The notes under the pieces are model-generated. The model did no database searches and had not been told where the DNA came from. It saw only the letters and a list, made by a program, of their open reading frames with translations. A stretch of DNA of 29,814 nt from a virus, in the IMG/VR virus record IMGVR_UViG_3300031566_000259, positions 1 through 29,814 of that record. One strand, written 5' to 3'. A program made the translations under genes and the position numbers. This document shows, in pieces, positions 1 through 29,814 of the stretch (positions within the stretch are counted from its first letter, which is position 1; every line of letters begins with the position of its first letter).

Positions 1-330
1 GAGGCTCAAACAATTGTAGCAGATGCATCTAAAGCTGCTAGACGAGATTATATGGGTGGAAACGCAAACGCATTTGGAACTGCTCCAACTCCGATACTTG
101 AAGGACAGTTTAATCAATTTACACCTGTTAATGATTTTAAAAGTATAGACACTTCATTAGATTTTAAGTCAAATTCAAACCCATTTTTAAATCCATCAGG
201 AATGAAAAATTTCTTCCCAGGTCTTGATACTAAAAATATCTTTAACACAGACTATACAAGTATGAAAAATAACCAGGTTTATGATGATTTTATGAAAACG
301 TTTGAATATCAACAAGGAAGAGGGATATAA
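1..330 (+). CDS. 3' end of a virion-associated protein, cut by window edge
   Basis: The frame is open from the first base of the window, so the gene starts upstream; the first internal ATG (position 52) is not a convincing start because the residues before it continue the same Ala-rich helix. About 109 residues are visible. They are rich in Asn, Phe, Gly and Pro, with repeated NPFLNP/FFPGLD-like turns and no hydrophobic segment or catalytic motif. The gene ends 18 bp before a 718-aa gene on the same strand and is two genes upstream of a giant ejection-type protein, so a structural or ejection role is likely from context only. The family is not recognised. Confidence 0.75.
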   Translation, partial: EAQTIVADASKAARRDYMGGNANAFGTAPTPILEGQFNQFTPVNDFKSIDTSLDFKSNSNPFLNPSGMKNFFPGLDTKNIFNTDYTSMKNNQVYDDFMKTFEYQQGRGI

Positions 331-348
331 CAATATAATTAACAAGAT

Positions 349-2505
349 ATGGGTAGTGCATTAGACGCAGCTAAGTTTTCAATATCGCAGGGTTTTACAG
401 GTGTAAGTGACCCTTCGTCAACATTTTCAGCAATTGATAAAGGAATTAAGGACCTTACTGATTGGCAAACAAAAAGAAAAGAAGATAAGGAAAAGCTAGA
501 AACCGATACTGCTACAAAATATAGAGAAGCAGAAAAGCAAGCATATGAGAACTTACCTTCTGGTAAAAATGCTCAGGCTCAGATACTAAGTGGTTTAGAG
601 GAATATAAAGAAAGACTTTACACCAACATGAAGCTAGTTCAAAGAGGTGTTATAGGGGCTAATGATAATCTTATATTTAGAGAGAATGGTACTCAAAGTT
701 TTAACATTCTTTCAGACATAGTAAAAGATTACGACAAACAAAGAGAAGAATACATAAAAGGAGCTGAAGGATATATTGATGAGAAAACAGGGAAACTTGT
801 AGAACCAATATATGGTTCAGTAGCAGCTGCATTGCAAGATATGCAGACTCAGATAGGAAACCCTGATTTTACAAAACTTGGATTTGATTCAAAAGGGAAT
901 GGTATTATTACTTTTTATGAAACAAAAATAAATGAACAAACTAGCACTAGAGAGCTTGTTCTTGATAAGAATGGAAATCCTATTCCTCAAAAGGGATTAG
1001 ATGGGGTTAACTTAATAGCCTACAAAAATGGACGTAACCAAACTGCATTAAGAGTTAACTTAGACCAGAGAACTAGAGACTTGGTTGGAAAAGACAGTCT
1101 TTTAGGTAAAGAATACCAAACAATGATATCTCAGGGCGGCATGGTAGGTGTTGTTATAGATGATATTCGTGGTAAAGATGGTGAACAAGTTAAGGCTTTA
1201 ATTACTAATGCAGCAGGTAATTTAATTACTAATGTCGCTGAAATGGCTAGTGTGTTATCTGATAATGGAGATACTCCATCACAAGTTTTAAATGATAGAA
1301 TGTGGGGTGAGGCAAAGAGAAATGGTGCTGACATGGATGAAAAAATACCATACAGCTATGTTGATCTTAAGACTGGTGAGATAAAAACTGATGGCCTAAA
1401 GAGTAAGTATATCAAGCTAAAGACAGCTAATAACAATCAAATGGTTCCTATACTTAGTGAAGAAGATAAGTTAGCTGCCAAAAGGATAGCTCAATTTTCT
1501 GTATACAACTCATTAGAAAGAGGAATTAGTGGTGGCGCTCAGTATAGACCTTCTTCAGATCCAATAGGCGCCAAGCAAGACAAAAGAAATATACAATCAG
1601 GGGTAGACCTGTTAAAGAAAATAAATCAATATACTTCAGGAACCCAAGAAGAGGTTACTGGGGCTGGAGAAGGCCTTAATATATCCTCTGACCTAAAGTA
1701 CCGTTCTGTAAAAGACAAAGTTGAGAAAATTAATGGAGAAAATGTTGTAGTTGGCTTAGACCTTGTGTTAGTAAATAAAGATGAGTCAACAACCCCTGTT
1801 AATATTCCATACTATACTAAAAATAAAGAAGGAAAATTTGTAAAAAGACCTTATGTGGATATATTAGAAAACAAGTACGATGCGTTTAAAAAACAGGGCG
1901 CTCCAGATTTTGGTACAGTACTTGAGCTTGCTAAATCCCAAGGCATAGACTTAAATAAGACTTTATCTTCAGCTGATAGAAAGAGAGAAAGAGAGGTTGT
2001 AAGAAAGGTTGAGGTAACAGAGATTCCAATTATAACACCTACTACCGCTTTAGATACTAAAGGAAGTACTGCTGTTGATTCTACCTTAAACTCTAGAATT
2101 TATAAAGATATTGAAGGTAATTGGTTTAAAAGTAGCGATAATTTAACAGAACAAGGGCCAGAATTGGCACTGCAACTAACTAGTAGCTTTGGACAGATGG
2201 CAGAAAAGCAAGGAGCGAATCAAGGCTCTGATGTAAAGTTTGAGTTTGACCAAGAAAAAGGAACTATAAAGGTAGTAGTTAATAATCAAGTAGTGTCAGA
2301 AGAGAAAATTACTGGAAATGATGAAAGTCTAAAAGTAGCTGTTTCAACTTTATTAAATGAGGCAGCAGAAAAAGGACTTCCTTCAAGAAAAGCAGGTAGT
2401 AAGGAAGTTTCAAGTATAAACAAAAAAATTAGAACTATTGCTCAGATTATTAAAGAAGATAATGTAACTCCAGCACAAGCACTTGTAATATTTAACGCAC
2501 AATAA
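349..2505 (+). CDS. 718-aa probable internal virion/ejection protein
   Basis: A complete gene starting with MGSALDAAKF; the next gene starts 2 bp after its stop, so the two are surely cotranscribed. Residues about 35-100 are a charged Lys/Glu/Gln-rich helical stretch, probably coiled coil. The middle is mixed alpha/beta, and residues about 590-718 form a second soluble region ending in a small helical domain. There is no signal peptide, membrane segment or recognisable catalytic motif. The position between a structural-gene end and a 2641-aa giant protein matches the ejection (internal virion) protein block of podovirus-like phages of Bacteroidota. The function is inferred from context; the family is not recognised. 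Confidence 0.8.
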   Translation: MGSALDAAKFSISQGFTGVSDPSSTFSAIDKGIKDLTDWQTKRKEDKEKLETDTATKYREAEKQAYENLPSGKNAQAQILSGLEEYKERLYTNMKLVQRGVIGANDNLIFRENGTQSFNILSDIVKDYDKQREEYIKGAEGYIDEKTGKLVEPIYGSVAAALQDMQTQIGNPDFTKLGFDSKGNGIITFYETKINEQTSTRELVLDKNGNPIPQKGLDGVNLIAYKNGRNQTALRVNLDQRTRDLVGKDSLLGKEYQTMISQGGMVGVVIDDIRGKDGEQVKALITNAAGNLITNVAEMASVLSDNGDTPSQVLNDRMWGEAKRNGADMDEKIPYSYVDLKTGEIKTDGLKSKYIKLKTANNNQMVPILSEEDKLAAKRIAQFSVYNSLERGISGGAQYRPSSDPIGAKQDKRNIQSGVDLLKKINQYTSGTQEEVTGAGEGLNISSDLKYRSVKDKVEKINGENVVVGLDLVLVNKDESTTPVNIPYYTKNKEGKFVKRPYVDILENKYDAFKKQGAPDFGTVLELAKSQGIDLNKTLSSADRKREREVVRKVEVTEIPIITPTTALDTKGSTAVDSTLNSRIYKDIEGNWFKSSDNLTEQGPELALQLTSSFGQMAEKQGANQGSDVKFEFDQEKGTIKVVVNNQVVSEEKITGNDESLKVAVSTLLNEAAEKGLPSRKAGSKEVSSINKKIRTIAQIIKEDNVTPAQALVIFNAQ

Positions 2506-2507
2506 TT

Positions 2508-5500
2508 ATGTTTGAAATTGAAGATTTATTTGGATTAACTATTGATGGAGCTTTTTCATCATTAGAAGAATTTAAAAGTTTTGCAAAAGAAGTTGATACT
2601 TCAACCTTGTTTTCTGTAATTACGCCAGGTGCTTTTAAAGATTTACAAGAATTTCAATCTTCTTTAACTGAAAAAAAAAATCAAGTCGATACTCCTTCAG
2701 ATGGTCAAGAGGAAGTTACGGAATCTATTACAGAGATTCCAACAGAACCTGGCTCTTTGGATTCTTCGCAGGAAAACGTTGAGATACCTGTAAACCCTTT
2801 AATAAAAGATGATACTGAACTTTTAATTCCTGAAGCACCGTCTAGGTCAGGTACACTTAAAAATGAAGACGGAAGTGTATCTACTCATAAAATGAAGACC
2901 GAAACCGATGGTCAAGGTAATTGGTTTTCATTCCCTACAGTATTTCAAAATGAAGACGGAAGTTTTGTTGACATGTCTGAGCAGGCAAAACAAAACTGGG
3001 AGCCTGTATATGAAGAAGCTAAGAAAAGAGGTGAAGTTATAGAGTTTGGTAAAGATGAAAAATCAGCATTAGCATATGGAAAAGGAAGCTGGAAACCTAA
3101 ATCGAGTGTCTCCACAATAGAGTTAATAGAAACAGATGGTGTATTAACAGATTTGACTAGCAACTTGCTAGATGGTTTATTAGAAAAAAGAACTCTAGCA
3201 GTAAAGAAAAATAAAGAAAGAGAGGCTAAATTAAGTCAGGCTCCCTCTATGTACAGGTCTATGCTTGGAGATGACTTTGAGGCAAAAGACGATGATTCTT
3301 TATTACAAATAGACGAAGTTTTAAAAGAAAAAATATTAAATGACTTTAACATTAAAAAAGCACTAGAGAACGAAATTATAGACTTATCTATAATAGATGG
3401 AGCTTTAAAGGGAAATGAAAATGATATCGCTACCTTAAGAAATCTAGGGGTAAAATCATCTAAAGAAACACAACAAGAAATAGATGAAGGTGATTTAAAT
3501 AATCCATACAAGTACGAAGGGAAAACCAATATAATAACTCCTGACCAAGTAGAGGGTTCTTCGGTTAATTCTATGTACAACACAAGTAGTCTTCTTGAAA
3601 TAGAAGGAATGAATATCTTAGATCTTGATGGATATTTAAATGAAAAAGAATATAAAAATCAATACCTAGAATTTGTAGAAAAAGGAATAGTCTCTTCAGA
3701 CCAAGAAGATTACAACTACACTACAGGATATAGCCCAGCACTTGCATCAGAAAGAATAAGACTTGAATACTTAACGAACTACGTAAACAATCAAGTAGAA
3801 AGAAATGTAAAGTCACAAATATTAAACTACCAACTAGAAAACGATGGTAAACTACCTTATCTTGATGGAGTAGAATTAGATTTTACCTCTGGTATAAACG
3901 AACAACAATTAACAGCGTACATTCAGGAACAATTTCCGTTAATGACATCAAAGCTAAAAGAGCAAGATGCCAAAAACCAAGAATTGTATCAGGCTATGAA
4001 AAATGGTGAGTCTCGTGGAGGAACACAAGCTATTAAACAGGGTTGGAGATCAGTAGAAGACAGAATAAATAATTTCTCTTCTGCTACATATGATTTTGTT
4101 GGAGCTGATGATGTGTCTAATCAAATTAGAATGGCCCAAGCTGAAACAGAATTAGATAGAGGTGATTTTTTAAGATACACTTTTGCTAGTGGAAAAGAAG
4201 CAGATGTTGATGGTACAGTTTATCTTGTAGATGGTGAAGATCAAATATATGACACTGAGTTAAACCTTAGAGTAACTAACGTTATTACAGAGCAAGAAGC
4301 AAAAAAAATTAGAAAAGCAGTTGCTACAGATGGTGTAGAAGGGAGAACTTTCAGTAAAGCAGGTGCTGCCATAACAACAGCTGGTATCGCCTCAGACATG
4401 ATTCTTCAAATAGCTTTAACTCGTAAAGTTGGGGTTGCTGGACAAGGAGCTAGTGCTTTTTTATCTGCCTTTGACAGAGGTAGTAAGATTGTAAATATAA
4501 TGAGTAAAGTACCAATGAAAGCAACTACAGCGTCTGCTATGATTGCTCAAGGAACATTATTTTCTACAAACTTAGCGGAGCAAACAAGAAGACAAGCCTT
4601 AAGTAATGGGCTATCTGTTTCTCAAGCTGAAGAGCTTTCTAGTATTGCTGGTATTCAGGGATTTGCTTTAGGCTCATTAACAGCTCCTATATCAACACAG
4701 ACATATGCCATGGATAAAATCTTTGGTAAAGCAGCCAAAGACAAAATAGTAAAAGGTGCGGCAGAAGCTTACGTAAAAAATGGAAGACAAGGCGCTATAA
4801 ACTTTTGGACAAAAGTAAATAACAAGGCTCTAGAATATGTTAAGAAAACTCCTTTATATGGAAAAGAAGGGGCAAAAGAAGTTGTTCAAGAAAATGTTCA
4901 GCAATCAGGTCAAGCTTTTGTTATTGGTGAAAACATTAATGAGGCGGCAGGTAGAGAGATAATGAACGATACCATAACTGGGGATCAATTTATTAATACA
5001 ACAATACTTTCTTTAGCAGCGGGTTTTATGATGCCAATTGCAGGAGATGTTACTGCTGATGTAAAAACAAACTTTAATAAAAGATTTAGACCAGGCGTTG
5101 CTGCAATTGACAGAATGGAGGCCTTATACACTCTTTCAAAAGACGTAGACAAAACAACACAGCTTCTTAATAGCCAAGTAACAAAAGGAGTTTACACAGA
5201 AGAGCAAGTAGCTCAAATGTTAGAAAGTATCAATATTTACAGAAGTACTATAAATTTAATTCCATCTAATTTAAGTTCTGAAACAGCATTAAGCGTAATG
5301 CAAGATATAGACGCTATAAAAAAATTAGAAAATAAAACTATAAAACCTTCAGAAGATTATTTTAATGATAACACAAAAATAGAAGAACAAATACAAGCCT
5401 TAAGAAACAACATAATAACAAAAACTAATTTTGATAATTTATCAAACAAGGGCAAAAGAAAATACAAGGAAGAGGCTGGTAGACAATTATTTAATGAGGC

Positions 5501-8500
5501 AAGAGAAAGGGGTGAGCAAATAATTGAAATAGATAACGACCAAATTACTGAAAGAGCTATTCAAAATTTTCAAAACACTATTAAAGATGCAGCTGCACTT
5601 GCATCAGAAAAAAGTTCTGAGCCACAAGCATCACCTGATGTTGAGGAAAAAGAGCGTTTTGTTACCGATAAACAAGCAGAAAAAGTAAACGACTTAATAA
5701 ATAGACCTGTCACTCTTACTAAGCTAGGTGGATCTAAGCTAGATACGCCAATAGAAGGCGACATGTATGTAGATGGACAACAAGTTGTAGTTGAGGATTC
5801 TGAAGGAAATATAATAGAGATTGGTAACGTAGATGAAATTTCAAATCAAACTTTAGAAGAAATAGGCTTAGAGCAGCAAGTTTCTAATGTTAAGACAGAT
5901 AACGAAGGAAACCTTCAGGTTTTTGATGATGTACTTGTACCAGACAAAGGGGGTATAAAAAGAAATAAAAGAGGTGATGTATCAAGAGTTGTATTAAGAA
6001 GTCCTGATGGAAGTAAAACGGTTACGCTAAGAGGTGTTAATGCTGAAGAAGCTGCATATCAAATATTATTAAACGAAGCACAATCTCCTGAACAAGAACA
6101 AAAAATTAACGAATTACTAGAAAATGATGAAGAATTCCAAAACGAACTTAGACAAGTTGAAAACAATGTCGAAGCAGAAACAAATCAAGATACTCAGCAG
6201 ACTTCTGAGCAATCCAGTACCACAGAAAAAAGAACAGAAGAAGAAGTAACTAAACAAAAAGAAGATGCCATTTCAAAGCCAAGCACAAAGGAGCAAGTGC
6301 TACCAGATGCTCCAACAAGCACAGAAGGAGGGAAAGACTCCGAAGTGGAATTGCAACAAGTGGGAGAAGGAGACGTTGGACAAGTCACTCCCGACACGCA
6401 AGTCCAAGAAGGTGAAACGCAAACCGATAAGCCTAGCGACACGACTACGGAGACAGATGTTGAATTCTTAAAACCAAATGCCCCTGATTCAGCAGGTAGA
6501 TATGAAAACTATTCTTCTGACAAAGTAGAGGTTAATATTTCGGCTCAAAACGACCAAGGTCAACCTTCTACAGGGAAAAAGACTGATTATAGATTTGAGG
6601 TAAGAGTTAATACAAGTCAAGATGGTCAAATGACCAGAAGCAATGCTTTAACTAAAACCTTTAAAACATCTGCTGAGGCTAAAGCTTATGCAGAAAAAAT
6701 TGCAGCAAATGACGCAGCTAAAACTAAGAAGACAGATACTGAACAAGTAACACAACCTAGTGAGGTAGTTTATGAAATGAATAAGACTGACAAAAAGATT
6801 TGGTCTAAGGATTTTGAGATTATAGATAACAGGAATGGTTTAGAGCTTGGCAAAGACGCAGGGAAATGGGTTGTATATAATAGAGTTACTGGAGAATCAG
6901 TTGATGCTAAAAGCAAAAAAGATGCTAAAGATATTGTAAATAATGCCCCTGCTTATGCAGGAATATTTGGTGATGGAACAACGGTTGATTCTGAAATGAT
7001 TGTTACTCCTTCAACGGAAGGTATGAGTGTGAAAGGAAGTAAAAAAGCTCCTAAGATACTTGGAAATAAGCCTAAAATGGTAACTGTCAATGAGTACAAC
7101 GCCTTAAAAACTCAGATAAAATTAGAGGCTAGAGCAGCTAGAGAAGCGCAGCAAGATTTAAAGAAAAAGAGAAAAGCTGTAAATGAGTTAGTAAAGTTAT
7201 TCTCTGATGGGCGAAAGGGACAGTTTTCTCCAAAACAGCTTCAGGCTGTTATAAATAGAAGTGAGTCAACAAATTTCTATTCAAGAAAATCTGTTGATGA
7301 GTTTTTAGATTACATGGAAAAAGTATTTGATAATGCAGAGCATATTTCTAAAGAAAAAGAAGGCGTATCTATTAAGACTAAAATTAAAAACAAAATAAAT
7401 AAAGACACTGAAAATTCATTAAAGGTATCTGCAAAAGAATTTTTAAAATTAGATCCTAAAAAGGTTTCAGATATAGATGAGTATTTAAATTACGCCAATA
7501 CAGTATTAAATGGATTAGGTAAAACTAAGGTTGTTACAAAAAAGGGAGAGAAACAGTTTAAGGTTGCAGACCCTTTTAATATTCAGGATTTAAGGAATTA
7601 TACTATAAAGCAAAATAAAATACAAGCAGATAATAATTTAAAAAGCGCAAGAGAATATTTTACAGAGCTAACAGGTCTAGACTCTGATAAAATGACTATT
7701 GAGGAAATGCAAGACTTAATTAATAAAACCTCAGAAGTCCCAGCCTTAGATAAAGAAAAAATAGAAAAAAATAAAAAAGAAATCAAGAAAGCTTTGTTGG
7801 ATGCTATTGAAGATTCTAAAAGTGAATTGAACTCAAAGACTCAAACTTTAAACCTAAATGTAAATGACAAATCTGATTTAAAAGAACTTTTAGATTTAGA
7901 CATAAACAAATTAGATACCAAGAAAAAAATGGAGCTTCTAGATATATTGATTAATTTCAATGTGAATGGCTCTCTTGGAGGTGCAAAATCTTTTATAGCA
8001 AAAGCAAGAGGAAATGAAGAGATGGAGAATCTTGTTTCTAAAGGAATAAAAAGTGTTTCTTCAACTAACTCAGCAGGTAGAAGTAGAAATGACCAGCTAA
8101 CCTCATTACCTTTAGTTTTTGAATTAATGTTTAAAGGACAATCAAAGGCTCGTGAAGTTATGAACGCATTAGGATTTAATGATTTAATGTTTGGTTCTAA
8201 TAAAGCTAAAAAAGATATTGAGAAATCAATGAAAGAATATTCTGATGTTTTTGGTAAAATAAAAACTAGGAAGGGTAAATACTTTGATCAGTATAATACA
8301 ACTGAGAGAGGTATAATAGCTGAATTACTAAGAATTGAAGTTGACTCTGAGTTATCTGAACAACAACAATTTAATAATACTAAATCATTAATAAAACAAA
8401 CATATGAAGCGTATTTTAATACTGGTAATAAATTAGACAATGCTAATGGTAAAATTATTGAGGAGATATACAATAAATTAGTAGACAAATCCTCAAACAT

Positions 8501-10433
8501 TGCTGAGTTAGAGTCTAAGGTAGACCCTGCTAATTTAAAAGGAGTAAACTACGTTATAGAAAACATATGGGGTGAATTAAGACCTCAACTTGTTGCTGTT
8601 CAGAAATCAATTTACAATGAAAATTTATCTGAAGATATTAACTTTACTCCAAGAACATATTTTAAAATAACACAAGAAGAAACTGATGAAAAAACAAATT
8701 TAGATGATTCATTCTTTGAACCTAAACCTAGAAAAAATCCTTATGATAAAAAATCATCTACCTTGATGAAGGCAAACAGAAGTGGTAACTTACCAAAGGG
8801 TAGGGTTTTAAATTTAGGTTTCGATAGCAATAATTTTAATAAAGCTGAAGCTGCATTAACAGATGTTCTTACGGCTAGTGCTATACGTCAAATACAAGGC
8901 GCTTTAAATTCTGATTCTTTTAATAAAGTTTTTCCAACTAAGTTAAGTAGAGATGTTGTAAAGCAAAGAATTATAGATTATGTTGATGCTAAAAGGGGTA
9001 AAAAAGATATTACTGAAAAAGACCAAAGATTTTTAAGAAGATTAAATAGACTTGCTGGCTTTGGTGTAGCTAAAGTATTAGCAGGTGTAACTCAGCCATT
9101 AAAACAATTAGTTCCTTTAGCTAACACAGCTATAAATGCAGGTCCAGCTAATACCTATAGAGGAATTATGCTTCTTATAAATGGAGGTATGAAGATTATT
9201 GATGAGTCAGGTATGCCGATTGCCAATAGAGGTATTATGTCTCAAGCAGATATAGAGGGATTAAATACTTTAATTGAGAAAGCTGCAAGAACTAAAGGAG
9301 GTCAGACAATAGATTTTTTAGACAAGGTAAACAAAAAGCTACTAGATGTTTTATTAGTGAAGTATGATGTAGTTGCAGCAAGAGCCTCTTTTCTTGCTTA
9401 TTACATGCAGGCAATGAATAAAAAAGGTGTTGCATCAAACGATATAGATTGGACAAAGCCATTAGAAAGGGACGCTAAAACTTTTGCACAACAACAGGTT
9501 GATAGACAACAAAACACATCTGATTCAGATTTGCAGGGTAGACTATTTACATCTCAAAGAAAAGAACCACAAGTTTTAAGAAAAGTACTTTTTCCTTTTG
9601 CTAATTTTTTAATCAATCAAAAAAACAGAATGTATTCTGATGTAAGTACATTATTCTACAATCCAGATTTTATTAAAGGAGACAAGACAGCAGCTGCAAG
9701 ATCTTTAGTAGGGTTAAGTGTAGAGACAGCAATTTTTAACACTTTAGGATACTACATAAGTACTACTTTAGCGTCAATTATTTCTTCATTTATGGGAGGT
9801 GAAACACCTGAAGAGGAAGAGAAAAGAAAAATGTATGCTAAAAGAGGGAGAATAGGAAGTGTTGTTGCTGATATTGCAGTTCCACTACCGTTTTTAAATG
9901 ACACCATGCTTTCTGCATTAAATACAGGAATGGAATTATTAGAAAGCGGAGATGAGGAAGGCGACCCATTTAGGTTTTTCGCTAAAGATGAAAAAGGACT
10001 TTTAGACCAGCTTGGAGTATTAGGAATAACCCCTAAGAAAGCATTGCTTCTTTATGAAATGATTGATCTTTACAGGACAGGAGTTGCTAAGAATGTTTAT
10101 ATGGGTAAAAAATCTACTGCCAATATTAATGAGGATGCTAGAGAAAAAATGGGTATTGTTGCCTCTACGTATTTATTATCTTTATTAGGCGGTGGTGTAG
10201 CTGAAACTAATTACATGGCAGAAAGAGCTTTGAAGTTAGCTAAAAAAACAAGAGAAGGTAAGGCTTTAAAAATAGTTCCTTTTGAAACTAAATCGGAAAA
10301 GAAAAGAAAAAAAGAAGAGGAGTTTACTATAAATTCTAATAAAAATAAAGAAGAGTTTACTATAAATTCTAATAAAAATAAAGAAGAGTTTACTATAAAT
10401 CCTAAGAAAAATAAAGGAGAGTTTAATTTTTAA
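2508..10433 (+). CDS. 2641-aa giant phage protein, probable ejection/polyvalent protein
   Basis: One uninterrupted frame of almost 8 kb. Residues 113-197 hold a compact motif (SGTLKNEDGSVSTHKM, then FPTVF, then a G-x-V-I-E-F helix and YGKGSW), a module I associate with phage internal virion proteins. Residues about 620-740 and 825-850 are Gly/Ala/Ile-rich and could insert in membranes. Residues about 1195-1325 are a Gln/Glu/Thr/Ser-rich linker. Residues about 1500-2150 are Lys-rich helices. Residues about 2175-2570 form a conserved-looking helical/hydrophobic domain that resembles the C-terminal domains of large polyvalent phage proteins (LPD38-like, inferred). The tail carries 11-residue repeats. 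I see no protease, RNA polymerase or lysozyme active site. A role in genome ejection or host takeover is inferred from size and neighbours. Confidence 0.85.
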   Translation: MFEIEDLFGLTIDGAFSSLEEFKSFAKEVDTSTLFSVITPGAFKDLQEFQSSLTEKKNQVDTPSDGQEEVTESITEIPTEPGSLDSSQENVEIPVNPLIKDDTELLIPEAPSRSGTLKNEDGSVSTHKMKTETDGQGNWFSFPTVFQNEDGSFVDMSEQAKQNWEPVYEEAKKRGEVIEFGKDEKSALAYGKGSWKPKSSVSTIELIETDGVLTDLTSNLLDGLLEKRTLAVKKNKEREAKLSQAPSMYRSMLGDDFEAKDDDSLLQIDEVLKEKILNDFNIKKALENEIIDLSIIDGALKGNENDIATLRNLGVKSSKETQQEIDEGDLNNPYKYEGKTNIITPDQVEGSSVNSMYNTSSLLEIEGMNILDLDGYLNEKEYKNQYLEFVEKGIVSSDQEDYNYTTGYSPALASERIRLEYLTNYVNNQVERNVKSQILNYQLENDGKLPYLDGVELDFTSGINEQQLTAYIQEQFPLMTSKLKEQDAKNQELYQAMKNGESRGGTQAIKQGWRSVEDRINNFSSATYDFVGADDVSNQIRMAQAETELDRGDFLRYTFASGKEADVDGTVYLVDGEDQIYDTELNLRVTNVITEQEAKKIRKAVATDGVEGRTFSKAGAAITTAGIASDMILQIALTRKVGVAGQGASAFLSAFDRGSKIVNIMSKVPMKATTASAMIAQGTLFSTNLAEQTRRQALSNGLSVSQAEELSSIAGIQGFALGSLTAPISTQTYAMDKIFGKAAKDKIVKGAAEAYVKNGRQGAINFWTKVNNKALEYVKKTPLYGKEGAKEVVQENVQQSGQAFVIGENINEAAGREIMNDTITGDQFINTTILSLAAGFMMPIAGDVTADVKTNFNKRFRPGVAAIDRMEALYTLSKDVDKTTQLLNSQVTKGVYTEEQVAQMLESINIYRSTINLIPSNLSSETALSVMQDIDAIKKLENKTIKPSEDYFNDNTKIEEQIQALRNNIITKTNFDNLSNKGKRKYKEEAGRQLFNEARERGEQIIEIDNDQITERAIQNFQNTIKDAAALASEKSSEPQASPDVEEKERFVTDKQAEKVNDLINRPVTLTKLGGSKLDTPIEGDMYVDGQQVVVEDSEGNIIEIGNVDEISNQTLEEIGLEQQVSNVKTDNEGNLQVFDDVLVPDKGGIKRNKRGDVSRVVLRSPDGSKTVTLRGVNAEEAAYQILLNEAQSPEQEQKINELLENDEEFQNELRQVENNVEAETNQDTQQTSEQSSTTEKRTEEEVTKQKEDAISKPSTKEQVLPDAPTSTEGGKDSEVELQQVGEGDVGQVTPDTQVQEGETQTDKPSDTTTETDVEFLKPNAPDSAGRYENYSSDKVEVNISAQNDQGQPSTGKKTDYRFEVRVNTSQDGQMTRSNALTKTFKTSAEAKAYAEKIAANDAAKTKKTDTEQVTQPSEVVYEMNKTDKKIWSKDFEIIDNRNGLELGKDAGKWVVYNRVTGESVDAKSKKDAKDIVNNAPAYAGIFGDGTTVDSEMIVTPSTEGMSVKGSKKAPKILGNKPKMVTVNEYNALKTQIKLEARAAREAQQDLKKKRKAVNELVKLFSDGRKGQFSPKQLQAVINRSESTNFYSRKSVDEFLDYMEKVFDNAEHISKEKEGVSIKTKIKNKINKDTENSLKVSAKEFLKLDPKKVSDIDEYLNYANTVLNGLGKTKVVTKKGEKQFKVADPFNIQDLRNYTIKQNKIQADNNLKSAREYFTELTGLDSDKMTIEEMQDLINKTSEVPALDKEKIEKNKKEIKKALLDAIEDSKSELNSKTQTLNLNVNDKSDLKELLDLDINKLDTKKKMELLDILINFNVNGSLGGAKSFIAKARGNEEMENLVSKGIKSVSSTNSAGRSRNDQLTSLPLVFELMFKGQSKAREVMNALGFNDLMFGSNKAKKDIEKSMKEYSDVFGKIKTRKGKYFDQYNTTERGIIAELLRIEVDSELSEQQQFNNTKSLIKQTYEAYFNTGNKLDNANGKIIEEIYNKLVDKSSNIAELESKVDPANLKGVNYVIENIWGELRPQLVAVQKSIYNENLSEDINFTPRTYFKITQEETDEKTNLDDSFFEPKPRKNPYDKKSSTLMKANRSGNLPKGRVLNLGFDSNNFNKAEAALTDVLTASAIRQIQGALNSDSFNKVFPTKLSRDVVKQRIIDYVDAKRGKKDITEKDQRFLRRLNRLAGFGVAKVLAGVTQPLKQLVPLANTAINAGPANTYRGIMLLINGGMKIIDESGMPIANRGIMSQADIEGLNTLIEKAARTKGGQTIDFLDKVNKKLLDVLLVKYDVVAARASFLAYYMQAMNKKGVASNDIDWTKPLERDAKTFAQQQVDRQQNTSDSDLQGRLFTSQRKEPQVLRKVLFPFANFLINQKNRMYSDVSTLFYNPDFIKGDKTAAARSLVGLSVETAIFNTLGYYISTTLASIISSFMGGETPEEEEKRKMYAKRGRIGSVVADIAVPLPFLNDTMLSALNTGMELLESGDEEGDPFRFFAKDEKGLLDQLGVLGITPKKALLLYEMIDLYRTGVAKNVYMGKKSTANINEDAREKMGIVASTYLLSLLGGGVAETNYMAERALKLAKKTREGKALKIVPFETKSEKKRKKEEEFTINSNKNKEEFTINSNKNKEEFTINPKKNKGEFNF
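6265..6471 (+). CDS. Nested out-of-frame 68-aa gene inside the giant gene
   Basis: This frame lies entirely within the giant gene, shifted by one base relative to it. Its protein does not look like a random shadow: it starts MPFQSQAQRSKCYQML, continues with W-N-C-N-K-W and an ETLDKSLP segment, and ends in a Lys/Arg-rich tail. That layout (MPF-S-x-AQR at the start, Cys-Tyr, W-x-C-x-x-W, then x-LP) resembles small conserved phage proteins of unknown function, from memory. The ATG is preceded by AAAAAGAAG, a plausible ribosome site. The host stretch encodes the low-complexity Gln/Glu/Thr linker of the giant protein, where a second frame is easily tolerated, and it is visibly less AT-rich than its surroundings. 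No function can be assigned. Confidence 0.6.
   Translation: MPFQSQAQRSKCYQMLQQAQKEGKTPKWNCNKWEKETLDKSLPTRKSKKVKRKPISLATRLRRQMLNS
10317..10430 (+). repeat. 33-bp tandem repeat at the end of the giant gene
   Basis: Three full copies of a 33-bp unit (10317-10349, 10350-10382, 10383-10415) and a degenerate partial copy run up to the stop codon. They encode EEFTINSNKNK twice, then EEFTINPKKNK, then GEFNF. The first two copies are almost identical at DNA level, so the expansion is recent. The unit length keeps the frame, and copy number could vary between relatives without harm. Confidence 0.9.
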
Positions 10434-10465
10434 CTTTATCTAATAACTGTTGTAATTTTCTAATC

Positions 10466-10503
10466 AAAGAGAAGTTGGGTTTATCTTTCAACTTCTCTTT
10501 TAG
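10466..10503. terminator. Bidirectional terminator between convergent gene blocks
   Basis: A perfect 10-bp inverted repeat (AGAGAAGTTG at 10468-10477, CAACTTCTCT at 10489-10498) with an 11-nt loop is followed by TTTT on the + strand and by CTTTG on the - strand. It lies between the stop of the + strand giant gene (10433) and the stop of the - strand DUF3310 gene (10514), so it can stop transcription arriving from both sides. It marks the border between the virion block and the early/replication block. Confidence 0.85.
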
Positions 10504-10513
10504 TATTTGCTCT

Positions 10514-10741
10514 TTAATTTGTTCCATCATTTTGTAAGTGTTCTGCTTCTCTATTTGCATAGTCAGCTATTTTTTTCATGTCAGATATATCGTCTCCTTT
10601 TTTTCTTAGTAGGTATTTAAGAATATTCCCTTCGTTAAAATTTAAATCCCAGTGCTTAATTAAATCAATGACATCTAATCCATTAATCTTTCTAGAAGAA
10701 TATCGCTCGTCTAAAAGAGTTGTGTCTTGTTTATATTGCAT
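10514..10741 (-). CDS. DUF3310 family protein
   Basis: 75 aa. The pattern D-V-I-D-L-I-K-H-W near residues 23-31, then LNFNEGNILKYLLR at about residues 33-46, then DMKKIADYANRE, is the signature of DUF3310, a short helical family found in many phages and sometimes annotated as nucleotide-kinase-like. The true activity is unknown; the helical E-x-x-K-Y-x-x-R pattern recalls MazG-like nucleotide pyrophosphohydrolase folds, but that is only a resemblance. Its start overlaps the end of the upstream 42-aa gene, so it is translationally coupled. It is the last gene of the leftward replication operon, directly before the terminator. Confidence 0.8.
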   Translation of the reverse strand: MQYKQDTTLLDERYSSRKINGLDVIDLIKHWDLNFNEGNILKYLLRKKGDDISDMKKIADYANREAEHLQNDGTN

Positions 10742-10859
10742 TGTCTATAACTTGTATTACGTGTCTTAAGTCACTTTTTTCAAACTCGCCTAGTAAAACG
10801 TCATTAACTATTAATAGGTAATAATCTTTTCTTACTTCAATACATTTTGTGTTTTCCAT
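10731..10859 (-). CDS. 42-aa small protein, unknown
   Basis: A short frame starting MENTKCIEVRKDYY. It begins 3 bp after the stop of the metallophosphoesterase gene and its end overlaps the DUF3310 start by 11 bp, which is how neighbouring real genes here are packed. The predicted product is one beta-rich segment (DYYLLIVNDVLLGEF) followed by a short helix. No family is recognised. The case for it is position, spacing and a clean frame filling an otherwise empty gap. Confidence 0.6.
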   Translation of the reverse strand: MENTKCIEVRKDYYLLIVNDVLLGEFEKSDLRHVIQVIDNAI

Positions 10860-10862
10860 CTT

Positions 10863-11894
10863 TTAAAATATGTGTGTTAATCTTGCTACTTGTCCATGTT
10901 CCATTGAGTGTATAAATCCTTCTACAGCTTTTATTCCACCAACACCATAACCTTTTCTATGATGCCAGGAATCAGATCCGCTTGGTGACCTTAACGACTC
11001 AACTGTAATACCATGATAATCTTTACTAGACTTGTGATGTATATGGTGTGTGTAAACATAACGATGCTTTGTATCTGCCCACCACCGAGAGAACTCATTA
11101 GCCATTATAAGGGGTAAATCAGCTTGTTTCGCTCCATCTCCATGTGTTGTTCCGATTAAGTTATTACCGTACTTAAAACCTTTCCTATGGGCTATTGAGC
11201 AATCGAATGTAATGTTCTTGCTTTTCCTAAACCAAGACTGTATAGAATCCGATAACATGAATCCTGATATGTAGTCGTGGTTACTTGGGTTGTAAACAAA
11301 GTGAACATCTGCCACTGCGATTAATGTTTCTAATACATCTACGTAAAGTTTTTTTGCTGTAAGGAAGTTTTCGTACCACATCCCATCAGTATCCTGTGGC
11401 GTACCTGCTGTTGTTTTTCGGTGTGGCTCATCGATGTGAAGTATGTCGTTACCACCTACAAATAATATCTTATCTATTTTAAAGCCATTAGACTTTTCAA
11501 GTATTCCTTGTATTCCTTCCTTTACTCTCTTGACAGCTATCTGTGAGTTATAATCCTCACCTGTTTCAAATGATGATGCCAGCTTACCTATATGTATGTC
11601 AGCAGGATCAATTACTAGTAGGTGAGGGTCTTTCTGTTTTGTTCTTTTAATCTTAGGATATGAAGGAGAATGTTTATTCATTTCCTTTATAATATCCTCT
11701 CTTACTTTGTCTAAAGAGACACCGTTGTTTTTTACATGAAGAGAAAAGCTTTTGCCTTTATACCAGTAATGATTTACATCACTCATTGGTATTCCGTTGG
11801 TTTCGCATTCTACTTTTAATGCTCTGTGATTGTTTATCATCACACTTTCTTCCTCAGTAAGTCTTGGCCTGTAGCCTACATTATTGTTTTCCAT
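10863..11894 (-). CDS. Calcineurin-like metallophosphoesterase
   Basis: 343 aa. The C-terminal two thirds carry the metal-binding motifs of the calcineurin-like phosphoesterase superfamily in order: D-x-H in DPADIHIGK (D99, H101), GGND (147-150), SNHD (204-207), TTHGDG (H251) and the paired THHIHH (H284, H286). Residues 1-90 are extra and include a small region (NGIPMSDVNHYWYKGKSF) that may help DNA binding. Family members hydrolyse phosphodiesters or phosphomonoesters with two metal ions; some phage members act as nucleases. In this operon of replication and recombination genes a DNA-processing role is likely but not proven. A TATCTTTA stretch (11907 to 11900), 6 bp upstream of the start, matches 7 of 8 positions of a Bacteroidota -7 box, so it could be a weak internal promoter. 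Confidence 0.88.
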   Translation of the reverse strand: MENNNVGYRPRLTEEESVMINNHRALKVECETNGIPMSDVNHYWYKGKSFSLHVKNNGVSLDKVREDIIKEMNKHSPSYPKIKRTKQKDPHLLVIDPADIHIGKLASSFETGEDYNSQIAVKRVKEGIQGILEKSNGFKIDKILFVGGNDILHIDEPHRKTTAGTPQDTDGMWYENFLTAKKLYVDVLETLIAVADVHFVYNPSNHDYISGFMLSDSIQSWFRKSKNITFDCSIAHRKGFKYGNNLIGTTHGDGAKQADLPLIMANEFSRWWADTKHRYVYTHHIHHKSSKDYHGITVESLRSPSGSDSWHHRKGYGVGGIKAVEGFIHSMEHGQVARLTHIF

Positions 11895-11927
11895 GTCACT
11901 AAAGATACAAAATAAAAGTTAATTATT

Positions 11928-12332
11928 TTAATTAGATAAAGTAAGTAACTCTTCGTTAAGCTGTTCTATCTTTTTGATTATCTCTTCTTTTCTTGCCTCT
12001 GGAGAGTACGTTGTAATAAACTCAGCTCTTTCTAGCGCTTTTTGATATACACCATTTAATATTGGGTCAGCCTTAATTATATAATCAAAATCTTTAATTG
12101 CATGTATAATAGTTGCGTGATCTCTTTTAGAAATCCTTCCTATTTCAAAATAGGTAAGTAGAAAATTGTTTCTAAGAATATAGAACAGAATTCTTCTTGA
12201 ATCCACATACTCTCGTCTCCTAGTGTTTTTAAATATATTTTCAATCTCCATTTCTTGTTCAATTAATATCTTAATTGACTCGGCTTCTACTTTGTTTTTT
12301 AATTTGATTTCAGGTGATGATTCGAATTTCAT
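11928..12332 (-). CDS. DnaA domain IV-like DNA-binding protein
   Basis: 134 aa. Residues about 35-105 match the DNA-binding domain IV of the replication initiator DnaA: an Arg-rich entry (NTRRREYVDSRRILFYILR), a helix-turn-helix (LTYFEIGRISK) and the signature RDHATIIHAIK at residues 70-80. The AAA+ ATPase domain of DnaA is absent. The C-terminal 30 residues are a charged helix. Known family knowledge: this signature contacts DnaA boxes. The protein may bind the phage origin, or act as a decoy or regulator of host DnaA. It overlaps the upstream gene by 4 bp (ATGA). A second DnaA-like protein lies at 20630-20926. Confidence 0.85.
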   Translation of the reverse strand: MKFESSPEIKLKNKVEAESIKILIEQEMEIENIFKNTRRREYVDSRRILFYILRNNFLLTYFEIGRISKRDHATIIHAIKDFDYIIKADPILNGVYQKALERAEFITTYSPEARKEEIIKKIEQLNEELLTLSN

Positions 12333-12643
12333 TTTATATGAATGTTTAAATTAATATCGTTTAGGTATTGGTCTAGTGTTATCTCAAATATATCTAACAG
12401 TATAGATGGTGAGTTCTTATTTCTTTTGGAATAGGAAAGAGTAAAGAAAGTTGGTGTTCCTTCTTTATCGTGTACTACTCCAGACTTTAACTTGTCTAAA
12501 CCCTTTGTTGTAGGCAGACCTATTAAGGTATCTATTTGCGCTGCTATCTTATTCTTTACACTAGGGTTAAATGTGTGTATTTGATATAGGAAGTTTTCAT
12601 CCAATTCAAACTCATCCTCTATATACTTCTGTTCTGACTCCAT
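12329..12643 (-). CDS. 104-aa hypothetical protein
   Basis: The product begins with an acidic helix (MESEQKYIEDEFELDE) and continues as a mixed alpha/beta domain with a FTLSYSKRN strand. It contains no cysteines, membrane segments or known active-site motifs. Its start lies inside the 3' end of the VRR-NUC gene (32-bp overlap), and its stop overlaps the DnaA-like gene by 4 bp, so it is made as part of a coupled group. No alternative start exists downstream near the N-terminus. The family is not recognised; a role in replication is only suggested by its neighbours. Confidence 0.7.
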   Translation of the reverse strand: MESEQKYIEDEFELDENFLYQIHTFNPSVKNKIAAQIDTLIGLPTTKGLDKLKSGVVHDKEGTPTFFTLSYSKRNKNSPSILLDIFEITLDQYLNDINLNIHIK

Positions 12644-12851
12644 GCTTTTCTAATTCTTTTAGTCTATATTCTTGTAAGGCAGACACCCTGCCATTTGGCT
12701 TTTTTATTTCAGAGAATAGGACACCACAGTTAGGTGGTATAGCTACAACATCAGGTATGCCATTCTTATTAGTCTTAATAAGCTTGATAACATAGTACCC
12801 TTCAGCCTCTAGCTGTTTAATCCTTTTCGCTTGTATCTGTTGTTCCGTCAT
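12612..12851 (-). CDS. VRR-NUC domain nuclease
   Basis: 79 aa, the usual size of a stand-alone phage VRR-NUC protein. The core of the PD-(D/E)XK fold is clear: GIPDVVAI (G31, D34), FSEIK (E48, K50) and, after KPNGRVSALQ, the Gln at 60, followed by a helix. Family members cut branched or flap DNA and often sit beside helicases of the SWI/SNF kind; an SF2 helicase lies one kilobase upstream here (13772-15010), which fits that pairing. Likely role: resolving replication or recombination intermediates. The gene overlaps both neighbours (35 bp with the 50-aa gene upstream, 32 bp with the one downstream). Confidence 0.88.
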   Translation of the reverse strand: MTEQQIQAKRIKQLEAEGYYVIKLIKTNKNGIPDVVAIPPNCGVLFSEIKKPNGRVSALQEYRLKELEKHGVRTEVYRG

Positions 12852-12969
12852 TGTCCCAAAGATTATTCTCGGTTAAATATTTTGGATTCATCATTGGAAT
12901 CCACATACTTTGTGGTTTTCCAAATACCCAAATAGTTTTTTTTGTTTCTCCTAAAGTTTCTTTTGTCAT
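12817..12969 (-). CDS. 50-aa small protein, unknown
   Basis: A short frame starting MTKETLGETKKTIWVFG and containing KPQSMWIPMMNP. It starts 2 bp after the stop of the 153-aa nuclease-like gene and ends inside the VRR-NUC start region with a 35-bp overlap. It fills an otherwise unexplained 119-bp gap in a tightly packed operon. The Trp/Met/Pro-rich middle is unusual, and no family is recognised. An alternative is that the stretch is only a leader of the VRR-NUC gene. Confidence 0.5.
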   Translation of the reverse strand: MTKETLGETKKTIWVFGKPQSMWIPMMNPKYLTENNLWDNDGTTDTSEKD

Positions 12970-12970
12970 A

Positions 12971-13432
12971 TTAAAATTTATGTAGCTTATGTCTGCTTAA
13001 AAAATATCCAGAGCCATGCCCTAAGCTTTTTATATTTTCTTTTCTTATTAATTCATCTTTAGTAGCCCAACCTACAAAATCCACTATGTTTTTGTTTACG
13101 TAAGCTAAAACATAAACGTCTACATCTTGATTTACTTTTAAAGTAGAAAGTAAGTTACCAGTTTTATAGTGAGTAGATTTTATGTCGTATCTATTATTTT
13201 CTTTTGTTACTCCATCAGCACTACCACTTCTTGGTGACAATCCAAAATCTGGAAATAAATTATTTTTTTTAGCAAAAGCATATTCTGCTTTAAATCCTTG
13301 AATATCTGCTTCTACTCCGTTTTGGTCTCCTATTTTGGCATCAAAAACATTATTACTTCTAGCTATACTAGATCTAAGCTTCCCAATATATTCGCATAGC
13401 TCTATCTCTAATTCGTCTAATTTAACTATCAT
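12971..13432 (-). CDS. Probable PD-(D/E)XK endonuclease-like protein
   Basis: 153 aa. Residues about 40-90 fit the PD-(D/E)XK core: an N-terminal helix with the Glu of GFKAEYAF (E50), a turn with SADG (D73) and the strand YDIKSTH (D83, K85). After this come two strands (VDVYVLAYV and IVDFVGWAT) and a basic C-terminus. The layout resembles restriction-like or resolvase-like phage nucleases, but the exact family is not identified. It lies between the SF2 helicase and VRR-NUC genes, which supports a DNA-processing role. The start overlaps the end of the small membrane-protein gene by 11 bp. Confidence 0.65.
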   Translation of the reverse strand: MIVKLDELEIELCEYIGKLRSSIARSNNVFDAKIGDQNGVEADIQGFKAEYAFAKKNNLFPDFGLSPRSGSADGVTKENNRYDIKSTHYKTGNLLSTLKVNQDVDVYVLAYVNKNIVDFVGWATKDELIRKENIKSLGHGSGYFLSRHKLHKF

Positions 13433-13526
13433 CTCTCCAGTCTTCAGGCCATATTCTTCTACCTATTGCTTTTCCTACTGACATTACTATCCAGGCTATA
13501 GTTAGCCAACCAATTGCTTCTATCAT
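13422..13526 (-). CDS. 34-aa single-pass membrane peptide
   Basis: The frame is open further upstream, but the internal Met is chosen because it is preceded by the A/T-rich leader TTTAAATTAAATATA, like that of the neighbouring gene, and because the upstream part would overlap a better candidate (13555-13764). The product has one hydrophobic helix (IGWLTIAWIVMSVG) followed by a basic then acidic tail (GRRIWPEDWRDDS). The stop overlaps the next gene by 11 bp. Function unknown; small phage membrane peptides often act in lysis inhibition or superinfection control, but nothing here shows that. Confidence 0.55.
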   Translation of the reverse strand: MIEAIGWLTIAWIVMSVGKAIGRRIWPEDWRDDS

Positions 13527-13554
13527 TATATTTAATTTAAAGTTAATGTTCTTA

Positions 13555-13764
13555 TTAATATCTTTTGTGTGTGGAGTGTAGAATTTTTGCTCTATATAGT
13601 TGTTGTTTTTGTTCTTTAGTAATTTCTCTATAGAAAGTTGAAGTATATTTCCATCCACAACAAAAGATAGCATTTTGTATAGTCAACCCATCTAATACTA
13701 ATTGTAGTATTTTATCAAAATCAATTTCTTTTTTCTTTTTTCTTTTGTATATTCCTGATGACAT
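13555..13764 (-). CDS. Small HTH-like DNA-binding protein
   Basis: 69 aa. A Lys-rich N-terminus (KRKKKKEIDFDK) is followed by a segment that reads like a homeodomain-type helix-turn-helix: LQLVLDGLTIQNAI, then GWKYTSTFYREIT, then a charged helix. This is the pattern of resolvase or terminase-small-subunit type HTHs (D-G-L-T, then S/T-x-x-T-F-Y). A regulatory or DNA-binding role is likely; a terminase small subunit is possible but its place among replication genes argues against it. It starts 7 bp after the helicase stop, with a leader (TTTAAATTAAATACAAT) shared with the next gene. Confidence 0.6.
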   Translation of the reverse strand: MSSGIYKRKKKKEIDFDKILQLVLDGLTIQNAIFCCGWKYTSTFYREITKEQKQQLYRAKILHSTHKRY

Positions 13765-13771
13765 ATTGTAT

Positions 13772-15010
13772 TTAATTTAAAGCTAATAAATCTCTTTTAA
13801 AATGTTTTAATGTATAATCTTTTTTCTTGCTTACTGCCCTATATATTTGTTTCTCTATTCCTCCCTTAGTGAATATCCAAAAGACTTCGTTCTCAGGTCT
13901 ATCCTTTGTAGTCATTCTATCACGACTCTGCCAATAACTAGTAGCACTAAAGTCTATGTTATAATAGACTAGGTACTCTGCTTGTCTTAAACTAATGCCC
14001 TCTCTACCGCTAACAATCTGCAATGCAATAGATTTGTTTGTGCTTTCAAACGTCTCTAAGTCTGTGCATAATTGATCTCCATACACTTCTTTAAGGCAAT
14101 TCAATTCTTCTTTAAATTTATAAAATATTCCTATCTTATTAGCACAAAAGTTGTTGTAAATAAACTCCCCTTTGAAATTATTTAATACCATAGAGTTGCC
14201 ACTTTCAAACTTAACAGTTCCGCTATACATCTGATGAAGCTTCTGCATTAGTTTAACGCCTGTATCAGCCAATATAACATCATCCTTACCTTGCACAACT
14301 AAATCTTTTTTAAGTAGCTTACAGAGGCTGTGAATAGATTCTGGAGCATCAACTGTAAGTATGGTTTCTTTTATAGAAGAATTAAACCCTGCTTCTTTTT
14401 GAGTGTATGAAATCATATACTGATTCATCTTATCAAGTATAGTTTGTTTTCCATCTGAGTAATCATTAACCATAAAAGAACCTATACGTTTTGTCTTAGC
14501 GACAACATGTTCTCTAGCAAACTTATAGAAGTTTGTATGTTCTCTGAAAGGATTACCTGCTATACTATATACCTGATGATACATTTGACTAAATGACTCT
14601 GGAGTAGGTGTACCTGATAGCAGTATTACGTATGGGTTGTTTTTAATTACAAACTCTTTAACCTGCTTTGCTCTTTTACTTGGCTTTGGAAAAGCCCCCA
14701 TACTATGAGCCTCATCACACACAATCGCATCCCAACCTTTAAGATCAACCTTATGCAAGGATTCGTAGTTTATAACGAATATCTCATAGTCTGGACTCAG
14801 TAGCTTATAATCAGATTCAATACTGCTTATTGCCTTCTTCTTTGTAATGAATAATACTTTGTTCACACTCATAATCTTATTTAAGATTCCTAGTGATGTA
14901 AGTGTCTTGCCTGTTCTTACTTCCATAGACAAGTATACAAATCTGTAATCAAGCAAACACTTAACCCCTTTGGTTATAATATCCTTCTGATAGTCTCTAA
15001 ATTTTATCAT
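13772..15010 (-). CDS. SF2 DEAH helicase (SNF2-like)
   Basis: 412 aa with all main superfamily 2 motifs: Q-like FRDYQKD (4-10), Walker A MEVRTGKT (29-36), motif Ia region KVLFITKKKA, Walker B DEAH (99-102), motif III LLSGTPTP (130-137), and in the second RecA lobe QIVSGREGISL (about 335-345), YYNIDFSATSYWQSRDRM (motifs V-VI). The lobe order and short length match phage SNF2-like helicases. It uses ATP to translocate on double-stranded or branched DNA and probably supports fork restart, recombination or replication initiation. Motif VI reads QSRDRM rather than the more common QAxGRxxR, a variation also seen in phage homologues. It works next to two nucleases encoded downstream. Confidence 0.92.
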   Translation of the reverse strand: MIKFRDYQKDIITKGVKCLLDYRFVYLSMEVRTGKTLTSLGILNKIMSVNKVLFITKKKAISSIESDYKLLSPDYEIFVINYESLHKVDLKGWDAIVCDEAHSMGAFPKPSKRAKQVKEFVIKNNPYVILLSGTPTPESFSQMYHQVYSIAGNPFREHTNFYKFAREHVVAKTKRIGSFMVNDYSDGKQTILDKMNQYMISYTQKEAGFNSSIKETILTVDAPESIHSLCKLLKKDLVVQGKDDVILADTGVKLMQKLHQMYSGTVKFESGNSMVLNNFKGEFIYNNFCANKIGIFYKFKEELNCLKEVYGDQLCTDLETFESTNKSIALQIVSGREGISLRQAEYLVYYNIDFSATSYWQSRDRMTTKDRPENEVFWIFTKGGIEKQIYRAVSKKKDYTLKHFKRDLLALN

Positions 15011-15049
15011 AGTTTATTTTAGTTAACGTTATACGGAGTTGTAATCACA

Positions 15050-15244
15050 TTAAAACGTGTTACAACTTGGTTTATCGCATTCGCAATACTGTTCGCTTTG
15101 CTGTACAACAACAGGTATAGTAAATAATTTTACTTTTTTAGCTACATACCTTTCGTGCAGTTCATCAATTGCTTCAAATTTTTCATTATCAGTCCATTCT
15201 GTATTGTTTGTTATTAACCTCAGTTCATCCCTAAAATTCTTCAT
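15050..15244 (-). CDS. 64-aa protein with C-terminal cysteine cluster
   Basis: The N-terminal two thirds form charged helices (MKNFRDELRLITNN, FEAIDELHERYVAKK). A short hydrophobic strand (LFTIPVVVQQ) follows, and the tail carries three cysteines (CECDKPSC), enough for part of a metal site. The start overlaps the upstream gene stop by 4 bp. The pattern resembles small phage proteins that end in a Cys motif, but the family is not identified. Confidence 0.65.
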   Translation of the reverse strand: MKNFRDELRLITNNTEWTDNEKFEAIDELHERYVAKKVKLFTIPVVVQQSEQYCECDKPSCNTF

Positions 15245-15450
15245 AATTTTTCTATTTCGTTTAATACTTCTTGATAGTATTCTATATTGTTAGATGGTTT
15301 TAGTATTTCGTTTTCTAGTATAAGGCTTATATGTAATTTAGCACATTTCTTTGCTTCTGTGCTTGTTGTTGTTTCTACATAAAATGCTTTTACTAATTGG
15401 TATGCTTTTTCTTTTGGTGTTTGCATGAACAACCATTCTTTTTTCTTCAT
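15241..15450 (-). CDS. 69-aa helical phage protein
   Basis: The core reads TPKEKAYQLVKAFYVET, then AKKCAKLHISLILENEIL, then YYQEVLNEIEKL. This layout is familiar from many small proteins in phages and mobile elements of Bacteroidota whose function is unknown. The first Met overlaps the stop of the upstream gene (ATGA), which favours it over the internal Met nine codons later, although MQTPKEKA is the more usual N-terminus of the family. It is coupled at both ends. Confidence 0.7.
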   Translation of the reverse strand: MKKKEWLFMQTPKEKAYQLVKAFYVETTTSTEAKKCAKLHISLILENEILKPSNNIEYYQEVLNEIEKL

Positions 15451-15719
15451 AGCTTTTTTTGGTATGTTTCTTTTAAATATTTGTAGACACCTGGTAAAAC
15501 CTTATTAGCTTTCTCTTGATTCTTATAATCTATTTTACCAAGCTTCTCTACACTATACAAATTCATCTGAGTTTCTTTACAAAAGAAAATATCCTTACCA
15601 TTAGATGATATACCTCCTTTTCTTATAGCAACTTTAAAATAACTGCTATGGTCCATCTTCTTTATATAAACCTGAAAGTCATTGTCGATACACCATTGTA
15701 GATCAGAATTCAAACTCAT
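15447..15719 (-). CDS. 90-aa hypothetical protein
   Basis: A small alpha/beta protein: QWCIDNDFQVYIKK, YFKVAIRKGG, DIFFCKETQ and a C-terminal helix ending in KKL. No motif is recognised. Its start lies 17 bp inside the end of the primase-helicase gene and its end overlaps the next gene by 4 bp. An accessory role in replication is only a guess from its place immediately after the primase. Confidence 0.7.
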   Translation of the reverse strand: MSLNSDLQWCIDNDFQVYIKKMDHSSYFKVAIRKGGISSNGKDIFFCKETQMNLYSVEKLGKIDYKNQEKANKVLPGVYKYLKETYQKKL

Positions 15720-18132
15720 CTTCTTTTTCTTTTGGTTTAGTTTTCTTTGTTGAGTAAATAATAAACTTACCGTTTAAGTCTCTGTCTGTTTCTGTATTAA
15801 CAACATCTTTTCTAAACTCTCCGTAGTCTACTAACCACTTATTAAAAGCAATATTAGAAATACTTCTTTTAGCCCTTGGCGCATAATCCTGATTCTCACT
15901 TATAAATTCTGTAAACAAATCTTTAGTGTATATCTTTTCATTCATTCTAAGTAACTCATTTGGATTACTTCCTAGTATCAATCCACAGAACTCAATGAAC
16001 TCATGTGAGGTAGCAGCAGATAGTTTTCTAATAGAAAGGTTCTTGAATTCAGATTTAACTAATCCATGATTAAGATAGTACATAAGGTTCTCTATCATAT
16101 AGTTGTCAAATGCACACCACTCATCTTCATTCCAGTCAGAAAATAAAAGCTTTTGAAATTCTACCAATGGAGTAAATTCTTTTGTATAGAACTGCTTGAA
16201 CTCTAACTCCCACTTTCTTCTCTCAAATGAATTACCCTTACCCTTAATCGCATAGTTAGTTGTTATAGCAACCTTTGGTGACTTATGGAATGGTATTTTA
16301 ATTGCATCCTTGTTCTTCTTCTCTAGTGTTAACCCCTCGGTAACAACACTAAACAATCTTTCGAAGTCAAAATGTTTCTTGACATCATCAAAACAAAGTA
16401 TCTGAGTATCTGCACTAACCAACTGGTAAGCAAAACTCTTCTCAAAATTAAAACCTTTACCATCAATAACTACCAACTTCTTCATCTTGGATATGGCATT
16501 GATAAATAAACCCTTACCTGTACCACCCTCTGGATTGTCTGATATAATCTCATCATTCAATATAACAGCAGGACAGTAAGATAGATTCTTATAAGCATGA
16601 AGCATATAACCTATCGTACTCTCCATTGACTTAATAGTTTTCTTATCAGATCCTGCTACGTTTGATACGAATGTTTTGTAATCACATTCGTATGACTCAC
16701 ACATCTCAAAGTCTCTATCTATAACCTGGTCTTTCCAAACATATCCACCCAAGTCTAGGTAATCTATCGTGGTCTTGCTATTCTTTGTGACCTTTACAGC
16801 GCAGTTATTGTAATACAGGTATGCGGTATTCTTATCGTCTTCAATAAAGTAAACATTAACAGTTCCTAACAAGGACAAGAACTCTTCCTTAAAGTACCTT
16901 GTCTTATCTGCAAAGTAATTGTAGATAGACATATCATCAAGTTTTTCCAAATGCCCTAACACAAAATCCTTTATTTCTTCCTCAGTAGTATGGTCTATTT
17001 TGTAGTTGGTTACTTTAACAAATATAAAACTCTTAGTACCTTCAGGAGAAAACTTCCAGAATCCATTGTCCTCAAGAAACTGCCTAAACAAATAATGTAT
17101 TAGTGTTATAACACCCTTATCACTCTTGGTCCAAAACCTTTTGTCAGTATCTTCTTCTTCTATTGATCTTATAGTAGAAACCGCTATAGCATCTTCAATA
17201 CCTGATTCAACTAATTGAAGACGAATTTCTTTTTTTGATACTCCGCGTTTTAATTTAACCCTAACCTGATTAACCTTATCCTCATCCTCATAATACTTAG
17301 AGCCATGGTTTTGAGTTTGTGAGTATGCAGAGTTTATAGTGGTCTGTATTTCATTCATTGTAAAATCACTACTCTGAAACTGAGACATGATATATTCTGT
17401 TAGTGACTTAGTAACTCCGTAGTCATTAAAGGCCGCAGCCAATATGTATACGTTGTTGTTTCTCTCGCCATCAACTATACCATACTTATTAGTCCACCAC
17501 TTCATAAGTATATCCACTATCTTGTTCTCATTAGTAACAGGTATCGTAGGCCTAGATGAATACTTATCTACAACCTTGTACTCCTGCTCCTCTATCTTAG
17601 TCCAGGTGTTTGAGTTTTCGTTTACATGAACTAACGGGTCATACGACTCATAGCAAACTCTTGATATATTCTTACTGGTCTTATCAAAGTAATCAGAATT
17701 AAAATATCTTTCTAATGATATGAAATAGTTCTTATGGTTCTCTGGTTCTTTAGGTATCTTAACAATAGCTTTTAAACCATTACCACTAGGAGATACAAAT
17801 ACAGAGTAAACGTATTTATCTTTTGATAGCCTTTCTTTTTCAGATGTCATATCTTTCTTGGTTTTATAACCATCGAAATCCAAACATATAAAACCACTAT
17901 GCTCAATCAAGCTATCATCACTTCTCTTGTTGAATGTTCCTGAAAAACATATAGCAGGTAAACTCTTTTTAAGTTCTTGCCTAACCTCTTTGTTCTTCTC
18001 TGATCTAATCTGTTTAATCAAATCTTTTGACTTGCCTTCCTTTATTCTTTCAAGGATAGAGTTCAAGTCTCTGAAGAAGGGAGTGGAGGTGTCCCTTATA
18101 TTTCTAAATATAGTAACATTGTTATGTTTCAT
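15703..18132 (-). CDS. Primase-helicase: VirE-N/BT4734-type N-terminus and SF3 helicase
   Basis: 809 aa. Residues about 50-190 carry the BT4734/VirE-N pattern: GFICLDFDGYKT, then FVSPSGNGLKAIV, then SRVCYESYDP. Residues about 205-290 look like a PriCT-type helical connector. Residues about 400-700 form a superfamily 3 helicase: Walker A in NPEGGTGKG (about 535), a Walker B-like ILCFDDV (about 580) and motif C VAITTNY (about 622). The protein is thus likely to prime and unwind at the phage origin, acting as a hexameric ring. The VirE-N domain is typical of Bacteroidota. The C-terminal tail is Lys/Glu-rich (TKKTKPKEKEDEFEF), perhaps a partner-binding tip. It starts a transcription unit after a terminator. 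Confidence 0.92.
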   Translation of the reverse strand: MKHNNVTIFRNIRDTSTPFFRDLNSILERIKEGKSKDLIKQIRSEKNKEVRQELKKSLPAICFSGTFNKRSDDSLIEHSGFICLDFDGYKTKKDMTSEKERLSKDKYVYSVFVSPSGNGLKAIVKIPKEPENHKNYFISLERYFNSDYFDKTSKNISRVCYESYDPLVHVNENSNTWTKIEEQEYKVVDKYSSRPTIPVTNENKIVDILMKWWTNKYGIVDGERNNNVYILAAAFNDYGVTKSLTEYIMSQFQSSDFTMNEIQTTINSAYSQTQNHGSKYYEDEDKVNQVRVKLKRGVSKKEIRLQLVESGIEDAIAVSTIRSIEEEDTDKRFWTKSDKGVITLIHYLFRQFLEDNGFWKFSPEGTKSFIFVKVTNYKIDHTTEEEIKDFVLGHLEKLDDMSIYNYFADKTRYFKEEFLSLLGTVNVYFIEDDKNTAYLYYNNCAVKVTKNSKTTIDYLDLGGYVWKDQVIDRDFEMCESYECDYKTFVSNVAGSDKKTIKSMESTIGYMLHAYKNLSYCPAVILNDEIISDNPEGGTGKGLFINAISKMKKLVVIDGKGFNFEKSFAYQLVSADTQILCFDDVKKHFDFERLFSVVTEGLTLEKKNKDAIKIPFHKSPKVAITTNYAIKGKGNSFERRKWELEFKQFYTKEFTPLVEFQKLLFSDWNEDEWCAFDNYMIENLMYYLNHGLVKSEFKNLSIRKLSAATSHEFIEFCGLILGSNPNELLRMNEKIYTKDLFTEFISENQDYAPRAKRSISNIAFNKWLVDYGEFRKDVVNTETDRDLNGKFIIYSTKKTKPKEKEDEFEF

Positions 18133-18243
18133 ATGCTGACTTTTTTTCTATATACTCTTTATATAGTTTTATTAATATTATTTTTTTTAATTTGTATATC
18201 TAAGGGAAAAACTAAACATTCTTAACATAGATAAAAGAAAAGA
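18133..18243 (-). promoter_or_regulatory. AT-rich putative promoter region of the primase operon
   Basis: About 110 bp between the terminator of the SSB operon and the start of the primase gene. It is almost pure A/T, with runs such as AAAAAAAATAATATTAATAAAA and TATATAAAGAGTATATAG reading toward the gene. A terminator directly upstream means transcription probably restarts here, but I find no good TAnnTTTG box, so the exact promoter is not identified. Confidence 0.4.
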
Positions 18244-18262
18244 AAAGGGGCAAATAGCCCCT
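18222..18262 (-). terminator. Intrinsic terminator after the SSB gene
   Basis: On the - strand AGGGGC-TATTT-GCCCCT (18262 to 18246) forms a 6-bp GC-rich stem with a 5-nt loop, followed by TTTCTTTTCTTTTATC. It comes about 20 bp after the SSB stop codon and is the clearest GC-rich hairpin with a T tract in this AT-rich stretch. It closes the recombination operon. Confidence 0.88.
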
Positions 18263-18283
18263 AATCTATTCTATTAGAGTGTA

Positions 18284-18562
18284 TTAGAATGGTAATCCAT
18301 CATCTTCTTCCTCTTCCTTTACAGGAGCAGGAGCAGGAGCCTTATCCTGACTTTTCTTAGGAACAAACTGGTCAAGCTCAATATAAGCTGTACCTCCCTT
18401 GCTGTTAAGAACATTTAGGTTAACCCATCCATTCTTATCATGGGCTTTTAAAAACTCAATAGCGCTATCAACTTTTACGCTGATGTTACCTATTACGAAA
18501 TCGGGTGCGTTCTCTCTTCTCTTGAAGATGAAACCGTCTGCAAAAATTTTGTCTTGTGACAT
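18284..18562 (-). CDS. ssb: Single-stranded DNA-binding protein, phage type
   Basis: 92 aa. The first 68 residues are a small beta-rich domain (FIFKRRENAPDFVIGNISV, WVNLNVLNSKGG, YIELDQFVPK), the size of a minimal OB fold. The tail is an Ala/Pro linker (APAPAPVKEE) ending in acidic residues and the tip DDGLPF, which is the hallmark of bacterial and phage SSB C-termini that recruit replication and repair partners. The gene follows the annealing protein and exonuclease genes, the usual company of a phage SSB. The OB domain itself is divergent, so the call leans on the tip, size and context. Confidence 0.8.
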   Translation of the reverse strand: MSQDKIFADGFIFKRRENAPDFVIGNISVKVDSAIEFLKAHDKNGWVNLNVLNSKGGTAYIELDQFVPKKSQDKAPAPAPVKEEEEDDGLPF

Positions 18563-18637
18563 ATTTAATGGTATTTATTTGGTAGCTTAGTTGGAGAAGC
18601 TACTCTGACTCCTTTATTATTATGAGTGTGAAAAGAA
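18563..18637 (-). promoter_or_regulatory. Leader of the SSB gene with hairpin and conserved motif
   Basis: A 75-bp gap. Just after the exonuclease stop lies TTCACACTCATAA (18632 to 18620), one of five copies of an intergenic motif. Downstream is a 7-bp inverted repeat (GTAGCTT at 18582-18588, AAGCTAC at 18597-18603, 8-nt loop), about 20 bp before the SSB start. Together they suggest control of SSB expression apart from the upstream genes. Confidence 0.45.
18620..18632 (-). repeat. Intergenic motif copy 1 (TTCACACTCATAA)
   Basis: One of five copies. It lies 5 bp after the exonuclease stop on the - strand. It differs from the consensus TTCACACCCATAA by one base. See the other copies for shared layout. 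Confidence 0.75.
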
Positions 18638-19375
18638 TTAAAACTGTTCGTACTCAACAAACTGTGTGAGGTCTTTCTCTGCATCTTCAGCAAAGAACTT
18701 CTTATACATCTCTACAGCTCTTATAACCTTGTCTCTACCTCTTAGTAAGGTTTCTTCACTTGGCTTTGCTATCTTAAGCATTAAGGTATTCTTGTCCACT
18801 ATATAGAACTCAACAGGCTTACCAAATAGGTGTTGGTATATGTATGCCTGACTATCATAGTTGTAGTCATTAGCACTCCACTTAAACTTGTTGATGTCTC
18901 CAGAGGTCTTGATGTCAATCACCTTGTCCTTTGTTACAATATCAGCCTTACCCTTCCAAGTCAAACCAAACAACTCAGTAACAGCAGGCTGCTCATATAT
19001 GTTAGTTGACTCATAGATATCTGTATGCATTACAAAGTTAGACTTCATTGAATCTACCCAAGTATTAATAGTGTCCACCTCTTTACTTAACAACACATCG
19101 TATGGATGCAAATCGTTAGCTGTAATGTACTCTTTAAATACTTTGGTTGATCTTGTTGAAGCCTCTACTATTTTGTAGTTAGAAAGCTTCTCAGGCTCTA
19201 ACATTGCCGTGTGAAAGTAACCCCCCATTATTAATGGAAGGCCTTTCTCGTTCTTTCTAAATTGTCTAGGGTTTTTTAGTAGGTTATATATATCTGAGTT
19301 AGATAGATATTGTTTACCAAAGTCTCCATAGTATTTAGAGTCGTCTCTTAACTGTTCTATTATATTACTTGACAT
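18638..19375 (-). CDS. PD-(D/E)XK exonuclease (RecE/YqaJ/PDDEXK_12-like)
   Basis: 245 aa. It starts with a helix and the LSNSDIYNLLKNPRQF pattern, then GGYFHTAMLEPE (H55, E60), and carries the nuclease core: YEQ (E128), GKADIV (D145), VIDIKTSGD (D154, K156) and YDSQAYIY (Q176), in the order typical of lambda-type/RecE recombination exonucleases. Members resect double-stranded ends to leave single strands for an annealing protein. That partner is the gene immediately upstream (Sak3-like, 19365-19970), which overlaps this start by 11 bp, so this is a standard two-part phage recombination system. A CRISPR Cas4 identity is unlikely because no Cys cluster is present. Confidence 0.9.
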   Translation of the reverse strand: MSSNIIEQLRDDSKYYGDFGKQYLSNSDIYNLLKNPRQFRKNEKGLPLIMGGYFHTAMLEPEKLSNYKIVEASTRSTKVFKEYITANDLHPYDVLLSKEVDTINTWVDSMKSNFVMHTDIYESTNIYEQPAVTELFGLTWKGKADIVTKDKVIDIKTSGDINKFKWSANDYNYDSQAYIYQHLFGKPVEFYIVDKNTLMLKIAKPSEETLLRGRDKVIRAVEMYKKFFAEDAEKDLTQFVEYEQF

Positions 19376-19970
19376 AGGCTGATAATTCTTTTTTGATTGC
19401 TGTAGGTATAATGTATTTAGTTTCTAGTGTCTTAACTATTGAAGACAACGACTTAGTGTTGTTTGCCTTAACATAGTTTACTACGTCATTCCACTTATCA
19501 CTGGTATTCTTAAGCGTAGGCTTAGACTCTTGCTTAACAGCAGGTGCTGCCTCACTAATGTCTACTAAATCTTCGCCTGCCCATAAAGATAATCCCAATC
19601 CATGCATAGCAATAGCCTTAACCGTACTACGTTGTATGGTCTTGTTTACTGCAAATGATGTGATCTTATCCACACTAAGTGATTGGTTGTTGTGTCCCAT
19701 TATAGGTAGGTAGTCGATATGCTCTACACCTTCTATTGTTACACCAACCTTTACATAACCTGTATTGCCATCTGTAAAGAAGTTCAACTCAGTTGCCTCT
19801 GACTCATATACCTTTCGGTTTGCATCAGGGTATTGGTCTTTTACCATAGCCCAGGCATATGCCCAAGATAAGTAATCAAACCTTCCTTTCTTTTCTAATC
19901 TATCCTTAACATTAAGTGCTGCTAATGTTTTGAATGTTGTCTTTTTTCCCGTTGTTGTTTTTGTTGCCAT
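19365..19970 (-). CDS. Sak3/DUF1071 single-strand annealing protein
   Basis: 201 aa. The motif YLSWAYAWAMVKDQYP (33-48) with the following beta strands, and the segment VNKTIQRSTVKAIAMHGLGLSLWAG (about 108-132), match the DUF1071 family, whose best known member is the Sak3 annealing protein of lactococcal phages. It is expected to coat single strands and anneal homologous DNA during recombination-dependent replication. A Lys/Thr-rich start and a helical C-terminal domain (about 155-201) flank it, probably a DNA- or SSB-contact region. It is coupled to the exonuclease gene by an 11-bp overlap. Confidence 0.88.
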   Translation of the reverse strand: MATKTTTGKKTTFKTLAALNVKDRLEKKGRFDYLSWAYAWAMVKDQYPDANRKVYESEATELNFFTDGNTGYVKVGVTIEGVEHIDYLPIMGHNNQSLSVDKITSFAVNKTIQRSTVKAIAMHGLGLSLWAGEDLVDISEAAPAVKQESKPTLKNTSDKWNDVVNYVKANNTKSLSSIVKTLETKYIIPTAIKKELSAYVK

Positions 19971-19981
19971 TTTGTTTTAAA

Positions 19982-20242
19982 TTATATTAGTTCTAGTTTT
20001 AACATGTCCTCTGTAGATAGCCCACACTTTACAGCTACCTTCTTGTTGTGCTTCTTAATAGCACCACTAAGTGTAAATAGCCTATACAATGTCCATAGAC
20101 CACAGCCACCTAATGTTAGGTAATAGAATATTTGTTTACCCATCTTATTCATACTTCCATAAGACCATCCTACTAATAGGAATAAAATCCATATGCTTCC
20201 CTTGTCTACTGCTTGTGCGTTATACGCGTCATAATTTGTCAT
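19982..20242 (-). CDS. TM2-like two-helix membrane protein
   Basis: 86 aa. Two hydrophobic stretches (SIWILFLLVGWSYGS and IFYYLTLGGCGLWTLYRLFTL) joined by a short loop follow the layout of the TM2 domain, in which a first helix with a Gly-rich end and a second Gly-Gly-x-Gly-x-Trp helix sit in the membrane. The C-terminus is charged and cytoplasmic. TM2 proteins are common in bacteria and phages with poorly known roles. Here it sits between a small hypothetical protein and the annealing protein; it overlaps the upstream gene by 4 bp. Confidence 0.8.
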   Translation of the reverse strand: MTNYDAYNAQAVDKGSIWILFLLVGWSYGSMNKMGKQIFYYLTLGGCGLWTLYRLFTLSGAIKKHNKKVAVKCGLSTEDMLKLELI

Positions 20243-20637
20243 AATCGTTTGGTTTTAGAAATTTTACTGTACTTATTTATTAATTCACTTCTTTCAATCT
20301 TCATAGACTTGTAATGTTTTTTATTGTTCCTGCTGTTGATCTCTTTCTTTATGCTTTTATTTAAAGCTTCTATCCTATCTAAGTAGGATTTCTTTAAGAC
20401 ATCTACAACCCCTGGCCTAAATCCATTGTTTAGAAATGAGTCGTATAGATATTCCTCTATCTCTTCATACTCTAATTCAAAGGTTCTAGTGTTGAGTATT
20501 TTTATTTCATCACGTACCTTAACAACCTTAATACCTTTATAAATGTATGCTTGTTTGTTTCCATAAGACATGTCTACAGAGACATTATCTTCAATGGCCT
20601 GTTGCCATATATCTAAAAGGGTATACTTTTTAGTCAT
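20239..20637 (-). CDS. 132-aa hypothetical with coiled-coil C-terminus
   Basis: The N-terminal half is alpha/beta (YTLLDIWQQAIED, KQAYIYKGIKVVKVRDEIK) and could be a small domain; the C-terminal half (about 85-132) is a strongly basic helix rich in Lys, Arg and Asn, likely coiled coil or nucleic-acid binding. No family is recognised. It overlaps the DnaA-like gene upstream by 8 bp and the TM2-like gene downstream by 4 bp. Confidence 0.65.
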   Translation of the reverse strand: MTKKYTLLDIWQQAIEDNVSVDMSYGNKQAYIYKGIKVVKVRDEIKILNTRTFELEYEEIEEYLYDSFLNNGFRPGVVDVLKKSYLDRIEALNKSIKKEINSRNNKKHYKSMKIERSELINKYSKISKTKRL

Positions 20638-20926
20638 TAAATTTTTCTATGCAGTTTTCAATTAAGTCCCATACATCTTTGTCTGTAGACTTGTTTATCT
20701 TGTCAATACCATAGTCAATGTTCTGTCTAGTAACATCAAAACCATTGCTTTTCATTAGGCTTCTAATGTCTACTATCTTCATTGGTCTCTTGGTACATAT
20801 GTAGTACAGTATGTACCTTGGAATAGAGAATCTTATCTCTCTGGTATTGGAAAATAATTCCTCTCTTGTAATGCCACACTCCTCACATACGAAGTTGGCA
20901 TACAGATTAAATATTCTGTTCTTCAT
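20630..20926 (-). CDS. Second DnaA domain IV-like protein
   Basis: 98 aa. The segment VCEECGITREELFSNTREIR, then IPRYILYYICTKRPMKIVDI, then the turn NGFDVTRQNIDYGIDKI follows the architecture of DnaA domain IV (a winged entry, an Arg-rich helix, the HTH and the final DNA-contact helix). The signature D-H-x-T is here degenerate (DVTRQN), so box specificity may differ from DnaA. It is a distant paralogue of the 11928-12332 protein; neither carries the ATPase domain. This one heads the recombination operon and may regulate it or bind a second site. Confidence 0.6.
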   Translation of the reverse strand: MKNRIFNLYANFVCEECGITREELFSNTREIRFSIPRYILYYICTKRPMKIVDIRSLMKSNGFDVTRQNIDYGIDKINKSTDKDVWDLIENCIEKFND

Positions 20927-21044
20927 TTTTTTCAGTATTAGTATCGTTAGAAATAAAGCCCCAAGAAAATGGTGCTTGAATAATGGGGAGTGAGTTCAAC
21001 TCTCCCTCTCTTTGTTTAATGAACTCTTCACTTGATCTTCCCAT
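20907..21044 (-). CDS. 45-aa small protein, unknown
   Basis: First gene after the promoter-like box at 21073-21102. It starts MGRSSEEFIKQREGEL, contains APFSWGFISND and ends with a 20-bp overlap of the DnaA-like gene. Its start is 29 bp from the -7 box and lies in frame with no competing start. No family is recognised. The short length makes it uncertain, but the position at the head of an operon and the coupling support it. Confidence 0.55.
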   Translation of the reverse strand: MGRSSEEFIKQREGELNSLPIIQAPFSWGFISNDTNTEKNEEQNI

Positions 21045-21072
21045 CAGTATAGAATTTAATTATTATTTTTTA

Positions 21073-21102
21073 CAAATATACATTTTATTTTATTAATAGA
21101 AA
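21073..21102 (-). promoter_or_regulatory. Bacteroidota-type promoter of the recombination operon
   Basis: On the - strand TATATTTG (21080 to 21073) matches the Bacteroidota -7 consensus TAnnTTTG exactly. TTTC (21102 to 21099) lies 18 bp upstream, at the spacing expected for the -33 element (consensus TTTG, one mismatch). The surrounding 75-bp gap (21045-21119) is nearly pure A/T. A transcript would begin about 20 bp before the 45-aa gene. Confidence 0.6.
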
Positions 21103-21119
21103 CTATTTATTTGTTTTTA

Positions 21120-21725
21120 TTAATGAAAGATTAGTCCTACTTTTTTGTTGTCACTGAACCATTTGGTAGCCATCAAGTCAATGCTGCTAGAATCAATATA
21201 GCCAGCGGAATTAAGAACATCAATATTGTTAAAAATCTTTGTATGCCTGTGTAGTTCTTCATCTATTAAATGTTTTTGTTTACCTGAATCACTGAATATG
21301 ATGTCGTAGTTATCAGGTAGGTTAGTTTTTAAAATCATATCTATCATGTTAGTGTAGCTGTAGAATCTTACACTTGGATTCTGATTAGCTATTGTAATCC
21401 ACTTAGCTAGGTAACTCCTTGAGTAGTAGTCACCACTATCGTGTACCCTTACATAGTCAGGACGTTTCTTTTTTATCTCTGCATTCATAGCGTCAATAAA
21501 CTCTACAGTCTTACTAAGTTGGTATCGTTTCTCAAAGGCAGGCTTTACATTACTCCATATATAAGCACCCTTCTTGGCATAACAGAACTTAACACACTCG
21601 TCTGCCATAGGGCATGTGAGCTTACCGCTTGCTGATTTGTACGCAGGTATACCAAAGTTGAATACCCTTAAGTCAAGCGCCTTGCTTGTCTTCTTTAGCT
21701 TACTATTTTGTGTTAGTAGATTCAT
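21120..21725 (-). CDS. gp88-family phage protein (cysteine cluster)
   Basis: 201 aa. The N-terminus carries TCPMADECVKFCYAKKG, a C-x5-C-x3-C arrangement (C38, C44, C48), and later YVRVHDSGDYYS (about 91-102), YLAKWI and VRFYSYTN. These are the landmarks of the phage 'gene product 88' family, known from actinobacterial and other phages and of unknown function. The cysteines suggest a metal or iron-sulfur site and the alternating strands and helices suggest a TIM-barrel-like fold (inference). The C-terminal cysteine motif that I associate with longer members is not seen; the protein ends in GLIFH. It overlaps the methyltransferase gene by 4 bp. Confidence 0.8.
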   Translation of the reverse strand: MNLLTQNSKLKKTSKALDLRVFNFGIPAYKSASGKLTCPMADECVKFCYAKKGAYIWSNVKPAFEKRYQLSKTVEFIDAMNAEIKKKRPDYVRVHDSGDYYSRSYLAKWITIANQNPSVRFYSYTNMIDMILKTNLPDNYDIIFSDSGKQKHLIDEELHRHTKIFNNIDVLNSAGYIDSSSIDLMATKWFSDNKKVGLIFH

Positions 21726-22645
21726 ATCTTTATGTTTTTAAGTATATACTCGATTACTTTGACTGTCCAACCATTACCAATCATCTTATACCTTTGTGCA
21801 TTAGACACACCCTCAGTATAATTATCTGGCACTGTTTGCAGTCTCTCACACTCTATTGGTGTGAGCTTCCTCCAATTATATTTCTCATTTATAATTCCCT
21901 GACTCGTCTCTGCTTCGGGAAAACAAACCTTATCTTCTATCCTTATCATAGTGCGTTGGCTTCTCTCTATACTATTCCACCAAGTAGCACCTGCATACCT
22001 AGCCGTTAAGCAATAGGCTTTACCCTTATTAGTTACCATCCTCTCATCAACCTTAGAGCCTTTAAGCTCTCCTTCTGTTTGAATGATATCTTTTAGTTTT
22101 ATGCGTTGGTCAACAGGATCAAGAAGATAAGGTATATTAGTCCAATAATATCTCTTTCTAGTTTGTGCAGACAATACTGCTGAGTCTATGTAAATAGGTT
22201 GCACACCTAAGTACTTAGATATTATATCTCTGCTTTCGCTGTTCATCTTGACATTCTCCAATAAGAAATACTTTGGCTTGCATTCTTTTATGAGTCTAAC
22301 AAACTCAAAGAACAACTTACTTCTAGGGTCTTCAAAGTCAAGCCCCTTGCCTGCCCTACTAAACCCCTGGCATGGACTGCCACCCATAATAAGGTCAATA
22401 CGTTTTGAATTAGGAATGTCTACTATATACTTTGATTCCTTTTCTCTTACCAAACATCCTCTATAATCAGAGTAACTTAGCTTGGTAACGTCTCCAACAT
22501 GAACCATGTTAGGGTAGTTCTTCTCAGCTATTTGTATAGCATACTTGTCAATCTCAGAGGCAAAGTAGTTGTCTACTTTAATGCCTAGATTGTTGAGGGC
22601 TATCTGTCCACAGGACATGCCATCGAATAATGATAATACATTCAT
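21722..22645 (-). CDS. C5-cytosine DNA methyltransferase
   Basis: 307 aa with the ordered motifs of DNA (cytosine-5) methyltransferases: motif I LSLFDGMSCG (4-13), the catalytic PCQG with C92 (motif IV), ENV at 130-132 (motif VI), QTRKR at 161-165 (motif VIII), RKLTPIECERLQ (259-270, motif IX) and MIGNGW (288-293, motif X). It transfers a methyl group from S-adenosylmethionine to cytosine. The recognition region (about 175-255) is short, as in small phage enzymes, and I cannot read its target site. No restriction endonuclease partner is visible, so protection against host restriction or gene regulation is more likely than a restriction-modification pair. Confidence 0.95.
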   Translation of the reverse strand: MNVLSLFDGMSCGQIALNNLGIKVDNYFASEIDKYAIQIAEKNYPNMVHVGDVTKLSYSDYRGCLVREKESKYIVDIPNSKRIDLIMGGSPCQGFSRAGKGLDFEDPRSKLFFEFVRLIKECKPKYFLLENVKMNSESRDIISKYLGVQPIYIDSAVLSAQTRKRYYWTNIPYLLDPVDQRIKLKDIIQTEGELKGSKVDERMVTNKGKAYCLTARYAGATWWNSIERSQRTMIRIEDKVCFPEAETSQGIINEKYNWRKLTPIECERLQTVPDNYTEGVSNAQRYKMIGNGWTVKVIEYILKNIKI

Positions 22646-22806
22646 TGTATCTTATTGTTTTGAGCGTTAATAATCTCGCCGTAATGTGCTTCTTTCTTCC
22701 ATCTCCTAGCCTCTTGTAAGTCAAATGTATACCTAGTTCTAACCAGGATACTATCTTTAGAGCTAGAGAGTTTTACTTTAAACAGTTCGTCTTTTACCAT
22801 AATCAT
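22642..22806 (-). CDS. 54-aa small protein before the methyltransferase
   Basis: A short frame that contains VKDELFKVKLSSSKDSILV, then TFDLQEARRWKKEAHYGEI, and overlaps the methyltransferase start by 4 bp. Two in-frame Met codons are possible (at 22806 and 22800); the first is chosen because a full Shine-Dalgarno sequence (AAGGAGG, 22826 to 22820) lies 13 bp upstream, although the spacing is long. The strand-turn-strand then DLQEARRW helix looks like a small regulatory or toxin-antitoxin-like domain, but no family is assigned. Confidence 0.65.
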   Translation of the reverse strand: MIMVKDELFKVKLSSSKDSILVRTRYTFDLQEARRWKKEAHYGEIINAQNNKIQ

Positions 22807-22868
22807 TAATTTTAAGTTACCTCCTTGGAGGGGCGTCTTTCCGTCCTGTCAGTCTTGCTGTAATTTAT

Positions 22869-22895
22869 GAGTTTATGTAGAGCTACATTAAACTC
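22869..22895. other. Long inverted repeat, possible RNA hairpin
   Basis: GAGTTTATGTAG (22869-22880) is followed after two bases by CTACATTAAACTC (22883-22895), which is its complement with a single extra T. It is a 12-bp stem with one bulge. Just beyond lies CACGCC (22897-22902), which can pair with GGCGTG at 22967-22972 or in part with GGCGT at 22832-22836. Confidence 0.6.
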
Positions 22896-23015
22896 CCACG
22901 CCACCTCACTTTAACTTTTTAAGCATTACAACGGCCTACATTAGCGACAACTAAGGATTGTATTTTGGCGTGTTTAATTTTATTGACCTGGAAAAAGGTT
23001 ATTTTCAGGTTGTTT

Positions 23016-23072
23016 ACAAGCAAAAACAAGTTTTACAAGCAAAAACAAGTTTTACAAGCAAAAACAAGTTTT
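23016..23072. repeat. Three tandem 19-bp iterons
   Basis: Three perfect copies of ACAAGCAAAAACAAGTTTT (23016-23034, 23035-23053, 23054-23072). Inside each copy ACAAG occurs twice, so that ACAAG is spaced by 10 then 9 bp along the array, about one helical turn each time. This is what repeated protein-binding sites look like. It is not a CRISPR array because there are no spacers. Confidence 0.95.
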
Positions 23073-23078
23073 ACACAC

Positions 23079-23091
23079 TTATGGGTGTGAA
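23079..23091 (-). repeat. Intergenic motif copy 2 (TTCACACCCATAA)
   Basis: Exact consensus. It lies 7 bp after the stop of the YubB-like gene and is followed by GTGTGT, which can pair with its own ACACAC-like part, and then by the 19-bp iterons. Confidence 0.85.
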
Positions 23092-23098
23092 CAATATA

Positions 23099-23758
23099 TT
23101 ATAATTCTGTATTAGCTAATTCTTTTATAGCTTCTTCTAGGTTGTCTCCAAGATATTCATCTAGGCTACCCCATCCATAGTACCCCTTTTTGTAATTACC
23201 TATACCATTCTGGTAATCATTTTCAAGGAAGTATATGTCATCGTGATCTGTGGAATCCCAATCAGGTGTGTCCCACTCCAATGTGCGTATCTCTTCACCA
23301 TCAACAATCTCAAACTCAGCACCCCACCCCTGCTCCTCCTCATAGTAGTAGTCAAAGGTTGGTATGTCTTTAATAAGCATAGCCATAATAATTGGTGCGA
23401 CAGGCCCCCACGCTGTAGTGAAACCGTACGTTCCATGGCTATAATCGTTGTCATAGCAACCCCACTTTGTACCCCAATTCTTGTGCGCCCAGTCGTACCA
23501 ATTATCTGCATCATACTTATCAAGCAACATCTTTTGCTTGTCTATGGTCAATGGATAGTGCTTGAACTTATCTGTCTTGTTCTTCTCCATCTGCTTGTCA
23601 TACTCTGATTGGGTTACAATCCTAGCAGGACTTGATGTGTTGATTAGCTCATCAGGCATGGGCTTGTAGTATCTACATAGCCCTACCTTAGCTATCTCTT
23701 CTAACTTCTTACTGTACTTCTCTGACACAGTTATCTGTGCGTAAACGTGATTTGGCAT
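23099..23758 (-). CDS. YubB/Api92-like ferredoxin-fold protein
   Basis: 219 aa. The product starts MPNHVYAQITVSE, has the segments NWYDWAHKNWGTKWG and YGFTTAWGPVAPII, and an acidic C-terminal half. MPNH at the start, W-x-x-x-NWGTKW in the middle and T-x-W-x-P-P/A-x-P later are the landmarks of the DUF1281/YubB family, found on conjugative plasmids and phages; its role is unknown. The very high content of Trp, Tyr and Asp/Glu is striking and normal for the family. The gene has the repeated leader AGAGTT before its start. Confidence 0.85.
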   Translation of the reverse strand: MPNHVYAQITVSEKYSKKLEEIAKVGLCRYYKPMPDELINTSSPARIVTQSEYDKQMEKNKTDKFKHYPLTIDKQKMLLDKYDADNWYDWAHKNWGTKWGCYDNDYSHGTYGFTTAWGPVAPIIMAMLIKDIPTFDYYYEEEQGWGAEFEIVDGEEIRTLEWDTPDWDSTDHDDIYFLENDYQNGIGNYKKGYYGWGSLDEYLGDNLEEAIKELANTEL

Positions 23759-23781
23759 AACTCTATTTATTTAATTGATTA
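23759..23781 (-). repeat. Conserved leader, copy before the YubB-like gene
   Basis: 22 of 23 matches to the other two copies. Again it is also coding at its far end: it holds the last codons (INQLNK, stop) of paralogue A. Confidence 0.75.
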
Positions 23782-24050
23782 ATAAATTCTACTACAGCTT
23801 GAAATCTTACTTCCAAGTCATTACTGGTTAGGCACTCGTCAAAGTATCCTAAATTCAATCTGTTATCGCTCAGTTTTTCGTCAATCTTTTGGCACACTGG
23901 CATCAACCAATCCCACGAGGTGTGGTAAGGTAGGTAGGGTTCTTCAACCTCTATACCCATAGGGAACATATCATCTGCGTCAGTATAGTAACACACTCCT
24001 TCTTTGATTGATAGTCCCATAAATTCTGCTATTAGTTTGTTATTGTTCAT
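23763..24050 (-). CDS. Phage accessory protein, paralogue A
   Basis: 95 aa. It shares with the next gene (24040-24348) the start NNKLIAEFMG, the middle WDWLMPV and the end AVVEFI, with a more variable region between. This pattern is common in accessory proteins of phages of Bacteroidota; function unknown. The 11-bp overlap of the two genes and their similarity point to a tandem duplication. Its last codons (INQLNK) belong to the DNA that forms the leader of the YubB-like gene. Confidence 0.75.
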   Translation of the reverse strand: MNNNKLIAEFMGLSIKEGVCYYTDADDMFPMGIEVEEPYLPYHTSWDWLMPVCQKIDEKLSDNRLNLGYFDECLTSNDLEVRFQAVVEFINQLNK

Positions 24051-24348
24051 TGTTATATGTTTTAATAAATTCTACTACTGCTTTGTGTGTGTGGTTAATA
24101 TCAGGCACACAATCTCTTATGCTGTAAAAATCTTCCGCATCCCCATCGTCTTGGAAGGAAAGGTCTAATATCTTCTCTACAACGGGCATTAACCAATCCC
24201 ATTTGTCATTATATCTCAATAAAGACTCGCAATAAGTATACACGCCATTTTTATCTAAATACTCAAAGAAATTCTCCCCATTAATTACTTTAGGGCTATC
24301 GACTACTTGATACCCCATAAATTCTGCTATTAGTTTATTGTTTTTCAT
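24040..24348 (-). CDS. Phage accessory protein, paralogue B
   Basis: 102 aa, the upstream member of a duplicated pair. Shared elements with the downstream copy are KNNKLIAEFMG at the start, DKWDWLMPVVEKI in the middle and KAVVEFIKTYN near the end. The insert between them differs (VDSPKVINGENFFEYLDKNG here), so the pair has diverged well past recent duplication. Function unknown. The protein is acidic and soluble. Confidence 0.75.
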   Translation of the reverse strand: MKNNKLIAEFMGYQVVDSPKVINGENFFEYLDKNGVYTYCESLLRYNDKWDWLMPVVEKILDLSFQDDGDAEDFYSIRDCVPDINHTHKAVVEFIKTYNNEQ

Positions 24349-24368
24349 ATCTTTATTTAATTAATTGT

Positions 24369-24638
24369 TTAACATGCAGCCCACCCAATAAATACATAGT
24401 GTGTGTCTGTCTCATAATACTTGCACTCTCTCTTGCCTATATTATCCAATGCCTCCTCATAGGCATCGTCATCTTTAGGCTCGGATATCTTACCCTCTAG
24501 TGTACACGTTGTTATTGTGCCATTGTACGGGTCGTGTCCGTACTCATACGCCTCCTCTTCTCTCAAAGATTGGTAGGCTTCTCTTGCTGATTTGTAATGT
24601 TTCTTACTTGCATCGTAATGTATACTTGTTGCTCCCAT
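24369..24638 (-). CDS. 89-aa phage hypothetical with GHDPYNGTI motif
   Basis: The protein starts MGATSIHYDASKK, has the helix SAREAYQSLREEEAYEYG, and then HDPYNGTITTCTL, followed by a helical region and a C-terminal hydrophobic VFIGWAAC. The G-H-D-P-Y-N-G-T-I block recurs in small phage proteins known to me only as hypothetical. It resembles a small alpha/beta domain; no active site is evident. Function unknown. Confidence 0.75.
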   Translation of the reverse strand: MGATSIHYDASKKHYKSAREAYQSLREEEAYEYGHDPYNGTITTCTLEGKISEPKDDDAYEEALDNIGKRECKYYETDTHYVFIGWAAC

Positions 24639-24640
24639 AG

Positions 24641-24868
24641 TTATAGTTTATTAAGTGATTCTTTAATCATTTCTAGATACATCTCTTGCATCTTCTTTTG
24701 TTCCTTACATACTTGCTCAATGATAAACGGAAGGTCTTTGTATAGCTCTTCCACGTTTATTACAAGGACCTGCTCGTTACCCACGTCTCCATGATTTATT
24801 ACTAGCTCCCCATCTGAACAGTGTAAGCTGTTTGTTTCTCCTACGTAAACTGATTTGTTTTTTTCCAT
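24641..24868 (-). CDS. 75-aa acidic phage protein
   Basis: The N-terminal half is beta-rich (YVGETNSLHC, GELVINHG, QVLVINVEELY) and the C-terminal half is a long charged helix (about 45-75, VCKEQKKMQEMYLEMIKESL), likely coiled coil. No family is recognised. The gene has one of the three conserved leaders (24869-24891). Confidence 0.7.
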   Translation of the reverse strand: MEKNKSVYVGETNSLHCSDGELVINHGDVGNEQVLVINVEELYKDLPFIIEQVCKEQKKMQEMYLEMIKESLNKL

Positions 24869-24891
24869 AACTCTATTTATTTGATTGATTA
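24869..24891 (-). repeat. Conserved leader, copy before the 75-aa gene
   Basis: The 23 bp directly upstream of the start codon match those before the next gene (25135-25157) exactly and those at 23759-23781 with one change. Read on the - strand it ends AAATAAATAGAGTT before the ATG and has no Shine-Dalgarno sequence, so it is likely the ribosome-entry leader, common in Bacteroidota. Confidence 0.75.
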
Positions 24892-25134
24892 TTAATCTAC
24901 TATCCCACCTCTGTAGTAATTTTCTATTGTGTGGTGTTTAGGGAAGAATTCTTCCGTATATCTTTTATTGTCTTCATCACTTACAAACTTATAATGACTT
25001 CCATTACAGTATTTCAATTGATTATTTAATTTATAATACCTTGCAAAAGATTCGTCTGTGTCAGGCCACTCTTCTGTCTTTACTAATTCACTTTTAGCAC
25101 CTTTATAAGGTGAGTTCCAATACTCTACTTCCAT
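24892..25134 (-). CDS. 80-aa phage hypothetical with YCNGSHYKF motif
   Basis: The block YYKLNNQLKYCNGSHYKFVS (about 33-52) followed by YTEEF and ending in YYRGGIVD is a layout I recognise from hypothetical proteins of phages of Bacteroidota. It is probably a small alpha/beta domain. No catalytic pattern. The start is preceded by a leader identical for 23 bp to that of the neighbouring gene (25135-25157). Confidence 0.75.
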   Translation of the reverse strand: MEVEYWNSPYKGAKSELVKTEEWPDTDESFARYYKLNNQLKYCNGSHYKFVSDEDNKRYTEEFFPKHHTIENYYRGGIVD

Positions 25135-25157
25135 AACTCTATTTATTTGATTGATTA
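25135..25157 (-). repeat. Conserved leader, copy before the 80-aa gene
   Basis: Same leader as at 24869-24891 with 23 of 23 matches. Here most of it is also coding: the last codons of the FGKWKDY gene (INQSNK, stop) are read from it. Confidence 0.75.
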
Positions 25158-25489
25158 ATTGATTTTAATTGTGCTTTGCTTAATGGCCTGCTTCTTATTT
25201 TCATTATATCCGCGCCTCCTTTACGCTTATGTTTTGTATAGTAACCATTTTCACTAATAAATTTAAAGTACATTTCTCTATCTGTTCCAGGCTTTTCAAT
25301 CCTGTAATCTTTAGTTATTTTTAACTCAATGAGTATGTCTTCTGTATAGTTTATAGATGTTAGTTTATAATATGGAGAAATTAATTCTTTTTGTCTTCTT
25401 AAGTCAAGTAGCTCTTGAACAGTATAGTCTTTCCATTTTCCAAATCTTAATTTTGTTTTCCTAGTTAATATTCTTAGTGTTGGTATCAT
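25139..25489 (-). CDS. 116-aa phage protein with FGKWKDYTVQELL motif
   Basis: The upstream open frame allows a 125-aa form, but the Met at 25489 is chosen because it follows the stop of the upstream 49-aa gene by 4 bp. The core LRFGKWKDYTVQELLDLR, then LISPYYKLTSINYTEDILIELKI, then RIEKPGTDREMYFKFI is familiar from phages of Bacteroidota, with an unknown role; FGK-x-K/Y at its start recalls the DUF3820 family. The C-terminus is basic (KHKRKGGADIMKIRSRPLSK), which fits a nucleic-acid-binding protein. Confidence 0.75.
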   Translation of the reverse strand: MIPTLRILTRKTKLRFGKWKDYTVQELLDLRRQKELISPYYKLTSINYTEDILIELKITKDYRIEKPGTDREMYFKFISENGYYTKHKRKGGADIMKIRSRPLSKAQLKSINQSNK

Positions 25490-25493
25490 AGTT

Positions 25494-25643
25494 TTAGTAT
25501 TTATATTTAATATCATTTACTTCTCTTACTATTATCTCGTCTGAATGGTCGCAATACATTATTGCCCATTGCTTTGCTTCGTCTAGGGTTCTCGCAAGTA
25601 TGAATATTACTTCATCTGCATTGTATATCATGAACTTACTCAT
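25494..25643 (-). CDS. 49-aa small protein, unknown
   Basis: A short frame starting MSKFMIYNADEVIFILA and continuing with TLDEAKQWAIMYCDHSDEI. It overlaps the end of the zinc-ribbon peptide gene by 8 bp and ends 4 bp before the FGKWKDY gene. It has one hydrophobic strand (EVIFILA) and a Trp-rich helix. No family is recognised. It occupies 150 bp that would otherwise be empty. Confidence 0.65.
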   Translation of the reverse strand: MSKFMIYNADEVIFILARTLDEAKQWAIMYCDHSDEIIVREVNDIKYKY

Positions 25644-25737
25644 CGTTCTCGTCATTAAATTCGGCATGCTCTAGGCAATCCCCACATATCTCGTCACTTA
25701 AGTAACTCGGCTCTGCACCGCAACAATTACTCATCAT
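25636..25737 (-). CDS. 33-aa zinc-ribbon-like peptide
   Basis: Residues 5-6 are CC and residues 18-24 are C-G-D-C-L-E-H, so the peptide (MMSNCCGAEPSYLSDEICGD at its start) carries a C-C...C-x-x-C-x-x-H arrangement, a treble-clef or zinc-ribbon type knuckle common in tiny phage proteins. Its ATG overlaps the stop of the 80-aa gene by 4 bp. Such peptides often act by binding a host protein or nucleic acid; no function is claimed. Confidence 0.6.
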   Translation of the reverse strand: MMSNCCGAEPSYLSDEICGDCLEHAEFNDENDE

Positions 25738-25976
25738 ATCGTGTATATTATGTGTTCTTCTTTACCTCCTCCAATAAACCCAGCGCCTCCATCATTACCC
25801 TCATCATCTGATTGTAATACGAGATATGTTTCATCTGTGAATATTATACATAGTGGCCTCTTGTACCAACCGAAGTCGTCTGCCTCTTCTTTAGTCATGT
25901 ACCTACATGAGTCTACCTTCTTTCCTTTTAAGATTTTCTCAAATCTGTACCCGTGTTTTTGATCTTCTGATTTCAT
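25734..25976 (-). CDS. 80-aa phage hypothetical with DDEGNDGGA motif
   Basis: Features VDSCRYMTKEEADDFGWYKRPL (cited here in part: CRYMTKEEADDFGW), then IIFTDETYLVLQSDDEG and NDGGAGFIGG. RYM-x-x-x-E-A, G-W-x-x-R-P-L and D-D-E-G-N are repeatedly seen in small phage proteins of unknown function. It starts 12 bp after one copy of the TTCACACCCATAA motif, which forms its leader. Function unknown. Confidence 0.75.
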   Translation of the reverse strand: MKSEDQKHGYRFEKILKGKKVDSCRYMTKEEADDFGWYKRPLCIIFTDETYLVLQSDDEGNDGGAGFIGGGKEEHIIYTI

Positions 25977-25987
25977 AGTTTTTGTTA

Positions 25988-26000
25988 TTATGGGTGTGAA
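25988..26000 (-). repeat. Intergenic motif copy 3 (TTCACACCCATAA)
   Basis: Exact consensus. It lies 3 bp after the stop of the fused amidotransferase gene and only 11 bp before the start of the 80-aa gene, so it must act within a short leader. Confidence 0.85.
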
Positions 26001-26003
26001 TAT

Positions 26004-27014
26004 TTAGTTTTCTATTAAATTAGCGTCTATTGTTTGCATACATGAAATACAGTACCACTCCTTGTCGTAGTCATCGAACATAGGCTCTGGTAACCTGCAA
26101 CCACACCCCTCATCTATATAGTTGGTGGTGTCAACGTCACTCCAACCATCACCATAGCTGTCGTAAGAACGATGAATATATTCTTGAGTATACGTCTTGT
26201 GATGAACACCGCTGTCCTGCTTGTCATTGAAATATATGTAAGGCTCTAACCTACTGCCGTCATCAAGACAAACAGATGTCTTCTCCCTACAATACCAATC
26301 GGGGTGTCCCTCTAGTAAATCTATCGATGATAGGGTGTCCTTGTTTATCAAGAACAAATCAACCTCTACATGCTCACCAATGCCAGGCTTGTTCAGTAAG
26401 TACGGTAACCCATCTATAATCAATGGGTACTTGGCATCTGTCTCGGCAGGGCCAATATACTTAGCACTAGTGAGATAATTATAGTAGTTGTTGTAGTCTT
26501 TCTTTAGTGTGCCATACACGGCTATCAGTGTCTTGTCTAGTACGTTCTTCTTACTATACATAATCCCATTCCTATCTATCCAGTCTTCCTCATTGTACAG
26601 CTCATACGTTTGTTCCTTGAGGTTGGCTGTAACAAACCTGCAATCACTCATCTCTAATACCTCTGCCCATCTATCTTTAGGTATGTCACTGAGTATCTCT
26701 GCCATGTGCTGAGTGTCAGTCTTGTTCTTGTTACCTAAGTTCCATATACTACCATTCTGAAATAGTATCTCGTCATTAGTAATGTTGAACGGGTGACAGT
26801 TAGCCTTGTTTATCTTACCGATAGTAGCAAACCTAAAGTGTGCAATGTATGGTCTATCTGTTTTTAGTATCATGTAATCATCACTCTTGTGATACGTTAC
26901 GTCCCACTTGTCTAGCCATAGAACACCTAGCCCATGAGGGTTGATCTTTGCAGATGCAAGTAGCGTGTCTGTACTGATAAGTTTATTGTTGTCTTTAATT
27001 ATAATAATGCACAT
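26004..27014 (-). CDS. Fused class II glutamine amidotransferase, GGCT and zinc ribbon
   Basis: 336 aa with three parts. (1) Residues 1-160: class II glutamine amidotransferase of the Ntn-hydrolase fold, with nucleophile C2 directly after the initiator Met (MCIIII), NPHGLG (25-30), AHFRFATIG (58-66, R61), CHPF (73-76) and QNGSI (86-90). (2) Residues 162-285: gamma-glutamylcyclotransferase/AIG2 fold, with AVYGTLKK (165-172) and the acidic LEGHPDWY (234-241). (3) Residues 300-325: C-x-C...C-x-x-C zinc ribbon. The first part releases ammonia from glutamine or acts on gamma-glutamyl bonds; the second opens or closes gamma-glutamyl linkages. The gene starts 11 bp after the amidoligase stop, so both belong to one pathway. 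Confidence 0.9.
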   Translation of the reverse strand: MCIIIIKDNNKLISTDTLLASAKINPHGLGVLWLDKWDVTYHKSDDYMILKTDRPYIAHFRFATIGKINKANCHPFNITNDEILFQNGSIWNLGNKNKTDTQHMAEILSDIPKDRWAEVLEMSDCRFVTANLKEQTYELYNEEDWIDRNGIMYSKKNVLDKTLIAVYGTLKKDYNNYYNYLTSAKYIGPAETDAKYPLIIDGLPYLLNKPGIGEHVEVDLFLINKDTLSSIDLLEGHPDWYCREKTSVCLDDGSRLEPYIYFNDKQDSGVHHKTYTQEYIHRSYDSYGDGWSDVDTTNYIDEGCGCRLPEPMFDDYDKEWYCISCMQTIDANLIEN

Positions 27015-27025
27015 AGTGTTTATAT

Positions 27026-28294
27026 TTAGTCGTTATTAATAAATTCACGTATGTTGTCAGTAACCTCATCTAGTATCAAGTATCTTCTAAATGACTTGGC
27101 ATACTCGTAAATAGAGTCTACCTTGTTGGTGTCCCCACCATACATCTTGTCAACTATAGGCCTAACCATTACTAGGAAATCATCTAAAGGCTTGGGGTCT
27201 TGGAAGGTGTAGTGCATGATGTTATACATCAAGTCGTACCTTAGCTTGAGCTGCTTGGTGCAGGTTACCCTAGATGGTATACGTAGCTCTACCCTGTTAC
27301 CCTTTACATTTACAGGTGAGTACTTTGTGTTGTCCTGTTTCTTAATGCCCTTATTACTGCTGCAATAGCTACGCTTTAGTCTGTGTCTGTACAGCGCGTA
27401 TATCAATGATAGTCTTGGCTTTAATTGATTGACTATGTCATAGCCATCTAGTATAAGGCTAGTAGAGTCTTGCTTCATAGATATAGTTATATGACCACCA
27501 CAGTTAATATCTGAAGGGCTGTCAATAATATGTGATGCTTCGTCAATCATATCAAACACCTGCTTCCTATACTTACTACCAACAGGAGACAGTGGTAGTA
27601 TATTGGTAACAGCTTCAACACCACAACTGCTGTCTGTCTCTGCACCTGCAAACAAATAATACTCACCAAACTCATCACCCTGTTCGTCAGATACAGTACC
27701 ATCAGGCATCTCAAACTTAGTCTTCTCTATCTCAAAACCTACACTGAAACGACTTTTCTGATACCCATAGTTGAGGTCCTCTGGGTCCTTGTTAGAATGA
27801 TATGAGCCTATGCAGCCCTCTTTGTTACAATTCGCAAGGTCTTCATCATAATAATATTCACCTTCGTTATCACAATAGTGAGCATCGTCTTCCTCAACAT
27901 AGTCGTCAATGTCTTCACAGTATACAGCCTGGTCTTCATGTAGCCAGTGTTCTGATGCTCTACCATACTCTATCCACCTGTAGTTATCAGAGTTGCAGAA
28001 GTTTTCCTCTGCTCCATGCACACCGCAGTAAGACTCAGTCATCTGCATCTCATCAGAGTATGTGATTTCTTCTACAGCACACCAAACAGTGTCCTCTATA
28101 GGCCTGTAGTCATCCGTGTCCTCACAATGCACAAACTCATCACACATCATGTCGTTCGTTACATGGTCCTCTTCTCCATTAACAAACACAATCTCTGCGT
28201 CTTCTTTTAAAATAAATTCTGACTGATAGTTAGACCACACACAATCCTCTGAGCTGTGTGTCTCTCCATCAATAACATGAAAATCTTTTTCCAT
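27026..28294 (-). CDS. Phage amidoligase with N-terminal acidic Cys repeats
   Basis: 422 aa. Residues 180-360 carry the pattern of the COOH-NH2 ligase (amidoligase, glutamine-synthetase-like fold): GFEIE (186-190), AETDSSCG-x-E (218-227), INCGGHITIS (263-272), RHRLKRSYC (303-311) and NRVELRIPSR (333-342), as expected for metal, nucleotide and substrate contacts. Such enzymes form amide bonds using ATP, and in phages they occur with class II amidotransferase and GGCT/AIG2 proteins, as here. Residues 50-162 are unusual: repeats of C-E-D-x-D-D-Y, with Cys about every 15 residues (C58/C72, C126/C141/C156, C161) in a very acidic context, probably metal-binding. Substrate unknown. Confidence 0.82.
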   Translation of the reverse strand: MEKDFHVIDGETHSSEDCVWSNYQSEFILKEDAEIVFVNGEEDHVTNDMMCDEFVHCEDTDDYRPIEDTVWCAVEEITYSDEMQMTESYCGVHGAEENFCNSDNYRWIEYGRASEHWLHEDQAVYCEDIDDYVEEDDAHYCDNEGEYYYDEDLANCNKEGCIGSYHSNKDPEDLNYGYQKSRFSVGFEIEKTKFEMPDGTVSDEQGDEFGEYYLFAGAETDSSCGVEAVTNILPLSPVGSKYRKQVFDMIDEASHIIDSPSDINCGGHITISMKQDSTSLILDGYDIVNQLKPRLSLIYALYRHRLKRSYCSSNKGIKKQDNTKYSPVNVKGNRVELRIPSRVTCTKQLKLRYDLMYNIMHYTFQDPKPLDDFLVMVRPIVDKMYGGDTNKVDSIYEYAKSFRRYLILDEVTDNIREFINND

Positions 28295-28379
28295 AATAAA
28301 TTAAATTAAATTACGCCTACTATTAAGGGTTTTGGCTTGTCCCTTTATTTTTATGCTTATGGGGTGTGAACAAATTAAC
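28295..28379 (-). promoter_or_regulatory. Leader of the amidoligase gene
   Basis: An 85-bp gap between two co-directional genes. It contains a TTCACACCCCATAA copy (28370 to 28357, one extra C), just after the stop of the upstream gene, and A/T-rich DNA with AATTTAATTTAATTTATT directly before the start. A weak 5-bp inverted repeat (AAGGG/CCCTT, 28326-28347 region) is present. It is the only sizeable non-coding segment before the amidoligase operon. Confidence 0.4.
28357..28370 (-). repeat. Intergenic motif copy 4 (TTCACACCCCATAA)
   Basis: Consensus with one extra C. It lies 9 bp after the stop of the 95-aa gene and 62 bp before the amidoligase start. Confidence 0.85.
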
Positions 28380-28667
28380 TTATTCGTCCCATGTAGTCCA
28401 CAGATGTGTCTCTGTATCATATGATAACTCAACAAGTTCATCGTCTGTTAGGTCACACACCTTCATGTCTTCCTCTATCTCTTGCTCGCTCCAATCAAAC
28501 GACCTTAGCACCTTCACTAGGTCCTCTTCTTTAGCTATATATCTACCATCAAATAGTAGGAAACCTTCCCACATTCCCTCTCCAGTTATGTCGCACGTTC
28601 TTGGTGCAGGCTTATCCCAACCCCTGTAACTATGCTCTTGGCTTACTATAAAATCATCGTAACTCAT
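28380..28667 (-). CDS. 95-aa acidic phage protein with CDITGEGMWEG motif
   Basis: The segment RTCDITGEGMWEGFLLFDGRYI (about 23-44; the first 20 residues are the key block) recalls a motif C-x-x-T-G-E-G-M-x-E-G shared by hypothetical proteins of many phages and mobile elements. The C-terminal part is strongly acidic and Trp-rich (FDWSEQEIEEDM, ETHLWTTWDE). It is encoded immediately before the amidoligase and may belong to the same unit, but its role is unknown. Confidence 0.75.
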   Translation of the reverse strand: MSYDDFIVSQEHSYRGWDKPAPRTCDITGEGMWEGFLLFDGRYIAKEEDLVKVLRSFDWSEQEIEEDMKVCDLTDDELVELSYDTETHLWTTWDE

Positions 28668-28679
28668 GTCTCTATTGTA

Positions 28680-28838
28680 TTAATTAATAAATTCTTTTTT
28701 GTAGTACTCCCATGCTTGCTCTTTTGAGTACAACCTATTGCGATACAGTGCGTCTTGTGATGCGTAATACTTCCCTGAGCTATCTCTAACACGAATAACA
28801 TTATCGCTTACAAGCCATTCTTCAAACTCTTTTGTCAT
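28680..28838 (-). CDS. 52-aa small protein, unknown
   Basis: A short frame starting MTKEFEEWLVSDNVIRVRDS and continuing with KYYASQDALYRNRLYSKEQAWEYY, with Tyr-rich and charged features. Its ATG overlaps the stop of the membrane-protein gene by 4 bp and it ends 13 bp before the start of the 95-aa gene. Small, soluble, probably helical; no family is recognised. Confidence 0.65.
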   Translation of the reverse strand: MTKEFEEWLVSDNVIRVRDSSGKYYASQDALYRNRLYSKEQAWEYYKKEFIN

Positions 28839-29008
28839 GCCTGTTCTCTTTTAAGTGTTATTATTAATGCGAATATATTTGCTAGGCATAGTGCCTGGAC
28901 ATATACTATCTGCTCTATCGTAAATCTAGGTATGCCCTCCCATATTAAGAAGCACCATATACTTAATAGAATTACTAGTGTTGCGTACAATACGTTTGCT
29001 GTTTTCAT
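28835..29008 (-). CDS. 57-aa two-helix membrane protein
   Basis: The frame is open up to 29044, but the Met at 29008 is preferred: it starts 4 bp after the upstream stop at 29013 and directly precedes the first hydrophobic helix (VLYATLVILLSIWCFLIW), whereas the longer form adds a basic lead that overlaps the upstream gene. A second hydrophobic helix (VYVQALCLANIFALIITL) follows, ending in a basic KREQA tail. A hairpin membrane protein of unknown role. Confidence 0.65.
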   Translation of the reverse strand: MKTANVLYATLVILLSIWCFLIWEGIPRFTIEQIVYVQALCLANIFALIITLKREQA

Positions 29009-29012
29009 CTGT

Positions 29013-29207
29013 TTAATGTTTAAGCGCCCACGATGCACCTGCACCTAGACTAGTTAGTGTTTCCTTTACTCTATTCCACCATGAGTTTTGTATCTCTAGG
29101 TCTCTGTACTCTTGTTCTGTATACACATTTATTTTTACGTGTATTATATTTTCTATTAATCTTTTGGTCTCCACTATGTGCAGTCCGTTTACAATTCTAT
29201 GTTCCAT
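29013..29207 (-). CDS. 64-aa hypothetical protein
   Basis: The product starts MEHRIVNGLHIVETKRLIEN and ends with a Trp-rich helix (NSWWNRVKETLTSLG) followed by ASWALKH. A mixed alpha/beta protein with no known motif; its last helix may touch a membrane, since Trp and Leu face one side. It overlaps a 27-aa small frame upstream. Confidence 0.6.
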   Translation of the reverse strand: MEHRIVNGLHIVETKRLIENIIHVKINVYTEQEYRDLEIQNSWWNRVKETLTSLGAGASWALKH

Positions 29208-29272
29208 ATCTCTATATTTAAAATGTTTGACAATGATTTTACTTTTGCTATTACTATCTTTAATTCTTCCAT
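29189..29272 (-). CDS. 27-aa possible small peptide
   Basis: A very short frame (MEELKIVIAKVKSLSNIL) that starts directly after a TTCACACCCATAA motif copy and overlaps the start of the 64-aa gene by 19 bp. It would be an amphipathic helix. It may equally be part of the leader. Listed because no other feature explains the gap. Confidence 0.3.
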   Translation of the reverse strand: MEELKIVIAKVKSLSNILNIEIWNIEL

Positions 29273-29273
29273 A

Positions 29274-29286
29274 TTATGGGTGTGAA
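29274..29286 (-). repeat. Intergenic motif copy 5 (TTCACACCCATAA)
   Basis: Exact consensus. Here its last three bases are the stop codon of the 76-aa gene, which shows that the motif is tolerated in coding sequence. Confidence 0.85.
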
Positions 29287-29504
29287 CAATTTAATAAATC
29301 TATCTCTCTCTTGATCCCTTGGCTTACTTTCTTGAACTTGTATATCTGTTTAGCCTCGGTCCAGGAGCAATCATTTTCTTTCATGATGTCTTGCACGACC
29401 TCTGCATACATACTCTTTGATCTTTCAAACTTGTTCTTCTGTTGTTCAATTAACGCATTGAGTTCTCCCACTTGTATGCGTACTACTCTTTTTCGTTTCC
29501 CCAT
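29274..29504 (-). CDS. 76-aa charged helical protein
   Basis: A basic start (MGKRKRVVRIQVGELNALIE) is followed by a long charged helix with heptad-like spacing (QKNKFERSKSMYAEVVQDIM, then WTEAKQIYKFKKVSQGIKRE). The stop TAA is itself part of a TTCACACCCATAA motif copy, so the last codons (NCSHP) are read from the motif. Coiled-coil or nucleic-acid-binding role possible; no family recognised. Confidence 0.65.
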   Translation of the reverse strand: MGKRKRVVRIQVGELNALIEQQKNKFERSKSMYAEVVQDIMKENDCSWTEAKQIYKFKKVSQGIKREIDLLNCSHP

Positions 29505-29510
29505 TTGTTT

Positions 29511-29600
29511 TTACTTATCTGTTATTAAATGTTTTACTATTGTTACTATGCACCCGATTGAAATTACAATCATAAGTACCTCTACTATTTCTTTTATCAT
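29511..29600 (-). CDS. 29-aa single-pass membrane peptide
   Basis: A short frame starting MIKEIVEVLMIVISIGCIVT with one hydrophobic helix and a short basic/polar tail (VKHLITDK). It starts one codon after the stop of the 41-aa gene and ends 6 bp before the 76-aa gene. A gene this small is only supported by spacing and the clear membrane helix. Role unknown. Confidence 0.5.
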   Translation of the reverse strand: MIKEIVEVLMIVISIGCIVTIVKHLITDK

Positions 29601-29726
29601 TTATTGTTCTTTATTTAATTCCTTAAATTCAAAATATCTATGCGCCAGGTATTCTGCCATTTCAAAATCTCCCTTTTCAACTGCTCTTATTACTGCTTTC
29701 TTTAATGCTTGTATGATTTCTTCCAT
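29601..29726 (-). CDS. 41-aa small helical protein
   Basis: A short frame starting MEEIIQALKKAVIRAVEKGD and continuing with FEMAEYLAHRYFEFKELNKEQ, predicted as two amphipathic helices. It is the first gene seen in the leftward block within this window and lies about 50 bp downstream of an inverted repeat with a promoter-like box. Family not recognised. Confidence 0.6.
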   Translation of the reverse strand: MEEIIQALKKAVIRAVEKGDFEMAEYLAHRYFEFKELNKEQ

Positions 29727-29765
29727 TTGTTTAATTGTTTTGATTAGTATTTGTTTTAAATAGAT

Positions 29766-29793
29766 ACGGCACAAAGATCCCTCCTCATGCCGT
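29766..29793 (-). promoter_or_regulatory. Inverted repeat overlapping a promoter-like box
   Basis: ACGGCA (29766-29771) and TGCCGT (29788-29793) form perfect 6-bp arms separated by 16 bp. On the - strand the spacer holds GATCTTTG, one mismatch from the TAnnTTTG -7 consensus, and lies about 46 bp before the first gene of the block. This looks like an operator over a promoter, but the next bases are outside the window, so the -33 element cannot be judged. Confidence 0.35.
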
Positions 29794-29814
29794 TAGTTTA
29801 TTTCTTATGTATTC

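Follow-up and report, generated by a model that had tools for sequence, protein, structure and literature searches.

An accessory phage cassette pairing a predicted glutamine synthetase-like amidoligase with a fused amidotransferase-GGACT protein

We describe here a two-gene cassette in a viral genome fragment, IMG/VR virus record IMGVR_UViG_3300031566_000259, the whole 29,814 bases of which are referred to as the window. The minus strand of the window carries replication genes for a Sak annealing protein, a DUF3799 exonuclease, a VirE-type primase, and a helicase, and on the same strand lie a gene for a predicted glutamine synthetase (GS)-like amidoligase and, downstream of it, a gene for a single chain joining a class II glutamine amidotransferase (GAT) domain, a predicted gamma-glutamylamine cyclotransferase (GGACT) domain, and a cysteine-rich tail (Table 1). 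An initial annotation of the window had proposed such a pair with a gap of 11 bp, and both ORFs and the gap were confirmed; missing from it were the acidic repeat domain at the N terminus of the ligase (residues 1 to 165) and a 95-aa ORF accompanying the pair. Elsewhere in the window, a plus-strand ORF of 2641 aa (2508-10433) has no Pfam match, and two minus-strand ORFs (23763-24050 and 24040-24348) are tandem copies of one family (IAEFMG...WDWLMPV) that is present in 88 loci.

Table 1. Features of the cassette and its edges in the window
Feature	Position	Strand	Basis
Intergenic repeat TTCACACCCATAAT, downstream cassette edge	25979..26000	-	4 found vs 0.05 expected
Swapped cassette, replaced in L168 by unrelated small ORFs	25981..28673	-	Comparison with L168
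Fused class II GAT-GGACT-cysteine-rich tail protein, 336 aa	26004..27014	-	
Putative zinc ribbon, residues 303-328 (C304, C306, C322, C325)	26031..26108	-	Near-invariant cysteines
Predicted GGACT/AIG2 domain, residues 162-281	26172..26531	-	PF06094, human GGACT fold, profile, catalytic residues
Class II GAT (Ntn) domain, residues 1-161	26532..27014	-	Fold, conservation, motif order as in GlmS
Predicted GS-like amidoligase with N-terminal acidic repeat domain, 422 aa	27026..28294	-	
Predicted amidoligase catalytic domain, residues 178-420	27035..27763	-	GS fold, profile match to PF12224-type ligases, invariant columns
N-terminal domain of degenerate ~18-20-aa beta-hairpin repeats, residues 1-165	27800..28294	-	AF2 secondary structure, composition, homologues
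95-aa ORF within the swapped block	28380..28667	-	

In the fusion protein, PF06094 matches residues 165 to 269 (E value, 1.9e-16; 61.2 bits against a Pfam cutoff of 22.8). An AlphaFold model built from 69 homologues (pLDDT, 91; linker poorly modelled) gives residues ~161 to 280 a predicted fold whose best PDB match is human GGACT (Z, 18.8; rmsd, 2.0 Å), and the profile of the fusion family matched GGACT among PDB entries with E values of 1e-17 to 1e-13. Residues Y167-G168-T169-L170, E235, Y241, and Y261, invariant in the 69-row fusion alignment, correspond by profile alignment to the catalytic residues of mouse GGACT, Y7-G8-T9-L10, E82, Y88, and Y115 (PMC2954230). The GGCT/AIG2 domain named by the initial annotation is therefore upheld, and the PDB match, profile, and catalytic residues mark it as a predicted GGACT rather than another GGCT. 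Human and mouse GGACT (3jub, 3juc, 3jud, 1vkb) have this fold and these residues in common with the fusion but, unlike it, are single-domain animal enzymes with no linked ligase.

The GAT half falls below the Pfam cutoffs (GATase_6, 20.4 against 27 bits; GATase_4, 15.5 against 23 bits); the GATase_4 cutoff is narrowly exceeded in L011 and other relatives and in the unfused protein P0007. Its identity is settled by the AlphaFold model, in which residues ~2 to 161 match both the glutaminase domain of GlmS (Z, 12.1) and EgtC (Z, 11.8). Conservation was scored over 108 distinct fusion homologues, 107 of which could be aligned: C2, R61, T64, G66, H74, N87, and G88 are kept in 107/107, and D100 is kept in 106. 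Cys2, directly after the initiator Met in all 107, occupies the nucleophile position of GATs and is the predicted nucleophile, exposed by Met removal. The glutamine-binding residues R61, N87-G88, and D100 accompany an Ntn fold, as in class II GATs, and the motifs follow the same order as in GlmS, in agreement with the class II Ntn amidotransferase originally proposed. The further proposal that both fused domains trim is supported for one of them. The GGACT family cleaves gamma-glutamylamines, but the GAT domain matches the ammonia-feeding GlmS as well as the hydrolase EgtC and, because the two fit equally, its fold and residues are compatible with either an editor or an ammonia supplier. A zinc ribbon in the tail is plausible, with four cysteines (C304, C306, C322, and C325) near-invariant in the 69-row alignment; against it, the tail has no cysteine at all in 12/108 homologues, and the linker is poorly modelled.

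The ligase has no family match in Pfam, PHROG, or NCBIfam, and PF12224 (Amidoligase_2) gave no hit at an E value of ≤1 with it or with five sampled members of its clade. In its AlphaFold model (pLDDT, 93), residues 178 to 379 form a GS catalytic fold, matching glutamine synthetase (Z, 9.6; rmsd, 3.5 over 167 residues) and YbdK (Z, 8.8). The top Foldseek match of the model is gamma-glutamylmethylamide synthetase (E value, 3e-5), and many annotated phage amidoligases in BFVD match it as well. By hhalign, the ligase family aligns with 26 PF12224-type phage ligases (P, 1e-10; prob, 97), whereas two unrelated families of the window, used as controls, gave P values of 0.41 and 0.31. The motifs G186-F-E188-I-E190, E219-x-D221-x-S-C-G-x-E227, C265-G-G-H268, and E336-x-R338 are made up of residues invariant or nearly so in 71 alignment rows. 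Among them, the metal/ATP motifs ExE, E-x7-E, GxH, and ExR (188/190, 219/227, 268, and 336/338) are ordered as in Escherichia coli GlnA, with equal E-x7-E spacing. No significant match to E. coli GlnA/PuuA emerged when the profiles were aligned directly, and GS was not among the PDB sequences found by an HMM search, so the link to GS rests on fold and motifs. Fold, profile match, and motifs together point to a GS-like amidoligase in the C-terminal half of the protein, as the initial annotation had read from the GFEIE, GGHIT, and NRVELR motifs, and place it in a clade just outside PF12224. This clade comprises ~100 sequences, and the members sampled are not recognized by Pfam.

Residues 1 to 165 of the ligase contain 30% Asp/Glu, 4% Lys/Arg, and 10 Cys, and this domain may bind a target. 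Between the closest relatives with the acidic form (L009 and L010), the N-terminal domain has a dN of 0.129 and the catalytic domain one of 0.012, whereas their dS values are similar (0.20 and 0.16, respectively). Between L089 and L090, the values of dN are 0.256 and 0.111, but dS is also higher in the N-terminal domain, so the faster evolution of this domain rests on few pairs. The majority of the ligases in the clade (~290 to 340 aa) are without it, and targeting by the acidic domain therefore cannot be general.

Single-sequence scans of viral contigs recovered no relatives of the pair, and megablast against phages gave no match. Relatives were recovered by scans with alignments seeded by Podoviridae sp. 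ctfjg026 (MW202828) and Phage C75C1 (OQ984151). The fusion-seeded scan yielded 80 viral loci, with the ligase upstream in every locus having at least 2 kb of upstream sequence. Across all scans, the ligase lies upstream on the same strand in 109/109 loci carrying both genes; these are not 109 independent events, because the phages are related and some contigs were fetched twice (93 fusion sequences are distinct). The two genes are separated by 1 to 75 bp in window-like loci and by as much as 4.9 kb in others. In MW202828 (L002), phage genes for GroEL (1226-2854) and GroES (964-1269) lie upstream of the ligase gene and on the other strand, and one family of antisense ORFs in 77 loci suggests that GroEL is common in this lineage.

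The pairing of ligase and fusion is not due to chance. It is very improbable that two unrelated accessory enzymes merely came to be neighbors in one phage lineage; most loci do come from one broad phage group, which makes the 109 observations dependent, but the pairing recurs across different ligase types, gene orders, and hosts. Where the ligase belongs to another family, the fused chain still has a ligase partner, as in C75C1 and L148, whose ligase is a true member of PF12224. Unfused ligase and GAT genes occur together in Arthrobacter phages Salgado and Ottawa, in MEP402, and in MT835576, and a ligase with GGCT and no GAT annotated nearby occurs in Geobacillus GR1 and Bacillus 035JT001, so that unfused pairs of one kind or the other span phages of Arthrobacter, Geobacillus, Bacillus, Methylophilales, and gut bacteria. 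These independent pairings largely refute an incidental neighborhood. An amidoligase match, a GGCT/Ntn match, and recurrence of the pairing in related phages, on which the initial annotation had staked its proposal, were all found. Departures from the pair were also seen. Porphyromonas phage016a has a ligase alone, and in L094 (5503-7634) a same-clade ligase precedes an unfused GAT, with no GGCT. A Campylobacteraceae genome (L131, 8001-8822) has a solitary GAT-GGACT chain next to genes similar to those for uracil-DNA glycosylase and ribosomal protein L20; no PF12224 ligase was found in that genome by a weak search whose controls also gave no hits, and the fusion is absent from 149 other genomes of the same order.

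A survey for the pair covered 39 contigs that encode a related primase and have 7 kb or more of upstream sequence. The fusion is present in 14 (13 with the ligase and one near a contig edge), neither gene is present in 25, and the ligase alone is present in none. One phage, L168, is 97 to 98% identical to the window across most of the shared early region and has at the place of the cassette (1167-2881) unrelated ORFs of 157, 87, 230, and 78 aa, the two longest of which have no Pfam match; the junctions fall in intergenic DNA. The ligase and the fusion are gained and lost as a unit and are accessory to the phage. Because the near-identical L168 is without the cassette, the phage can dispense with it in some setting; the median dN/dS is ~0.10 for both genes, indicating purifying selection, and the cassette is therefore useful where present.

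Phage operons of an amidoligase with a GAT, and in some cases a GGCT, have already been described (PMC10580990, PMC3890496, PMC11253131), and the system is therefore less novel than the initial annotation supposed. Predictions of such operons go back to 2009, the operons are widespread, and their interpretation is traced to Iyer et al. 2009, as quoted in the papers citing it (PMC10580990, PMC11253131, PMC11318856). In phiEco32/LUZ24-like modules (UFV-P2, PMC3890496; Pseudomonas phage O4), an amidoligase and a class II GAT are found together among early genes, as here, and UFV-P2 also encodes AIG2/GGCT; the linkage of an amidoligase to a class II GAT and/or GGCT that defines this type is present in the window. 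Those modules differ in having GAT and GGCT as separate ORFs rather than a single chain and in adding a COOH-NH2 ligase (PF14395) and an ATP-grasp protein, neither of which was found among the scanned ORFs of the window, a genome fragment; the window ligase also lies outside PF12224. Methylophilales phages MEP401 and MEP402 (PMC10580990) resemble the window in a cysteine-rich stretch before the catalytic domain of the ligase and a class II GAT directly after it, but they have no GGCT domain, and their ligase falls weakly within PF12224. MW202828 and OQ984151 have the fused GAT-GGACT chain, annotated in both only as gamma-glutamyl cyclotransferase, with an amidoligase upstream, as in the window; the PF12224 ligase of C75C1 is 0.85 kb away, and the N terminus of the MW202828 ligase differs from that of the window. 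A further resemblance is to EgtA and EgtC of ergothioneine biosynthesis, a gamma-glutamyl ligase and an enzyme of the class II GAT fold that takes the ligase-added gamma-glutamyl group off again (PMC9103826); EgtC has no GGCT domain, and the product of that pathway is a small metabolite. New here are a single type of GAT-GGACT chain paired with two families of ligase and a ligase clade missed by every library, with its acidic, fast-evolving N-terminal domain.

The GS-fold enzymes GS, GmaS, and PuuA make gamma-glutamyl amides, GGACT breaks gamma-glutamylamines, and class II GATs either release ammonia from glutamine or, in the precedent of EgtC (PMC9103826), take away a gamma-glutamyl group that a ligase attached. 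With a GS fold and a GGACT, two of the three domains point to gamma-glutamylamine chemistry. The reading we prefer, tentatively and at a little under an even chance, is that this mobile two-enzyme cassette makes and edits gamma-glutamyl-type amide bonds. Using ATP, the ligase would phosphorylate a carboxylate (in the simplest case the glutamate gamma-carboxyl, as for GS, GmaS, and PuuA) and would join this to an amine on a host target that the acidic N-terminal repeats hold in place. The GGACT domain would free the amine and 5-oxoproline from the ligase product, and the GAT domain would hydrolyze gamma-glutamyl amides or supply ammonia from glutamine. The cassette would serve as an accessory infection function, probably directed at the host cell, given that a near-identical phage is without it. 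Against making and editing of such bonds stand the equal fit of the GAT domain to GlmS and EgtC, the nonsignificant sequence similarity of the ligase to GS, the many clade ligases without an acidic domain, and the unfused or solitary arrangements in L094 and the Campylobacteraceae genome; the literature found reports no activity, substrate, product, or benefit for any member. A narrower form seems improbable, namely, a write/erase tagging system in which the acidic repeats choose a basic host protein, the GS-fold domain gamma-links glutamate to its lysine, and the GAT-GGACT chain takes the tag off again through two different reactions.

Glutamine-dependent amidation has precedents in MurT-GatD and LtsA, which employ a ligase other than that of the window. 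Here, the GAT domain would channel ammonia to the ligase, which would turn a carboxylate, for example, of a cell wall peptide, into a carboxamide, with GGACT only clearing side products. We regard this as unlikely, if a serious alternative. The GAT domain retains the glutamine-binding residues of GlmS, and phage amidoligases often occur with a class II GAT (Salgado, Ottawa, MEP402, and MT835576), also in cases without an annotated GGCT alongside. A supply of ammonia cannot be common to all such systems, however, because GR1 and 035JT001 pair a ligase with GGCT and have no GAT annotated nearby; no GAT-ligase fusion was found, and the specificity of GGACT for gamma-glutamylamines is left unaccounted for.

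The initial annotation named three possible uses of the cassette, namely, protein tagging, amine capping, and production of a small gamma-glutamyl compound. Two further proposals also concern its use. With either chemistry, it could alter a peptidoglycan or envelope peptide and so block the adsorption or injection of rival phages. For amidoligases of the phiEco32 type, a cell wall change against superinfection has been proposed in print (Iyer et al. 2009, as relayed in PMC10580990, PMC11253131, and PMC11318856), and a swappable accessory cassette suits a role in competition. We nevertheless consider it rather unlikely, as neither N terminus has an obvious signal peptide by eye and the GAT needs a free N-terminal Cys from cytoplasmic Met removal; cytoplasmic precursors could still be targets. 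We give similarly little weight to small-molecule metabolism, in which the cassette would interconvert gamma-glutamyl-amines such as polyamines or glutathione-like peptides and thereby feed or protect the infected cell. PuuA, GmaS, and GGACT do act on small gamma-glutamylamines, and the fold matches of the ligase include GmaS and YbdK, but no family, whether a further enzyme or a conserved peptide substrate, is constant between or beside the pair across 93 distinct loci, and the acidic, fast-evolving N-terminal domain better suits a macromolecular target.

The cassette is reduced to two genes and includes a predicted GGACT domain, by which the range of likely bonds shrinks to a gamma-glutamylamine, and the window and L168 are naturally matched phages with and without it. 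The compact form, the predicted GGACT identity, and the cassette-less twin therefore make the predictions of chemistry and function testable. The repeat at the downstream edge of the cassette, TTCACACCCATAAT, has further minus-strand copies between early genes at 18611, 23070, and 29265, and a copy at 28370 has one extra C. It is also found in L168 and could be a regulatory or recombination element.
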